DNA from: a virus
Reading direction: 5' to 3' (one strand)
Virus record (IMG/VR): IMGVR_UViG_3300018080_000252
Coordinates: 1 to 48,484 of that record
Length of the DNA stretch: 48,484 nucleotides
Shown: positions 1 to 48,484 of the stretch, piece after piece
Position numbering within the stretch: position 1 is the first letter of the stretch
Layout: every line of letters begins with the position of its first letter
Notes under the pieces: model-generated
Told to the model about the DNA's origin: nothing
Database searches by the model: none
What the model saw: the letters and a program-made list of their open reading frames with translations, nothing else
Made by a program: the position numbers and the translations under genes

Positions 1-141
1 CCGCTGGTAGGCGATGGGGCAAATTTCGGAGCCAGTCCTCATCTTCGCGCTCTTGACTGCCCGGCAATAATCATCTACTTCGGAGAACTGCGGGCACTCC
101 CGCGAGCACGTCCCGTCAGCGTTGGGACTAATCTGTTCCAT
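1..141 (-). CDS. Small cysteine-rich protein, 5' part; continues across the window ends
   Basis: An open frame of 47 codons starts at the ATG at 141..139 and is still open at base 1. Its start overlaps the TGA of the gene to the right (TGATG). Read on from base 48484, the frame adds Glu-Gly-Arg-Gly-Arg and stops, for a 52-residue product. Cysteines lie near residues 12, 16, 26 and 41, with a C-x3-C pair at the first two, which could bind a metal. No family is recognised. It belongs to the leftward early operon of small proteins. Confidence 0.7.
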   Translation of the reverse strand, partial: MEQISPNADGTCSRECPQFSEVDDYCRAVKSAKMRTGSEICPIAYQR

Positions 142-449
142 CACTCACCCCACTTGGGCGGTCGTCCCCGCCGCTCACCCTCCTCGATCGGCGTCGCCGC
201 ATCCGCGGCCAGGTCCAGATAGTGCGCCGCGGCCCGGGCCTGCCGCGCATCCATCCACACCGAGACGTCGTCGATCATCAGCTCGATCCATGGCCCCTCG
301 GTGCTCACGTAGAGCTCATGGTCCACACCGTTCGGATCCGCGAACACCATGCCGATGCTCACGTCACCGAACGGGAAGTGGCCCACCTGCGGGATCGCCA
401 GGCCGGCGCCCAGCAGCAGACACCCGAAGATCACGATTCCTCGTCGCAT
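141..449 (-). CDS. Small exported or membrane-anchored protein
   Basis: This 102-residue protein begins with a basic n-region (MRR) and about 18 hydrophobic residues rich in Leu, Gly and Ile, so it looks like a signal peptide or a single N-terminal membrane anchor. The rest is soluble and acidic, with a short basic tail. A GAGGTG Shine-Dalgarno lies just before the ATG, inside the end of the upstream gene, which overlaps by about 19 bases. No family is recognised. It is one of several small envelope proteins in the leftward early operon. Confidence 0.65.
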   Translation of the reverse strand: MRRGIVIFGCLLLGAGLAIPQVGHFPFGDVSIGMVFADPNGVDHELYVSTEGPWIELMIDDVSVWMDARQARAAAHYLDLAADAATPIEEGERRGRPPKWGE

Positions 450-640
450 GTCACACCTCGATTCCCAGCCCGGAGCACGCCGCGCTCGATTTGCCGGCGC
501 CTCCGGGCCATCTCCTTGGCCCCTTGGTGGGGCATGTACTTCGATACCCGTCGCACCCAGCCGGGCGCCATCAGCATCCAGAGCAGAAGCTCGGATCCTC
601 GTTGGATCAGAGGCGCGGGCTCTCGCCGGACGTCGTCCAT
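431..640 (-). CDS. Small basic hypothetical protein
   Basis: A 69-residue protein. The start at 640 is chosen because an AAAGGAGGTG ribosome site lies directly upstream and the ATG overlaps the previous TGA (TGATG). Residues 17-31 form a short hydrophobic stretch (LLLWMLMAPGWVRRV), followed by an Arg/Lys-rich segment that includes RRRRQ. This could be a membrane-associated peptide. No family is recognised. It is translationally coupled to both neighbours. Confidence 0.6.
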   Translation of the reverse strand: MDDVRREPAPLIQRGSELLLWMLMAPGWVRRVSKYMPHQGAKEMARRRRQIERGVLRAGNRGVTCDEES

Positions 641-852
641 CACACCTCCTTTAGGCGCACAGCTAAGGACAGGACTTGACCGGCTTCGATCTTGATGCCC
701 GTTGCTTTTTTCCATGCGGGATACGGCATAACTGCCGCCTCGATACCGAGCGCCTCGTTCGGTGATCTTGGTTTGCTGGGAGTTAGGCACACGTACCGCT
801 GCGATTCCGGGAGGTACTCATCGACTGACAACATCACCAGGTAGAGAGCCAC
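640..852 (-). CDS. Small hypothetical protein, GTG start
   Basis: A 70-residue product. The GTG at 852..850 is preferred because GGGGAGG sits 6 bases upstream; an in-frame ATG further up has no ribosome site, and the nearer ATG is in another frame and soon stops. The N-terminus is hydrophobic (VALYLVMLSV) and the rest is soluble. No family is recognised. It ends on the shared TGATG with the next gene. Confidence 0.55.
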   Translation of the reverse strand: MALYLVMLSVDEYLPESQRYVCLTPSKPRSPNEALGIEAAVMPYPAWKKATGIKIEAGQVLSLAVRLKEV

Positions 853-853
853 A

Positions 854-1075
854 TCACACCTCCCCATCCGGCTCATACATCGGATCCTGGATGTCCTTGC
901 TCCAACCCTGATGCACGTTGCTCACGCCCTGAATCCACGGCGGCAGCGGCACGGAGGGCATCAGCGCCCCACAGCTCTGGCACACGGGACACGGCGGCGG
1001 CTCGTGGCGCCGGGCCACCGAACGCAGCAGGCTCCAGCGGTGGCCGCGTTCGCATTCGTACTCGTAGATCGGCAT
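854..1075 (-). CDS. FmdB-like zinc-ribbon protein
   Basis: A 73-residue protein opening with MPIYEYEC, the hallmark start of FmdB-type putative regulatory zinc ribbons, followed by GH and later CPVCQSC. The cysteines at about residues 8, 29, 32 and 35 can form one zinc knuckle. FmdB-type proteins are short and their exact role is poorly known; in phages they are usually early accessory proteins. A GGAGGTGACG ribosome site precedes the ATG. The longer upstream reading lacks coding character. Confidence 0.75.
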   Translation of the reverse strand: MPIYEYECERGHRWSLLRSVARRHEPPPCPVCQSCGALMPSVPLPPWIQGVSNVHQGWSKDIQDPMYEPDGEV

Positions 1076-1139
1076 CGTCACCTCCGAAAAGGCCCCCGGC
1101 CCGGAAACCCGGGCCAGGGGAACAGACAGGAGTGAGCCA

Positions 1140-1277
1140 TCACTCCGAGGCTCCTGTGAAGTGACCGCTGGAGCGGTCGGGGTACTCGTCGCCCGGGTCG
1201 TCCTCGTCCAGCTCGATCCGGGGCACGCCGAACGTGACCGCGGGCTCGGACTCAGGCTCAGGCTTCGGCGTCGGCTA
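1140..1277 (-). other. In-frame coding-like extension after an amber codon
   Basis: Immediately after the TAG that ends the 128-residue gene, the same frame stays open for 44 codons and ends at a TGA at 1142..1140. The encoded stretch is rich in Pro, Glu and Asp, continuing the character of the acidic DEDEDED tail. Nearly every codon ends in G or C, as in real genes here. No start codon with a ribosome site lies in the segment. It could be a readthrough extension, the remnant of a longer gene cut by a nonsense change, or chance. Confidence 0.45.
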
Positions 1278-1661
1278 ATCCTCATCCTCGTCCTCGTCCA
1301 GGACGAGGCTGCTCTGTCGGTCCTCCGGCGTCATCTCGCGCTCTTCGAGGATCTCGCCGGTCTCCCCATCGAACACCGTCACCCACGAGTTGCCGTAGTC
1401 GTAGGTGACGTCCACGTCGATGTCGCCCTTCTCGCCGTGGACCATCAGCTCGTTGAGTTTGATGATGTAGCCCTCGATGCCGTCGAGGGTCTCCTTCGCC
1501 GCCTTGAGCTCCTCCTTGGCGCTCTCGACCCTGAGGATCGTCACCGACCGATCGGTGAGCGCCGACTTCACGTTCTGGAGGGTCTCCTTCATCCGCTCTT
1601 CGCTCAGGGGCCGGCGCCCCGTCCTCTTCTCATGCACGGTCTCGATGCTGGTGCTAGCCAC
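1275..1661 (-). CDS. Coiled-coil hypothetical protein with acidic tail
   Basis: A 128-residue soluble protein. The start is a GTG at 1661..1659 with GGAGGTGGACC upstream, overlapping the end of the previous gene by 8 bases. Residues about 20-75 are Lys/Glu/Leu-rich and likely helical. Residues about 80-105 look like beta strands (VDVTYDYGNSWVTVFDGETGEI). The tail is DEDEDED. No family is recognised. The stop is TAG and the frame remains coding-like beyond it, which is described separately. Confidence 0.65.
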   Translation of the reverse strand: MASTSIETVHEKRTGRRPLSEERMKETLQNVKSALTDRSVTILRVESAKEELKAAKETLDGIEGYIIKLNELMVHGEKGDIDVDVTYDYGNSWVTVFDGETGEILEEREMTPEDRQSSLVLDEDEDED

Positions 1662-1992
1662 GGTCCACCTCCGTCACCTCTGGAGGAGGTGCGGGCGGTG
1701 GATAGACCGCTGCTTGCTGCATCATTCCGAGCGCCGCCCCCTCGACGGGACGACCCAGCTCGAACGGCCCATCGTTCAAGGCCACTGCCTTCTCCAGCTC
1801 CCGGGGATGGCTCAGATACTCCTCGAGCAGCTCGAGCAGCACACCCGAGGTCGGAATCACGAATCTCCTGCACCCGACGACCACGAGGTAGCCGTTGTCG
1901 ACGGGATAGATCAGGATGTTGTGCAGGGGCCTCGAGGCAGCCGCATGGGCCACGAGGTAGGTTTTCACCAACTCAGACACTTCATAGCTCAC
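1654..1992 (-). CDS. Hypothetical protein
   Basis: A 112-residue protein. The GTG at 1992..1990 overlaps the previous TGA (GTGA), with GAAGGAG about 8 bases before it. The first half mixes helix and strand (YEVSELVKTYLVAHAA, then YPVDNGYLVVVGCRRFVIP). The end is Pro-rich (PPPAPPPEV). No family is recognised. It sits between the candidate replication protein and the acidic coiled-coil protein in the early operon. Confidence 0.6.
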   Translation of the reverse strand: MSYEVSELVKTYLVAHAAASRPLHNILIYPVDNGYLVVVGCRRFVIPTSGVLLELLEEYLSHPRELEKAVALNDGPFELGRPVEGAALGMMQQAAVYPPPAPPPEVTEVDRG

Positions 1993-2333
1993 GTTCTGTT
2001 CTCCTTCCGGTAGGGGATCCACTTTGTGGACCAGTCATCGTTAGGCTCGAACGCCTCATCCGACACCTTGCCGCCGAGCCGCCGCATTGCGAGCAGACCC
2101 GCGTCGTGCTCGGAGAGTCCGTCGAGCTGGTAGGTCTCGGTGAGGGCCTCGAATCGCTCGCGTCGGGCGACGCTCTGGCCCCTCAACCACCACTGCAAAT
2201 CCAGTGTCCAATCTTTGGACACGGAAACCCCTTGTTTCAGGGGGGGTGAAACACGTGTTTCACGGTCTTGTTTCATCTCCTTTCCTGCCGTGAAACGCAT
2301 GACACATTGACGCGCAAGGGACTTAGAGTCCAT
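1989..2333 (-). CDS. Hypothetical protein beside the TGTTTCA repeat cluster
   Basis: A 114-residue protein. The ATG at 2333 is chosen for its AAGGGGG site; an in-frame ATG at 2372 has only weak pairing and would translate the repeats themselves. Residues about 20-38 are encoded by repeat copies at 2230-2296. The C-terminal half is Arg-, Trp- and Asp-rich and predicted helical. The position next to the primase-helicase gene and to an iteron-like cluster makes a replication role possible, but no initiator motif is seen. Confidence 0.55.
   Translation of the reverse strand: MDSKSLARQCVMRFTAGKEMKQDRETRVSPPLKQGVSVSKDWTLDLQWWLRGQSVARRERFEALTETYQLDGLSEHDAGLLAMRRLGGKVSDEAFEPNDDWSTKWIPYRKENRT
2246..2263. 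repeat. Perfect 18-bp palindrome GTGAAACACGTGTTTCAC
   Basis: Two repeat half-sites meet head to head to form a perfect 18-base palindrome centred on ACGT. Such symmetry fits a dimeric DNA-binding protein. It lies inside the coding sequence of the 114-residue gene and is part of the larger repeat cluster. Confidence 0.7.
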
Positions 2334-2386
2334 GAGACCCCCTTGTTTCACGATTTGTTTCACCTGTTTCATGCTCAGGGTGTTGT

Positions 2387-2429
2387 TGTTTCACTGTGTC
2401 AGTCTCTTTAGGACTGACACGGTGAAACA
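2387..2429. repeat. Long inverted repeat downstream of the primase-helicase gene
   Basis: Arms 2387..2404 and 2412..2429 pair over 18 bases with one mismatch around a 7-base loop (TCTTTAG). The outer 8 bases of each arm are a copy of the repeat TGTTTCAC. There is no T-run on either side, so it does not look like a simple terminator. It may be a structured origin element or a binding site. Confidence 0.65.
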
Positions 2430-2444
2430 CGGGAAATGGAAACA

Positions 2445-4166
2445 TCAGAGCCATCCCTTCTCCTCGGCCTTTTTGACGGCTCTCCAGGCGGTGGAGCGGG
2501 AGATCCCGAGCTCCTTCATCGCCTCGTTCTTGGTGAGCCCTTCCTGCATCAGGCGGGCCATCTGCTTCGCGGTGGAGGTGTCGAGGTCGAGGATCGACCA
2601 GTGCATGGAGCCGTCCGTGTAGGTCTCGAGCTTGGCCTCGAACTCGGTGAGCTGGCTCGCGTCCTCGCGCACCTTCTCGAAGCGCACCTCGAAGCGGGCG
2701 CCATCGGTGTTCCGGTAGTCGTTCGGGCGCACCAGGTGGATGACGGTGTCGAGCACATCCTCCCGACGCGAGGTGCCGCGCTGGACGCCCGTCTTCGCCG
2801 AGTGGTGGACCAGCAGCACGGCGCGGCCATCCGAGCGCAGCATGAGCAGTAGCTCCTGCATCTCGTCCCACGCCGCGGCGTCGTTCTCCTCGCCGCCGTA
2901 CAGGCAGCTCAGGTTGTCGAGGAAGATGACCTCGGGCTTGTACAGGTTGATGATGTCGCGGAAGCGGGCGCGGGCCGCGGGCGTCTTGAGTGAGGGCCGG
3001 AACTTCGGTTGTAGGTCGGGGGTGAGAACCTGGAACCAGCCGTGCTCGCAGCCCTGCGATTTGTTCGCGGCAATCTGAGCGAACCGTTTCTGGAGCATCG
3101 CGCCGGGCAGCTCGCCGTCCACGTACAGCACGCGCTGTTGCTTCGCGACCTTCCAGGCGACGCACTCCGACAAGGTGGCGATGCCGATCGCCACATCGCC
3201 GGTGAACCACGTCTTGCCGGCGCCGCGCCAGGCGTGGATCATCACGAGGTCTTGGCACCGGAGCCAGGGCTCGACGATCAGCTCTTTCTCGGGAAGCTCC
3301 ATCTGGAGGAAATCGAGCAGGTCCACGACCACCAGCTCGGGCTCATGGGAGAGCTGCTCGAGCTGCTCAGCGGTGCCGCCGGCCTGCACCCAATCGGAGA
3401 CGTCGCCCTTCGGGGGGAGGTCCGGCAGGTCCACCACCCGCACCTGCTTGGCGACGCCCTCCAGCGCCTCGAGCACGATGTTGGCGTGCTTGCGGCCCGG
3501 CTCGTCGTTGTCCGGCAGGATCGCCACCTCGGCGCCGCGCAGCGTCTCGGTGTATTGCGGGAGCCAGTTGGCGGGCTTGTCGCACGCCCCGCCACAGCAG
3601 CAGGTGGCCGTCAGGCCCAGCCGGCGCAGCGTCTCGACGTCCTTCTCGCCCTCGACCACGTACACCGTGCGGTGCTCGGCGATCGCCTTGCGGAGGTCTG
3701 GCAGGCGGTACAGGACGCGGGTGACGCCCCTCAGCGACCAGACCCAGCCTCCCGACTCGTCCTTGGTCCTCTGCCGGAACGTCTTGCCGCCGTTCATGCG
3801 GTAGCGAAGCACCTGGAAGAGCAGCCGGCCCTTCTCGTCGGTGTAGTCGTAGGTCTCCTCGGGCTCGAGCTCCTCGCGATCGGGGCACCGCCGGAGGCCG
3901 ATTACCTGGCCCTGGTAGACCGCCGTGCGCTCGAAGCCGTCAGCCTCCTCGAGCCCGAGGGCGTGCATGATGTCGGGGTAGGAGCAGTTGCGGGAGTGGC
4001 AGGCGAGGAGCACCCGCCCGTCATCGCCCCGCGACACGGTGAGCGAGTCGTAGTCCTTCCCACCGTGCGCGGGGCACTTTGCCTGATGATGGTCGCCCTT
4101 GGCCTTCGGACGGCAACCGTGGGCCTCGAGCGCCTCCAGGACGCGATCGACGGGGTTGCCCGTCAT
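2445..4166 (-). CDS. Primase-helicase (zinc finger, Toprim, RepA-like ATPase, HTH)
   Basis: A 573-residue replication protein. The ATG at 4166 overlaps the previous TGA (ATGA); the longer upstream reading is the previous gene in another frame. Domains in order: zinc-binding region at about 30-65 (CPAHGG then CHSRNC); Toprim at about 165-225 with VVEGEKD and ILPDNDEPGR, the acidic residues that hold metal for primer synthesis; P-loop ATPase with Walker A GAGKT near 315 and Walker B VIFLDN near 415; C-terminal helix-turn-helix at about 540-570 (MKELGISRSTAWRAV). It should prime and unwind phage DNA for a host polymerase, since no phage polymerase is present. The C-terminal HTH could recognise the adjacent repeat cluster; that is inference. 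Confidence 0.88.
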   Translation of the reverse strand: MTGNPVDRVLEALEAHGCRPKAKGDHHQAKCPAHGGKDYDSLTVSRGDDGRVLLACHSRNCSYPDIMHALGLEEADGFERTAVYQGQVIGLRRCPDREELEPEETYDYTDEKGRLLFQVLRYRMNGGKTFRQRTKDESGGWVWSLRGVTRVLYRLPDLRKAIAEHRTVYVVEGEKDVETLRRLGLTATCCCGGACDKPANWLPQYTETLRGAEVAILPDNDEPGRKHANIVLEALEGVAKQVRVVDLPDLPPKGDVSDWVQAGGTAEQLEQLSHEPELVVVDLLDFLQMELPEKELIVEPWLRCQDLVMIHAWRGAGKTWFTGDVAIGIATLSECVAWKVAKQQRVLYVDGELPGAMLQKRFAQIAANKSQGCEHGWFQVLTPDLQPKFRPSLKTPAARARFRDIINLYKPEVIFLDNLSCLYGGEENDAAAWDEMQELLLMLRSDGRAVLLVHHSAKTGVQRGTSRREDVLDTVIHLVRPNDYRNTDGARFEVRFEKVREDASQLTEFEAKLETYTDGSMHWSILDLDTSTAKQMARLMQEGLTKNEAMKELGISRSTAWRAVKKAEEKGWL

Positions 4167-4720
4167 CGCGCCCGCCGTCTCCAATCCACGTCGGCCCTGT
4201 AGACCGCCGCCAGCGAGGGATCCCACCGCACGGCCTTGTGCGCCGTCCACGCCGCCCGGTAGAGCTGCTCGTGCGACATCTTCGGGCGCCAGTACCCGAG
4301 CGGTGAGGCGCCCCGGTGCTCCACGATGCCGCTCACGCCGCCGTCGTCATCGGCGGGCACCCAGCCCATCGCTACGCAGAGGTCGTCGTCACCGCCGGCC
4401 TGGAGGGCCTCGACGTGCGTCATCGGCTGGCCCCACAGGATCACGACCTCGCGGCCCGTGCCCTCGCACAGCTCGCGGCAGAGCTCCAGCTCGCGCTCGG
4501 TAGGGGTTGTGGCCTTGATCTCGGTCCATACGCCGGTGTGACCGGCCACGTCCACGAGCAGGAAGTCGGGCAGGTAGTTGCCGGAGGGCAGCTCGTAGGC
4601 GTCCAGCTCGTACTCGAAGCGCAGGCCCAGCTCGTCGAAGAACGCGGCCCAGCACGCCTCGAGCTTGGAGCGGTAGAGCTGGCCCTTGTACCACGTCTCG
4701 ATGGGCTTGGCGAGCTTCAT
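4163..4720 (-). CDS. PD-(D/E)XK endonuclease
   Basis: A 185-residue protein with the layout of small phage PD-(D/E)XK nucleases: a Glu in YRSKLEACWAAFFDELG (residues about 15-32), LPDFLL near 50 and WTEIKA near 65, giving E, D and ExK for metal-dependent DNA cleavage. The first half resembles TnsA-type and related nucleases; the second half is unknown and Trp-rich. It is coupled to both neighbours by ATGA overlaps, between the Cas4-like nuclease and the primase-helicase, so a role in DNA processing is likely. Confidence 0.75.
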   Translation of the reverse strand: MKLAKPIETWYKGQLYRSKLEACWAAFFDELGLRFEYELDAYELPSGNYLPDFLLVDVAGHTGVWTEIKATTPTERELELCRELCEGTGREVVILWGQPMTHVEALQAGGDDDLCVAMGWVPADDDGGVSGIVEHRGASPLGYWRPKMSHEQLYRAAWTAHKAVRWDPSLAAVYRADVDWRRRAR

Positions 4721-5622
4721 GCGGTCCGCTCCTCGCGGTCCATGAAGAGGGCCTCGTCATCGAGGGAGGCGCGCCCGGCGCAAACGTCCAGATAGGGGCA
4801 AATGCCGTAGAAGGAGCGACAGGCGTTGTCGTGCTTCTCGAAGGCGTCGTGCTTCTCCGACCACAGGATCTTCCGCGTGGTCTGCCAGAGATCAATGTGG
4901 GCGTCCCGGATGTCGTCGGCGTCCCGCCACAGGGGACGCCACTGGAACCACTCCTCGGGCGCCGCGGCGATGATCCCGGAGACCCGCTCGCGGTAGTTGG
5001 CGATGGCGTCCAGCTCGTTGTCGGTGCCCTTGGAATCGGCCTGTGAGACCCGGTGCATCGGCTTGCGGAGCACGTCGTAGACGATGCCGTCGGCCCCGAA
5101 GGCCAGCTTGTAGAGAGCGGTCTGCGCGTCGATGGCGATTCGCGACCAGAACGGCCCGAAGCCGATGATCTCCTCCGAGGTCGTCTTGCACTCACGGACC
5201 ACCGTCTTGCCCGACCGCTTGTCCAGGAGCACGGAATCGGCGTACCCCCGCCACAGCACGGCCTCCCCGAGCTGCATCACCGAGTCGCTCCGTTCATCGC
5301 CGAAGGGGTCCGGCAGCGCCAGCTCGAAGCGCTTCTCGGTGGCGATCACCTCGTACTCATCGCGGGGTGGGTTGTAGTGCTCGAGCATGGCCGAGACCTT
5401 GGCGGCTTCGACCGGCGTGATGATGTCGGCGTTGGTGAGCAGGAAGCCGCGAGCGGCCTCGGGACCGTCCTCCCACCAGTGCTCGAGGGCCTGGTGGACC
5501 GCTTTGCCGAGCCGGAGCACATCCGCATCGGTGGTCGGCACCCTCCCCATGCGGTAGCGGTAGTGGTACTTCCGCGGGCACTCGCGGAAGGTCGATGTGC
5601 TGCTATATGAGATCCGAAGCAT
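4717..5622 (-). CDS. RecB/Cas4-type exonuclease with Fe-S cysteines
   Basis: A 301-residue protein. The start MLRIS at 5622 has GGAGAGAGAG directly upstream; an earlier ATG does not. It shows the PD-(D/E)XK RecB-family order: GYADSV, then RECKTT (E-x-K), then the QTALY motif. One N-terminal cysteine (FRECPRKY) and three C-terminal cysteines spaced C-x6-C-x5-C match the iron-sulfur clasp of AddB and Cas4. It probably resects DNA ends for recombination with the ATPase and SSB-like protein. A terminator lies just upstream, so expression may depend on readthrough or antitermination. Confidence 0.82.
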   Translation of the reverse strand: MLRISYSSTSTFRECPRKYHYRYRMGRVPTTDADVLRLGKAVHQALEHWWEDGPEAARGFLLTNADIITPVEAAKVSAMLEHYNPPRDEYEVIATEKRFELALPDPFGDERSDSVMQLGEAVLWRGYADSVLLDKRSGKTVVRECKTTSEEIIGFGPFWSRIAIDAQTALYKLAFGADGIVYDVLRKPMHRVSQADSKGTDNELDAIANYRERVSGIIAAAPEEWFQWRPLWRDADDIRDAHIDLWQTTRKILWSEKHDAFEKHDNACRSFYGICPYLDVCAGRASLDDEALFMDREERTA

Positions 5623-5637
5623 CTCTCTCTCCAATCG

Positions 5638-5666
5638 AAAAAGGGGGAGGGGGCGAACCCCCTCCC
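5638..5666 (-). terminator. Intrinsic terminator with UUCG loop
   Basis: On the minus strand a 9-base GC stem (5645..5653 with 5658..5666) encloses a TTCG loop and is followed by CC and five T. It sits 12 bases after the SSB-like gene and before the Cas4-type nuclease, inside the leftward early operon, so it would limit downstream expression unless transcription is modified. Confidence 0.85.
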
Positions 5667-5678
5667 TGGGTCATCGGA

Positions 5679-6116
5679 TCAGAACGGGACGTCCTCCTGC
5701 GCGGCGCGATCCTTCATCGTCTTGCGCCACAGCGCGTCGAACTGCTTGACGTTGGCAGCGGCCTTCTCGTTGTGGCTCGGGCCGGCGGTGGCGAAATTCT
5801 CGTTCACCCACCCGACCTTCGGCACGACGCGGCCATCCACGTCCTCGTGATCGACGGTGATCTGGCACAGGTTGCCGACGAGCACCTGGCCGTCCTTCAG
5901 CTCGAGGAGGGAGTCCCCGGTGAAGCCGGCGTTGGCGATCTTCTCGAGGGTGTGCTCGACCGCGCCGTCGGTCATGTAGAAGCGGCCCGTGATGGTGCCG
6001 ACCTCGGTCTGGAACTTGATCCAGAGGAAGAGCGTGCCCTTCCTGCTGGACTCGTCGAAACCGTGGTCGATGATCTTCGTGTTGTCGAACGTGCCGATGG
6101 GGTGCATCTCAGGCAT
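5679..6116 (-). CDS. SSB-like single-strand DNA-binding protein
   Basis: A 145-residue protein that ends in QEDVPF, close to the DDIPF tip by which bacterial SSBs dock partner proteins. The body (residues about 5-105) alternates short strands and could be an OB fold (FLWIKFQTEVGTITGRFYM, GQVLVGNLCQITVDHE). It overlaps the end of the ATPase gene by 8 bases and has GGAGGAAGTCC upstream. Pairing of an SSB with a Sak4-type ATPase is common in phages for strand annealing. A recombination mediator of the DUF669 type is the alternative. Confidence 0.68.
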   Translation of the reverse strand: MPEMHPIGTFDNTKIIDHGFDESSRKGTLFLWIKFQTEVGTITGRFYMTDGAVEHTLEKIANAGFTGDSLLELKDGQVLVGNLCQITVDHEDVDGRVVPKVGWVNENFATAGPSHNEKAAANVKQFDALWRKTMKDRAAQEDVPF

Positions 6117-7053
6117 GGACTTCCTCCGGTGTGGCCTCGGCCTCCTTCTCGGCGAGGCGGTTGATGAGCGACTTGCACTTGTGGAGCGGAGCCTTGTCCA
6201 GCTCCTCGAGATCGACGCCGAGGAAGGCGACGGCCTTCTTCATCTCGTCCTTGGTCATGAGGGGCCACAGCTCGCGCAGGCGCCCGGTGATCTCGCCGGT
6301 GCGCTTGCCGAGGTGGTCCTCGATCGACTGCCAGGCGAAGGGGATGGTTTCGGGCAGCTCGTACCCGACGCGGCATCCCACGGAGTCGGCGATGGTGGCG
6401 CCGCACCGTAGGACGCGGGTGCCGTCGGTGACGGCCCGTCGCCGCCCCCCGTCCTCCAGGAACGTGGTGTCGTAGTCCACGCGGACGATCACGTCGGCCC
6501 ACTGAGCGACCCGCGCCCACACCCGCCGGTCCATCGCCGGCGCGAAGCGGTCGTAGTCCCCGTCGATCGGGTTGCGGACCTTCTGCGTGGATGAGTGAGC
6601 GATGAGGATCACCCACAGGCCGGCGTCGATGACCTGGTCGTACAGGGGCAGAATGCGCCGGATCTCCTCGGAGACCGCCCCCCAGCCCTGGTTTCCTCCC
6701 CAGGCCAGGAAGCCGTGGCGAGTGTCGTTCCACTTCCCGCCGAACTGCGTCGCGCAGACGTGCTCGGCGCAGAGCTCGACGATCCCGTTGAGCGTGTCGG
6801 TGACGAGAGAGCCGTAGCCGAGGCCCGGGGCCTCCTTCACGGCCTGCTCGAGGTGGCCGACGAACTCATCCCAAGTGGCGGGGATCGGAAGCCCGTCCAC
6901 ACCCAGCCGTCGCCGACCGTCATCGGTGCCGAGGTACAGTGGATTGGGGGCTTGGGCGACCGTCGAGGTTTTGCCGACCTTCTCGTCCCCGTACAGGACG
7001 AGGCGTGGCGGTGCCCATCCCCCACCTGATGCGATGATGTCCTTGAGTGACAT
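6109..7053 (-). CDS. Sak4/AAA_24-type recombination ATPase
   Basis: A 314-residue RecA-fold ATPase. The start MSLKDIIASGGG at 7053 has GAGAGGAGAGCACG upstream. Walker A is GDEKVGKTS (residues about 22-30); Walker B is probably the hydrophobic strand WVILIAHSS near 145. The C-terminal 80 residues contain two likely helical segments rich in Lys and Glu. Related phage ATPases promote single-strand annealing with an SSB, and here the SSB-like gene follows immediately. It lies in the recombination part of the early operon. Confidence 0.8.
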   Translation of the reverse strand: MSLKDIIASGGGWAPPRLVLYGDEKVGKTSTVAQAPNPLYLGTDDGRRRLGVDGLPIPATWDEFVGHLEQAVKEAPGLGYGSLVTDTLNGIVELCAEHVCATQFGGKWNDTRHGFLAWGGNQGWGAVSEEIRRILPLYDQVIDAGLWVILIAHSSTQKVRNPIDGDYDRFAPAMDRRVWARVAQWADVIVRVDYDTTFLEDGGRRRAVTDGTRVLRCGATIADSVGCRVGYELPETIPFAWQSIEDHLGKRTGEITGRLRELWPLMTKDEMKKAVAFLGVDLEELDKAPLHKCKSLINRLAEKEAEATPEEVHA

Positions 7054-7105
7054 CGTGCTCTCCTCTCGAGTGGAGCGTTGGTAATGCGCTTCGGGCCAAG
7101 AGTCG

Positions 7106-7333
7106 TCACCTCCCTTCGTACAGAGCCGGGTCACAGATGGGCGGCGGTGCAGCTCTGCGGGGGCCGCGGCTCACGACCTCACCCGCCGGCGTGGTGTACT
7201 CGACGCACTGGCCCCCCCATATCGCCATGAAGGGGCCGGTGGCGCGGACGACACCGCACCGCTCGCACCGCTCGACCGGGTGCGGGAGATCGTTCTTCTC
7301 CCAGCGGTGGTTGAGGCGCCGCCTACGCCCCAT
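7106..7333 (-). CDS. Small zinc-finger-like protein
   Basis: A 75-residue basic protein with CERCG near residue 23 and two later cysteines (about 43 and 67) that could complete a metal site. GGGAGGTATCCC precedes the ATG, which overlaps the previous gene by 11 bases. No family is recognised. It is one of a run of Cys-rich small proteins in this operon. Confidence 0.6.
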   Translation of the reverse strand: MGRRRRLNHRWEKNDLPHPVERCERCGVVRATGPFMAIWGGQCVEYTTPAGEVVSRGPRRAAPPPICDPALYEGR

Positions 7334-7628
7334 GGGATACCTCCCAATCGCAGTCGGCGCAGGTCATCGTCGTGCGGTCGAGGTCCGAGCCGTAGACCAC
7401 CGCCCCGCACCGTCGGCAGACCCACTTGTGGACGCACCCGCGCTTCTGAGGATCCGCGAGCAGCCCGCACAGGTAGATGCGCTCGTGCTCGGGCGTCAGC
7501 TCGTCGCCGAGCGGCGTCACGTCCTCCGGGGCGAAGCGGTCGCCGCAGTAGGCGCAGGTGACGCGAATCGGGGGCCACAGGTCAGGGTTGCGGGGGTCGC
7601 TCCAGTAGCCGGGAGGGTAGGTGCTCAT
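7323..7628 (-). CDS. Double zinc-ribbon protein
   Basis: A 101-residue protein with CAYCG (about 25-29), CGLL..CVHKWVCRRCG (about 54-75) and CADC (about 90-93), enough Cys pairs for two zinc ribbons. The rest is polar with Pro at the N-terminus. Zinc-ribbon proteins of this size in phages may bind nucleic acid or host factors; the function here is unknown. The gene is coupled to neighbours by overlaps of 4 and 11 bases. Confidence 0.65.
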   Translation of the reverse strand: MSTYPPGYWSDPRNPDLWPPIRVTCAYCGDRFAPEDVTPLGDELTPEHERIYLCGLLADPQKRGCVHKWVCRRCGAVVYGSDLDRTTMTCADCDWEVSHGA

Positions 7629-7810
7629 CGCTCACCCTCCTCTCGCTCCTGGAGCATCGCGTCGGCGATCTGGTAGTACTCGTGCGCGTCTTCGCCGTAG
7701 TGTCGCCCCTTATAGGGACCGCGGTCGGCGACTAGAGCGAACGCCGCGAACAGGTCGCGGAGCGTGATTTCCGAGTCGTCGGACAGCCAAGGGTTGGGAG
7801 GGTTCCTCAT
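7625..7810 (-). CDS. Small acidic hypothetical protein
   Basis: A 61-residue soluble protein, probably mostly helical (LRDLFAAFALVADRG, YYQIADAMLQEREEGER). It overlaps both neighbours by ATGA and has high GC at third codon positions like the surrounding genes. No family is recognised. Confidence 0.55.
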   Translation of the reverse strand: MRNPPNPWLSDDSEITLRDLFAAFALVADRGPYKGRHYGEDAHEYYQIADAMLQEREEGER

Positions 7811-8079
7811 GGCGCACCGTCTTCCTGGATCTCAGAGACATGGACGAGCACACCGCGATGCCCGACTTTGCCGTAGACCACTTCGTCGTCCATGGGGAGT
7901 TCTTTGGATCCCGACCGGATGGCGTATGCGAGGCAGGCGGGATTGCCGTCACAGAACATCCAGCTCTCACCGCCGACCCGGTCCCACCAGTCTTCGATCG
8001 TGAAAATTAGGATGCCCCCAGGATCAACATTGATGTGGACGTCCTTGCCGGCCTTGGGATGAGGGGCCTCGTGAATCAC
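7807..8079 (-). CDS. Hypothetical protein, GTG start
   Basis: A 90-residue protein. The GTG at 8079..8077 overlaps the previous TGA (GTGA), with GGGAGGGCATC upstream. It looks like a small beta-rich domain (VHINVDPGGILIFTIEDWWDRV; VVYGKVGHRGVLVHVSEI). No family is recognised. It is part of the coupled early operon. Confidence 0.6.
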   Translation of the reverse strand: MIHEAPHPKAGKDVHINVDPGGILIFTIEDWWDRVGGESWMFCDGNPACLAYAIRSGSKELPMDDEVVYGKVGHRGVLVHVSEIQEDGAP

Positions 8080-8426
8080 GATGCCCTCCCTTCACCGCCC
8101 CCCTCGAAGAAGACCATCGTCGGGAGCTTCTCCTTCATGGCGATGCGCTGGAGCCAGGTCCAGGCGTCCGACGCCTGATTGCCAGAGTGGTGTCCCCGCT
8201 CCAGTCGAGGCAGCACGAGGACCACCGAGACCGCTGTGCCGGCTCTCCTCCGGTAGGTCAGGCCGTCGAGGATGCGGTCGATGCGCTCCTCAGCGATCCG
8301 GCGCCCCTCCTTGCGCGAGAACTGGTCGGCCTTTGCGCAGACGGAGACCGCGCCGATCATTGTGTTGGGGTCGTAGGCGGCGGTTGCGGCGCCGCCCCAC
8401 AGGCCGCGGAAGTGCCGGTATCTCAT
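8076..8426 (-). CDS. Hypothetical protein
   Basis: A 116-residue protein with an N-terminal Gly/Ala-rich stretch, a basic helix (DQFSRKEGRRIAEERIDRIL at about 34-53) and a strand-rich middle (TAVSVVLVLPRL). No catalytic motif is seen and no family is recognised. It is coupled to its neighbours by ATGA and GTGA. Confidence 0.6.
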   Translation of the reverse strand: MRYRHFRGLWGGAATAAYDPNTMIGAVSVCAKADQFSRKEGRRIAEERIDRILDGLTYRRRAGTAVSVVLVLPRLERGHHSGNQASDAWTWLQRIAMKEKLPTMVFFEGGGEGRAS

Positions 8427-8632
8427 GACACCCTCCCTGCCGCCTCGACTCTGATGGCGAGGGACTCGAGCGCCTCCTCGCCGGCGACGTAGGTGGCGAC
8501 CTCGTTGCCGCGCTTGATCGCCTCGAAGTGGGATGACTCCTCGCCCATCCAGGTCTCTCCATTGCAGCGCACCGTCCAGCGGTAGCCGCCGTCATGGAGG
8601 GGCTCGACGAGCACCGAGTGGCTGTGCTTCAT
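8423..8632 (-). CDS. Small hypothetical protein
   Basis: A 69-residue protein. The start MKHSHS at 8632 is preferred because GAGTGAGGAG lies directly before it. The first 35 residues alternate polar and hydrophobic as in a small beta sheet (SVLVEPLHDGGYRWTVRCNG), and the rest is helical. It loosely resembles small nucleotide-binding or DUF proteins of phage early regions, but no family can be named. Confidence 0.55.
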   Translation of the reverse strand: MKHSHSVLVEPLHDGGYRWTVRCNGETWMGEESSHFEAIKRGNEVATYVAGEEALESLAIRVEAAGRVS

Positions 8633-8636
8633 CTCC

Positions 8637-8837
8637 TCACTCCTCTTGGTCGGGGTAGACGACGCCCTCCTCGCACTCCGCACAGCCGATGCCGCCACAC
8701 GTCGGGCAGGTGCAGGCGCGCCCACGGTTGACGGGTCGCCGGGGCTGGATGTGGGGATCCCGGTCCAGCATGACCAGACCGAAGAGCCGTGCGGCCCTCC
8801 GCATCGTGTCCAGCGCCCGGCGGGGCTTCTCGGTCAC
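8637..8837 (-). CDS. Small DnaJ-type zinc-finger protein
   Basis: A 66-residue protein with CPTCGGIGCAEC (residues about 44-55), which resembles one CxxCxGxG repeat of the DnaJ zinc domain. The N-terminal half is basic. The GTG start at 8837..8835 overlaps the previous TGA and has GGAGGTGTC before it. Function is unknown; the knuckle suggests binding of protein or nucleic acid. Confidence 0.6.
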   Translation of the reverse strand: MTEKPRRALDTMRRAARLFGLVMLDRDPHIQPRRPVNRGRACTCPTCGGIGCAECEEGVVYPDQEE

Positions 8838-9217
8838 GACACCTCCTCTCTGTTGCGCCAGTCACAGACACGGCAGATGCCGTTGATGAACTTGTTATTG
8901 GCGCGCAACCTCCCGCAGACATCGCAATAGCGATAGACGTCACAGATGCCGAGGGTCACTCGCCGGCGGTTGTTGGTGAGAAGCACACGACGCCGCCAAT
9001 GCGCTTTCTCCTGTGGCGGGCCGTTATCGTCTCTGTAGGGGCGGATAAGGCGCCTGGATTGGATCATCAGGTGAGCGAAGGAGCTTGGAATGGGTTCTCC
9101 GGGGTGATCCTCGACAATGGCTTCGTCTCCGTTCAGTTCCTCCAGCATCTCGAAGCCTTCGTTGAGGCGGGTGCTGTAGCGTCTGGCAGCGAACCATGGC
9201 GAGGACTTGACGTACAT
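8834..9217 (-). CDS. Hypothetical protein with C-terminal zinc ribbon
   Basis: A 127-residue basic protein. The ATG at 9217..9215 overlaps the previous TGA (TGATG). The C-terminus carries CDVCGRL and, 14 residues on, CRVCDW, a clear four-Cys ribbon; an extra Cys sits just before it. The N-terminal part is Arg-rich and may contact nucleic acid. No family is recognised. Confidence 0.6.
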   Translation of the reverse strand: MYVKSSPWFAARRYSTRLNEGFEMLEELNGDEAIVEDHPGEPIPSSFAHLMIQSRRLIRPYRDDNGPPQEKAHWRRRVLLTNNRRRVTLGICDVYRYCDVCGRLRANNKFINGICRVCDWRNREEVS

Positions 9218-9492
9218 CAAAACCCGCTCCCCTCGAGCACCTGTTGAAGATCAGGGACGTAGAACTCGGTTCGGTTGCCGCGCCGGCGGCGCCGGATCTC
9301 GCCGCGCACCGCCATGCGGTCCAGGCTCCGGCGGGAGAGGCCCCTGCGCTCCGGGAACCACTGCGGGATGCGGTCAGCCGTCTCCCAATCCGGGGTGTCA
9401 GGCATCCGACGCTCGAGCGCATCGACCTTGACGACGAGCTGCTCGATCACGTCCCGGAGCGAGGCGACCTCGCGGACCAGCTCGTGCGTCAT
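9217..9492 (-). CDS. DNA-binding protein with coiled coil and MerR-like HTH
   Basis: A 91-residue protein. Residues 1-30 form a leucine-rich coiled coil (VASLRDVIEQLVVKVDALERRM). Residues about 45-85 read like a MerR/excisionase-type winged helix-turn-helix (RRGLSRRSLDRMAVRGEIRR, then strands and YVPDLQQVL). It is the second gene of the leftward operon, right after a smaller excisionase-type protein, and overlaps it by ATGA. It could be a transcription regulator or directionality factor. Confidence 0.65.
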   Translation of the reverse strand: MTHELVREVASLRDVIEQLVVKVDALERRMPDTPDWETADRIPQWFPERRGLSRRSLDRMAVRGEIRRRRRGNRTEFYVPDLQQVLEGSGF

Positions 9493-9686
9493 GACTCGGC
9501 CTTGGGCTTGTGGGTCTGCTTCTGGATCCACTCTTCGAGGAGATCCTCGTAGATGTATCGCCGCCCTCCGATCTGGACGTAGGGAATCTCCCCATCCTTC
9601 ACCATCCGGTAGACCGTGGTGCGTCCGACGCCAAGTCGTTGAGCCACCTCGTGTTTTGCAAGAATACGACGTTGCGGTTTTGCCAT
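9489..9686 (-). CDS. Excisionase-family (HTH_17-type) DNA-binding protein
   Basis: A 65-residue protein with the classic excisionase-type HTH: LAKHEVAQRLGVGRTTVYRMVKDGEIPYVQIGGRRYI followed by a helix LLEEWI. It is the first gene of the leftward operon. No Shine-Dalgarno precedes the ATG; instead the -10 box lies 6 bases upstream, so the transcript is probably leaderless. Candidates are an excisionase acting with the integrase, or a Cro-like regulator of the switch. The divergent repressor gene supports a regulatory position. Confidence 0.75.
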   Translation of the reverse strand: MAKPQRRILAKHEVAQRLGVGRTTVYRMVKDGEIPYVQIGGRRYIYEDLLEEWIQKQTHKPKAES

Positions 9687-9691
9687 AAGGC

Positions 9692-9768
9692 AAATGTAGC
9701 ACCACGTTTCAGATGTGTCAATAGCTGCGCGTAGATGTCTCACTACGTTGCACTTTGACCGCAAATGT
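9692..9768. promoter_or_regulatory. Candidate operator repeats of the lysis-lysogeny switch
   Basis: Four copies of a short word A(A/G)ATGT start at 9692, 9711, 9733 and 9763, between and within the two divergent promoters. The two central copies extend to 14 bases (9711..9724 and 9733..9746) with 11 matches and lie 22 bases apart, about two helical turns. The first overlaps the leftward -10 box, the second the leftward -35 box and the fourth the rightward spacer. They are plausible repressor sites. Confidence 0.5.
9693..9721 (-). promoter_or_regulatory. Leftward early promoter
   Basis: Minus strand: TTGACA (9716..9721), a 17-base spacer, then TACATT (9693..9698). The start codon of the excisionase-type gene begins 6 bases after the -10 box, so transcription should start at or next to the A of the ATG. 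Confidence 0.82.
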
Positions 9769-9783
9769 GCTATTTTGTAGAAT
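9755..9783 (+). promoter_or_regulatory. Promoter of the repressor operon
   Basis: Plus strand: TTGACC (9755..9760), a 17-base spacer, then TAGAAT (9778..9783). It points at the repressor gene, leaving an untranslated leader of roughly 87 bases (about 9790 to 9876) in which no other gene is seen. Confidence 0.8.
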
Positions 9784-9876
9784 CGCGCCCTTAGAATGTC
9801 CGTTGACCTGGGGCGTGGTACTTCGATTTTTTCTTGCAGGAGTGGCCGCGCTTGAGTATCGAGGCAGGGAGGTCCG

Positions 9877-10524
9877 ATGTCTGCCGAGAAGGATGAGCGT
9901 GGGCGGTCGCTCTTCTCCGCATGGATGGAACATTGCGGTTGGGGGCCTGCCGAGGCGTCCCGTAGGCTAGGGATTGACAGGAGCACCGTTTACCGCTATC
10001 TAAGGGGAGCCGGTTGGACTCGATACACACAGCACCGGATGGCGAAGGCGCTCGGACTCTCACAGGAAGAATTCCTCGCGGGTCCACCGGGTTGGTCACA
10101 AGATGAACAGAACGAGCCGGTTAGGAGATTCCGCCTTGCGTTCACGGGAGGGTTGGTGGACGTACCCTTCTACGTAGGGATCCCGGACTCCGGGTTCGAA
10201 GAGCTGCCGGACGACACCTACCCTGTGCCTTCTCGAGACGCCGGTCCCGGGCGATGTGTGATCGAGGTCACGGATGACGGCATGTCGCCTCGCGTGAGAC
10301 CGGGCGACAAGGTGCTCGTGGACACTGACCGCATCAAACCGCAGAGCCAGGACACCGTCGTTGTCCAGGTCGAGGACAAGAGATACCTTGCACAGTGGGT
10401 GATCCGAGACAGAAAGGTCTACCTTGAATGGCTCAATGGCCGTTGGCCCGCCATGAAGGTCGAAGACAGTACAAGGGTCAAGGTGCTGGGGACGGCGATC
10501 CGCATCGTCAGCGGCGATCTCTGA
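9877..10524 (+). CDS. CI-like repressor with degenerate S24 peptidase domain
   Basis: A 215-residue repressor with GGGAGG before the ATG. Residues about 12-70 are a helix-turn-helix (AEASRRLGIDRSTVYRYLRG). Residues about 90-215 follow the LexA/UmuD S24 fold, including PRVRPGDKVLVD. In cleavable repressors the key Ser sits in a GDSM-type motif and the Lys in a VKR-type strand. Here the aligned positions read DDGM and LAQW, so both catalytic residues seem replaced. Self-cleavage in the SOS response is then unlikely, and induction may follow another route. It is transcribed divergently from the excisionase-type gene. Confidence 0.82.
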   Translation: MSAEKDERGRSLFSAWMEHCGWGPAEASRRLGIDRSTVYRYLRGAGWTRYTQHRMAKALGLSQEEFLAGPPGWSQDEQNEPVRRFRLAFTGGLVDVPFYVGIPDSGFEELPDDTYPVPSRDAGPGRCVIEVTDDGMSPRVRPGDKVLVDTDRIKPQSQDTVVVQVEDKRYLAQWVIRDRKVYLEWLNGRWPAMKVEDSTRVKVLGTAIRIVSGDL

Positions 10525-10817
10525 CGCCTTGGGATCTCTTCGACCGGCTCCTCCTCGCCGTGCCGATCGCGGCGGTGGTGGCCGTTGTGGCGACCACGCT
10601 GGGCTCTCTTCGGGACCGGGCCGCCGGTGGTGAGTCCCCGCTGCCAGACTGGCCCAAACCGACACCCATCACGACGCCGACGCCATTCCCCGACGAAGAG
10701 GCCCGCCAGGCGTGGCACGATGGCTACGGCGTGGGGTACGAGGACGGGTACGACGACGGGATGCACGAGCCCGGAACCACCGAGGAGCCTGTCTACCCCT
10801 ACGACGACTGGCCCTGA
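10428..10817 (+). CDS. Membrane-anchored Gly/Tyr/Asp-rich protein (start uncertain)
   Basis: The coding-like part begins near the repressor stop at 10524. The in-frame ATG at 10428 would overlap the repressor by 97 bases and lacks a ribosome site, so the true start may be a weak codon nearer 10524. The protein has one membrane helix (LLLAVPIAAVVAVVATTLG), a Pro/Thr-rich linker and a tail repeating GY and DG (DGYGVGYEDGYDDG). The tail should lie outside the cytoplasmic membrane if the N-terminus is inside. It ends on a TGATG shared with the integrase. A superinfection-exclusion or lysogenic-conversion role is conceivable; there is no direct evidence. Confidence 0.55.
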   Translation: MAQWPLARHEGRRQYKGQGAGDGDPHRQRRSLTPWDLFDRLLLAVPIAAVVAVVATTLGSLRDRAAGGESPLPDWPKPTPITTPTPFPDEEARQAWHDGYGVGYEDGYDDGMHEPGTTEEPVYPYDDWP

Positions 10818-11950
10818 TGCCCCGCAACATCGCCCGCGCCGCCGACGACACCCTCCTCCTCCGATTCACCGTCAGGATCCGCGACCAGGACGGCGCGCTC
10901 ATCGCCGAGAAGCAGGTCAACCGGAAGGCCAAGAGCCAGACCTCGGAGCACGCCGCCGAGATCGAGGCCGCGGCCCTGCGCGCCGAGATCGAGAAGAAGC
11001 TCCGCAAGGAGCTGCGCGAGCGCCGGCCCGGAGGCGTCCCGACGTGGGGTGAGGCCGTGGAGCTCTACCGGGGATCGTGCCTCGAGCGCGGCACTCGGCT
11101 CGACAAGGAGGAGTACCGTCTCGACATCTTGAAGAAGGAGTTCGGGGCCAGCGCCCGGCTGGAGAGCATCACCCGGGCCATGCTCCTCGAGTGGCGCTCC
11201 GACTTCCGGCGCCGGCAGGCGGTGAAGCGTGGAGGTCGGAAGCGCCCGCTGTCGGCCCGGTCGGTGAACGCCTATCTCACCAACATCATCGCCATCATGA
11301 ACCACGCCGTCGATGCCGGCCTGATCCCCGGGCACGACCTCCACCGCCGCCTCAAGCTCGAGGAAGAGGGCCGCGAGATCCGCGCCCTGAGCCGCCTCCA
11401 GGTGGAGAAGCTGCTCGAGGGGGCCGGCGCCTGGGAGGCGGCATCGAAGCGCAACCGGGTGCCGATCCGGGGCATCATCGCCGTCCACTACTACACCGCG
11501 GCGCGCACCGGCAACGTGCTCTCCCTGCGGCGGGACCAGGTCGATCTCAAGCGCAAGCTCATCACCTGGCCCGCCGATGAGGTCAAGAACCGCAGGCGCA
11601 TCGTGGCCCCGATCCCACCGAAGCTCGAGGAGATCCTGGAAAACTTCGCTCCTTCCATGGACCGGACCCGCGGACTATTGTGGGGCCGTCGCTGGGTGGA
11701 CATCCGCAAGGCATGGTCCGGGGCGGTGCAGGCGGCGAACAAGCTCCTGCAGAAAGCCGAGGAGCCCCTCATCCCCACTGATCTCTCGATCTACTGCCTG
11801 CGTCACTCGAGGGCGACGCACCTGGCGCGGGTCGCGACCCCGAAGGCGGTGGCCGATCTCCTGGGGGACGACGTGCGGACGGTCGCCCGGCGGTACTTCG
11901 CGCATGACCTGGAGGCGGTGCGGGAGGCCGTGAAGAAGCTCGACGGCTGA
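10817..11950 (+). CDS. int: Tyrosine recombinase / integrase
   Basis: A 377-residue site-specific recombinase. The ATG at 10817 overlaps the previous TGA; the longer upstream reading is the neighbouring gene in another frame. The N-terminal 70 residues are probably an arm-binding domain, followed by a core-binding domain at about 75-180. Catalytic residues appear in order: Arg in AARTGN near 230, a Lys in the following beta hairpin region (VKNRRR), His-x-x-Arg in CLRHSRATH near 329-332, and Tyr in RRYFAHD near 360. It should integrate the phage at the tRNA-Asp fragment that lies about 120 bases downstream, next to arm-type repeats. Confidence 0.93.
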   Translation: MPRNIARAADDTLLLRFTVRIRDQDGALIAEKQVNRKAKSQTSEHAAEIEAAALRAEIEKKLRKELRERRPGGVPTWGEAVELYRGSCLERGTRLDKEEYRLDILKKEFGASARLESITRAMLLEWRSDFRRRQAVKRGGRKRPLSARSVNAYLTNIIAIMNHAVDAGLIPGHDLHRRLKLEEEGREIRALSRLQVEKLLEGAGAWEAASKRNRVPIRGIIAVHYYTAARTGNVLSLRRDQVDLKRKLITWPADEVKNRRRIVAPIPPKLEEILENFAPSMDRTRGLLWGRRWVDIRKAWSGAVQAANKLLQKAEEPLIPTDLSIYCLRHSRATHLARVATPKAVADLLGDDVRTVARRYFAHDLEAVREAVKKLDG

Positions 11951-11953
11951 GCC

Positions 11954-11977
11954 GAATCCTACAACGAATCCTACAAC
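11954..11977 (+). repeat. Tandem 12-bp integrase arm-type repeats
   Basis: GAATCCTACAAC occurs twice in direct tandem (11954..11965 and 11966..11977) just after the integrase stop. A third copy, GGATCCTACAAC, is at 12164..12175 on the far side of the tRNA-Asp fragment. Paired repeats flanking a core are typical arm-type binding sites of tyrosine integrases. Confidence 0.7.
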
Positions 11978-12025
11978 GATGCGGCTCATTACGCCACGTC
12001 TATGCCAGTCTAATTGAGACAGACG

Positions 12026-12055
12026 AAAAACGCCCGGGAGCCTAAACCCCCGGGC
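12026..12055 (-). terminator. Hairpin terminator between late genes and integrase
   Basis: Arms 12032..12038 and 12049..12055 form a 7-base GCCCGGG stem with a 10-base loop. On the minus strand it is followed by G and five T, so it should stop leftward late transcription before it enters the integrase gene antisense. On the plus strand the following T-tract is weak, but it may also serve the integrase mRNA. Confidence 0.7.
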
Positions 12056-12069
12056 TGCTTGGTATTTGC

Positions 12070-12117
12070 TGGCGGGGCCGAAGGGACTCGAACCCTCGAC
12101 CTCCGGCGTGACAGGCC
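12070..12117 (-). other. Candidate attP core: 3' fragment of a tRNA-Asp gene
   Basis: On the minus strand this reads as the 3' part of a tRNA: anticodon arm with loop CTGTCAC (anticodon GTC, Asp), variable region, TpsiC arm with GGTTCGAGTCC, and a terminal CCA (12070..12072). No matching D arm or 5' acceptor strand is present, so it is not a functional tRNA. Phages that integrate into tRNA genes carry exactly such a fragment to rebuild the gene. It lies next to the integrase and between arm-type repeats. Confidence 0.82.
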
Positions 12118-12252
12118 GATGGCTGGTGCTGTGCCATCAAGCACTTCCTGTTGAGACTACAACGGATCCTACAACAAAAAAGGCGCCGCCCCGGGTGGGA
12201 GGTGGCCCGGAGCGGCTAAGGAGGAAGGAGGAGAGTCGCGTCAGTTCAGAGC

Positions 12253-12301
12253 GTGTCCTGGACCGTGTCCCGACCGTGTCCGGGCGTGTCCAGGCGTGTC
12301 C
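12253..12301 (+). repeat. Five phased CGTGTCC repeats near attP
   Basis: GTGTCC, each preceded by C, starts at 12253, 12265, 12276, 12286 and 12296, steps of 12, 11, 10 and 10 bases, close to one DNA turn. The remaining bases of the noncoding stretch 12176-12366 show no gene. Sites on one face of the helix suggest cooperative binding, perhaps by the excisionase-type protein or by a regulator. Confidence 0.65.
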
Positions 12302-12312
12302 CAATTGGGGAT

Positions 12313-12336
12313 CTGCACTTTCCGTGCAGAGTGCAG
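12313..12336. repeat. Overlapping inverted repeats
   Basis: CTGCAC (12313..12318) pairs with GTGCAG at 12324..12329 or with the adjacent GTGCAG at 12331..12336. There is no T-tract on either strand, so a terminator is unlikely. It lies between the phased repeats and the end of the holin gene. Confidence 0.4.
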
Positions 12337-12366
12337 AAATCGCTTCCCGCGGTGGCACCGTACCCG

Positions 12367-12942
12367 CTACCCATGGGTCGTGCCTTTCTGGCTGGGGATT
12401 TCCGAGCGCAGTGTCGCCAGATGCTCGGCGATCTGCTCCGTCTTGAGCTTGCTGCCCTGGGAGGAGCCGAAGAAGAAGTTGTACGCCTTGCCGACCAGCT
12501 CGAGGAGACCGCCGGTCAGCACGCCGAAGAGGTACGCCTGCGCCTCGGTCATGTCCGATATGACTGTGAACGCGACCACCACCGTCACCAGCGCCCCCAT
12601 GGCGATGTAGGTGAGCCGCGCCGGCTCCTTGTCCTGGACCCTCTCGTGCCGCTCCCGGGCGCTCTGCACGTCGGAGAGGTACATCTGCTCACGCGAGATC
12701 CGCAGGCGCTCGCGCTCGAGCTCCACCTGGGCGTCCAGCTCGCGGAGCCTGAAGAGATCCTCGGGCCGCGCCTCGGCGATCTGGGCGAGGATCTGGTCGT
12801 CGGAGAGGTCGTTCTCCCCGAGCAAGCCCTTCGCGATGCCGAGGACGATCGGGGCGTAGGGGCCGCTGAGGGCCGCTGCCGCCGCCGGCGCGATCCCCTT
12901 GAGGACGGGGAGGGCCTTTTTCAAGATATTCTTGAGAGGCAT
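12367..12942 (-). CDS. Holin of the 3TM type
   Basis: A 191-residue protein. The N-terminus is hydrophobic (LKGIAPAAAAALSGPYAPIVLGIAKGLLG). A long Arg/Glu-rich helix follows at about 65-108, then two membrane helices (YIAMGALVTVVVAFTVIS; YLFGVLTGGLLELVGKAYNFFF) and a polar tail. This layout fits the three-membrane-span holin family associated with gene-transfer agents and many phages. It is the last gene of the late operon, after amidase and a secreted protein, as expected of a lysis cassette. GGGAGA precedes the ATG. Confidence 0.75.
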   Translation of the reverse strand: MPLKNILKKALPVLKGIAPAAAAALSGPYAPIVLGIAKGLLGENDLSDDQILAQIAEARPEDLFRLRELDAQVELERERLRISREQMYLSDVQSARERHERVQDKEPARLTYIAMGALVTVVVAFTVISDMTEAQAYLFGVLTGGLLELVGKAYNFFFGSSQGSKLKTEQIAEHLATLRSEIPSQKGTTHG

Positions 12943-12954
12943 GCGGTCTCCCTT

Positions 12955-13497
12955 CTACTCGCCGGGAGTGTGGCGGTCGCCGCCTTGAGCCCGAGGCTCC
13001 ATGAATTGGGGCACGACGTTCTCGATCTGCCAGTAATGGGCATCCGACCACTCCCAAAACGGGAAATGCCCGGTGGCGGTGACGACTCCGATCTTGATCG
13101 TCGCGGTGGCGTTTTCGGCGTCGATCTCGAGGAGGATCGTCTGCCATGCGCTCGCCGGCAGGTCGGGCCGCGGGACGTAGGCCACGTAGCCGTTGAATGC
13201 GTCATCCCACTCGAACCGCTGGGTCCGGGCGAGCCCGTAGGGCCAAACTTGTCGGTATCCTTCATAGTTGGAGCGAGCCCACCACTCGATCTCCGCGTTT
13301 TTGGCATCGGCCCACAGAGTGCCAAAATGCCAGTACGTGCCGATGACGGGCTTCTGGCCCCACGGCACAGGAGCGTGCTCCACAAGCTCGGCCTGGACCT
13401 GGATCGGGCCGATCGGCGCGAGGGCCTGATCGCCGGCCAGTGCCAGGGCGGGCATGAGCAGGCACACCGCCAGCACGAACGTCATGAAACGTCTCAT
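12955..13497 (-). CDS. Secreted protein of unknown function in the lysis cassette
   Basis: A 180-residue protein with a clear signal peptide (MRRFMTFVLAVCLLMPALALAG, cleavage near residue 21). The mature part is beta-rich and Trp/Tyr-rich (GTYWHFGTLWADAK, EIEWWARSNYEGYRQVWPYG), with no cysteine and no membrane helix. GGAGAATCC precedes the ATG. It lies between endolysin and holin, where spanins would be expected, but it lacks a lipobox and coiled coil. It may be an unusual lysis factor, an exclusion protein or a moron. Confidence 0.65.
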   Translation of the reverse strand: MRRFMTFVLAVCLLMPALALAGDQALAPIGPIQVQAELVEHAPVPWGQKPVIGTYWHFGTLWADAKNAEIEWWARSNYEGYRQVWPYGLARTQRFEWDDAFNGYVAYVPRPDLPASAWQTILLEIDAENATATIKIGVVTATGHFPFWEWSDAHYWQIENVVPQFMEPRAQGGDRHTPGE

Positions 13498-13521
13498 TGG
13501 ATTCTCCTTTCCTGTTGGGGG

Positions 13522-14112
13522 TTAGTGGGTCAACCACAGGTCGATCGCCCGGGCAATCGCCTGCGACATGCGTTCCTGCCAAACGGAGCTGTTGAGCAGG
13601 ATCTCCTCGGTCGGGTTGGACAGGAAGGCCAGCTCTACCAGCACCGCCGGCGCGGGAGTCCCGCGGAGCACCGCGAACCACGCTTCCTTGTCGGGGTCGC
13701 CGTCACTGTCTTCCGTGCGGATCCGCAGCTCGGGGAACTGGTTCTTTACCGACGCATAGATCCGGTCGGCCAGAGGGTCGGCCTTCGTCTGCCCGGGAGT
13801 CGTCCAGACCTCGAAGCCGTGTGCCCGCCAGTCGTCGGCGGCGTTACAGTGGATCGAGACGAGGCACAGGGCGTTGTGCCGGGTCGCCACGTCGGCACGC
13901 ATCTGGAGGTCGGTCCTTTTGTCCTCGCTCAGTGCGGTCCCGCGATGGGTCAGCTCAGTGCGGATTCCCAGCTTCTCGAGGGCGTGTTTCAGCCGCAGGG
14001 ACACCAGCATCGTGACGATCTGCTCGCTGACGCCAGTGGGGCCGATTGCGCCGGGATCCGGGCCTCCGTGTCCCGGGTCGATGATGACGGGGTGGGGGTA
14101 GCGGTACTGCAT
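13522..14112 (-). CDS. N-acetylmuramoyl-L-alanine amidase (endolysin)
   Basis: A 196-residue Amidase_3-type enzyme. The start at 14112 overlaps the previous TGA and has AAGGAGCTCTG upstream; the longer reading upstream is another gene. Zinc and catalytic residues are visible: His in IDPGHGG near residue 12, Glu in SEQIV near 29, His in SIHCNA near 87 and Glu in VELAFLSN near 162. It should cut the bond between MurNAc and the peptide stem. There is no signal peptide or wall-binding domain, so release depends on the holin. Confidence 0.9.
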   Translation of the reverse strand: MQYRYPHPVIIDPGHGGPDPGAIGPTGVSEQIVTMLVSLRLKHALEKLGIRTELTHRGTALSEDKRTDLQMRADVATRHNALCLVSIHCNAADDWRAHGFEVWTTPGQTKADPLADRIYASVKNQFPELRIRTEDSDGDPDKEAWFAVLRGTPAPAVLVELAFLSNPTEEILLNSSVWQERMSQAIARAIDLWLTH

Positions 14113-14354
14113 CAGAGCTCCTTGTGATTCGCCAGGCCGTAGCGCACCGCCGCCATGTAGACGGCGGGGATGCTCCTGCCGAGTCTCTTGGCGATCACCG
14201 AGGCGGGCACCCGGTGGTAGTAGCGGGCGAGGATGGCCCTTTCCCGCTCCGTCCAGAAGTCGTAGCACCGGATCTGTTTCTGCGCCTCCTCGAGCACGGG
14301 ATCGACGCCGGCGTGGTACTCGTCCTCGGTCATCAGCGTTTCGTAGTCGCTCAC
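14112..14354 (-). CDS. Small HTH protein (Myb/GcrA-like)
   Basis: An 80-residue protein. The GTG at 14354..14352 overlaps the previous TGA (GTGA), with GGAGGAGCT before it. Residues about 42-75 (FWTERERAILARYYHRVPASVIAKRLGRSIPAVYMAAVRYGL) follow the pattern W-x3-E-x3-L with IAKRLGRS, as in SANT/Myb-like or GcrA-like DNA-binding helices. Such proteins in phages regulate transcription or assist terminases. Here it lies between a phosphoesterase and the endolysin. Confidence 0.65.
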   Translation of the reverse strand: MSDYETLMTEDEYHAGVDPVLEEAQKQIRCYDFWTERERAILARYYHRVPASVIAKRLGRSIPAVYMAAVRYGLANHKEL

Positions 14355-15226
14355 AGCTCCTCCACTGGAGCCCGCGGGATGCTCCATACCTTGTGCTTGG
14401 TGTAGATGTGGGATTCCCCGTGCCGCACCAGAATGCCGCCCACCTGGGAAAGTGACTGCCGGGCGCCGGCCAGGCGGTAAACGAATGGCGTCTTGAGCTG
14501 CCAGCCCGGCGTGGAGATGACGACGCCCGAGCCCTTGGCGGTCGGCACCTCCGTCTTAGCGAGGCGGTGGCGGTGGCTGCGGACGATGACGTCCGGGGCC
14601 TCCTGGTTCCACCGACCCGCCTCCTCGCAAGCGATCACGAACTCCTTCTGCAAGGCCGTGGTCTCGTAAGCGTTGCTGTTGACCGGAGCGATGTGGTGCT
14701 GGATGTCCACGAGGATCTCGCCGACCCGCAGACGCAGCTCGTGGCGGGCGTACTGGCCCACCGCGTTCGGCACGGCGCCAAGCTCTGAGGCCAGGCGCTC
14801 CTCGTCCTCGCCGGAAGGCCCGACGTGGGCGTCGGTGCCGCGCACCCAATACAGGGGTGCGTCATTGGTGGTGTCCAGCGCGTACCGGATGCACTCCCTC
14901 GCCACCTTCGCCTGGTCGGCGAGGTTCTGACTGATCTGCGTGGTGGTCCGGTGGTGCCGGCCTTCGACGACGTCGCCGTTGAGCACGACGGCAAAAGGCT
15001 CGTCCTGGGTGTTGCGGGGCACCCACTCGGTCCAGAACTCCTCCCAGCACTCCCACATACGGCGCTGGAGGTCGGAGGGGAAGTACGGCCCGCCGTTGTC
15101 GAGCTGGACGCCGCCCGGCGGACACAGGCCGAGGCGACACCCGCAGTGGAGGTCGGACACGACGATGATCTGCCGGATGCGCTTCGGCTCCGGCGGTGGC
15201 GGCGGGCGTTTAAGCGGAACTCTCAT
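14351..15226 (-). CDS. Calcineurin-like metallophosphoesterase
   Basis: A 291-residue enzyme with the metal-binding signature of calcineurin-type phosphoesterases: SDLHCG near residue 24, NGDVVEG near 84, RGTDAH in the GNH[DE]-like position near 129, and SHRHR near 218. Two cysteines (SDLHCGCRLGLC) are unusual in the first loop. The substrate is unknown; phage relatives may cleave nucleotides or nucleic acid. Its position in the late lysis region, not with replication genes, is odd. Confidence 0.82.
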   Translation of the reverse strand: MRVPLKRPPPPPEPKRIRQIIVVSDLHCGCRLGLCPPGGVQLDNGGPYFPSDLQRRMWECWEEFWTEWVPRNTQDEPFAVVLNGDVVEGRHHRTTTQISQNLADQAKVARECIRYALDTTNDAPLYWVRGTDAHVGPSGEDEERLASELGAVPNAVGQYARHELRLRVGEILVDIQHHIAPVNSNAYETTALQKEFVIACEEAGRWNQEAPDVIVRSHRHRLAKTEVPTAKGSGVVISTPGWQLKTPFVYRLAGARQSLSQVGGILVRHGESHIYTKHKVWSIPRAPVEEL

Positions 15227-15501
15227 GAGCCGCCGTCCCTGGTGGCAGCTTCACCGGCCAGTCCGAAGTAGGCGGCGCCGTCCACGTAGTCGTCGAGAAC
15301 CTGGGTGCCGTAGGCCGAGCGGGCAGCTTTCAGGATCACCATGAACATCCACCCCTGCTCCTCGGTGAGATCCAGGTTGTAGATGGCGTTGAAGGCCTTG
15401 ACAGCGCGGGCCATGCTGCGCTCGCCGCCCGTCGCGTCACGTTCGGCGCCGCGGGCCTCCATCGCCTGGAGAGCTTCCCGGAGAACGTCGGGAGCCCGCA
15501 T
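15223..15501 (-). CDS. DUF6378-like phage protein
   Basis: A 92-residue protein. The start MRAPDVL at 15501 lies 2 bases after the previous stop. The segment GGERSMARAVKAFNAIYNLDLTEEQGWMFMVILKAARS, then DDYVDGAAYFGLAGEA, matches the pattern I recall for the DUF6378 family of small helical phage proteins. The family function is not established. It overlaps the phosphoesterase gene by 4 bases (ATGA). Confidence 0.68.
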   Translation of the reverse strand: MRAPDVLREALQAMEARGAERDATGGERSMARAVKAFNAIYNLDLTEEQGWMFMVILKAARSAYGTQVLDDYVDGAAYFGLAGEAATRDGGS

Positions 15502-15502
15502 C

Positions 15503-15820
15503 TCAACCCCCGAAGACCTTGACGATGATGGCGGCGGCTGCACCCCCGACGCTCCCTCCTCCGGCCACCAGCAACGTCAGCTTCGTGAAACTGGACTGTA
15601 GGCCCCGAGCCGCCTTCTCGACCTCGACCTGTTCGGCCTGGACGGCCTTGACGCGCTCTTCCAAGGCGACCACGCGGGTCTCGATCCGACCGATGCGCCC
15701 GTTCCGCAGGTAGCGGTCGAGCTCGTCGATCTTGTCGGCCAGCCCTTGGGTGGCTACCTCGAGCTGCTTCAATCGGTGGAGACACAGGGGATCGGGTGTT
15801 GCTGAGCAGTCTTGCGGCAT
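15503..15820 (-). CDS. Coiled-coil protein with C-terminal membrane anchor
   Basis: A 105-residue protein. The start MPQDC at 15820 has GGAGGGAAGT just before it. Residues about 15-75 form a coiled coil (LKQLEVATQGLADKIDELDRYL, VVALEERVKAVQAEQVEVEKAA). Residues about 83-104 are a Gly/Ala/Val membrane segment. This layout resembles XhlA-type membrane proteins that assist holins. It lies upstream of the other lysis genes and right after the giant polyvalent gene. Confidence 0.65.
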   Translation of the reverse strand: MPQDCSATPDPLCLHRLKQLEVATQGLADKIDELDRYLRNGRIGRIETRVVALEERVKAVQAEQVEVEKAARGLQSSFTKLTLLVAGGGSVGGAAAAIIVKVFGG

Positions 15821-15870
15821 ACTTCCCTCCATCGCGCACGAGTCACGGGATTCGTCTCCTTGTTGATGGT

Positions 15871-18800
15871 CTAGAAGGCCGACTTCCCGGACCAGCTTTG
15901 ATACCAGATGAGCGCATCCCTGAGCAGCTCTTGGTCGCTCTTGGAGAGGCCCGCCATGAACGCGCCGCGGTGCTGCTTCGGGATGGTGTAGAGGGGGTGT
16001 TGCGTGCGGAGGCTCTGCTCGAGGCCCTTGGGGCTACCGCCCTCTTTGAAGTATTCGTTGAGCCACTTCGCGGCGCGTTTCTCATCGCCCCACATGAGTG
16101 CCTTCCGGTAGTAGTAGAGGGCATTGGAGCGGGCGCTGCGATGCAGGATCACCGGCGATGTCTTGTTGAGATGCTCCTCGGCCCACTTCGACGCCTCATG
16201 CCGGATGGCCCAATACGACGCCTCGCGGGGGTCCGTGCGGTAGACGAGGAGCGGTTCAACCCACCGTGCGGCTTTCTGCCAGCCCGTCAGGTCGGTGGTG
16301 CGGCGGGGCTTGCCCATCACTACGTTGTAGAGCTTGTCCAGGCCGGCCCAGCCGCCGAACGTGCGGACGACGTGCTCAGTGCGGTCGCGGATCGGGCGGG
16401 GCCTGAGCCCGCGACGTCCCTCGCCGAAGATGGACGGGTAGGTGGAGAAGCCGCCGATCAGCTCGAACGGCGTCTTGATGAAGGGCTGCACCCCGTTGAT
16501 GGTCCGGTCGGCGGCACCCTTCGGGATCTCGGCCACCTTGTCGCGCCAGTCGGCCCGGCCCGTGACGAGATCCTCGACGTCGTTGGGCCAGTCCGAGAGC
16601 CCGACCCACTTGAGCGCATCGAACAGCGCCCCCTCGAACCGGATCGCGTGGATCTCGCCGGTCTCGTCGTTCCTGCCGAGGATGACGTGTAGACCGCGGC
16701 GGGTGCGCCGGATCTCGCGCTCCTCGTCGGGGAAAAGCGTCATGTTCCACAGCCACACCAGCCCGCTCACGATGTGGGCCTGGAGCACGCGGCGCCCTAC
16801 GCGCTTGAGCACCTTGCCGCCGACCTTCTTGGTCGCGACGCCGGCGACGCGCTTGCCGGTGGCCCACGGATCGCCGCCTTCCTCGTACTGGAGATTCTTG
16901 AAGAGCCGGACGTAGCGCGGTGCGTTGATCTCGGCCCAGCTCCAGAACGAGAAGAGGTTCTCGCGGAGCCACATGCCGCCCCGGGAGATGGCGCCGTAGT
17001 CGCCGACGAGGTCGCGAGCGAGCTTCGCGGCGCGGCGCTTGCCCGTCAGCGGCGCGACCTCATCGACCCGGGAGACGCCGGCGCCCTTGTACTTCTCGGA
17101 GCCGAGGACGCGCTCCTTCATGCGCCGGTAGGCGGCGAGCCGGAGGATGTTCTCCCTCCAGACCGTGAACTCGCGGACGTTCTTCCAGTAGCGATCGACC
17201 AGGTCCACGAACTTGTTGGGATCCTCGTTGATGAGCGCCTTGAAGGCCCCACTCTTCGAGATGTCGGGAATGTCGGTCATGGTCAGCCCGGAGTCGATGA
17301 CGCCGAACTCCATCGCCTCGTCGATCTCCTCCTGGACCGGCTTCGGGACGCGCTCGCCCTTGACGTGGTAGCGCCACAGGTCGCCGGCGGCGTCCTTGAA
17401 ATACTTCATGATCTGCGGATCGAAGGCCACGCAGATGTCCGCGTCGCCGCTCATGTTGTTGAGGTTGTACTTCATGGCGCGGGTCGGTCCGAGGAGCACC
17501 GTCTGCTTCCATGTGGAGTGCGCCCAGCGGAACAGGTTGTCCATCGGGTCGTCGATGTACTTGTGGAACTCGTCGAGCGTCTTGGCGAGATCCTCGGGGA
17601 TCACCCACTGCGGGCGCATCCCACCGATGGCGAGCACTGTGTGGACCTGCTCGGGGGTCAGCTCGATCTCGCCGTCGAGGATCCGCTGCATGGCGCGCTC
17701 CTCGATCGTGAGCGCCCGGAAGACGTTCGCGCCCTGCTTCGGCTGCCAGGCAACGTAGCCCTCGGGGATGAGGTTCTCCCACGTCAGGTAGTCGTTGCCG
17801 AGCCGGTCCTTGATGAAGCGGTTCTTCTCGTTGACCGCCTTCAAGAACGCGAGCGCCGGCACCTGCGGCGGCATCGCGTCGGCGTCGGCCTCGGTGAGCG
17901 GAATGCCGAACATCTCCTTGAACTCGGCGTCGGCCACCTCCTTGCCGTGCTCGACGAGCCACTTCAAGTAGCCGAAGAACCGCTCCGGCTCGGGATCCTC
18001 GTAATCCGGCGTGATGAACTTGTCCTCGGCTGCGCCGCGGAGGGCCTTGCCCTCGGCCAGGTAGCCCAGCACGTCGGGATAGGGACCGGCGGGGAGATTG
18101 CCTGCCGCGGCCTGGTCCTCGAGGAACCGCTTCATCTCGCCGATCCGATGCCTGTAGGGAATGAGCGGGTCGAGCTCTCCCAGCTCGGTCGCCCGGGCGT
18201 CGAGGATAGGTCTGACGTCGCTGGCCCCGTTCCTGATCTCCTCCCTGAGCGCGGCGATCTCGTTCCTCAGCTCGTGGATCCGGGCGAGGTTCTCCGGCCC
18301 GCCGACGAGGTTGACGTAGTTGCGGTGACGGGCCTCGGCGTTGAGCCGGCCCTTGATGTTTGCCAGCTCGTCGAGACGGTCGAGCGTGCGCTTCCGGGCG
18401 ATCGCCGCTGCGGCCTGCGACGCCCACTCCAGCTCGGCCTCCTGGTAGGCGGTGTTGAAGTCGGTGCCGCCGACGCGACGCTTCATGAAGCCCTTCGTGT
18501 GGATCCGCACGTCGGTCGAGCCGGTGCCGACCCACTGCCGTTCCCGGGCGTTGAAGTGCTTCATCACCTGGCGGTGGTAGTAGCGCGGGTCCGCGAGCAC
18601 GTCGGCGTCGAGGATTTCCAGCTCGACGAGCTCCTCCGTCAGCCCGCGGACGTAGCGGGCGCGGCGGTCCAGCGCGGCGCGGACGTGGGAATTGGCCGCG
18701 ACGATGCGCTCCAGGCGCTCGAGGTGCTGCGTGATGTCGGTCTCGGGAGCGTTGTCGCCGAAGCGGGGGTGCGTGTACCCGAAGGGCAGCGGCTTGCCCT

Positions 18801-21800
18801 CGCCCTCCGTTGCGGTGTCGTAGAGCCCGGCCTCCACGTCCTTGATGATGTCGGGGAGGACGATGACGCGGGAGAACAGGTCGAGCGCCTGGCCGTCGAG
18901 CCCCTCCGTGATCTCGCGGATGCGGATGTAGGTGATCGGCTTCGCGGCGCGCTCCGCGGCCTCGAGCGTGCGGAGCTCGTCCTGCATGAGCGCTCGCATC
19001 GAGTCCTTCCCGACGTCGATGTGCGGGTAGTGCCGCCGGAAGATGATGGACGCGCTGGCGAGGAGCTTCTTCATCTCGGCGACCTTGCCCTCGCTCTGGA
19101 GGCCTTTCGCCGCCTGGAACCGCTCCTCGATCTTCGGGTCGTCGGCCTTCACCGCCTCCGGGATCTCGAGCTTGCGGAGGGGCTTCCTGGGCTGGCCGAG
19201 TTTGCGGAGGTTGTCGAGCACGGTGATGAAGGGATCCTTCGCCGTCTCGATCAGCTTCATGTCGTCGGCGCTCTCGGTGACGTCGTTGCCGAACACCTCG
19301 TCCGTCTTCTTCTCGAGGTTGACGGTGCCATCCCAGCGGTTGCCCGCGGTGGCCCTCACCCCGGCGATCGCCACCTGCTCATTGCCGCGCCACAGGCCGA
19401 CGAAGTTGGCGTTCTCTGGATTGAAGCGGATCGTGTCAAAGCCGGTCACGTCCTCCAGGAACCGCCACTGATCGAGGGAGAACGTGAACTCGGAGATGAT
19501 GGCGCCGTTCTCCGTCTCGATGATCGGCTCCATCTGATCGGCGTGCAGTGACCACCGCCAGCCGCGCAGATGGGCACGGGTGCCGTCCTTGTTGGCGTGG
19601 TCCTTCCAGAGCTTCTCGAGCTGCGCCTTGGTGGGGATATTGTGTTTGGGGTCGCTGGTCGTGACCTTGATCTCGTTCTTCACATTCGCGGGAGCGTTCT
19701 CGAGGACCGCCTTCTTGGGGATCAGGAAGTGGCCGTTGGTGTACCAATCCCCCTCGACGTCGAGGCCCGCGTCCTTGCCCATCCACGCCGCCTTGGGGCT
19801 GTAGGACAGCGGCGCCGGCGAGAGCTGGCCGTAGCGCTTCCGGGTCTCCGGCCTGCCGGCCTCGCCCGCAGCGCGTCTCATGCCGGGGAACCCCGACGAC
19901 ATCGTGTGTGCGGTCAGCTTGTTCGAGGACGATGCCTCATCGCGCTCGATCGGCTTGTCGGCGAGCGTGTAGAAGAGATCGCGGGCACCCTCAGAGCCCA
20001 TGGTGTAGATGCCGTCGCCGGGGATCTGGAGCCGGAGCGTGGCCGTGGCGTCGTCCTTGATCTTGGGCCAGTTCTCTTTGAGCTGCTCGATGATCCATGC
20101 TTCCTGCTGCTTCGTAAAGCCGAACCTCTTGACGTCCACCTCGTGCTCGACCTGACTGACCGCCGCACGCGCATCCGCGTTGGGGACCACGTCGATCAGG
20201 CCGATGGGCTTCCGAAGGTCGGGGCGCGCCGTGACGCCGATGCGCTTGATGCGCTCGAGGCTTTCCTTCGCGGCCTCCTCGGTGAAGTACGCCTGTGCCT
20301 CGGCGGGGTCGCGGGTCAGCCCGAAGTGCTTGAACTCGGGATTGAGCGCGTTCTCGAGTGAGGCGTGGTCCTCGCCGTGGAACGTGCCGTCCGGCCACTG
20401 GATGAAGTATCGCGCACCCGTCGCATGGATGAGCCCCTGCTTCTTCGGATCGTCGGGGTGGCGGAACTTCGCCAGCTCATGCGCCTCGACCGTGATGATC
20501 TCCGGCGTCCCCGACGACTCCGGCGTCTTGTGGCCGCGGGTGGTGGGGCGCTCGGCGTCGGGCTTCTTGGGCTCGGGCTTGGGCTTTTCGGCGAGAGGCT
20601 CCTCAGCGGCAGGCGCGGGTGCCTCCTCGGCCTTGGGCTTGTCGATGACAACGATCCGCGAGACGACGCCCGTCTTCCGTAGCTCGTGCTCCTTGAATGA
20701 GCCCTCGGGGAGCTTCTCCGACGTGCCGTCTACCTCCTCGAGCCACGAACGGAATGACCTGGACTCGTAGTCCTCTCGGAAGAAGGGGCCTTCGCTCATG
20801 ATGGAGACGACGCGACCCCCAGGCTTCAAGAGCCTGTAGGCGTGCTGGACGTGCTTGATGTCCTGGCCCTTTTCGAAAGGTGGGTTCATGACGATCTTGT
20901 CGTATCCTTCGACGCTGTACTCGAGGAAATCGCGGTGGGTGACGTCATAGCCCTTGTCAATCAGGATCTTCGCCAATTCACTGTTGAATTCGACGATATC
21001 GACATTGCCCTTCTGGCCCTTACCTGCGCCAGCGGCCACCATCGCATCGGCGAGATCCCCTTTCCCTGCGGATGGCTCGAGCACTCGATCGGTGCTCTTG
21101 ATGTCCGCTCTCTCGAGCATCTTCGTGATGACCGAGCGGGGCGTCGGAAAGAACCCGGGGATCTTCCGACCGGCGAGTGCCAGCTCGGCCTTCTTGCCCT
21201 CTGAGACTCCCTTGGCCTCGGAGCGGATATCGAGCAGCTCCTCGAGCGCGGCGCGGAGATCCTCGGTCGATTCGATGCCAAGCCGATGCAGGCGCTTGAT
21301 GTGCGCTACGTCCGATTGGAGCATCGCAGTGTCGCTTTTCAGGAGCTTTGCCGTGTCCTCCATCTCGTCAAGCCATGCCTCGTCGAGTCGCACCCAATCC
21401 TCACCGGCTCTTACAGCATGGTTCTGCCACGACTTCACGAGCTGTTTCGCTCGGACAATCTGGCCTCTCGGCACCTGCTTCTTCTCGAGCATCTCGCTCA
21501 ATTCTCTGGCGATATAGCGGGCGTTGTGCCCGTACATCTTCGGCCATGGGAATGTCGCGTGCTCAAGGTCGGATTCGTTCGGAGCCCGGCTGCGGATCTC
21601 CTCGCGGGCGGCTCTCTCGTCTGCTGGCAGCGATCTCTCGTGCTCGATGTTGGCGTGTCGCAGCTCCTTTTCCAGCGCCTCGACAGCGGCCTTCGTCTTC
21701 ACGTTGGCGAGCTTGGTCTTCTCCCCCGACTCGAGCTTGTCGGCGACGGCCTGCATCGTCTTGGCGAGGGCCTGGTCTGCGTAGGCGCTCTCCATGGCGC

Positions 21801-24800
21801 TCTCGGCTTGCCTCGCATACCTGGCGGTGTGCGTCTTCCGCGGTTGGTCGAGCGCCTCCTGCGCCTTGCTGGCGAGTTTCTTGGCCTGGGAACGAAGAGC
21901 TTTCGCGGCGGCGATGCGCTTCTTGTCCACTCGCGGCGGTGCCGCTGACGGCTTCTCAGGCGGCAGAACTGTGATCCCGGCCTTCCACAGCTCACGAATC
22001 GTGCCGGGTCCAGCGGGGCCGGCGAACTCGATCCGCTCCTCCCTGGTCAGCTCGCGGACATCGCCGCGACGGTGGAAGGTGTACCCTGCCTTCTCGATCT
22101 GCTCGACCACGCCTCCCGAAAGCTCACCCACCGCCGTCTTCCGCGGGGATTCCGCCTCCGTTTCCGGCTTCGTCTCCTTCGGTGCCGCCTTCTCAGCAAC
22201 CGGCGCAGGAACTCCCTCTGTGGTGCCAGAAACCACCTCCAGCTCGTCGTAGGGGATCCAGACCTTGGCACCGCCCTCGCCGTCGATGATGGCGGTCGGC
22301 TTACCTCCGGGCTTGATGGTGTACTTGTAGGGGCCTTGCTGGCCGGTGCCCTTGTGGCGGATGATCGTGCCCTTGGTCAGCTCGGGAGGCTCCTTCGCGG
22401 GGGCCTCTGGCGGGGCAACGTGCGCGACCGCGTCCTCATGCACTTTCCTGGCGTTGTCATAGACGTTGAACCTCTTGAGGGCGGTGACGTTCCCGGAGTC
22501 AAGGTCGATGACCCGGACGAAGCCCTGCTTGCCGCGGGCTGCCTTGTACAGCTCGTAGCGGACGCCGTCGATCGTCTGGACGTCGGCGACGATCGCATCC
22601 GACCCCATGACTCGGGCAGCATCACCGACATTCAGCTCTTCCGGCGCTTCTTTAACGCCTTCCGCACGGCCTTCTCGAGCTTGTGGTGCCTCCCCACGGG
22701 GTTGCTCGGGTGCTTCGCGTTGTAGATCCTCGCGGCCTTCGCCTGCGCCGCGTCGTAGCTCATCCCCTCCTCGCGGACGAACCTGTCCCTCATCGCCTCG
22801 TAGACCTTCGGCATCGGGGGCCTCCTTCTTCTCTGCCGCCAGCATGCGCTCGAGAAGCTCTGCGGCAGCCTTATCGGCAGCCTCATCAGTCCGCACCTTC
22901 CCCTCGGAGCCTGTGGGGTAAACCCTGGTGTGGAGATGGTGCCCTTGCGCGAGTAGACGCTCCATTTCTTCCCGAACACGAGCTGCGATATCCGGGCGAC
23001 CCTTGGCAATCCAGAAACGATGACTCTTCTCGAAGTTCTCGACCGTGCCGAATCCCTTGAGATACAGCCGGGCTTGCTCCTGCGTTAGGACTCGCGCCGC
23101 CTCTTCCGGGGACAAGGCGAATAGCTTTCTGTACCACTCCTGATCTGCTTCGTAATGCCTATTTGAGGCTTCTAGGTCGAAGTCCGGGTCATTCGGGTCG
23201 GTAGTATGAGGAGGCGACTCGGGGCGCGGCGGGAATGTGCTGACCGCCTCTACTTCCGCCCGAGGAACTGGAGCACCTTCGCCTTCAGCGACGGGCTCGG
23301 CTGCGGCTGCCGCGGCAGGACCTCCAGCTTGACCGGGGGGTTCCCCAGCTCGCGAAGCCTCTCGAACCAAGTCGATAGGCTCTCGCCCTTTCGGCGCTCG
23401 TAGTCCTTCTTGCTCCCGCTGCCGCTTGTGCTCGTGCCCGGCCTGGCTGGCCCTGTCATAGTCTCCTCCAACTCCATGCGAGATCGCCGGCGTGGCCGTC
23501 AGAATGGTGCCATCCTTCAAGGTAACTCTGAGCTGGCGCTCTTGCAATCTCTTGTTGAGCCTGTCTGCGAACTCCTGCGCGTCCTGTTCCGAAGGGAAAC
23601 GGCCTGCGAACTCGTCACCGCCGTACCGCGTAACGGTTCGGACGCGATCGCCCATCTCTTCTCGGATTGCCGCGGACTCCTCCGCGATGACACCGAGGAG
23701 CTTGTCGCCCTCAGCCTCAGAGACGTGGTCGTTCCACCATCCGAGACTGTCAACGTCGTACCACAGGGTGATGTCGTCGGGAGCCTCATGTTCGGCTTCG
23801 ACGTAGGCTCGGCGATTGCCGATCTCTATACCGTGCTGATCGCGGATTCGATCGTCCACGAGCAGCTCGCGCTTCGCTTCCTCCTCCGACATCTCGGCTA
23901 CGCGCCGCCGCCGAACGAGATCGACCCGACGTTCCTCGGGGATTGCCTCCGGCTGCGCCCCCTGCGGCTCCTGTGGCTTGGCAAACTCAGCCGCGGGCTC
24001 TGCGGGTGCTGGGGGACGCTCGGGGGCTTCGGACGATCCTGGGGCTTTCTGAGCCGTTTCCGGCAAGGCGGCGTTGAGCAGCTCCCGCGCCTCCTCGCGG
24101 CCCTGGACATTGAGCAGGTTGCGGACCTCGTTGATGGTGGGGCGCCGTCCAAGGTCGTCGGCCATGCGACGGATGCGCTCGCCCTGCGTCGGCTCACCCT
24201 CGGTCTCCATCGCCTCGAGCAACTCGGCGCGGCGCTCGGCCTGCGGCCTGCGCTGCTCCTCGGCCTGGCGGGTGATCTCGCGTTCACGCTCCAGCTTCGC
24301 GGCTTGGGCCTGCTCGGTCTCGGCCCGGACCTGCTCCGCTTCGGTGCGAAGTGCCTGCGCGGTGGCCGTGTCCTTGGGAAGCATCCTGCCGGCGATCTCG
24401 GCTTCGACCTCGAGATCCGGCGGCGGCTCACGCCTCTTCCACATGCTGATGATGCGGTCGGCGGTCTTCCAGTCGTCGCCCTCGATCGCCCGCTGGAGCT
24501 CCTTGACGTACTCCTCCCGCATGATGCGCTCGGCGTTGTTGGGGCCGGCGCGGTCGGGGTGCATGTCGATGAGCGCCTCGCGGTAGACCTTTGCCTTGTC
24601 CGCTGCCGCCTTCGGGTTGAAACCCTGGGAACGCAGCGTCCTCGTCAGGAAGCCGAACAGCTTCCCGGCTGCATGGAGAGCGAGGATGCCGGCAGCGGAC
24701 TCCGCGAAGCCCTTGGCGGCTTCCGCGGGCTCGCCCTTCTCGATGCCGGCGCCTGCGCCCATGGCGCCGAACTGCGTCGCCGCCGCACCCGTGCGGGCGA

Positions 24801-25545
24801 TCTGAGCGGCCTCCTTCGCGACGGCCTCCGCGGCCTTGCGCTCCATGCCGCGGGCCATGGCCTTCGTGAGCACGCGCTCGAAGACCTGCTTGGCGAGGGG
24901 CAGCGACACACCGCCCGCGGTCGCGACCTCCGCGGCCACGTAGGGAGCCGCCTCGACCCCGAACCCGGCGACCTTCCCGGCGATGTCCCCGACGCCTGCT
25001 GCACCTCCACGCACCTCGCCACCACCGAGACGATGGCCCAGCCCCATGCGTTGGAGCAGCTCGTGGACGCCCTCGCGGCCCTTCGCCAGCGCGTCACTGA
25101 CGGGCGTGGGCTGATCGCCCGGGAGGAGCTGCTCGGAGAAGAATTCGCCGAGGAGGGGTGCGGCAAGCGCGAAGTCCACGCCGGAGTAGAGGAGATGCGT
25201 CACGCCCTGTGCGAGGGAACCGGCTGCTTTCTGACCCGCAGACGGGAGCGGCCCCATGGACGGGCGATCGCCGATCTCCTCGTCGGTGAGGGGCTTGGTT
25301 CGGGATGGAGGCTCGGCCTGGATATCTGGCACCGTTTCGGTGGACGCTCCGGTAGTCATCGGCCCCATACGCTCCTGCGACGGCGGGACGCGCATCGCGG
25401 GCGTGCCTGCCGGCTGCGCCTCGACCATGCCGCCGCCGAGATTGACCTTGAGCCAGTGCTCGTCGGAGACACGCCGCACCACCTCGTCGGGGGTGCCGTC
25501 CGGGAACCGGATCACGTCGCCGTTGGGGAAGCGGACCTCAGCCAT
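15871..25545 (-). CDS. Giant polyvalent / ejection protein with DnaJ-like, GGDEF and adenine methyltransferase domains
   Basis: A 3224-residue protein, one fifth of the genome, with its start on a shared TGATG. Visible regions in order: an N-terminal PNGDVIRFPDGTPDEVVRRV segment; an Ala/Gly-rich hydrophobic region at about 190-290; a DnaJ-like segment with HPDR near 328; a Glu/Arg coiled coil at about 380-480; a GGDEF domain at about 570-700 with GNRRAY, YDVDS, GDKLL and RYGGDEF near 640; an Arg/Glu-rich linker; an adenine-specific methyltransferase at about 1455-1640 with PSAGKGD and NPPF; several unknown domains; and a C-terminal helical part at about 2250-3200. Such polyvalent proteins are thought to enter the cell with phage DNA and counter host defences, as P1 DarB does. 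The methyltransferase stretch is visibly less GC-rich than the ends. Confidence 0.85.
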   Translation of the reverse strand: MAEVRFPNGDVIRFPDGTPDEVVRRVSDEHWLKVNLGGGMVEAQPAGTPAMRVPPSQERMGPMTTGASTETVPDIQAEPPSRTKPLTDEEIGDRPSMGPLPSAGQKAAGSLAQGVTHLLYSGVDFALAAPLLGEFFSEQLLPGDQPTPVSDALAKGREGVHELLQRMGLGHRLGGGEVRGGAAGVGDIAGKVAGFGVEAAPYVAAEVATAGGVSLPLAKQVFERVLTKAMARGMERKAAEAVAKEAAQIARTGAAATQFGAMGAGAGIEKGEPAEAAKGFAESAAGILALHAAGKLFGFLTRTLRSQGFNPKAAADKAKVYREALIDMHPDRAGPNNAERIMREEYVKELQRAIEGDDWKTADRIISMWKRREPPPDLEVEAEIAGRMLPKDTATAQALRTEAEQVRAETEQAQAAKLEREREITRQAEEQRRPQAERRAELLEAMETEGEPTQGERIRRMADDLGRRPTINEVRNLLNVQGREEARELLNAALPETAQKAPGSSEAPERPPAPAEPAAEFAKPQEPQGAQPEAIPEERRVDLVRRRRVAEMSEEEAKRELLVDDRIRDQHGIEIGNRRAYVEAEHEAPDDITLWYDVDSLGWWNDHVSEAEGDKLLGVIAEESAAIREEMGDRVRTVTRYGGDEFAGRFPSEQDAQEFADRLNKRLQERQLRVTLKDGTILTATPAISHGVGGDYDRASQAGHEHKRQREQEGLRAPKGREPIDLVREASRAGEPPGQAGGPAAAAAAEPVAEGEGAPVPRAEVEAVSTFPPRPESPPHTTDPNDPDFDLEASNRHYEADQEWYRKLFALSPEEAARVLTQEQARLYLKGFGTVENFEKSHRFWIAKGRPDIAARVREEMERLLAQGHHLHTRVYPTGSEGKVRTDEAADKAAAELLERMLAAEKKEAPDAEGLRGDEGQVRPRGGDELRRGAGEGREDLQREAPEQPRGEAPQAREGRAEGVKEAPEELNVGDAARVMGSDAIVADVQTIDGVRYELYKAARGKQGFVRVIDLDSGNVTALKRFNVYDNARKVHEDAVAHVAPPEAPAKEPPELTKGTIIRHKGTGQQGPYKYTIKPGGKPTAIIDGEGGAKVWIPYDELEVVSGTTEGVPAPVAEKAAPKETKPETEAESPRKTAVGELSGGVVEQIEKAGYTFHRRGDVRELTREERIEFAGPAGPGTIRELWKAGITVLPPEKPSAAPPRVDKKRIAAAKALRSQAKKLASKAQEALDQPRKTHTARYARQAESAMESAYADQALAKTMQAVADKLESGEKTKLANVKTKAAVEALEKELRHANIEHERSLPADERAAREEIRSRAPNESDLEHATFPWPKMYGHNARYIARELSEMLEKKQVPRGQIVRAKQLVKSWQNHAVRAGEDWVRLDEAWLDEMEDTAKLLKSDTAMLQSDVAHIKRLHRLGIESTEDLRAALEELLDIRSEAKGVSEGKKAELALAGRKIPGFFPTPRSVITKMLERADIKSTDRVLEPSAGKGDLADAMVAAGAGKGQKGNVDIVEFNSELAKILIDKGYDVTHRDFLEYSVEGYDKIVMNPPFEKGQDIKHVQHAYRLLKPGGRVVSIMSEGPFFREDYESRSFRSWLEEVDGTSEKLPEGSFKEHELRKTGVVSRIVVIDKPKAEEAPAPAAEEPLAEKPKPEPKKPDAERPTTRGHKTPESSGTPEIITVEAHELAKFRHPDDPKKQGLIHATGARYFIQWPDGTFHGEDHASLENALNPEFKHFGLTRDPAEAQAYFTEEAAKESLERIKRIGVTARPDLRKPIGLIDVVPNADARAAVSQVEHEVDVKRFGFTKQQEAWIIEQLKENWPKIKDDATATLRLQIPGDGIYTMGSEGARDLFYTLADKPIERDEASSSNKLTAHTMSSGFPGMRRAAGEAGRPETRKRYGQLSPAPLSYSPKAAWMGKDAGLDVEGDWYTNGHFLIPKKAVLENAPANVKNEIKVTTSDPKHNIPTKAQLEKLWKDHANKDGTRAHLRGWRWSLHADQMEPIIETENGAIISEFTFSLDQWRFLEDVTGFDTIRFNPENANFVGLWRGNEQVAIAGVRATAGNRWDGTVNLEKKTDEVFGNDVTESADDMKLIETAKDPFITVLDNLRKLGQPRKPLRKLEIPEAVKADDPKIEERFQAAKGLQSEGKVAEMKKLLASASIIFRRHYPHIDVGKDSMRALMQDELRTLEAAERAAKPITYIRIREITEGLDGQALDLFSRVIVLPDIIKDVEAGLYDTATEGEGKPLPFGYTHPRFGDNAPETDITQHLERLERIVAANSHVRAALDRRARYVRGLTEELVELEILDADVLADPRYYHRQVMKHFNARERQWVGTGSTDVRIHTKGFMKRRVGGTDFNTAYQEAELEWASQAAAAIARKRTLDRLDELANIKGRLNAEARHRNYVNLVGGPENLARIHELRNEIAALREEIRNGASDVRPILDARATELGELDPLIPYRHRIGEMKRFLEDQAAAGNLPAGPYPDVLGYLAEGKALRGAAEDKFITPDYEDPEPERFFGYLKWLVEHGKEVADAEFKEMFGIPLTEADADAMPPQVPALAFLKAVNEKNRFIKDRLGNDYLTWENLIPEGYVAWQPKQGANVFRALTIEERAMQRILDGEIELTPEQVHTVLAIGGMRPQWVIPEDLAKTLDEFHKYIDDPMDNLFRWAHSTWKQTVLLGPTRAMKYNLNNMSGDADICVAFDPQIMKYFKDAAGDLWRYHVKGERVPKPVQEEIDEAMEFGVIDSGLTMTDIPDISKSGAFKALINEDPNKFVDLVDRYWKNVREFTVWRENILRLAAYRRMKERVLGSEKYKGAGVSRVDEVAPLTGKRRAAKLARDLVGDYGAISRGGMWLRENLFSFWSWAEINAPRYVRLFKNLQYEEGGDPWATGKRVAGVATKKVGGKVLKRVGRRVLQAHIVSGLVWLWNMTLFPDEEREIRRTRRGLHVILGRNDETGEIHAIRFEGALFDALKWVGLSDWPNDVEDLVTGRADWRDKVAEIPKGAADRTINGVQPFIKTPFELIGGFSTYPSIFGEGRRGLRPRPIRDRTEHVVRTFGGWAGLDKLYNVVMGKPRRTTDLTGWQKAARWVEPLLVYRTDPREASYWAIRHEASKWAEEHLNKTSPVILHRSARSNALYYYRKALMWGDEKRAAKWLNEYFKEGGSPKGLEQSLRTQHPLYTIPKQHRGAFMAGLSKSDQELLRDALIWYQSWSGKSAF

Positions 25546-26564
25546 CAGCCTGCCGGGACCACGCCGCCACGGTTCGGGTCGTAGACGTACTGTGTGCCGC
25601 CGCTGGTGTCATGGGAAGCCTTGGCCTGGCCGGATGCGTGGGAGGAGACCATGCGGTCGGGACGGTACATCGCCGCCTGCTGCGCGGCCTGCATCTTGGC
25701 CTTCTCGAGCATGGCCCTCTTCTTTGCCGTCTCGTGCTTTGCCTTGAGCATCGCGGCCTTCCGCTTGAGAGCCTCAACCTTCTGCGGGTTGCCGCCGACC
25801 ATCTGCGCCTGCTGCTCCGCGGCCTGGAGCTCGCCTTGCAGCTCTTGCAGCTCACCCTCAACCTCCACGACACTCTCCATCGCGTCGTTGTAGGAGTCCT
25901 CCAGGTCGAGGAGCTGCTCGAGGTCGAGCGTCTCCTCGTCCTGGGCGAGTCCGGGGATGATCTTGGTCTCCTGGGTTCGCGGGTTCCAGACCATGCCCTG
26001 CTTGCGGTCGAGCACTGACCACGGATCGGGCTCGTCGGGCTGGGGAGAGCGCAGCCGCATCGCCTCGTCGGCGAAGCCGGTGCTCGCGAGCAGGTCGCGG
26101 GCGCCTTCGTAGTCGCCGGCGCCGAGGAGCTTCGCGACGCCCCCCTTCGCCTTCTCGGCGCCCTCGGCGGCGCGCTGGGCCATGCGCTCCTTGAGCGCGG
26201 CCATCCGTGACGTGAACGCCTTCTCCTTGTCGGCCTCCTGACCTTCCATGTACCGCATGACGGCACTCAGCGAGCCGGACGGATCACGCTCGACAGCGCC
26301 CCGGAGGAGGTCGGCCTGCGGCCCCTTGGCCCCCCGGAGAGTGCGCTCGATCACCGACCGAAGGTTGCGTTCTCCGCGCTCTTCGGCCTCGGCCTGCTCC
26401 CGCTCCTGGCGCTCGCGGTCCTCGATGTACTTCCGGTGGAGCTGGCGATCCCGGATGTCACCGGCGGTGCGGATGCCTCCGTACAGGTACGGGCTCGTGC
26501 CGGCGATCCCGCTGAGGACGACCGGGAGCCACTCCTTCAACGTTCGACCGGCTGGGGTTGCCAT
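25545..26564 (-). CDS. Internal virion / ejection-type protein
   Basis: A 339-residue protein. ATG at 26564 with GGAGGTAGTG upstream. After a short hydrophobic N-terminus (WLPVVLSGIAGTSPYLYGG) it is almost entirely charged helix: RERQEREQAEAEERGER, KEKAFTSRMAALKERMAQRAAEGAEKA and long Gln/Ala/Lys coiled coils to about residue 305. This is typical of podovirus ejection proteins that line the capsid interior and cross the envelope. Its place just before the polyvalent protein supports that. Confidence 0.65.
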   Translation of the reverse strand: MATPAGRTLKEWLPVVLSGIAGTSPYLYGGIRTAGDIRDRQLHRKYIEDRERQEREQAEAEERGERNLRSVIERTLRGAKGPQADLLRGAVERDPSGSLSAVMRYMEGQEADKEKAFTSRMAALKERMAQRAAEGAEKAKGGVAKLLGAGDYEGARDLLASTGFADEAMRLRSPQPDEPDPWSVLDRKQGMVWNPRTQETKIIPGLAQDEETLDLEQLLDLEDSYNDAMESVVEVEGELQELQGELQAAEQQAQMVGGNPQKVEALKRKAAMLKAKHETAKKRAMLEKAKMQAAQQAAMYRPDRMVSSHASGQAKASHDTSGGTQYVYDPNRGGVVPAG

Positions 26565-26566
26565 CA

Positions 26567-27073
26567 CTACCTCCGAAGCAGCATCCGCACGTACTCGTTG
26601 AGTGAACCGGGAGCGCGGTCACGCCGGAAGCGCAGCGCCGTCGGCGCCGGACCCGCAGTTGCGTTCCCGCCGAAGTTGATGGATGCGCGGGGCGGCTTGG
26701 GCCGCATGGAGTTGAGCGCCTGGCCGATCTCGGCGCCCATCTGCACCTTCTCCATGGTGCCCGGCCCCTCGCCTTGCTTCCGGGCCTCCACCTCCTCGAG
26801 CGTCGGCTTCTGCTGCTGCTGCCGTGCGAGGTTCTGCTCGAGCTGAGGTGTGACGCCGGGATTCTGCATGGCGCCGCTGATCGCCTCCTGGAAGCGAGTG
26901 CTGGGCTGCCCCGCGGCTTCCGCTCGGGATGCGGCCAGCTTCGACGCCGTGTTCTCCACCGGCGGCACGGCCTGCCCGCCGGGGGCCTGACCCGCCTGCG
27001 GCGGGGGCGTCTTCACCGCCTCCCGCGCCTTGAGAGCGGTCGAGATAATCATCATGATCGTTGCGGGATCCAT
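26567..27073 (-). CDS. Virion-associated protein, ejection cluster
   Basis: A 168-residue protein with a short hydrophobic start (ATIMMIISTALKAREAV), a Pro/Gln-rich low-complexity middle (PPPQAGQAPGGQAV, NLARQQQQKPTLEEVEARKQ) and a basic C-terminus. No family is recognised. Composition and position, in a run of helical or disordered proteins upstream of the polyvalent gene, suggest a minor virion or ejection component. Confidence 0.6.
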   Translation of the reverse strand: MDPATIMMIISTALKAREAVKTPPPQAGQAPGGQAVPPVENTASKLAASRAEAAGQPSTRFQEAISGAMQNPGVTPQLEQNLARQQQQKPTLEEVEARKQGEGPGTMEKVQMGAEIGQALNSMRPKPPRASINFGGNATAGPAPTALRFRRDRAPGSLNEYVRMLLRR

Positions 27074-27082
27074 GGGGGCCTC

Positions 27083-27472
27083 CTAGCCGGTCCACGGCAT
27101 CGACCACGGGAACGGCGAGTTGGTGCCGCTGCGAACCGGATTCTCTACCGTGGGTTGTGGACCCGGCACCGGAGTGTCCGTCGGGATCGGTATCCACCGC
27201 CGGGCATGACGCGTCGCCCCGTGAGTGAAGCTCTCTGCGGGAGGAGTCGTGCTCGGCATGGCGACCGCCGCCGGGTTGTCGGCTGTCGGCTGACTGGTCC
27301 CGGTCGCACCCGGCGATGCACCGGCACCGCCCTTCTTCGGGGCCGCACCGGATGCCATCGGCGGGGTGGCGATGCCGTATGGCGCCGTGCCGGTTGATGG
27401 GACGGAGCCGCCCATTGCGGCCTCGAGGGCGTTGTTGTCCCGCTGTGACAGATTGCCGCCGCCTTTGCCCAT
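27083..27472 (-). CDS. Low-complexity virion-associated protein (MGKGGG start)
   Basis: A 129-residue protein with GGAGGCAGAC before the ATG. It begins MGKGGG, exactly like the next gene upstream, and is then rich in Pro, Ala, Gly and Thr, probably disordered. No family is recognised. The shared N-terminus may be a localisation or packaging signal, or reflect a partial duplication. Confidence 0.6.
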   Translation of the reverse strand: MGKGGGNLSQRDNNALEAAMGGSVPSTGTAPYGIATPPMASGAAPKKGGAGASPGATGTSQPTADNPAAVAMPSTTPPAESFTHGATRHARRWIPIPTDTPVPGPQPTVENPVRSGTNSPFPWSMPWTG

Positions 27473-27481
27473 GTCTGCCTC

Positions 27482-28441
27482 CTACTTCTTCGATGTCGTG
27501 GCCCGGGAGCCGATGGTCGAAGGGAGCAGCCCGAACGGAGCTCCGAGGGCCTGCTCCCACAGTGCGGCGCGCCGAAGGTAGTCCTCGTACTGCGCGTCCT
27601 GGGTCTTCTGCTCGTAGTCGTGGTAGACCCCACCGACGCCCATGGACGCCTCGAGTGCATCCCTCTTCCGCTGCTGCGCCCGATCCTCCATGCCGAGGTA
27701 GGTGTTCACGAGATCGCTGGTCTGTGCGGCCTGTTGCTGCCCGCCACGTTCCAGCGCACCGACGCGCTCGCCGAGCGCCGACTGCCGTGCGGACTCCAGC
27801 CCGCCGAGGATCCCGGCGCGGGACTCCTCGGCGCCGATCTGCCGGTCGAGGCTGCGCTCCTCACGCCCGAGGGCGTCCTGGACCATCGGCAGGGTAGTGA
27901 TCGCCTGCTGGGCTGCGGTCGCGTTGCCCAAGGCGGTAGAGCGCCCGATCCCCGAGAGTGCGGCCTGGTTCTCGATGATCGGCTGCATGAGCGCCTTGAA
28001 CTGTTCGTTGGCCGCGGCAATCGCTGGGTCGTCGGCGATCCCCTCCCCCTTCACCTGGCGGCGGGAGATCCCCGGCAGGTAGTCCGCGCTCGCCTTGATC
28101 GCGCCGGAGTACGGGCTCGTGGTGAACTGCCGTGACTCCTCGAGCGCCATCGTTGACGGCAGGCCGAGCTCCCCGAGCCGGGCCGCATGCTGCGAGGCGA
28201 GGTTGCTGTACCCACCGGCCTCCGCGAGCGTGGGGGCGAGCTGCCCGCCATACTGCTCGAGCCAGTTGGGGCCGACCGTGCCGAGAGGATGCTCCTTGAA
28301 GAGGTTCAGGCCCCCCTCGCCGGCCAACGATTGAGCGTAGTCGGCGAAATCCCCCCAATAGCCCGCCGTTTTCTCGACGAGGGGTTTTAGCTCCGCGGGG
28401 ATCTCGGCACTCTGGATCTGCGTGCCACCGCCCTTACCCAT
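27482..28441 (-). CDS. Minor virion protein (MGKGGG start)
   Basis: A 319-residue protein, Gln/Ala-rich and helical, with a predicted coiled coil at about 190-260 (REERSLDRQIGAEESRAGILGGLESARQ; ALERGGQQQAAQTSD). Proteins of this size and character occur between tail genes and ejection proteins in podoviruses. It overlaps the GNAT-like gene by 8 bases. No specific family is recognised. Confidence 0.6.
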   Translation of the reverse strand: MGKGGGTQIQSAEIPAELKPLVEKTAGYWGDFADYAQSLAGEGGLNLFKEHPLGTVGPNWLEQYGGQLAPTLAEAGGYSNLASQHAARLGELGLPSTMALEESRQFTTSPYSGAIKASADYLPGISRRQVKGEGIADDPAIAAANEQFKALMQPIIENQAALSGIGRSTALGNATAAQQAITTLPMVQDALGREERSLDRQIGAEESRAGILGGLESARQSALGERVGALERGGQQQAAQTSDLVNTYLGMEDRAQQRKRDALEASMGVGGVYHDYEQKTQDAQYEDYLRRAALWEQALGAPFGLLPSTIGSRATTSKK

Positions 28442-28907
28442 TGCTCAACTCCTTGTTGACCACGACCGGCCCCTTGGAGAACCCGATCAGGCCAAACAGA
28501 CGTACTCGTGAATCGGTCTCTGCCAATGCCCGGAGACGCGGCAGCTTGTGCATCCGCGCCCAGCCCTCGACGAGCTGGAGGCAGGTGTGCGTCAGCTCCT
28601 TGGAGGACTCGACGTCTTTGTCCTTCTCCCACTGGTAGACCATGGCGAAGGGCCAGCGGCCCCGGTAGAGCTCGATGCCGGCGAGCAGAGAGCCGCGGAC
28701 CTGAGACTCGCCGTCCACGAGCGCAATGCCGTACATGGCGCCCTTCCCGGACCCGAAGTCGGCCTCCCAATCCCGGCAGACCTGCGCGGCGTCGATCGCG
28801 GGATCGTGCCGCACGGTGAAGTTGTAGATGCGCTGGAGGTACTGCGGCATGAGCATCCATGCACCGGGCTCGTCCTTCGTCATGGCGAGAGGACGAACCT
28901 GGATCAT
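28434..28907 (-). CDS. GNAT-fold-like virion protein
   Basis: A 157-residue protein whose order of elements resembles a GNAT acetyltransferase fold: strand and helix at the N-terminus, a central pair of strands (GAMYGIALVDGESQVRGSLLAGIEL) and a final strand-loop-helix (VRLFGLIGFSKGPVVV). The acetyl-CoA loop is not clearly conserved. GNAT-like proteins occur in the internal virion clusters of podoviruses, which fits this position. The call rests on pattern only. Confidence 0.5.
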   Translation of the reverse strand: MIQVRPLAMTKDEPGAWMLMPQYLQRIYNFTVRHDPAIDAAQVCRDWEADFGSGKGAMYGIALVDGESQVRGSLLAGIELYRGRWPFAMVYQWEKDKDVESSKELTHTCLQLVEGWARMHKLPRLRALAETDSRVRLFGLIGFSKGPVVVNKELSNG

Positions 28908-29191
28908 TCGGCAGCCTCGCTCAGGAGATCCGCACTCGCCTGGTCTCGGGCCGCGTCACGGGCCGCGATGGCAGCCTGCACCGACTCGTACTCGGCGAGC
29001 ATCCGGGCGTCGGCCCACTCGTGGAAGATGCGGTACTGCTGGAGAGGCGTGAGGCTGGAAGCCTCCACGCCCCACTTCGTCAGCATCGCTTGGATGAAGG
29101 GCTCCGCTTCGTTCTGCTGGAACCACGATTGCACGGCAGGGCGAAGACGCTCCGCGACTCCGGTTGACCTTGAAAGAGTGATAGAAGGCAT
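28904..29191 (-). CDS. Small helical virion-region protein
   Basis: A 95-residue protein, helical throughout (SWFQQNEAEPFIQAMLTKWGV, ARMLAEYESVQAAIAARDAARDQASADLLSEAAE). The ATG directly follows the TAA of the fibre gene, with AAAGGATTAAG as ribosome site. No family is recognised. It lies between fibre and ejection genes. Confidence 0.55.
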   Translation of the reverse strand: MPSITLSRSTGVAERLRPAVQSWFQQNEAEPFIQAMLTKWGVEASSLTPLQQYRIFHEWADARMLAEYESVQAAIAARDAARDQASADLLSEAAE

Positions 29192-31147
29192 TTACTTAAT
29201 CCTTTCGATGTAGGCGTAGCTGCCTTGGCTGGACGTGTCGATCGACACCCCGAAGGTGTGATAGACGACAACCTCGATGTAGTCAGATGCAGAGAGGGAG
29301 CTCACCAACTCCAATTGCATGCACGTGGTCAGCCCCCCCGGCACGGCTTCGTACTGCGACACCTTGGACTCCTGGATCGCCGCGCCGTTCTTCCGCAGGA
29401 AGAAGAGCACATAGCCGGTCCTGCCGCCCGAGTCCAAGGCCATCTGAGCCGAGATCCGATAACGGCCCGCAGAGGGGATGGTCAGCCGCGTTGGGGAGCC
29501 CGCAGCCCAATAGGACGCATCATCCCAATCCTCGCCGTCCCAAGTGATGACCGTCGCGCTGCCACTGGAGATCGCATCGGCAGAGGAGAAGTTGACGCGG
29601 CAGGACTTCCCAACGTCGAAGCCCTCCAGACGTGCTTTCTTCCAGGCGTTCGCAGCCGTGGCGACGTAGATGCCGTCAGAATCCCAACAGTGATCTCCCT
29701 GGTTACCGGCGGCGCTCTCACTCGCGGGCGTCTTCGAGGTGCGGAGCCGCAGGATGTCGGAGTTGATGTCGAGCTTGGCGCTGGGGCTGCTAGTGCCGAT
29801 ACCGATGCAATCCGCAGAAGCGTCCACGAGAAAGCAGTTGGAATCGGTCAGACTCTCGATCCTGGTGTCGTAACCCCCACCAACATCATTGAAAACCGCT
29901 CCAAAAGAGGAGATGACGTGGACGCTGTTTCCGCCCCGTCTGAAATTCAGATAGTGCCCGCCAGTCGTGTTCGTGCCCTGGAACAGGTTGATCTCAGCGT
30001 TGCTGGTGCCATCGCCGGGGTAGGGGTCCAAGAACAAGTAGGCGACACCTGCTTGCATGCGCTTCTTGATCTGGCCTGCATACCCAAGCTCAATGAACTC
30101 GAAGTAATCACCAACGTTGCGGCCATTCTCGTGGATGTGGATTTGCGGATTACTTGCATAGTCGATGTCGAGCTGGCCTGTCAGCGGATCGTTGGAGCAG
30201 TCGAGCTTGAGGTAGCTGCCAAGATCCTCGGAGAGTGCAATGTCCTTCTCGACCGCACCGATCTTGTAGCGAGGGCGGGCGTCGCCGCCGTTCTTCACCC
30301 GCAGGACGATGCCGTCGGTCTCGTCGCCCACCAGCACGTCGTTGTTGGTGTCGATGCCGAGAAGATCCTGCTTGAGATCGCCGGTGTCCATGCCCGAGAA
30401 GAACTTGTTGTTGCTGAGGGGCAGGATCTCGGTCAGCTCGAGGAGGCTGTTGGCCGGATTGAGGAACGCGCCCCACAGCGACTTCCACACCGGGTAGGGG
30501 CCGGCCTCGGGATCGACCGCCTGGATCGCGATGTCCTTGACGCCGACGCCCTGAGTGCCGTCCTTCGCCGAGGCGCGGATGCGGGCAATGTCCCCGGCCT
30601 TGGTGCCATCATTGCCCTCTGCGCGCATCAGGAGCTCGGCGCGGCGGTCCTCCGGGCTCGTGTCGTCTGCTATGGCATGAAGCGCGAGCTGCATGACGTC
30701 GAACTGCCCGAGATCGACCTTCTTGAGGGTGAGGGGAACGCCCTCATCGACGTTGATCTCGAGCGGCCCCGTCACCGGGTCGTTGCTCGCGTCCAGTCTC
30801 AGGAACGGGCCACCGTCGTCGGTGGAGGCAGCGCCACCGCCCGCAGCCTCCTCGGTGGACACCGCGGCCCCGCCGAGCGCCGTCCACGTCCCGAGGTCGG
30901 CCTCGAGCACGTCCTCGTCGGTGACGACGTACAGGACGCCGGTGCCCTGCGCCTCCGGCTGGTCGGCCCTGCTGCCGACGAGCGTCCGGTGCGCGGCGAG
31001 GATCTCGAGCACCCGCGCCGTCTCCTGGTGCTGGTCGTTGAGCGCCCGGAACAGGTCACGCGCCCACTGCGGCGCGTTCGGCGGCAGGAGCGGGAGGTGC
31101 GGTGTGCGCCCGACCAGGAGACAGATGCCGGAGAGGGAGACCGTCAT
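29192..31147 (-). CDS. Tail fibre protein with C1q-like tip
   Basis: A 651-residue fibre. ATG at 31147 overlaps the previous TGA (ATGA). The N-terminus (about 1-75) is probably the virion attachment part. Two similar shaft motifs follow, LRLDASNDPVTGPLEI near 118 and LKLDCSNDPLTGQLDI near 312. Near residue 455 the fibre motif IGTSSPSAKLDI appears. The last 140 residues are beta-rich and resemble a trimeric C1q/TNF-like head (RYRISAQMALDSG, YIEVVVYHTFGVS). Base composition drops in GC after about 30.2 kb, as in an exchanged tip module. It should recognise a host surface receptor. Confidence 0.75.
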   Translation of the reverse strand: MTVSLSGICLLVGRTPHLPLLPPNAPQWARDLFRALNDQHQETARVLEILAAHRTLVGSRADQPEAQGTGVLYVVTDEDVLEADLGTWTALGGAAVSTEEAAGGGAASTDDGGPFLRLDASNDPVTGPLEINVDEGVPLTLKKVDLGQFDVMQLALHAIADDTSPEDRRAELLMRAEGNDGTKAGDIARIRASAKDGTQGVGVKDIAIQAVDPEAGPYPVWKSLWGAFLNPANSLLELTEILPLSNNKFFSGMDTGDLKQDLLGIDTNNDVLVGDETDGIVLRVKNGGDARPRYKIGAVEKDIALSEDLGSYLKLDCSNDPLTGQLDIDYASNPQIHIHENGRNVGDYFEFIELGYAGQIKKRMQAGVAYLFLDPYPGDGTSNAEINLFQGTNTTGGHYLNFRRGGNSVHVISSFGAVFNDVGGGYDTRIESLTDSNCFLVDASADCIGIGTSSPSAKLDINSDILRLRTSKTPASESAAGNQGDHCWDSDGIYVATAANAWKKARLEGFDVGKSCRVNFSSADAISSGSATVITWDGEDWDDASYWAAGSPTRLTIPSAGRYRISAQMALDSGGRTGYVLFFLRKNGAAIQESKVSQYEAVPGGLTTCMQLELVSSLSASDYIEVVVYHTFGVSIDTSSQGSYAYIERIK

Positions 31148-32736
31148 CGGCGCCCCCGGGGCCGGAAGAAGGCCACCGCGCCGCTCCACTTGAACAGGCG
31201 CCCGATGGTGGCTGAAAGTGCCATGCCGAACCACCGCGCCGATTCCCGATGCTGCGTAATCCGCTGGTCGGTGGTCGAGGTGAGGCTCTGTGCCGCGCTG
31301 GTCGTCGGCTCCTCACCGTAGTCCGACATCGTGAGGCTGAGGCTGATGGTCTCGTCGGCCTGGAGCTGCACCGTGTGCTCCAGCTCGTGTAGCGTCTTCC
31401 ACCGATCGGCGGCGCCGAGGTCCGAGAGCCCCGTCTTGAAGGAGATCGGGATGGAGTGCGGGTCGCCCGCCGGATTCTCGTTCTCGTCCTTGTAGACGCC
31501 GGCGTTCTCGCTCCAGTCGTGGTAGAACATCGTCCCCGACGAGATGCCGAACAGGATCCGCGGCGTCGAGGTGCGGAGCGACCCGAGAGAGCCCGTCAAC
31601 GCCCCGAGGGTCGTACCTGCCAGGTCGCCGATGGTCTGGACGGTGTCCGTGATGATGGGGGCGCCGCAGGAGGCGGTCCAGGTGGCGGGCAGCGAGACCG
31701 GCCACATCGGCCAGCCGAGGCCCTGCACGCCCTGGTCGGTGGCACAGACGAAGCCCTTCGTGCCGCCGCCGGCGGTGTGCTGATACCAGACCCACAGGAG
31801 CTTGTAGTAGGGATCGAAGGCGAGGAATGCCTCCTCGCGCTTGTTGTAATCCCAGGTCTTGAGGACGTGGTGCCGGATGTGCCGGCCCATCTCCATCGGG
31901 CGCACACCGTCGAAGACGTAGAGCCCGCCGTCCCCACCGAGGTAGGTCATGGTGCCGTCGGGCAGGCGGCAGACGGCGTTCGGCGCCACGGGACCGGGAA
32001 CGTCGGAGGCGACGACCTCGTACCGGAAGGGTGTCGCCGTACCGAAGAACTCGGCCTGCGCGATGCCGCGGTAGATGGCGTCGGTCTTGAAGATGATGTG
32101 GTTGATGTTGTTGATCTCGAGCCCACAGACGATCTCCCCGGGCGTGTCGCCGAGAAGAGTCTGCTGGACCGTGCCCCAACCGGCATCGAAGTTGTTGAAG
32201 GCCGACGTGTCCACGAGCAGCCGATCGGGGCCGGCGCCAAGCAGGACCACACGGTTGACGCTGATGACCATGCCCCGGGCGGACGGTGGACCGCCCTGGA
32301 CGTCGGAGTAGGTCGCCGCGGCACCGTTCCAGACCTTCGGGGCATCGACGCCGTTGGTGCCGAGAAGGTAGGTGATCCCGCCGCGCTCGAAGGTGCGGAA
32401 CACGGTCTGCGCGCTGTTGCCGCCGTGAAGCGCGTTGCCCGTGATGCTGCTCCAGATGTTGGTCGCCTTGTTGAGGTGATACCAGCCCGACCGCGTCGCG
32501 CAGACGATCGCATGGTGCTCGACCTCCGAGCTCCACTGCGTGATGGAGAGCGGGCGTGAGGTGAGGCCCGTGGCCCCGAGACGGCGGTGCGCCGGACGGG
32601 GACGGAGCGAGCCATCGTGCACGAGGACGTTGTTGGCATCCCAGCACGCCCGCGGCGGCATGTGCATCGCCATGAGGTCGGAGCGGTAGCCCTCGACCGG
32701 CACAGGAAGGTAGGTGGAGGGGTTGCCGGACGCCAT
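31144..32736 (-). CDS. Tail hub / nozzle-type structural protein
   Basis: A 530-residue protein. The start at 32736 shares TGATG with the previous stop and has GGAGCC before it. It is almost all beta strands with repeated short blades (AIVCATRSGWYHLNK, GITYLLGTNGVDAPKVWNG, TMTYLGGDGGLYVFDG, LLWVWYQHTAG), suggesting a propeller-like tail hub or plug as in P22-like and T7-like nozzles. It lies between adaptor and receptor-binding genes and the long fibre. Confidence 0.65.
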   Translation of the reverse strand: MASGNPSTYLPVPVEGYRSDLMAMHMPPRACWDANNVLVHDGSLRPRPAHRRLGATGLTSRPLSITQWSSEVEHHAIVCATRSGWYHLNKATNIWSSITGNALHGGNSAQTVFRTFERGGITYLLGTNGVDAPKVWNGAAATYSDVQGGPPSARGMVISVNRVVLLGAGPDRLLVDTSAFNNFDAGWGTVQQTLLGDTPGEIVCGLEINNINHIIFKTDAIYRGIAQAEFFGTATPFRYEVVASDVPGPVAPNAVCRLPDGTMTYLGGDGGLYVFDGVRPMEMGRHIRHHVLKTWDYNKREEAFLAFDPYYKLLWVWYQHTAGGGTKGFVCATDQGVQGLGWPMWPVSLPATWTASCGAPIITDTVQTIGDLAGTTLGALTGSLGSLRTSTPRILFGISSGTMFYHDWSENAGVYKDENENPAGDPHSIPISFKTGLSDLGAADRWKTLHELEHTVQLQADETISLSLTMSDYGEEPTTSAAQSLTSTTDQRITQHRESARWFGMALSATIGRLFKWSGAVAFFRPRGRR

Positions 32737-33548
32737 CAGTAGGCTCCGATGAGGACGGCGCTGAACTCGAAGGGGTCGAAGTCTTGAGGGAGGGTCGTAC
32801 CCTGATAGACGTAGACCGAGACGAAGCTCCCGGCATTGAGATACGCCTGCACCTCGAGACAAATCTGCGGGTCGTCGCCGCTAGTATCGTAGTAGGCAGG
32901 GCCGACGTACCACTTCGCCAGCTCGACCTCACGGTTGGCAAGGATCTTGAGCCCCCGGTCCCCAGCGGAGTAGATGGAGTCGAAGTGTCCCTGAGCGACG
33001 ATGAAGTACCAACCGGCCTGCTTGATGTCGATGCGGGTCGGGCTCTCCGTCACGTTGTGCATGTCGGCGGGATCGAACTCGTCGGCAGCGGTCCACACCA
33101 GCTCGGTCCACACCGATCCCGGGATTGACTGCACGCCCGAGGCGCGACAGACCGCCGCGTAGAGCATGTTTCCGCCCTGGGGGCAGACGCTCCAGATTCC
33201 GGTGGCGAGATCCATCTTGTTGCGCTCGGTCCACACCGGCACGGCCTCGGTGCCGGTGTTCTGGTACACGCGGAGGTAGCCGTTGTTGCAGGCGAGCTTG
33301 CACTCGGAGTCGTTCGTCGTGTCGCGCAGCCGGAGCTCGTTGGTGGCCGCGGCGCCCGCGATCCTGATCGACGACGGCCTGCCCTGGCTGTCCACCGTGC
33401 CGAAGATGGCGGTGGCGATGTCGGCGTCGATCGTGACGCCGAGGATGTCGCACACCGCTTGCTCGATGGCGCCGACGACAGTGTCGATGTCGCCGGCGTC
33501 GGTGGCGTCGGTGGCCCGTGCAGACCTGAGCTGATTCGGAAGCGCCAC
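32736..33548 (-). CDS. Receptor-binding protein, paralogue B
   Basis: A 270-residue protein. GTG start directly after the TAG of its paralogue. The first ~115 residues match the neighbouring gene closely (ILGVTIDA, GRPSSIR, LACNNGYL, YQNTGTEA), while the remaining jelly-roll-like head differs. The head ends in strands typical of C1q-like tips (WYFIVAQGHFDS, SFVSVYVYQGTTL). It is probably a tail-tip adhesin attached through the conserved N-terminus. Confidence 0.7.
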   Translation of the reverse strand: MALPNQLRSARATDATDAGDIDTVVGAIEQAVCDILGVTIDADIATAIFGTVDSQGRPSSIRIAGAAATNELRLRDTTNDSECKLACNNGYLRVYQNTGTEAVPVWTERNKMDLATGIWSVCPQGGNMLYAAVCRASGVQSIPGSVWTELVWTAADEFDPADMHNVTESPTRIDIKQAGWYFIVAQGHFDSIYSAGDRGLKILANREVELAKWYVGPAYYDTSGDDPQICLEVQAYLNAGSFVSVYVYQGTTLPQDFDPFEFSAVLIGAY

Positions 33549-34367
33549 CTACGCCCCCATGAGCGAGACCGTGACCCATCCCTGTCCGCTGAGAACGCCA
33601 CCGGAGTCCTGGTACACGCCGACTTGGAGCCAGTTCCCCTCGTTGAGGAGAACCTGGCAGGCGACATTGAGCTCGACGGCCACGGTGCCGTCGAACGCAT
33701 CGGAGCTCTGCACATCCTTGGCGATGGAGCTGGATCCTGGAGTGAACTTGTAGACCTGGAGCGTCCGCCTGGTGCCGTTGGCGTCCGCGACGATGTAGCC
33801 ATGGGCCGTGATGAGGTAGATGCCGCCGTATCCCTGCGGGATGGTGATGCGTTCGGGGTTGGTGACGGTGGAGTGGAAGCCGTGGGTGTCCACGAGCTCA
33901 GCGCCGGGGCTGTACGTGAAGAAGTGCGTCGCTCCCGAGGCGACGTTGACGCCGTACTGAGAGAGACTGCACCCGATCCAGCTCGCGCCGGTGATGACCG
34001 CGCCGGTCTGCCAGACCCCTGACGTGAGGTTCATGCGGTTGCGGAGCGTCCAGACAGGCGCGGCTTCGGTGCCGGTGTTCTGGTAGACCTCCAGGTAGCC
34101 GTTGTTGCAGGCGAGCTTGAACTCGCTGCCGTTGGTGGTGTCCCGCATCCTGAGCGCGTTGGTCGTGGGAGTTCCGGCGAGGCGGATCGAGGAGGGGCGC
34201 CCTGAGGCGTCCACCGACCCGAGGATCGCCGCAGTGATGTTCGCGTCGATCGTGACGCCGAGGATGTCGGCGATCGCCTGCTCGCACTCCCCCCACAGGT
34301 TGTCGATGGCGTCGCCGGCGGTGTCGTTGGACATCCGAGCGGACTTGAGGCGGTTGGGTAGTGTCAT
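33549..34367 (-). CDS. Receptor-binding protein, paralogue A
   Basis: A 272-residue protein and the tandem partner of the previous entry. It shares the N-terminal ~115 residues but has a different C-terminal head (GIYLITAHGYIVADANG, WLQVGVYQDSGGVLSGQGW). It overlaps the adaptor gene by ATGA and has GGAGCCACG upstream. Tandem copies with a constant base and variable heads suggest two receptor specificities or a mixed-tip tail. Confidence 0.7.
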   Translation of the reverse strand: MTLPNRLKSARMSNDTAGDAIDNLWGECEQAIADILGVTIDANITAAILGSVDASGRPSSIRLAGTPTTNALRMRDTTNGSEFKLACNNGYLEVYQNTGTEAAPVWTLRNRMNLTSGVWQTGAVITGASWIGCSLSQYGVNVASGATHFFTYSPGAELVDTHGFHSTVTNPERITIPQGYGGIYLITAHGYIVADANGTRRTLQVYKFTPGSSSIAKDVQSSDAFDGTVAVELNVACQVLLNEGNWLQVGVYQDSGGVLSGQGWVTVSLMGA

Positions 34368-35026
34368 CGTGGCTCCATCTGGTAGTTGTCCCGGCCTTCC
34401 ATCTCGCGCCCGGCGAGCTGGATGTCCAGGTCATCGGCCTCCTCCCGCCACCGCTTGGCGTAGAGCACGGCGAGGTCGGGCTCGAGCATGTACTCGCAGG
34501 CCATCTCGGCGGCGCAGTAGACGAGGATCATGGGAGCGTTCGCCGCCCATGCGGACTCGTCGGCGTCGGCGCTCATCTCCTGGGAGTGGCCGCGTCCGGC
34601 GAGAGTGACGGCGAGCGCGGTGTCCGGTGGCGGGGCGACGCGGAGCTTCTCAGCCCATACCGCAAACTGCTTCGGTGGAGCGTTGGCGGTGCTGAGGGGG
34701 TAGAGCCCAAGCAGCTCCTCGCGGGTCCGTTGATGGATGGGTTGCTGCTCGCCCTCGGAGTCGGTGTACAAGAGATTGGAGACGAGATCGACGTGGAGCT
34801 TCCCGGCGCCGGCGGCGATGAGCCCCCCGCCGACCTTGAGCGAGTAGAGCGCCTGCCCGATGGTCAAAGTGACGGACTCCTCCACCTCACACCACGGCAT
34901 GAGGTACTCGGCGCAGAGCTTGCGATCGGCCTGGTTGAGGTGGAGGGTCCGAACGGTATCGGGATACCGGGTCGTGTTGACCTTGAGGAGATCCCCGAGA
35001 GTCGTCTTGAGCACGGAGTGTTGCAC
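34364..35026 (-). CDS. Head-tail adaptor-type protein
   Basis: A 220-residue protein, helical at both ends, with a strand-rich middle (VEESVTLTIGQALYSLKVGGGLIAAGAGKL). The C-terminal helix (YCAAEMACEYMLEPDLAVLYAKRWREEADDL) resembles the helix pattern of podovirus adaptor proteins that sit under the portal. Its place between capsid and tail genes agrees. No specific family can be confirmed. Confidence 0.6.
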   Translation of the reverse strand: MQHSVLKTTLGDLLKVNTTRYPDTVRTLHLNQADRKLCAEYLMPWCEVEESVTLTIGQALYSLKVGGGLIAAGAGKLHVDLVSNLLYTDSEGEQQPIHQRTREELLGLYPLSTANAPPKQFAVWAEKLRVAPPPDTALAVTLAGRGHSQEMSADADESAWAANAPMILVYCAAEMACEYMLEPDLAVLYAKRWREEADDLDIQLAGREMEGRDNYQMEPR

Positions 35027-35029
35027 GGA

Positions 35030-35491
35030 TCACTCCTCTGAGCCGGGAAGGCCCTCCTCGATCTCGGGCTCCGACCCGCCGCCGTCGGACTTCGACTCGA
35101 GCTGATGGGCGATGTCCTTGCCGCGGACCTTCGAGCCGTCGGAGAGGAGCCACCACCCGCTGCCCATGGCTTTCGGGAAGCCCGTCCCGTCGGGATCCGG
35201 CGAGGGTGCAGACGATGGTGCCGTGATCGACGCCATCACGTCCTCGCCCTCCGGCTTCGGCGGGATCTCGACCTGGAGCCGGGCCTGCCCGTGAGCGCCC
35301 TGCGGGACGTCGGCCTCTCCGGGCCGCGGGACGCGCACGATGACGCCCGCCTTCCAGGTGTCGGACTCCTGGATGAGCCGGACGTGCTCGGGGCTGGTGG
35401 CGCGGAACTCCCCGTTCTCGAAGTAGACGCCAGCCGCCCTCGAGAGACAGAGATCGGGATAGTGGAAGCACTGAAACTTGATGGGTTCCAT
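35030..35491 (-). CDS. Virion-region hypothetical protein
   Basis: A 153-residue protein. The N-terminal 60 residues look folded (FQCFHYPDLCLSRAAGVYFENGEF, HVRLIQESDTWKAGVIVRV). Residues about 70-115 are Pro/Ser-rich, and the tail is acidic. It could be a head-completion or adaptor-associated protein, judged only by position after the small capsid-region proteins. Confidence 0.55.
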   Translation of the reverse strand: MEPIKFQCFHYPDLCLSRAAGVYFENGEFRATSPEHVRLIQESDTWKAGVIVRVPRPGEADVPQGAHGQARLQVEIPPKPEGEDVMASITAPSSAPSPDPDGTGFPKAMGSGWWLLSDGSKVRGKDIAHQLESKSDGGGSEPEIEEGLPGSEE

Positions 35492-35515
35492 CCTTGACCC
35501 TTTCTGTTGCTCGGC

Positions 35516-35821
35516 CTAGGAGCCGATGATCCAGACCTGCGCGGCGTTGATGCCGGGGTCCACTGCGTTTCCGACCTGGGTGCCGCCGGAGGTGTACACG
35601 AGGAGCTTGTCGTTGGTCCGGTCGTAGTCGAAGGCGAAGCCCTTGCAGCCGCGGATCGGGATGACCACGTCGATCTCGGTCATGCCGACCGTGGCCGGCG
35701 CCAGGGCCAGGCCGTCGGTGACGTAGGCCCCCACGGTGAGGGTCCACTGAGCGCAGCGCCGACCGTTGAGCAGAGACGACACGCTGACGATCGGCTTGGG
35801 AGCTGAGAACGCGAGTGCCAT
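35516..35821 (-). CDS. Small capsid-region structural protein
   Basis: A 101-residue beta-rich protein with GGAGGACTC before the ATG. Its second half (YDRTNDKLLVYTSGGTQVGNAVD) aligns in pattern with the neighbouring 108-residue protein (LDVANQKIMAYYGDYSEAGDGP), so the two may be distant paralogues. Small abundant proteins next to the capsid gene are often decoration or head-completion proteins. A terminator lies between the two genes. Confidence 0.6.
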   Translation of the reverse strand: MALAFSAPKPIVSVSSLLNGRRCAQWTLTVGAYVTDGLALAPATVGMTEIDVVIPIRGCKGFAFDYDRTNDKLLVYTSGGTQVGNAVDPGINAAQVWIIGS

Positions 35822-35846
35822 TTTTTGAGTCCTCCAGTCGTGGAAT

Positions 35847-35870
35847 GAAGAAGGGGGGCCGAAGCCCCCC
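35847..35870 (-). terminator. Intrinsic terminator with UUCG loop
   Basis: Minus strand: a 7-base GC stem (35853..35859 with 35864..35870) around TTCG, followed by TTCTTC. It lies between the two small capsid-region genes and would reduce transcription of the tail genes relative to the capsid genes. Confidence 0.72.
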
Positions 35871-35894
35871 CCCTCTCACTCGGTTGGTTGGTGC

Positions 35895-36221
35895 CTACAC
35901 GCAGACGACCAGCGCGTAGAAGGTCGGCGACCCGATGTCGCCGGCAGCGGCCTCGATCAGCGGGCCGTCGCCAGCCTCGGAGTAGTCGCCGTAGTACGCC
36001 ATGATCTTCTGGTTGGCGACGTCGAGCACCGGCACATAGCCGGCGCAGGCCGAGAGCTGCGCGATGCCGAGCACGCGGTTGCACCCCAGCTCGGAGTGGG
36101 TGATCGCCTCACCCCCTGCCGGGTAGGCCGCGTCGAAGGCGAACTTGCAGAACTTGACCTTGACGCCGCTGGGGTGGATCGCGGGATCCACCTTCTGAAC
36201 TTCGGATGCGACGAGTGCCAT
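35895..36221 (-). CDS. Small capsid-region structural protein
   Basis: A 108-residue protein with a strong AAGGAGG ribosome site. It is beta-rich with several cysteines (KFCKFAFDAAYPAGG, ELGCNRVLG, LSACAGY). It follows the capsid gene and may decorate or complete the head. It resembles the next small gene in its central pattern. It is flanked by UUCG-loop terminators on both sides, so its dosage seems separately controlled. Confidence 0.62.
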   Translation of the reverse strand: MALVASEVQKVDPAIHPSGVKVKFCKFAFDAAYPAGGEAITHSELGCNRVLGIAQLSACAGYVPVLDVANQKIMAYYGDYSEAGDGPLIEAAAGDIGSPTFYALVVCV

Positions 36222-36250
36222 TGTGGCCTCCTTGTTGAGTTGGTTGAATG

Positions 36251-36273
36251 AAAAAGGGGAGCCGAAGCTCCCC
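36251..36273 (-). terminator. Intrinsic terminator with UUCG loop after the capsid gene
   Basis: Minus strand: stem GGGGAGC (36267..36273 with 36256..36262) around TTCG, followed directly by five T. It lies 33 bases after the major capsid gene and should give partial termination, producing more capsid mRNA than downstream tail mRNA. Confidence 0.87.
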
Positions 36274-36306
36274 TCCTCGGGTAGGGGGCTATGCCCCTGC
36301 CGTGGC

Positions 36307-37518
36307 CTACGCGACGTACTGGTTCATGCCCTTGAACACCGCGTGGACCTCCTGGAGCGCCAGGCCGAGGCCGAGCTCGCCCTGGTAGTAGCCCTTCTTG
36401 GCGTCCTCGTCGTTCGCCTCGGCGTTGGAGTGCCACTTGGTGTAGCGGTTCCGCAGGTGGTAGAGCCGGAGGTACTTGGGATCGAGCAGGAAGCTCCACT
36501 TGGTGAACTCGGTGGAGCGGGTCATCAGCTCGTGCGGGGTGAGGATGAACTCACCGTGCGGGGTGTAGAACCGCTTGAGCCGCAGGCCGTAGGACTGCTT
36601 CCGGTCCACGTCCTCCAGGGAGTAGATCCCCATGGTGGAGCGGCTCACGAGCCGGGTGGCGATGGTGATGGTGCGCCGGCCTCCGATCCACAGCTTCTCC
36701 TGCGAGCCGTACTTGAACACGGTCTCGAGGTCGTCCTCGAAGTCGGTCAGGTTGACGCCGGTCGTGGAGAAGTCGAAGACGTTGGAGGTCAGGACGCGGA
36801 AGATGCCGTTGGTGGAGCTGAGCCGGTTGCCCTCGGCATCGGTGGTCAGGTTGCGCGCCCCGAAGATGAGCGCCCACTCGACCTTGTTGATATACCGCTC
36901 GAGCGCCAGCTCGCGCTCACGCGCCCATGCGTCCTTGAAGGGGCGGGTCTCCATCTCGGCAGCGGAGCCGGTGATCTTCGCCGTCTCCTTCTCGATCTGG
37001 AGGTAGTTGTAGACCTTCTCGGGGTTCCGGGAGAGCGCCAGCGGCGAGCGGGTGCCCTCTCCATAGGCCGAGCCGGCCCACGCGAGCTTGTCACCGTCGT
37101 CCATGCCAAGGCCGGCGGCGGTGTTGCCCCAATGCCGAACGACGTTCTTGAAGGTGTTGAGGCCGGTGGTCGGGTTCTCGGTGAGGTAGATGATCTCCTG
37201 CGTCCGCTCGTTCATCCACTGGTCGCCGGCCTTGGTGACACCCTCGGGCGAGCCGGTGAGCTCGATGTCCACGTCCGCCGCGCCCTGGGCACCCTGGACG
37301 GTGAGGAACATCGTCGGCTCCCTGTCTTCGAACAACGTGTACTCGTAGTCCCGGATCGACCGGCGGTCGAGCATCGAGACGAAGTACACGAGCTTGGCGT
37401 TGCCGCCCTTGCGGGCGTTGAGGCGGAATGCCTCCTCTTCCCAGTGCTTGGGCCGCATGTCGGGCGAATCCCAATGACCGGACCCACGCATCCCTGCGAT
37501 GGCGTTTCCGAGTGCCAT
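36307..37518 (-). CDS. Major capsid protein, SU10-like HK97 fold
   Basis: A 403-residue protein with AAGGAGAAACC before the ATG. Sequence features fit the SU10-type major capsid family: an N-terminal segment with SIRDYEYTLFED, a central helix (ALERYINKVEWALIFGARN) and the C-terminal RFYTPHGEFILTPHELM and LDPKYLRLYHLR strands of an HK97 fold. It is preceded by a scaffold gene and followed by a terminator, as for an abundantly made shell protein. Confidence 0.82.
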   Translation of the reverse strand: MALGNAIAGMRGSGHWDSPDMRPKHWEEEAFRLNARKGGNAKLVYFVSMLDRRSIRDYEYTLFEDREPTMFLTVQGAQGAADVDIELTGSPEGVTKAGDQWMNERTQEIIYLTENPTTGLNTFKNVVRHWGNTAAGLGMDDGDKLAWAGSAYGEGTRSPLALSRNPEKVYNYLQIEKETAKITGSAAEMETRPFKDAWARERELALERYINKVEWALIFGARNLTTDAEGNRLSSTNGIFRVLTSNVFDFSTTGVNLTDFEDDLETVFKYGSQEKLWIGGRRTITIATRLVSRSTMGIYSLEDVDRKQSYGLRLKRFYTPHGEFILTPHELMTRSTEFTKWSFLLDPKYLRLYHLRNRYTKWHSNAEANDEDAKKGYYQGELGLGLALQEVHAVFKGMNQYVA

Positions 37519-37565
37519 GGTGGTTTCTCCTTGTGCAGTTGTGGGAAGAGCTGTAGAGAATCAGG

Positions 37566-38705
37566 TCAGTAGCCGAGATCCCGACTGAGGTCCGCGATCG
37601 CGTCCTCTTCGTAGACCGGCTTCCGGCCCGTCTTTCCCGTGCTCGCTCTGCCGCCCGGGCTGCGGCTCATGGCGTCGGCGTTGGGGGCACGCTGCCCCTC
37701 CTCGGCCTTCGCCTTGCCGCTCTGGAGGAACATCACGTAGAGCCCCTCAAGTGCTCGGCCTTGTTGGTTGAGCGCCTCCTCTCCGAGGCCGGCGCCGTCG
37801 TCCCCGACCATCCACTCGAGAAACTCGATCTTATGGTCCTCGTCCTTGAGCCCTTCGTACCCACGCCCCGCCAGCTCGTCGAACGCGGAGTTGACCCTCT
37901 CGGTCGTCTCCTGCATCGAGTCGTCGGCCTGCGCCTGCTCGGCCTGCGTCTGGTAGTGGTCCCACATTCTGAGGGCCATCGGGACGAGCCCGGGAATTTC
38001 CTTCTCCCCGACCTTGCCCCCCTGCCACAGGATTTGCAGGAGCGTCTGCCGATCCGACGCGATGCTCGAGAGGAACTTCGGTGCGAAATCGAGAAGCTCC
38101 TCCTCGATCTCGCCCGACTCGACATAGTCCTGGAGCACCGGCGTGAATGCCTCGAGCCGCCGCTCCGCGAGCTGCTGCCGCTCCTCTCTGGTGAGCTGCC
38201 TGGTCTGACCTTCGCCGCCCTTCTCGGCCTCTTCCTCGGCGCCGGGATCGCCGGCCACCTTCTTTCGGTAGAGGTCTTGGAAGTGCTTGCTCTGGTGCGC
38301 GTTGGTGATGACGTCCTGAGCGAGCCCGAGCTCCTCCAGCTCGGCCCATGAGTAGTAGTTGCCGTCGAGGGCCTTGTAGCGCCGGTCCTTGCTGGGCTTG
38401 GAACGGTCTACCTGGTCCCCACCCTTCGCCGCCTTGGCATCCGCGTCGGGCTCTGCCTGCCTGCCTTCGTCGGCGTCGGCGTCCGTCGCGCCCTCGCGGG
38501 CGTCGTCGCCTTCGCCGGCTTCGGCTGAAGCTCGGGCCTTGTCCTCTGCGCTGCCATCGTCTGGAGATGCGGAGGTCGGTTCCTCGGTGCTCGTGGCATC
38601 GTCGGGTAGCTGATCGTCCTCAGTCCCGGCCACCTCACTGTGGAACTCCTCGATCTCCTTGCCCACGTCCGCGTCATCGGGCATGGACATCTCATTGCGC
38701 CCCAT
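37566..38705 (-). CDS. Scaffolding protein
   Basis: A 379-residue highly acidic protein. The first ~95 residues are Asp/Glu/Ala/Ser-rich and disordered. The rest is helical coiled coil (LTREERQQLAERRLEAF, QTQAEQAQADDSMQETTERVNSAFDELAG) with a basic C-terminal tail of the kind that contacts capsid. Position between portal and capsid is standard for scaffolds that guide shell assembly and then leave. Noncoding bases 38706-38778 hold the ribosome site and nothing else seen. Confidence 0.78.
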   Translation of the reverse strand: MGRNEMSMPDDADVGKEIEEFHSEVAGTEDDQLPDDATSTEEPTSASPDDGSAEDKARASAEAGEGDDAREGATDADADEGRQAEPDADAKAAKGGDQVDRSKPSKDRRYKALDGNYYSWAELEELGLAQDVITNAHQSKHFQDLYRKKVAGDPGAEEEAEKGGEGQTRQLTREERQQLAERRLEAFTPVLQDYVESGEIEEELLDFAPKFLSSIASDRQTLLQILWQGGKVGEKEIPGLVPMALRMWDHYQTQAEQAQADDSMQETTERVNSAFDELAGRGYEGLKDEDHKIEFLEWMVGDDGAGLGEEALNQQGRALEGLYVMFLQSGKAKAEEGQRAPNADAMSRSPGGRASTGKTGRKPVYEEDAIADLSRDLGY

Positions 38706-38778
38706 AAGGACACCTCTCCCTTCTGCGGTCCCGGCCCCCGCCAGGTCGCCGCTTGCAGCCCGCTACGCCGTCGAGGCC

Positions 38779-39147
38779 CTACGCCTCGTCGCCGTCGAGG
38801 GAGCTGTCGCCTGGTTGTGGTTGGAGGTCAGCAAGCCGCACCTGGAGGTCTTGGACCTCCTCCATCGGCTGGAGCTGACCGAAGATGGACATGAGCGCGC
38901 ACTTGATCTCGCCGAGGAGCATGATCCCGGCCTCGGGCCGGTCCTCGGTGGGGTCGTACCGCTCGATGCGGTCCTGGATGATCCGCAGGGCCTCGAGCGC
39001 GTCGTGCAGCCACTCGAGGGAGTTGTACTTGGTCCTGGCGATCTCGGCCTCGGCGCGGATCGCCTCGATCTCGCGCCGGAGCTCGACGCGCATCTCGGAG
39101 GTCGCGTAGCGTGCCTCGCGCCCGTCGTCGAACAGGTCGGGCGTCAT
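38779..39147 (-). CDS. Helical hypothetical protein after the portal gene
   Basis: A 122-residue protein made of charged helices (EMRVELRREIEAIRAEAEIARTKY, LHDALEALRIIQDRIERYD, MEEVQDLQVRLADLQ), probably a coiled coil. It overlaps the portal stop by ATGA. It may assist portal or scaffold assembly; no family is recognised. Confidence 0.6.
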   Translation of the reverse strand: MTPDLFDDGREARYATSEMRVELRREIEAIRAEAEIARTKYNSLEWLHDALEALRIIQDRIERYDPTEDRPEAGIMLLGEIKCALMSIFGQLQPMEEVQDLQVRLADLQPQPGDSSLDGDEA

Positions 39148-41126
39148 GCCGCGGCTCCCATCGGCACCAGCCGCCCGGACTCGACGCCGCGCTGGACCTG
39201 CTCCATAGGCGCCATCTGCGCGTTGGCGACCTGCTTGTAGAAGCTGTCGAGGTAGCGCACGCCCGAAGCCTTCATGAACTCATCGACCACCGCGTGGACG
39301 TCGAGCCGCTTGCCGGTCATCGGGTCGGGCATGAGGAGCTGCGGCGCGCCGGCGAGAACCTGGAGGAACTGGCCCCATATCGCCGCCTGCCGCGCCGGGT
39401 CCACCGCCATCGTCGGGGTGTGCGCGATGTAGTCGTACTCGCCGACCAGGTGCCGGGGGTCGATGTTCACCGAGTCGATGCCGAGCTGCTGCTGGAGCCG
39501 GCCCGTGAGCCGCACCCGCTGCTCCTGAGACGTGAACTGCTGCCGGAGGGAGATCGCCCGGCGGGCCAGCGGGCCGTACAGCATCCGGTCGAGGAGCTGT
39601 GCGGTGGTGCCGATCCGCATGGTGCCCATGCCCGTGACCTGCTCCACCTCGCCGAGGGTGCGCTTGGTAGGCAGCGGCATCCCCTGGATCGTGTCGGCGG
39701 CGGCTGAGACCCGTTGTGCGAACGAGAAGTAGGCTTGGACGAGTTCCATGTGATGGCCGGTGATGTCGGTCATCTTCTTCTGCGAGTACATGCTGTCGAT
39801 CGGCAGGAGCCCGCGCCGCAGGAGCCGCGAGCCGGTGGGGGTGAGCCTGGCCCACCGCCCGGGCTTCGGCTGGAGCATCTCCTTGGCGTTGATGAGCGAG
39901 GGGTCGAAGATCCCCTCGTCGTTGAGTGTGCGACGGACCTGGGTGGCGTGGCTCGAGGCCATCCAGTCGGTGAGATCCTGGAGCCCGCGGAGCTGCTCGC
40001 CCATGCCCGGCGTGAACGCGGCGTGCATGTCGGGGTCGAGCTGGCCGATGCCGATCGGGATCTCGCCGTGCTGGTACACGAGGGGATGCGCCCGGACGAT
40101 GACGACCTTGTTCCACACCTCGAACCACCAGGTCTCAGGCCGCTCAACGTCGGACAGACCCCACTCCTTTGGGATGCAGCGGACCCACAGGCGGTAGATG
40201 TGGCCGCGGGGCATCTTGGCGAACTCGTCGCCGTGGCTCGTCGAGTCCCGCATCGAGGCCGTGAGCGTGTCGTCATCGCCGGGGAACGAGCCCTGCTCGC
40301 GTGCCGCCTTGAGGTTGAAGTAGGGGCCTTCGGGCCGCTCAGCGGTCTTGAGGTCGAGCCAAGGCACCTCCTCATCCCACCAGCCGGCGAACATCATGCG
40401 CTGGACGTCATAGCTCGGGACGGCGGGGTCCAGGAGGAGGCGCCGGGGGTTGATGGCATCCCAGCGGACGTACTCCTTGCGGAGGCTCCACTCGCGCCGC
40501 TGCTCGGCGAGGTAGCGCATCTCGGGAGGCAGCATCGTCGCGTACTGCGGGCCGACCCTGCCAGGCAGGTAGATCCATCCCCACTCCTCGCACCAACAGT
40601 CGTGCATCCCGCAGATGCCGTACCGCTCGACGTCGAAGAGGTTCTGCCAGAGCTGGAGATCGAGCATCGATTGCTCGTTGTCGTAGCGGATCGCCGCCTC
40701 GTGGAGCCGGGCACGAAGATGGTCCTGGGAGTCACGGCCCTCGTAGTGAACGAAGGGATCGCGCTGGGTGAGGAGCGCGTACTCCTGCACCATGCGGCTG
40801 ATGAGGTTGGCGTAGGTGATAGGGATGACGATCGCCCGCTTGAACGGCATCTCGGCGCCGGTGGTGTCCTCAGTGCCGTCCGGGTGCTGGATTGGGCGGT
40901 CGAGGTCGATGAACATCCGCATCGAGTAGTCCACCAACGTCCAGTCGTCATACCGCTTCTCGATGTGCTCGACGCCGGCGTCGATCATGCGGACGAGCTC
41001 GTTGAGGATCTTGGCATGAATGCCGCCGCCCTTGCCCTGGCCGTCATGCTGGAGGAGCTGCTCGACGGGCCGCGGGCGCACCTTGATCTTGGCGTCGTTG
41101 GAGACCTGGAAGGCGTTGTCTGGCAT
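39144..41126 (-). CDS. Portal protein
   Basis: A 660-residue protein with GAGGTAGCCC before the ATG. It has the size and order of podovirus portals: an N-terminal helical part, a wing with mixed strands (RDPFVHYEGRDSQDH), a stem region and a C-terminal helical crown. Trp- and Tyr-rich segments (CWCEEWGWIYLPG) lie near residue 180. Its place after the terminase and before scaffold and capsid supports the call. It forms the ring through which DNA enters and leaves. Confidence 0.78.
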   Translation of the reverse strand: MPDNAFQVSNDAKIKVRPRPVEQLLQHDGQGKGGGIHAKILNELVRMIDAGVEHIEKRYDDWTLVDYSMRMFIDLDRPIQHPDGTEDTTGAEMPFKRAIVIPITYANLISRMVQEYALLTQRDPFVHYEGRDSQDHLRARLHEAAIRYDNEQSMLDLQLWQNLFDVERYGICGMHDCWCEEWGWIYLPGRVGPQYATMLPPEMRYLAEQRREWSLRKEYVRWDAINPRRLLLDPAVPSYDVQRMMFAGWWDEEVPWLDLKTAERPEGPYFNLKAAREQGSFPGDDDTLTASMRDSTSHGDEFAKMPRGHIYRLWVRCIPKEWGLSDVERPETWWFEVWNKVVIVRAHPLVYQHGEIPIGIGQLDPDMHAAFTPGMGEQLRGLQDLTDWMASSHATQVRRTLNDEGIFDPSLINAKEMLQPKPGRWARLTPTGSRLLRRGLLPIDSMYSQKKMTDITGHHMELVQAYFSFAQRVSAAADTIQGMPLPTKRTLGEVEQVTGMGTMRIGTTAQLLDRMLYGPLARRAISLRQQFTSQEQRVRLTGRLQQQLGIDSVNIDPRHLVGEYDYIAHTPTMAVDPARQAAIWGQFLQVLAGAPQLLMPDPMTGKRLDVHAVVDEFMKASGVRYLDSFYKQVANAQMAPMEQVQRGVESGRLVPMGAAA

Positions 41127-41134
41127 GGGCTACC

Positions 41135-41470
41135 TCACGCGCTGATCCCGTCGAGCTGTGGCACCCGACAGGGAGGCTCGAGGTTCTGGCGAGGGACGAA
41201 CGGGAACGGCACCCGCTGCCGGAGCACCTGCGACGCCTTGACGTCCGTCTCCAGGGCGATGGCATAGTGCGTCTCGTTGTCGGCGATGATGGCATTCGCC
41301 ACCGCGCCGCAGTCGCCGCAGACGAGTCGGAAGCCCGAGCCCTTCTCGATGAGCACGGTGCCGCCGTTGGCCTGCACGACCGCGATGCCACCACCCTTGG
41401 TGGTGGCGCAGGCCGCAGCGACGAGCGCCGGCAGGGCGACGATGAATCGGCGTCGGTTGACGATGGACAT
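41135..41470 (-). CDS. Exported protein with twin-arginine-like signal, possibly a lipoprotein
   Basis: A 111-residue protein. The start MSIVN at 41470 has GAGGTGCATC upstream. The N-terminus (NRRRFIVALPALVAAAC) combines a twin-arginine motif with a Cys at the likely cleavage site, though the lipobox is imperfect. The mature part has CGDCG, two Cys that may bind metal or form a disulfide. It sits between portal and terminase genes, where envelope proteins are unusual; exclusion, conversion or a spanin-like role are possible. Confidence 0.6.
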   Translation of the reverse strand: MSIVNRRRFIVALPALVAAACATTKGGGIAVVQANGGTVLIEKGSGFRLVCGDCGAVANAIIADNETHYAIALETDVKASQVLRQRVPFPFVPRQNLEPPCRVPQLDGISA

Positions 41471-41482
41471 GATGCACCTCAC

Positions 41483-41620
41483 TCAGGCCCACCGGCAGGC
41501 GCACCATGACACCAGGCGGTGCCATGCGCGGTCGGGGAGCCATAGAAATGCGAGACCGAGGAACAGGCCGGCAGCGAAGGCCGGCAGGCCGAAGATGGCA
41601 GCGATGCCGCCGGGCCTCAT
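41483..41620 (-). CDS. 45-residue membrane protein
   Basis: A small gene overlapping the previous stop by ATGA and ending 12 bases before the exported-protein start. It encodes one membrane helix (IAAIFGLPAFAAGLFLGLAFLWL) followed by a basic, Trp/Cys-rich tail (SWCACRWA). Together with the exported protein it forms a two-gene envelope insert in the packaging region. Confidence 0.6.
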   Translation of the reverse strand: MRPGGIAAIFGLPAFAAGLFLGLAFLWLPDRAWHRLVSWCACRWA

Positions 41621-41955
41621 CGCCGTTCGATGAACCGGGGAATGAGGATGCGATCATCGCCCTCGGCGGCGCCGCTCTTCACCCACACGCAGCGACGACC
41701 CTGGAAGACGTTCGCGTCCAGGCTGGTCACGACGCCAGCGGTGACGTTGATGGTGTAGACCGCGCCCTCCTTGTGCAGGGCGGCGGGCGTCGCGGTGGCA
41801 TAGTCTGCGGCCTCGAAGGTTATGGTCGCCCCGGTGAACGCCGCCGGGAAGTCCAGGCCGACGAGGTCGTCGTGGCCGTTGATCTCGATGGGCGTGTCGG
41901 ACACGGTCTCCCCGTTCTTGATGGTGACGCTTTGGCCTCTCGATGTTCCTGGCAT
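41617..41955 (-). CDS. Small structural-region protein
   Basis: A 112-residue beta-rich protein (SVTIKNGETVSDTPIEINGHDD, ATITFEAADYATA, VYTINVTAGVVTSLD) with an Ig-like or fibre-tip-like strand pattern. GGAGGCATAG precedes the ATG. Similar small proteins near terminase and portal genes may be head decoration or tail proteins. No family is recognised. Confidence 0.6.
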   Translation of the reverse strand: MPGTSRGQSVTIKNGETVSDTPIEINGHDDLVGLDFPAAFTGATITFEAADYATATPAALHKEGAVYTINVTAGVVTSLDANVFQGRRCVWVKSGAAEGDDRILIPRFIERR

Positions 41956-42186
41956 CTATGCCTCCATGACAGGTGTCACTACCTGCCGTTGTCCGTCGTC
42001 GAGGATCATGATGTGAGGCTGGGTCCGCTCCTCCCACAGCATGAGGAAGCGTGCGATCCAGCGGTGAGCCACATCGTCGGGAGCCCAGCCGAGGGAGTGA
42101 TCGCACTCCATCGTGACGCCGTGGCCCATGTCGTAGACGATGCGATACGGTGACGCCCGGAGCGAGTCGAAGACCGCGAGCCTCAT
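41956..42186 (-). CDS. Hypothetical protein
   Basis: A 76-residue protein with several Trp, His and Met residues (MGHGVTMECDHSLGWAPDDVAHRWIARFLMLWEER). It is coupled upstream by ATGA. No family is recognised. It is part of the terminase-portal operon. Confidence 0.55.
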   Translation of the reverse strand: MRLAVFDSLRASPYRIVYDMGHGVTMECDHSLGWAPDDVAHRWIARFLMLWEERTQPHIMILDDGQRQVVTPVMEA

Positions 42187-42383
42187 CGCCGGCCCCCGCC
42201 GCGGGTGACACCGAACTGTTTTTCGAGCTCGAGGCGCTCCTGGATGCGCTTCATCTCCCGCTTGCCCTGGTCCACGATCTCCTCCCGGGTCTGCTTCTTG
42301 ACGGGCTTCTTGGCAGGCTGCTTCTTGCCCTTGCCGAGCACCCGCCGCACCACATCGCCGAGGGTTCTCTTTGGCTCTGGCAT
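42183..42383 (-). CDS. Small basic protein
   Basis: A 66-residue protein, strongly basic (KGKKQPAKKPVKKQTREE), probably a nucleic-acid-binding or packaging accessory peptide. GAGAGGAGACC precedes the ATG, 10 bases after the large-terminase stop. No family is recognised. Confidence 0.55.
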   Translation of the reverse strand: MPEPKRTLGDVVRRVLGKGKKQPAKKPVKKQTREEIVDQGKREMKRIQERLELEKQFGVTRGGGRR

Positions 42384-42393
42384 TGGTCTCCTC

Positions 42394-43803
42394 TCAATAG
42401 GGCAGGTCGCCGAGCGTGCTGATGTCCCCGTAGAGATCCTGGGTGAACACCGGGTCCACGCGCTGCTGCTGGAGCCGCGACCGGAACTGTGCGTGCTCCT
42501 GCTGCTCGAGGACGATGCGGGGCAGCTCGTCGTCCACCGGGTACTCCATGACCACGAAGTACCCGAAGCCGTCCGAGGCGTGGGTGAGGAGCGCCTTCTC
42601 GTCCTCGGGGTCAGTGACCTTCTCGACGTCGGTGCCGGTCTTGTTCCAGCGGCACTGGTAGAAGTCGTGGAGCAGCCACTCGCAGCTCGCGTCGATGAGC
42701 GCCGGCGCGTAGCCCTGGAGCGGGTTGAGGATCCGGTTGACCGCGTTGATGCGGTCTCGAGGTGGCGGGTTCACCCGCGGCACCATCAACTCAACCTCCG
42801 AGGGGTAGTGCGCGAGCTCCTCAAGCATCAGGTCGTAGTCGCTCTCGCCGGTCTGCGTGCTGCGGTTGCGGCCCGAGGCGTCACCGTAGATCCAGACGCC
42901 GGCCTTGTGGTCCGGGAACAGCCGGCGGAACGCCTGCGTCATCCTGCGGACGTCGGTGGGGTACGCCTGAGCGATCTCACACAGGACGTGAGGCCGCTCG
43001 TCGATCACCTGGACCACCTGCCACGCCATGATGCGGACGTTGAAGTCGCAGCACAGGCGCAGCGGGAGCCGAGCACGGTACTCGTCGAGCAGATCCGAGG
43101 CCACGTTGCGGTGGCGGTCGAAGCCGAGGTAGGCGGGCTCATCGACCCACTCCACGAACTCCCCGTGAAGCTCCTGCGCCTTGAACGTCCCGCTGTACCT
43201 GGTGTCGAGCGACTCGACGTAGCCATCGGGGAGGAAGGGGTTGAGCTTGGTCGAGGACCGGAACACCGCGTAGTCGGCGTCCGCGTTGGTGATGAACGTG
43301 CGGTAGAGCCAGTTGAGACCCTTGGGAGTCGTCGTCACCCAGCCACGGCCCGGGGCCAGGCGCAGCCGGCCAACCATGATGTCGAAGGTCAGCTCCTTCA
43401 TGAGCGCGGCCTCGTCGAGCCAGAACCACCCGAGGTTCGGGCCGCGCAGGCTGTCGGGCTCGTCGCCTGACCGGAAGAGGATCTTCGTGCCGTTGCGGAG
43501 CCGGCACTCGGGGTACGGGCTCGTGCGCCAGGACCCGGGCTCGATCGCGTCCCACCACAGCTCCTTGCAGGTGATGAGCGTGGAGTCACGGAGCTGGGGG
43601 AAGTTGGGGCCGACGACCATGCCGATGCTTTTCGGCGGCTGACGCAGCACCTCGAGAGCGCCGGCCCGCGTCTTGCCGGATCCTACGCCCCCCGTGAACA
43701 GCCGGAACTTCGCCGGCGACGACCAAAAGTCCATCTGAGGCCGCGAGCCGTCGTGCTCGTACTCCACCTCGGCGAGGTTGCGGCTACTCTTCGCTCGCCC
43801 CAT
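42394..43803 (-). CDS. terL: Terminase large subunit
   Basis: A 469-residue packaging motor. ATG at 43803 lies within the end of the small-subunit gene (20-base overlap), with GGGAGCCCGAGG before it. ATPase: Walker A GGVGSGKT near residue 38-45, Walker B WFWLDEA near 128-132, and a coupling motif TTTPKG near 160. Nuclease: acidic residues in LCCDFN near 250 and YGDASG near 306 fit the RNase H-like site that cuts concatemers. The longer upstream reading is the small subunit in another frame. Confidence 0.92.
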   Translation of the reverse strand: MGRAKSSRNLAEVEYEHDGSRPQMDFWSSPAKFRLFTGGVGSGKTRAGALEVLRQPPKSIGMVVGPNFPQLRDSTLITCKELWWDAIEPGSWRTSPYPECRLRNGTKILFRSGDEPDSLRGPNLGWFWLDEAALMKELTFDIMVGRLRLAPGRGWVTTTPKGLNWLYRTFITNADADYAVFRSSTKLNPFLPDGYVESLDTRYSGTFKAQELHGEFVEWVDEPAYLGFDRHRNVASDLLDEYRARLPLRLCCDFNVRIMAWQVVQVIDERPHVLCEIAQAYPTDVRRMTQAFRRLFPDHKAGVWIYGDASGRNRSTQTGESDYDLMLEELAHYPSEVELMVPRVNPPPRDRINAVNRILNPLQGYAPALIDASCEWLLHDFYQCRWNKTGTDVEKVTDPEDEKALLTHASDGFGYFVVMEYPVDDELPRIVLEQQEHAQFRSRLQQQRVDPVFTQDLYGDISTLGDLPY

Positions 43804-44230
43804 CCTCGGGCTCCCGCAGACGCAGGTTGACGGTGATCTTGGTCTCCCCGGTGGTCTCGACGTCGTACCGCTCGCGGTACCGCTCGGGCCGGCGGCTCTT
43901 GAGGAGGAGCTCGAGGAGCCGATCCGAGTAGTTGATGGTCGTGTACTCGTCCCCGTTCTTGGTGTACCGCGTAGTGATGATCCCCTCCACCGCACGGCGG
44001 TACGCCTCGTCCTCGAGACGGTCGGTGCCGGCCTCGAGCGCCACATCCCACGCCTCGGCGAACGCCTGATCCTTCTTGCGCCACTGGTAGGCCCTTGAGC
44101 GATCCCAGCCCACCGCTGCCGCGGCGGCGGTCACGGAGAGGCCCTGCCGCAGTGTCTCGAGGAACTGCGCCTGCCGCTTTACCCGCGTGCGCGTTGCGCT
44201 GCTGACTTTGGTGGAGGATCTACCAGCCAT
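43784..44230 (-). CDS. terS: Terminase small subunit
   Basis: A 148-residue protein. Residues about 20-55 hold an HTH (SVTAAAAAVGWDRSRAYQWRK) followed by a helical region (AFAEAWDVALEAGTDRLEDEAYRRAVEG) and an oligomerisation/C-terminal part ending near the large-subunit start. It recognises the packaging site on phage DNA. GGGAG lies immediately before the ATG, closer than usual. It is the first gene after the leftward late promoter. Confidence 0.82.
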   Translation of the reverse strand: MAGRSSTKVSSATRTRVKRQAQFLETLRQGLSVTAAAAAVGWDRSRAYQWRKKDQAFAEAWDVALEAGTDRLEDEAYRRAVEGIITTRYTKNGDEYTTINYSDRLLELLLKSRRPERYRERYDVETTGETKITVNLRLREPEDGASEE

Positions 44231-44294
44231 CTCCCAAACGCACCGAGAGCCGGGTCTCGCCCGGCCCTCGATGACACCTCTCGAAGCTAATCAG

Positions 44295-44323
44295 AACGTA
44301 TGTCACACTCGGCGCATTTGCAA
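44295..44323 (-). promoter_or_regulatory. Leftward promoter for the late (terminase) operon
   Basis: Minus strand: TTGCAA (44318..44323), a 17-base spacer, TACGTT (44295..44300). The leader of about 58 bases before the terminase start contains a GC-rich hairpin (about 44242..44265). The 159-base noncoding gap 44231-44389 holds this promoter, its divergent partner and nothing else seen. Confidence 0.65.
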
Positions 44324-44341
44324 CTTTCCCACGTCGCAGTG

Positions 44342-44370
44342 TTGCATCATGTTTCAAAACGTCCTATATT
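44342..44370 (+). promoter_or_regulatory. Rightward promoter of the small-gene operon
   Basis: Plus strand: TTGCAT (44342..44347), a 17-base spacer, TATATT (44365..44370), close to the sigma70 consensus. It lies 19 bases before the first rightward start codon. Its -35 box and that of the leftward promoter are arms of an inverted repeat (TGCAAC 44319..44324, GTTGCA 44341..44346). Confidence 0.78.
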
Positions 44371-44389
44371 GATGCTCAGGAGGTACACC

Positions 44390-44701
44390 ATGAAGCTCGT
44401 TATGACCACGGCCCTCATCAAGCAACCTGCCACCGAGTGGTTCCGAGTCGTGCTCTATCAAGATCCCGAGGACTCCGTTACGCCTTGGGTTGTTTGGTAC
44501 GAGGTGCATCCGGAGCCTCGCCGTTCGTACCATCGCAGCTCATACCGCGTGGATGGGGGCTACCACGAGACCTTCCATAACGCAGCGGACGACTTCGCTG
44601 CGCGGGTGCAGCGGACGAGTCGGCAGACTTGGACCGAGATACGCAACATCTCAATCCTCATGTGGGGCGATGACTACACCACCATCAGGAAGACCGACTA
44701 A
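44390..44701 (+). CDS. Rightward small protein 1, unknown
   Basis: A 103-residue protein with GGAGGTACACC before the ATG. It is aromatic- and Arg-rich (WFRVVLYQDPEDSVTPWVVWYEVH, RSYHRSSYRVDGGYHETFHNAADDF) and probably a small alpha/beta domain. No family is recognised. First gene of a four-gene operon with its own promoter and terminator, opposite in direction to the neighbouring operons. Confidence 0.68.
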   Translation: MKLVMTTALIKQPATEWFRVVLYQDPEDSVTPWVVWYEVHPEPRRSYHRSSYRVDGGYHETFHNAADDFAARVQRTSRQTWTEIRNISILMWGDDYTTIRKTD

Positions 44702-44808
44702 CCCCTGGGGGCACCAGCCCCCTCGGGGGCCGTTCCGGGGCTGTACAACGCAGCGTGGAACACCCGGGACGGTCGCCGAGGCGGCTGGAGCCGCCGGAAA
44801 GGAGCCCC

Positions 44809-45042
44809 ATGTACAACCGACTCATCCGTCAAACCGCTGCCCGTCTCGGGTACGTCGGCGAGAACCCACGGTGGATCGAGGCGTGGATGCGCCTTGAGCA
44901 CCCCACGCTCGACGGCCTAAGCCGGGACCAATTCCAGGACGAGGTCGAGATCGCGGTCCAGTGCATTCGCACCGCGACCCGCGAGGAGAACGAGTCCCTG
45001 GCCCACAGCTACGGGCTCGGACCTCACGACTTCCAGGCATGA
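44809..45042 (+). CDS. Rightward small protein 2, unknown
   Basis: A 77-residue helical protein with AAGGAGCCCC before the ATG. A GGCGGC hairpin lies just upstream of the ribosome site; another GC hairpin without a T-tract is at about 44708-44723. Acidic and Arg residues alternate along helices (IRQTAARLGYVGENPRWIEAWMRLEH). No family is recognised. The 107-base gap before it has no other gene. Confidence 0.65.
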   Translation: MYNRLIRQTAARLGYVGENPRWIEAWMRLEHPTLDGLSRDQFQDEVEIAVQCIRTATREENESLAHSYGLGPHDFQA

Positions 45043-45052
45043 GGAGGGCCTC

Positions 45053-45310
45053 ATGAGCATCACCATCCGCCACCGCACCCGTCGCGGCGGCTCCTGCATC
45101 CGCCGCACACAGAGCCTCGTCGAGCTGGAGCGCGTACTCCGTGCCTGCCACCGCGACCGCTTGGAGGCGACGGCCATCAACGACCTCGGGGCCGTGATCG
45201 GTGAGGCGTACCGCATCGGCTCGGAGGGCTGGATCTGGTGGTACGACCGTGAGCCCTGGCAGGTGCCCGCACCGGACGGACTCCGGGAGAGCGACGAGAA
45301 AGGAGGATGA
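45053..45310 (+). CDS. Rightward small protein 3, unknown
   Basis: An 85-residue protein with AGGAGGGCCTC before the ATG. The N-terminus is very basic (RHRTRRGGSCIRRTQ), the centre helical, and the end Trp-rich and acidic (GWIWWYDREPWQVPAPDG). No family is recognised. A nucleic-acid-binding or host-inhibiting peptide is possible. Confidence 0.65.
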   Translation: MSITIRHRTRRGGSCIRRTQSLVELERVLRACHRDRLEATAINDLGAVIGEAYRIGSEGWIWWYDREPWQVPAPDGLRESDEKGG

Positions 45311-45314
45311 CATC

Positions 45315-45527
45315 ATGACCGACCGAGAGACCATCATCAGAGCACTATGTGAGGAGCGTGGTGCGTGGGGAGATGGCACGCCCGCAACGGATGAGTCGAT
45401 CACACATGCGGCGCGCCAGCCATCGGACTACGACATCGACGAGACCGTCCTTGACGCCGCGTGCGCCGGGGACGTGGGTGCGGTGGTTACTCTCCGGCAG
45501 GCGTGGTGTCTGCCTGCTCTGCGGTAG
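45315..45527 (+). CDS. Rightward small protein 4, unknown
   Basis: A 70-residue acidic protein with GGAGGATGACATC before the ATG. Short helical segments dominate (ETIIRALCEERGAW, DETVLDAACAGDVGAVVTLRQAW). No family is recognised. It is the last gene before the rightward terminator. Confidence 0.62.
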   Translation: MTDRETIIRALCEERGAWGDGTPATDESITHAARQPSDYDIDETVLDAACAGDVGAVVTLRQAWCLPALR

Positions 45528-45573
45528 ATGAGCGCCATCACCATACGACCTTCCTGACACCCCTCTCCCTACC

Positions 45574-46113
45574 CTACCCTTCCCCCTCCCCCGCTTCGGC
45601 GGGGTTTTTCATGTCTTGGTACTTCTTCGCCGGCCTCAGCGGCTCCCACGGCCTCCCGAGCAGGAACATCTCCATGCTCTCGATCAGGTCCTCGCAGGCT
45701 GGTGTCCCGAGCGCCTGTTCCTCGTCCCACGTCGTCCAGCACTCCGGCCAGGGGTTTCGCAGCCCCATCAGCTTCCACCAGCGGCGGGCCAAGGACTCCG
45801 CAGCTTGCCGCCGCGTCCCCACGCGACGGCCCGGCGCGATAAGCTCGATCCACACATGGGTCGGCAGAGGCCCCTCACCCCCCTCACAATCGCGCTCTAT
45901 GCCTGGGCAGACTGTGCCACGTGGCAAAGTTGCCTCATCACCCATCTGCGACTCTGCGAACGATCCTGAGGGCATCTGAGCGGGGTTCTGGCCATTCTCG
46001 GACGACATCGCTGCTTCAGTATCGCGATCTCCCCTCGTAGCAGCTCTCCTGAGGGCCAGGCCGAGGACGGCCCCACACACTCCAACGATCACGCCGAGGA
46101 CGAAGGGGATCAT
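45574..46113 (-). CDS. Membrane-anchored hypothetical protein
   Basis: A 179-residue protein. The start MIPFVLG at 46113 follows the stop of the previous gene by overlap. Residues 1-22 form a membrane helix (FVLGVIVGVCGAVLGLAL). The remainder is soluble, with Trp-rich segments (ARRWWKLMGLRNPWPECWTTWDEE). No family is recognised. It is the last gene of the leftward early operon across the join and converges on the rightward operon. Confidence 0.6.
   Translation of the reverse strand: MIPFVLGVIVGVCGAVLGLALRRAATRGDRDTEAAMSSENGQNPAQMPSGSFAESQMGDEATLPRGTVCPGIERDCEGGEGPLPTHVWIELIAPGRRVGTRRQAAESLARRWWKLMGLRNPWPECWTTWDEEQALGTPACEDLIESMEMFLLGRPWEPLRPAKKYQDMKNPAEAGEGEG
45589..45609 (+). terminator. 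Intrinsic terminator of the rightward operon
   Basis: Plus strand: stem CCCCGC (45589..45594 with 45599..45604) around TTCG, followed by five T (45605..45609). It also encodes the Gly/Glu tail of the converging leftward gene. Confidence 0.88.
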
Positions 46114-46304
46114 GGGAGCACCCCCGGTCTCGTGAGCACAAACGCCACAAAAGCCGAGCCCAGGACGATCGCGGCAAGCGCCACGGCCCACCCTCCGAAT
46201 CGCTCATCGAGAGTCCTCATGAGCCAGCACAGAAATACGACCACGCCCACAGCCACAGCGCAGCCGATCACGAGCACCGCCCACAAAATGAAGAATCTAC
46301 TCAT
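46110..46304 (-). CDS. Small two-helix membrane protein
   Basis: A 64-residue protein with GGAGGAGCC before the ATG at 46304. Two hydrophobic helices (FILWAVLVIGCAVAVGVVVFLCWLM; WAVALAAIVLGSAFVAFVL) are joined by a short charged loop (RTLDERFGG). It could be an exclusion or antiholin-type protein, but there is no direct evidence. It is coupled to neighbours by ATGA. Confidence 0.6.
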   Translation of the reverse strand: MSRFFILWAVLVIGCAVAVGVVVFLCWLMRTLDERFGGWAVALAAIVLGSAFVAFVLTRPGVLP

Positions 46305-46624
46305 GGCTCCTCCTCTCCCTCGATCACTGCGTGCAGTCTGCGGAGCGCCGCCTGAAGGTACGCTTCGGTCGCCGTCTCCGCGATGGCCCACAGCCCCTCG
46401 TCCTCGGCCTGTTGCTCGACCATCTTGGCGAGACGCACTACGCGCTGGACGTAGCTGTCACGGATCTTGGCACACGTCTCCTGCCGGAACTGCATCCTCT
46501 GCTTCGCCTCGGCAAGCCGCGAGTTCTCGGCCTGGAGCTCCTCGACGCGCTTGAGCAGCTCGAGCAGCTTCTCGCCGTACACCTTCATCATCACGCCGGT
46601 CGTCTCGACCTCTGACGTCACCAT
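46301..46624 (-). CDS. Coiled-coil hypothetical protein
   Basis: A 107-residue protein dominated by one long coiled coil (KLLELLKRVEELQAENSRLAEAKQRMQFRQE) and a second helix (YLQAALRRLHAVIEGEEEP). The ATG overlaps the end of the previous gene by 7 bases. No family is recognised. Confidence 0.6.
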   Translation of the reverse strand: MVTSEVETTGVMMKVYGEKLLELLKRVEELQAENSRLAEAKQRMQFRQETCAKIRDSYVQRVVRLAKMVEQQAEDEGLWAIAETATEAYLQAALRRLHAVIEGEEEP

Positions 46625-47178
46625 ATCGCTCCCCTTCTCCTTTCGCCCTCGAGTTTCTCAAGGGCCGTCTTGCACATCGGTTTACGCTTCGTCCGATCCC
46701 ACTCCTGCCGGTAGTGCCGCGCCAACGCCGCGACCTCGCGCTTCGAGGCCCGCGCCGCCGCGTACTCCGGCAGCGCCTTCGACGTCCTGCGCTCGATCCG
46801 GCCCCGGTTCGTCGTCTCCGAGCGCCACCAATCGGCCTGCCGACGGAACGTCCATGCCACCTCGACCGCATCCCGCTCCCGCTCCTCGAGCCGCCCGAGC
46901 GCCGTACCGACCGCCGCCATTCGTCGGGCCATGATCGCCTCCGCGGGCTCGTCGCCCCGGCTGCGCCGGCGCACGCACCCGGCGAACAGCTTCCCGGCCA
47001 TCGGGCACCCCACCTTGTGGACCGCGCCGATCTCCACCTCGCAGTAGGGACACTGATGAGGCCCGGTGTCGAGCAGAATCGACCGGATGCTCGGATCGTC
47101 CTTCTGCTCAAAGTACCAGTCGAGGATCCGTTGCAGCTCGGGGGAGATCGCGTGCGCGTGTCGGCTACGCTTCCCCAC
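46618..47178 (-). CDS. Zinc-binding hypothetical protein
   Basis: A 186-residue basic protein. CPYCEVE..HKVGCP at about 43-59 gives a C-x2-C / H / C metal site. The C-terminal two thirds are Arg-rich helices (RLEERERDAVEVAWTFRRQADWW, KREVAALARHYRQEWDRTKRK). It may bind DNA or RNA; such proteins next to RusA-type genes in phages often regulate late genes, but no family is confirmed. Confidence 0.6.
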   Translation of the reverse strand: MGKRSRHAHAISPELQRILDWYFEQKDDPSIRSILLDTGPHQCPYCEVEIGAVHKVGCPMAGKLFAGCVRRRSRGDEPAEAIMARRMAAVGTALGRLEERERDAVEVAWTFRRQADWWRSETTNRGRIERRTSKALPEYAAARASKREVAALARHYRQEWDRTKRKPMCKTALEKLEGERRRGAIW

Positions 47179-47181
47179 CGC

Positions 47182-47637
47182 CTACTCCTTGAGCGCCTTT
47201 GCGATCAGCACCACCCTCGGCGGCGATCCCTGCTCCGCGATCACCTTGCAGGCGTTCACCGAGGCCACCTGCTTGTCGTCGTGCCAGAGCACCCCATTGC
47301 CGGCGTCGAGCACCGCCTTCACGATGTTGTCGAGATCGCCCTGCTTCGTGTGGAACCGCATCGGCCTTGGCTTACGCTTCCGCCAGTCCGACTTCGGGCA
47401 GGCGAACTCCGCGTCGATCCACACCCCTACCGGCTCCTGCGGCCCGTAGGGCACGCCGGCATCCTCGAGCTGCTCCTCGAGCGCCTGCCGCATATGCACC
47501 TGCGCTGCGCCCTTCCAGCTCCGCGCCTCCACCGGCTCGTAGGCCCTCGCATGCCCGCTCACCGTCGTCATCCTGGGCCGTGGCTGAGCCAGAGGGGGGC
47601 CTGGTATCACCACCACTACGCACCGATCCCCCTCCAT
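47182..47637 (-). CDS. rusA: RusA-type Holliday junction resolvase
   Basis: A 151-residue nuclease. ATG at 47637 shares TGATG with the previous small gene. The C-terminal half has the RusA signature GDLDNIVKAVLDAGNGVLWHDDKQV, with the Asp residues that hold catalytic magnesium, and an N-terminal VVIPGPPLAQPRPRMT strand typical of the family. It should cut four-way junctions made during recombination or replication before packaging. Confidence 0.87.
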   Translation of the reverse strand: MEGDRCVVVVIPGPPLAQPRPRMTTVSGHARAYEPVEARSWKGAAQVHMRQALEEQLEDAGVPYGPQEPVGVWIDAEFACPKSDWRKRKPRPMRFHTKQGDLDNIVKAVLDAGNGVLWHDDKQVASVNACKVIAEQGSPPRVVLIAKALKE

Positions 47638-47741
47638 CACGCCACACCTCCGCAGCACAGCCATGCGGTCATCACGAGGAACACCACCGCCCACCCCACC
47701 AGCGCCGCGAGACACCCATCCTCCTCGGCGCCGTCACTCAT
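47637..47741 (-). CDS. 34-residue membrane peptide
   Basis: A small gene starting at the ATG at 47741 (overlapping the previous gene by 8 bases) and ending on the resolvase start (TGATG). It has an acidic N-terminus (MSDGAEEDG) and one membrane helix (LAALVGWAVVFLVMTAWLCC). Coupling to both neighbours supports translation. Confidence 0.5.
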   Translation of the reverse strand: MSDGAEEDGCLAALVGWAVVFLVMTAWLCCGGVA

Positions 47742-47913
47742 CGCGCACCCTGCTACGCCACAGCACGCCGACGCTGAACCATTTGAACGTCACGCCGGTC
47801 CACCGGATCCTGAGCCCGGCGACTCTACTCAACACACTGAGTAGAGAGAGATCCGCGTCCAGGTCGACCCGGAGCGGACCCCATCCCCATCCATGCCACC
47901 GCTTCTCACTCAT
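47734..47913 (-). CDS. 59-residue Trp/Arg-rich protein
   Basis: A gene from ATG 47913 (ATGA overlap with the previous stop) to TGA 47734. The product is basic and rich in Trp (KRWHGWGWGPLRVDLDADLSL, VTFKWFSVGVLWRSRVR) and could lie on a membrane or bind nucleic acid. No family is recognised. Confidence 0.5.
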   Translation of the reverse strand: MSEKRWHGWGWGPLRVDLDADLSLLSVLSRVAGLRIRWTGVTFKWFSVGVLWRSRVRDE

Positions 47914-48470
47914 GAATCCCCCCTCGGTCGCCAGCCGTGGATGCAGTCACAAGGCTGCTCCTCGTTTCGTTCGTTATCCTGAATCCATCCCTCGCCATTG
48001 CACCAGCCACACCGCTCGTACCCGGCCAGCACTGCCATGTTCTCCGCGACGGCGAGCTGCACGTTCCCGTGCCGGGCGGCGAGAAACACGCCATTTACCA
48101 CCGCACACAACCGCTCCTCGGCGCGGTCGGCTCGACAACCATGGCAGTCCCCATCGGGCGGCAACGACCGCCCGCAGACACCGCACTCGGCTTCGCGGAG
48201 CTGCTTGTTCTCGGCCTGCAACCGCTCGATCTCGGCTTGCTTTTCTTCTGCGATTGAGGCCCACCCGCTCGCATTCGTGACCACCCCGAGAGATTCGCTG
48301 TGATAAATCGCAGACTCCCGCAACCGCTCAATCTCGGATTGTTGTTCCTCCCAAACATCAATTGGGACAAGATGCCACAAACCCCTTTCGTTCTCTCGGA
48401 ATTCGCCCACGATATAACCAGAAAGGCTTTTGGGGAAAATTGACACACGCCCCACTCGCACGTCACTCAT
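47910..48470 (-). CDS. Hypothetical protein with coiled coil and two zinc knuckles
   Basis: A 186-residue protein. GGGAGAGGACG precedes the ATG, which overlaps the stop of the frame that enters from base 1 of the window. A coiled coil at about 38-95 (EEQQSEIERLRESAIYH, EEKQAEIERLQAENKQLREAE) is followed by CGVCG..CHGC (about 96-112) and CGWCNGEGW..CDC (about 153-173), two likely metal sites. No family is recognised. Confidence 0.62.
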   Translation of the reverse strand: MSDVRVGRVSIFPKSLSGYIVGEFRENERGLWHLVPIDVWEEQQSEIERLRESAIYHSESLGVVTNASGWASIAEEKQAEIERLQAENKQLREAECGVCGRSLPPDGDCHGCRADRAEERLCAVVNGVFLAARHGNVQLAVAENMAVLAGYERCGWCNGEGWIQDNERNEEQPCDCIHGWRPRGDS

Positions 48471-48484
48471 CGTCCTCTCCCTTC
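48467..48484 (-). CDS. End of the cysteine-rich gene that starts at base 141
   Basis: Reading down from 48484 gives five sense codons (Glu, Gly, Arg, Gly, Arg) and TGA at 48469..48467, in the frame that leaves base 1. The TGA overlaps the next ATG (48470..48468) as ATGA. This is the 3' end of a 52-codon gene if the window ends are joined. Confidence 0.65.
   Translation of the reverse strand, partial: EGRGR

Follow-up and report, generated by a model that had tools for sequence, protein, structure and literature searches.

In the present study, the whole of a 48,484-base IMG/VR virus record, linear and possibly a fragment, was analysed and is called the window. The genes examined lie on its minus strand and are those for terminase, portal, major head protein, a Sak4-like annealing protein, an exonuclease, and a primase-helicase. 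A single open frame of 3224 residues (15871-25545, minus strand) takes up a fifth of the phage genome. The features at the 3' end of the primase-helicase gene are listed in Table 1. The AlphaFold2 model of this protein has a mean pLDDT of 85.5, and its best PDB fold matches include Twinkle 7t8b, T7 gp4 5ikn, and RSF1010 RepA 1g8y (TM 0.77 by target). The helix-turn-helix (HTH) that a first-pass annotation had placed at the C-terminus was confirmed by Pfam and by the model, where residues 531-569 form three helices with a block pLDDT of 83-95. This HTH_23 match and three-helix unit give the helicase a C-terminal DNA-binding domain, as in initiators of the SaPI Rep and P4 alpha type. The core is an AAA_25 RecA fold and not the D5/SF3 or VapE-like AAA+ core of that helicase family.

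Table 1. Features at the primase-helicase locus of the window, and helicases of other viral contigs with a cluster of the same word
Feature	Position	Strand	Details
Primase-helicase, 573 aa	2445..4166	-	zinc-ribbon-like N-terminus, Toprim primase, RecA-fold AAA_25 helicase, C-terminal HTH
C-terminal helix-turn-helix, residues 531-569, proposed iteron reader	2460..2576	-	Pfam HTH_23 E 7e-6; AlphaFold2 model
Intergenic iteron cluster, candidate replication origin	2223..2444	none	222-bp gap directly 3' of primase-helicase gene
Exact TGTTTCA copies	2233+, 2247-, 2256+, 2269+, 2344+, 2356+, 2365+, 2387+, 2423-
Iteron set A	2233..2297	none	2233+, 2247-, 2256+, 2269+, 2291- (one mismatch)
Iteron set B	2344..2444	none	2344+, 2356+, 2365+, 2387+, 2423-, 2438- (one mismatch)
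Perfect 18-bp palindrome GTGAAACACGTGTTTCAC	2246..2263	none	two iterons pointing outwards
Stem-loop from two inverted iterons	2387..2429	-	18-nt arms (2387-2404 / 2412-2429), 7-nt loop
Next gene (probable)	1989..2222	-	77 aa, GTG start after AAGGGG; longer frame to 2333 or 2372 crosses iterons without coding character
Helicases with 3' TGTTTCA cluster			L084 DnaB/AAA_25; L039, L067 AAA_25; L072 Cch-type; L117 DUF3987
Helicases with 3' TGTTTCA cluster			L080, L052 DUF5906/D5-like; look-alikes L113, L033

Directly past the primase-helicase gene, nine exact copies of TGTTTCA/TGAAACA are found in both orientations within 2233-2429, and two more in the rest of the window. The counts in the first-pass annotation, nine exact copies and one partial copy, were reproduced, the tenth being TGAAACG at 2291-2297 with one mismatch, and an eleventh, also with one mismatch, was added (GGAAACA at 2438-2444). 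This last copy adjoins the stop codon, in agreement with the claim that the cluster touches the end of the gene. The perfect 18-bp palindrome noted earlier is likewise present. Equal frequency of the word elsewhere had been named as grounds for refutation, and the count across the window showed no such frequency. In whole-window dinucleotide shuffles, TGTTTCA occurred 1.4 times on average and 5 times at most, and in 5000 dinucleotide shuffles of 2223-2444 the top 7-mer of any sequence reached no more than 4 copies, compared with the 9 observed. The TGTTTCA cluster also ranked first in a de novo 7-mer scan of the contig in 250-bp windows, the next word having 5 copies. The next-densest 7-mer clusters are those of CGTGTCC and CAGCTCG (5 copies each within 250 bp, window 12101-12500 and 4401-4700). 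The extended consensus on the primase-helicase strand is (g)TGAAACA(a/c). The GC content of the cluster is 48-50%, among the lowest in the contig and compared with 66% for the genome, and no pronounced A+T-rich melting stretch was found between iteron sets A and B. The lowest-GC 150-bp stretch of the contig, at about 9651-9800 (45% GC), is not associated with the TGTTTCA repeat.

The cluster had been described as partly overlapping a reading frame, a description that did not hold. Across the frame 1989-2372, which runs over the cluster, coding character is lost (codon score -0.2, GC3 0.49), and it is regained at about 2220 (codon score 0.2 to 0.38, GC3 0.80); therefore, the cluster is intergenic and lies in a gap of 222 bp. 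The true next gene is thus probably the 77-residue frame, starting downstream of the cluster, and not the 114-residue protein with a start at 2333 that had been annotated. The 127-residue frame showed no similarity to known proteins.

Regular, helically phased direct repeats are a trait of plasmid iterons, and P4-type origins also use both orientations. The iterons in the present study are irregularly spaced (9 to 75 bp) and of mixed orientation. Two other traits of iteron origins were found, namely a short word clustered beyond chance within about 200-300 bp (nine exact copies) and a location at the gene of the putative cognate initiator, where the cluster abuts the primase-helicase stop and the position recurs in relatives. 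We therefore propose that the cluster works like an iteron-type origin and do not assign it to the plasmid iteron type.

In a scan of viral contigs for TGTTTCA, genes for helicases of several families were followed directly at their 3' ends by clusters of mixed orientation (Table 1). The same word was seen 3' of helicases of different families at L072:1088-1291, L084:6012-6219, L080:5641-5847, and L113:6148-6354, and its sharing among Cch-type, DnaB/AAA_25, and D5-like helicases may reflect convergence or sampling by a chosen word. Dense TGTTTCA clusters were also seen near terminase large subunit genes and not near a helicase, at L036:3470-3656, L047:5122-5364 (13 copies), and L076:3399-3522. 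In a control scan, the reversed word too was clustered, 8 bp past the 3' end of a VapE-type helicase gene. This result indicates that the word is not the common factor, and the relatives of the primase-helicase were therefore collected without reference to repeats. The idea that TGTTTCA is conserved as the target of a host protein was rejected on the basis of this control cluster and of the varying words in the de novo counts. The reversed word gave 45 matches, compared with at least 120 for TGTTTCA, an excess that we leave uninterpreted because coding repeats and parS-like arrays account for many of the TGTTTCA matches.

For each relative, the commonest 7-mer was counted de novo in windows placed around the gene. 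Among relatives on viral contigs, at least 4 copies were observed in 28 of 76 windows at the stop codon (the studied window included), compared with about 0-6% away from it, and 26 of 75 flanks carried a cluster, compared with 0.3 expected from shuffles. Bacterial-genome contigs, collected with the same query alignment as the viral-contig set, gave 27 of 78 at the stop and mostly 0-5% away; these loci could represent proviruses, plasmids, or phage contigs placed in the wrong bin. When the sets were pooled into 207 non-redundant genes, 51 of 203 stop-codon windows held some 7-mer at least 5 times, compared with 0-3 windows per about 200 away from the gene end. Since exact 7-mer counting misses degenerate repeats, clusters are at least as common among the relatives as these shares show. 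With the primase-helicase as the only query, no relative turned up on viral contigs, and among the terminase relatives at 39-50% identity none had a detectable relative of the primase-helicase or of the repeat.

The position past the primase-helicase gene is conserved, and the word is not. Words private to lineages include CGCAACA, CGGGACA, CGGACAA, TGGCACA, GGAACCA, TGGACCA, GTGTAAA, and TCGCGCA, among others. The same layout is found in cultured phages, including Rhizobium phages 16-3 (CGTGACA, 14 copies) and RHph_Y3_1 (GTTCCCA, 9 copies), Idiomarinaceae phage 1N2-2 (CGGTACA, 8 copies), and Microbacterium phage OneinaGillian (GTCACAC, 6 copies), and also in Wolbachia phage WO, with five copies. 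In Microbacterium phage Hyperion, six copies of TGTCACA lie within the 3' end of the gene. Clusters were absent from Arthrobacter phages Tank and Pointis, which have no C-terminal extension, and from phages Mae-JY30 and Viceroy.

This diversity of words bears on another reading, in which the array is a centromere or ParB-type loading site that a host or phage ParB binds for partition. The sequence TGTTTCAC is the half-site of the chromosomal parS TGTTTCACGTGAAACA, so that each exact C-flanked copy equals a parS half-site; moreover, some other phage contigs with the same word (L003, L058, L060, L066, and L075) carry arrays of 3-4 copies each of the perfect parS 16-mer. Such arrays may serve the partition of a phage or plasmid, or act as decoys for host ParB. 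However, the 16-mer was not found in the window with up to 3 mismatches, the half-sites of the sole palindrome point outward, the reverse of the chromosomal parS arrangement, and no ParB_N or HTH_ParB domain was detected in the window. In addition, the unrelated words at the same place in relatives would be unreadable by host ParB. On these grounds the parS/ParB reading, which we regard as extremely improbable, was rejected.

Clusters of at least 4 copies were found in 75 of 157 proteins with at least 105 residues beyond AAA_25 and in 0 of 40 shorter ones (Fisher p = 4e-10), although the short group is partly one clade and does not represent 40 independent events. By 7-mer count, the remaining 82 of the 157 long-C-terminal relatives had no cluster. 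With C-terminal similarity taken over the last 110 residues, the mean word match was 3.6/7 at a similarity below 0.1 and 6.3/7 above 0.4. The partial correlation of word with C-terminus given the core was 0.25 (36 loci, permutation p < 0.001), compared with 0.03 for the core given the C-terminus. With 54 loci and a stricter definition of the core, these values were 0.14 (permutation p < 0.001) and 0.12 (p = 0.02), respectively, and after removal of close pairs the word/C-terminus value was 0.06-0.07, which is marginal (p about 0.04-0.05). These results suggest that word similarity modestly follows C-terminal similarity.

Individual loci show this relation more clearly. The two nearest relatives of the C-terminal HTH have 12 copies of GGAAACT (L275) and 9 copies of AGGAAAC (L278), which have GAAAC in common with TGAAACA. 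In the chlamydial and Dependentiae relatives that have a TKSQVETRKKKAKE-like helix, paired TTTCCGAT/ATCGGAAA-like repeats lie straight after the stop, and relatives with the same HTH type and other helices have the words TGGACCA, GTGTAAA, TGCACCA, or GTCGCAC. In bins including those of Chlamydiae and Dependentiae (L267-L273 and L276), the relatives have their TTTCCGAT-like repeats arranged as a compact inverted pair just past the primase-helicase stop, and these loci may be phages of intracellular bacteria.

Inverted copies also occur in the window, where two of them form a strong stem-loop at 2387-2429 (RNA fold -25.3 kcal/mol, z -5.2). The stem, situated after the primase-helicase gene, might serve termination or processing, which would make the remaining copies incidental, or it might be a stem-loop origin of the kind found in pRN1, a plasmid of related plan that depends on a stem-loop downstream of its replication gene (PMC4234260). 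The compact inverted pair directly past the stop codon in the chlamydial relatives is also in keeping with a hairpin. However, there is no U tract after the stem, the stem holds only 2 of the 11 copies, and L275, L278, L312, L344, and phage 16-3 carry 9-14 copies, mostly in mixed orientation, none of which a terminator needs. The only match found on searching for intrinsic terminators lies on the other strand and is no more than expected by chance. Termination as the main function was rejected for lack of a U tract and because of too many copies, and the hairpin explanation as a whole appears very unlikely.

The cluster lies between two co-directional genes, which would also suit operators or an element that controls copy number. 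Binding by the primase-helicase, or by some other regulator of the phage, would then autoregulate the transcript or restrain initiation in the way P4 alpha acts at crr, with replication starting elsewhere. In P4 the same iterons are present at both an origin and a control site, and an operator or copy-control function would predict the same binding data as origin reading. Nevertheless, no promoter-like site was found in 1900-2700, the clusters lie 3' of the helicase gene across families and not at a promoter, and the window holds no second TGTTTCA cluster, though the contig may be incomplete, so that a second site may exist. As a replacement for an origin this explanation is unlikely, if less so than the hairpin; an operator or copy-control role could exist alongside origin function.

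Thus, the cluster is quite likely the replication origin of the phage, forming a self-contained initiator replicon read by the C-terminal HTH of the primase-helicase. The observations behind this proposal were computed directly: the cluster, its position, the family-wide recurrence at that position, the restriction to proteins with a C-terminal extension, and the modest link between word and C-terminus. The iteron-origin arrangement recognised in the first-pass annotation is accordingly favoured by sequence comparison, including the stop-codon peak, the variation of words with the C-terminal domain, and the cultured phages. The GC skew that it had suggested examining changes only weakly at 2.2 kb, and is uninformative on the origin. 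Herein, we infer binding, melting, helicase loading, and origin activity as follows. First, the C-terminal HTH would bind the GTGAAACA word, present in two sets and both orientations just past its own gene. Second, the RecA-fold ring would assemble on the locally A+T-rich repeats, open the region, and unwind it. Third, the Toprim domain would lay the primers. Because the site adjoins the gene, initiator and site would travel together, and each lineage would have diverged to its own word.

Extending this proposal, a large family of phage primase-helicases with Toprim and RecA-fold domains might be autonomous initiators, with swappable C-terminal HTH or winged-helix tails that read private words of 7-8 bp, each repeated immediately 3' of its own gene. 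We lean slightly towards this generalisation. Hardly any uncultivated phage has a known replication origin, and if the rule holds, the origin could be located simply from the sequence where the primase-helicase gene ends. The helicase itself would then be the initiator, and the pairs of tail and word would provide a natural data set for a recognition code describing how short HTH domains choose their DNA. In addition, the self-initiating plan of SaPI and P4 would be extended to the T7 gp4/Twinkle class, in which sequence-specific origin binding by the helicase is not usually expected. A Toprim primase-helicase with its own 3' iterons was not found described in the open-licence PubMed Central literature, which is weak evidence, as most subscription journals lie outside that scope.

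Several known systems share parts of this layout. The plan of a Toprim domain joined to a RecA ring is that of T7 gp4 and Twinkle. T7 gp4 and RSF1010 RepA are not known to have a C-terminal origin-reading HTH or private 3' iterons, and RSF1010 has a separate initiator, RepC. The ori1 and crr sites of P4 alpha resemble the cluster in having short iterons in both orientations, and the P4 type I iteron, GGTGAACA, is close to GGTGAAACA; this likeness is probably due to chance, because the relatives have other words. P4 alpha has another type of primase and an SF3 helicase, whereas the phage protein has Toprim and RecA-fold domains. Primase, helicase, and origin recognition are combined in P4 alpha in one polypeptide (Ziegelin et al. 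1993, cited in PMC8965321). For the O protein of phage lambda and the replisome organisers of TP901-1 and Tuc2009, the origin repeats are located at the gene of the binding protein (PMC8965321, PMC11447400). These are separate initiators that recruit a helicase and have the repeats inside their own gene; in contrast, the helicase is here the proposed reader and the repeats lie past the stop codon, except in Hyperion, whose gene contains them at its 3' end.

Further parallels are found in mobile elements. SaPI Rep and SCCmec Cch2 use their C-terminal DNA-binding domain to bind iterons that directly follow their own gene, a biochemical precedent from other helicase families, and in Cch and Cch2 this domain binds direct repeats in the region downstream (PMC7581432). 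The gene of a Cch-type helicase in our scan (L072) is even followed by the same TGTTTCA word, although the SCCmec proteins differ from the phage protein in belonging to another helicase family, in their integrated cassette, and in having a separate primase. In the PICIs of Gram-negative bacteria, two iteron sets flank a putative melting site (PMC6092414). Compared with SaPI Rep and the PICI pri-rep-ori, the present locus differs in the RecA-fold Toprim-AAA_25 helicase, in the Toprim primase carried on the same protein, in the lack of a clear A+T-rich stretch between the two sets, and in being part of a tailed phage with terminase, portal, and capsid genes. It is like them in having an initiator helicase, a C-terminal domain, and iterons past the gene, with words that differ between elements (PMC7581432, PMC6092414). 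By analogy, this layout suggests that the primase-helicase works on the plan of SaPI Rep, Cch2, and P4 alpha, though it stands outside their helicase families.

Follow-up and report, generated by a model that had tools for sequence, protein, structure and literature searches.

The DNA analysed here, which we call the window, spans positions 1 to 48,484 (48,484 nt) of IMG/VR virus record IMGVR_UViG_3300018080_000252. Its longest open reading frame encodes a protein of 3224 aa, here termed the polyvalent protein, and lies between the tail and capsid genes (26-44 kb) and the endolysin gene, all of them on the minus strand. The genes that define this setting are the following.

2.4-7.1 kb: primase/helicase, exonuclease and Sak4-like protein
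10817-11950 (10.8-12.0 kb), plus strand, opposite to the polyvalent gene: integrase, with a match to the phage integrase family
13.5-14.1 kb, minus strand: endolysin
15871-25545, minus strand: polyvalent protein gene, 3224 aa, ATG start, N-terminus at 25545, coherent codon use
29.2-35.0 kb, minus strand: virion structural and tail proteins
36.3-37.5 kb, minus strand: major head protein
39.1-41.1 kb, minus strand: head-tail adaptor
42.4-44.2 kb, minus strand: small and large terminase subunits

Judged by its sequence, the phage resembles temperate tailed phages, and its giant gene appears to belong to the late module; it is probably temperate because of the integrase family match. A Pfam search of ten other proteins of the window gave no match, PilZ and EAL included. 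The giant gene is downstream of the terminase, adaptor, capsid and tail genes and upstream of the endolysin gene on the same strand, and hence in the vicinity of virion genes. Iyer et al. 2017 (PMC5512222) found phage polyvalent proteins near virion genes and read this position as an indication that they are packaged; by that rule, the late-module position of the window gene agrees with a virion-delivered polyvalent protein. Gene position thus suggests that the protein is probably a virion component that enters the host together with the DNA.

At least two unrelated activity domains in one polypeptide mark a polyvalent protein in the sense of Iyer et al. (2017), and the window protein combines a GGDEF domain with a DNA methyltransferase domain.

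20626-21153, minus strand: adenine-type DNA methyltransferase domain, residues about 1465-1640, with NPPF at 1554-1557

The methyltransferase region matches phrog_15406 ('DNA methyltransferase') at E=4.8e-107, and the Pfam methyltransferase and N6_Mtase matches on the open reading frame score under their cut-offs. The protein is matched by 237 phage records, and among the matches listed all fall over the methyltransferase region, while the C-terminal 1324 aa (15874-19845, minus strand) have no cultured-phage match in tblastn at 1e-3; close homology to a cultured polyvalent protein is thereby ruled out. InPase, SWI2/SNF2 helicase, zincin and ART domains were not detected in the window protein.

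GGDEF domains are the kind of domain that makes the bacterial signal c-di-GMP. The original prediction had placed the landmarks of a diguanylate cyclase in order along the polyvalent protein, and they are indeed found there as GNRRAY from residue 576, YDVDS at 596, N605, GD at 613-614 and RYGGDEF at 640-646. The region as modelled is given below.

23374-23898, minus strand: GGDEF domain, residues 550-724, supported by PF00990 slice score, AlphaFold2 and Foldseek

With the whole open reading frame as query, Pfam PF00990 matches at E=1.7e-4 (21.8 bits, under the 23.8 cut-off); with a 250-aa slice it matches at E=1.1e-5 and 25.7 bits, over that cut-off, and the match extends beyond the RYGGDEF word, as the prediction had required of a true domain. 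NCBIfam TIGR00254 reaches 24.3 bits, under its cut-off of 37.4, and phmmer against PDB sequences matches diguanylate cyclases with a best E of about 0.001. A single-sequence AlphaFold2 model has a pLDDT of 60, and its best PDB matches in Foldseek are nonetheless GGDEF domains (E 4e-5). When an 18-sequence alignment was supplied, the model reached pLDDT 96.2 and pTM 0.90, and all 50 PDB matches listed by Foldseek were GGDEF proteins (best E 1.9e-8, TM about 0.5-0.7), so that the expected fold is also predicted. A search for the ordered core expression DxD..ND..GD..R/H/K-x-[GSA]G[DE]EF, with correct spacing, gave a single match in the protein and none in 20,000 residue shuffles. The shuffles and the predicted fold rule out a chance match to the GGDEF word, and profile and model together confirm residues about 550-724 of the 3224-aa frame as a genuine GGDEF domain. 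The best structural match in BFVD is A0A516M277, a viral protein fragment modelled over 1143 aa (TM 0.83, rmsd 1.8), which probably represents a giant phage protein already in the catalogue and bearing this GGDEF domain too.

Used as sole query in IMG/VR scans, neither the window domain nor the whole protein recovered relatives, and a tblastn search of cultured phages with the domain had no match at 1e-5. Relaxed tblastn against cultured phages recovered the stand-alone GGDEF proteins of YuA-like phages with E near 1e-3, and a subfamily search seeded by aligning the window domain with these proteins yielded 17 and then 79 IMG/VR loci. At 55 distinct loci the GGDEF domain is part of an open frame that spans 1000 aa or more (median 2661 aa), a count that takes in one locus from a bacterial assembly and a few loci that the tree places outside the subfamily (L019, L021, L023). 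The window domain resembles this phage GGDEF subfamily, which was recovered here in about 50 other giant proteins of uncultured phages. The relatives carry other polyvalent-protein domains, namely InPase, LPD1, RadC and a sub-threshold match to ART-PolyVal; InPase is co-resident with GGDEF in 15 of the 55 distinct giant proteins, on its N- or C-terminal side (L012-L014, L028, L032, L038, L044, L046, L058 and others). Two relatives (L045, L053) adjoin tail or head-closure genes, and the neighbouring genes examined at L056 gave no match. A plasmid search returned mainly ordinary bacterial cyclases.

In the tree, a 37-row phage clade that includes the window is split from the bacterial GGDEF domains with support 95/85. 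At 2.69, the branch leading to the window is exceeded in length by only two others, and grouping the window with the bacterial set is not rejected by an AU test (p=0.39); because of this long branch and the AU result, subfamily membership of the window domain rests on the tree split together with the shared C-terminal KxxRExxGxRAxxG. Four giant phage proteins (L019, L020, L021, L022) have a GGDEF domain outside the subfamily in the tree, with DLNALTAINN in place of DxDSLKWxND, and possibly acquired it separately.

The roles of individual residues (metal, guanine and phosphate contacts) are presumed to be those assigned in PleD. The residues by which diguanylate cyclase activity is judged were taken from PMC6629876, and their conservation was counted in 57 relatives, roughly 20-60% identical among themselves or to the window.

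23803-23817, minus strand: NRRAY motif, residues 577-581 (N in 53 and A in 56 of 57 relatives)
23749-23757, minus strand: DVD, residues 597-599, metal-binding Asp, equivalent to PleD Asp327 (D597 in 57 of 57)
23704-23733, minus strand: ND...GD, residues 605-614, equivalents of guanine-binding Asn335 and Asp344 (N605 and G613 in 57 of 57, D614 in 52 of 57)
23608-23628, minus strand: RYGGDEF, residues 640-646, signature hairpin (D644 and E645 in 57 of 57)
23386-23427, minus strand: KRQREQEGLRAPKG, residues 707-720, Lys442 equivalent and subfamily C-terminal signature KxxRExxGxRAxRG (K707 and G714 in 57 of 57, R716 in about 97%)

All 57 relatives share the residues that correspond to PleD Asp327, Asn335, the G of GD, Asp370, Glu371 and Lys442, and the window has each of them as well. 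The window copy keeps the metal ligands Asp327 and Asp/Glu370 and the GG[D/E]EF motif (D597, D644, GGDEF 642-646), as well as the guanine-binding Asn335 and Asp344 (N605, D614); an Asp in place of residue 344 is in keeping with specificity for guanine. The spacing from D to N is 8 in every row, and that from N to GD is 9 in every row but one. Calling the domain complete-looking was nevertheless slightly too strong: a GGDEF domain is present, but the equivalent of Lys332, a phosphate contact, is Gly602 in the window (the relatives have Lys in 54 of 57 and Gly in 2 of 57), the GH of NDxxGH has become Ser609-Glu610, the usual D(P/x)LTG (DPLTG) ahead of NRRA was not found in the window domain, and the RxxD inhibitory I-site, which is present in 1 of 58 rows, is likewise absent from it. 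K707 aligns with Lys442, and for Arg446, expected at +4, an Arg stands at +3 (R710).

Among columns that are at least 98% conserved, 13 of 13 are kept in the window, compared with 17 of 99 among columns conserved at less than 50%. With the conserved columns intact and the variable ones drifted, this is the pattern that selection on the GTP and metal site would leave. It bears on whether the domain was once active and persists in the window as an inactive remnant in decay, as its long branch and the loss of DPLTG, Lys332 and GH might imply; decay would erode conserved and variable columns alike, and we regard such a remnant as very improbable.

The same losses of the Lys332 equivalent and of GH would also suit a domain that binds GTP or c-di-GMP without synthesis, serving as a sensor of the host nucleotide state that controls the neighbouring domains. 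However, the catalytic metal Asp and the DE pair, invariant in the 57 relatives, would be dispensable if the domain did no more than bind, and receptor GGDEF domains often retain the RxxD site that the window domain lacks. We consider a sensor rather unlikely, even though degenerate forms make up about 24% of GGDEF domains and some serve as receptors (PMC3974145).

Ahead of GDEF, the relatives have H in 44 of 57 and S in 48 of 57 (H-x-S), while the window has the canonical R-Y-G-G. In this H-x-S and in the KxxRE C-terminal signature the subfamily is unlike bacterial cyclases, which could point to a nucleotidyl transferase with another product, be it a different cyclic or linear dinucleotide or GMP transferred to a host target, and GGDEF-type palms do have other activities elsewhere. 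Such a product seems improbable, since the domain retains the Asn and Asp that read guanine, and the solved structures closest to it belong to ordinary diguanylate cyclases. The [G/S/A]G[D/E]EF forms are compatible with activity, because SGDEF ECA3270 and AGDEF VCA0965 are active enzymes (PMC3974145).

To account for these features, we propose, at about an even chance, that the giant protein is a virion-delivered polyvalent protein holding both the adenine methyltransferase and a GTP-using cyclase domain that makes c-di-GMP without I-site feedback. The observations on which this proposal builds are the domain, its fold, the conserved metal and GTP residues, the absence of RxxD and the late-gene location; conservation of the metal- and GTP-binding residues throughout the subfamily makes cyclase activity plausible. 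The protein would travel in the virion and enter the cell together with the DNA; its GGDEF domain would bind GTP along with two metal ions, and a dimer of it could condense two GTP to c-di-GMP and pyrophosphate. The newly infected cell might then experience a pulse of c-di-GMP that is not limited by I-site feedback, with a sessile, low-motility state or interference with nucleotide-based defence as possible effects on the host. InPase, where co-resident, could pull the reaction by removing pyrophosphate, and a similar suggestion has been made for InPase in general by Iyer et al. 2017 (PMC5512222). Its occurrence in 15 of 55 proteins speaks for a cyclase; on the other side, InPase is found in diverse polyvalent proteins generally (PMC5512222) and is undetected in the window protein. 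Against a cyclase stand the Gly at the Lys332 equivalent, the change of GH to SE and the Arg446 position that is not clearly matched, and the window copy may be drifting, given its long branch. The papers searched report no measured activity for the phage GGDEF subfamily. More tentatively, and short of an even chance, many uncultured phages may deliver a feedback-free diguanylate cyclase within a virion protein, thereby setting the c-di-GMP of the host in the first minutes of infection, ahead of phage gene expression.

The original prediction knew of no well-described case of a GGDEF domain in an ejected phage protein, and this does not hold, for Iyer et al. 2017 (PMC5512222) report GGDEF in phage polyvalent proteins, list it among the domains of these proteins, and suggest that it might interfere with nucleotide signalling in the host or act against rival elements. 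The Acetonema longum prophage protein WP_004096050.1 described there is, like the window protein, a giant multidomain protein with GGDEF and an adenine methyltransferase; it also has the SWI2/SNF2, zincin and ART domains undetected in the window protein. For proteins of this type, delivery at invasion was predicted and related functional hypotheses were offered, and delivery is likewise what we infer for the window protein. Such GGDEF-polyvalent proteins were termed not very widespread (PMC5512222), whereas one scan here returned dozens. The virion antirestriction proteins of the P1 DarB type are also giant phage proteins with a methyltransferase, and a DarB-like PHROG matches one relative (L014) over its GGDEF-InPase region; however, no SWI2/SNF2 helicase was found in the window protein, and DarB is an established virion component (PMC5512222), whereas for the window protein a place in the virion is predicted. 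With the bacterial diguanylate cyclases PleD, WspR, DosC and SiaD the window domain has the fold and most active-site residues in common, but it is without the RxxD site and the Lys332 equivalent and is embedded in a giant phage protein.

Hence, GGDEF in phage polyvalent proteins is already in print (PMC5512222), as are annotated stand-alone GGDEF genes in YuA-like phages; new, as far as our searches show, are the extent of the subfamily, the conservation of its active site, its lack of an I-site and the link between giant proteins and the YuA type. If the domain is active, phages would use a protein that enters alongside the genome to manipulate the main lifestyle signal of bacteria, which would explain why dozens of giant phage proteins that otherwise differ greatly have retained a GGDEF subfamily with an intact GTP site, and the 2017 prediction of Iyer et al. 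would become testable with small cultured relatives such as YuA gp44.

These cultured relatives (YuA gp44, MP1412 and Bordetella phage CN1; Yuavirus/Vojvodinavirus) are 35-36% identical to the window domain, have DxDSLxW-ND, GDEF and KxxRExxGxRAxxG in common with it, and match it structurally in BFVD with a TM of 0.68. Each is a single-domain protein of about 155 aa, encoded beside an antirestriction gene in phages of Pseudomonas and Bordetella. The region has no annotated virion genes, and the stand-alone protein is therefore probably expressed rather than delivered. Lysogens of LK3 form more biofilm, an observation made for the lysogen and not for the GGDEF gene by itself (PMC8471281). Stand-alone members of the subfamily like YuA gp44 also occur in three viral contigs (L081, L086, L089), as open frames of 161-221 aa.
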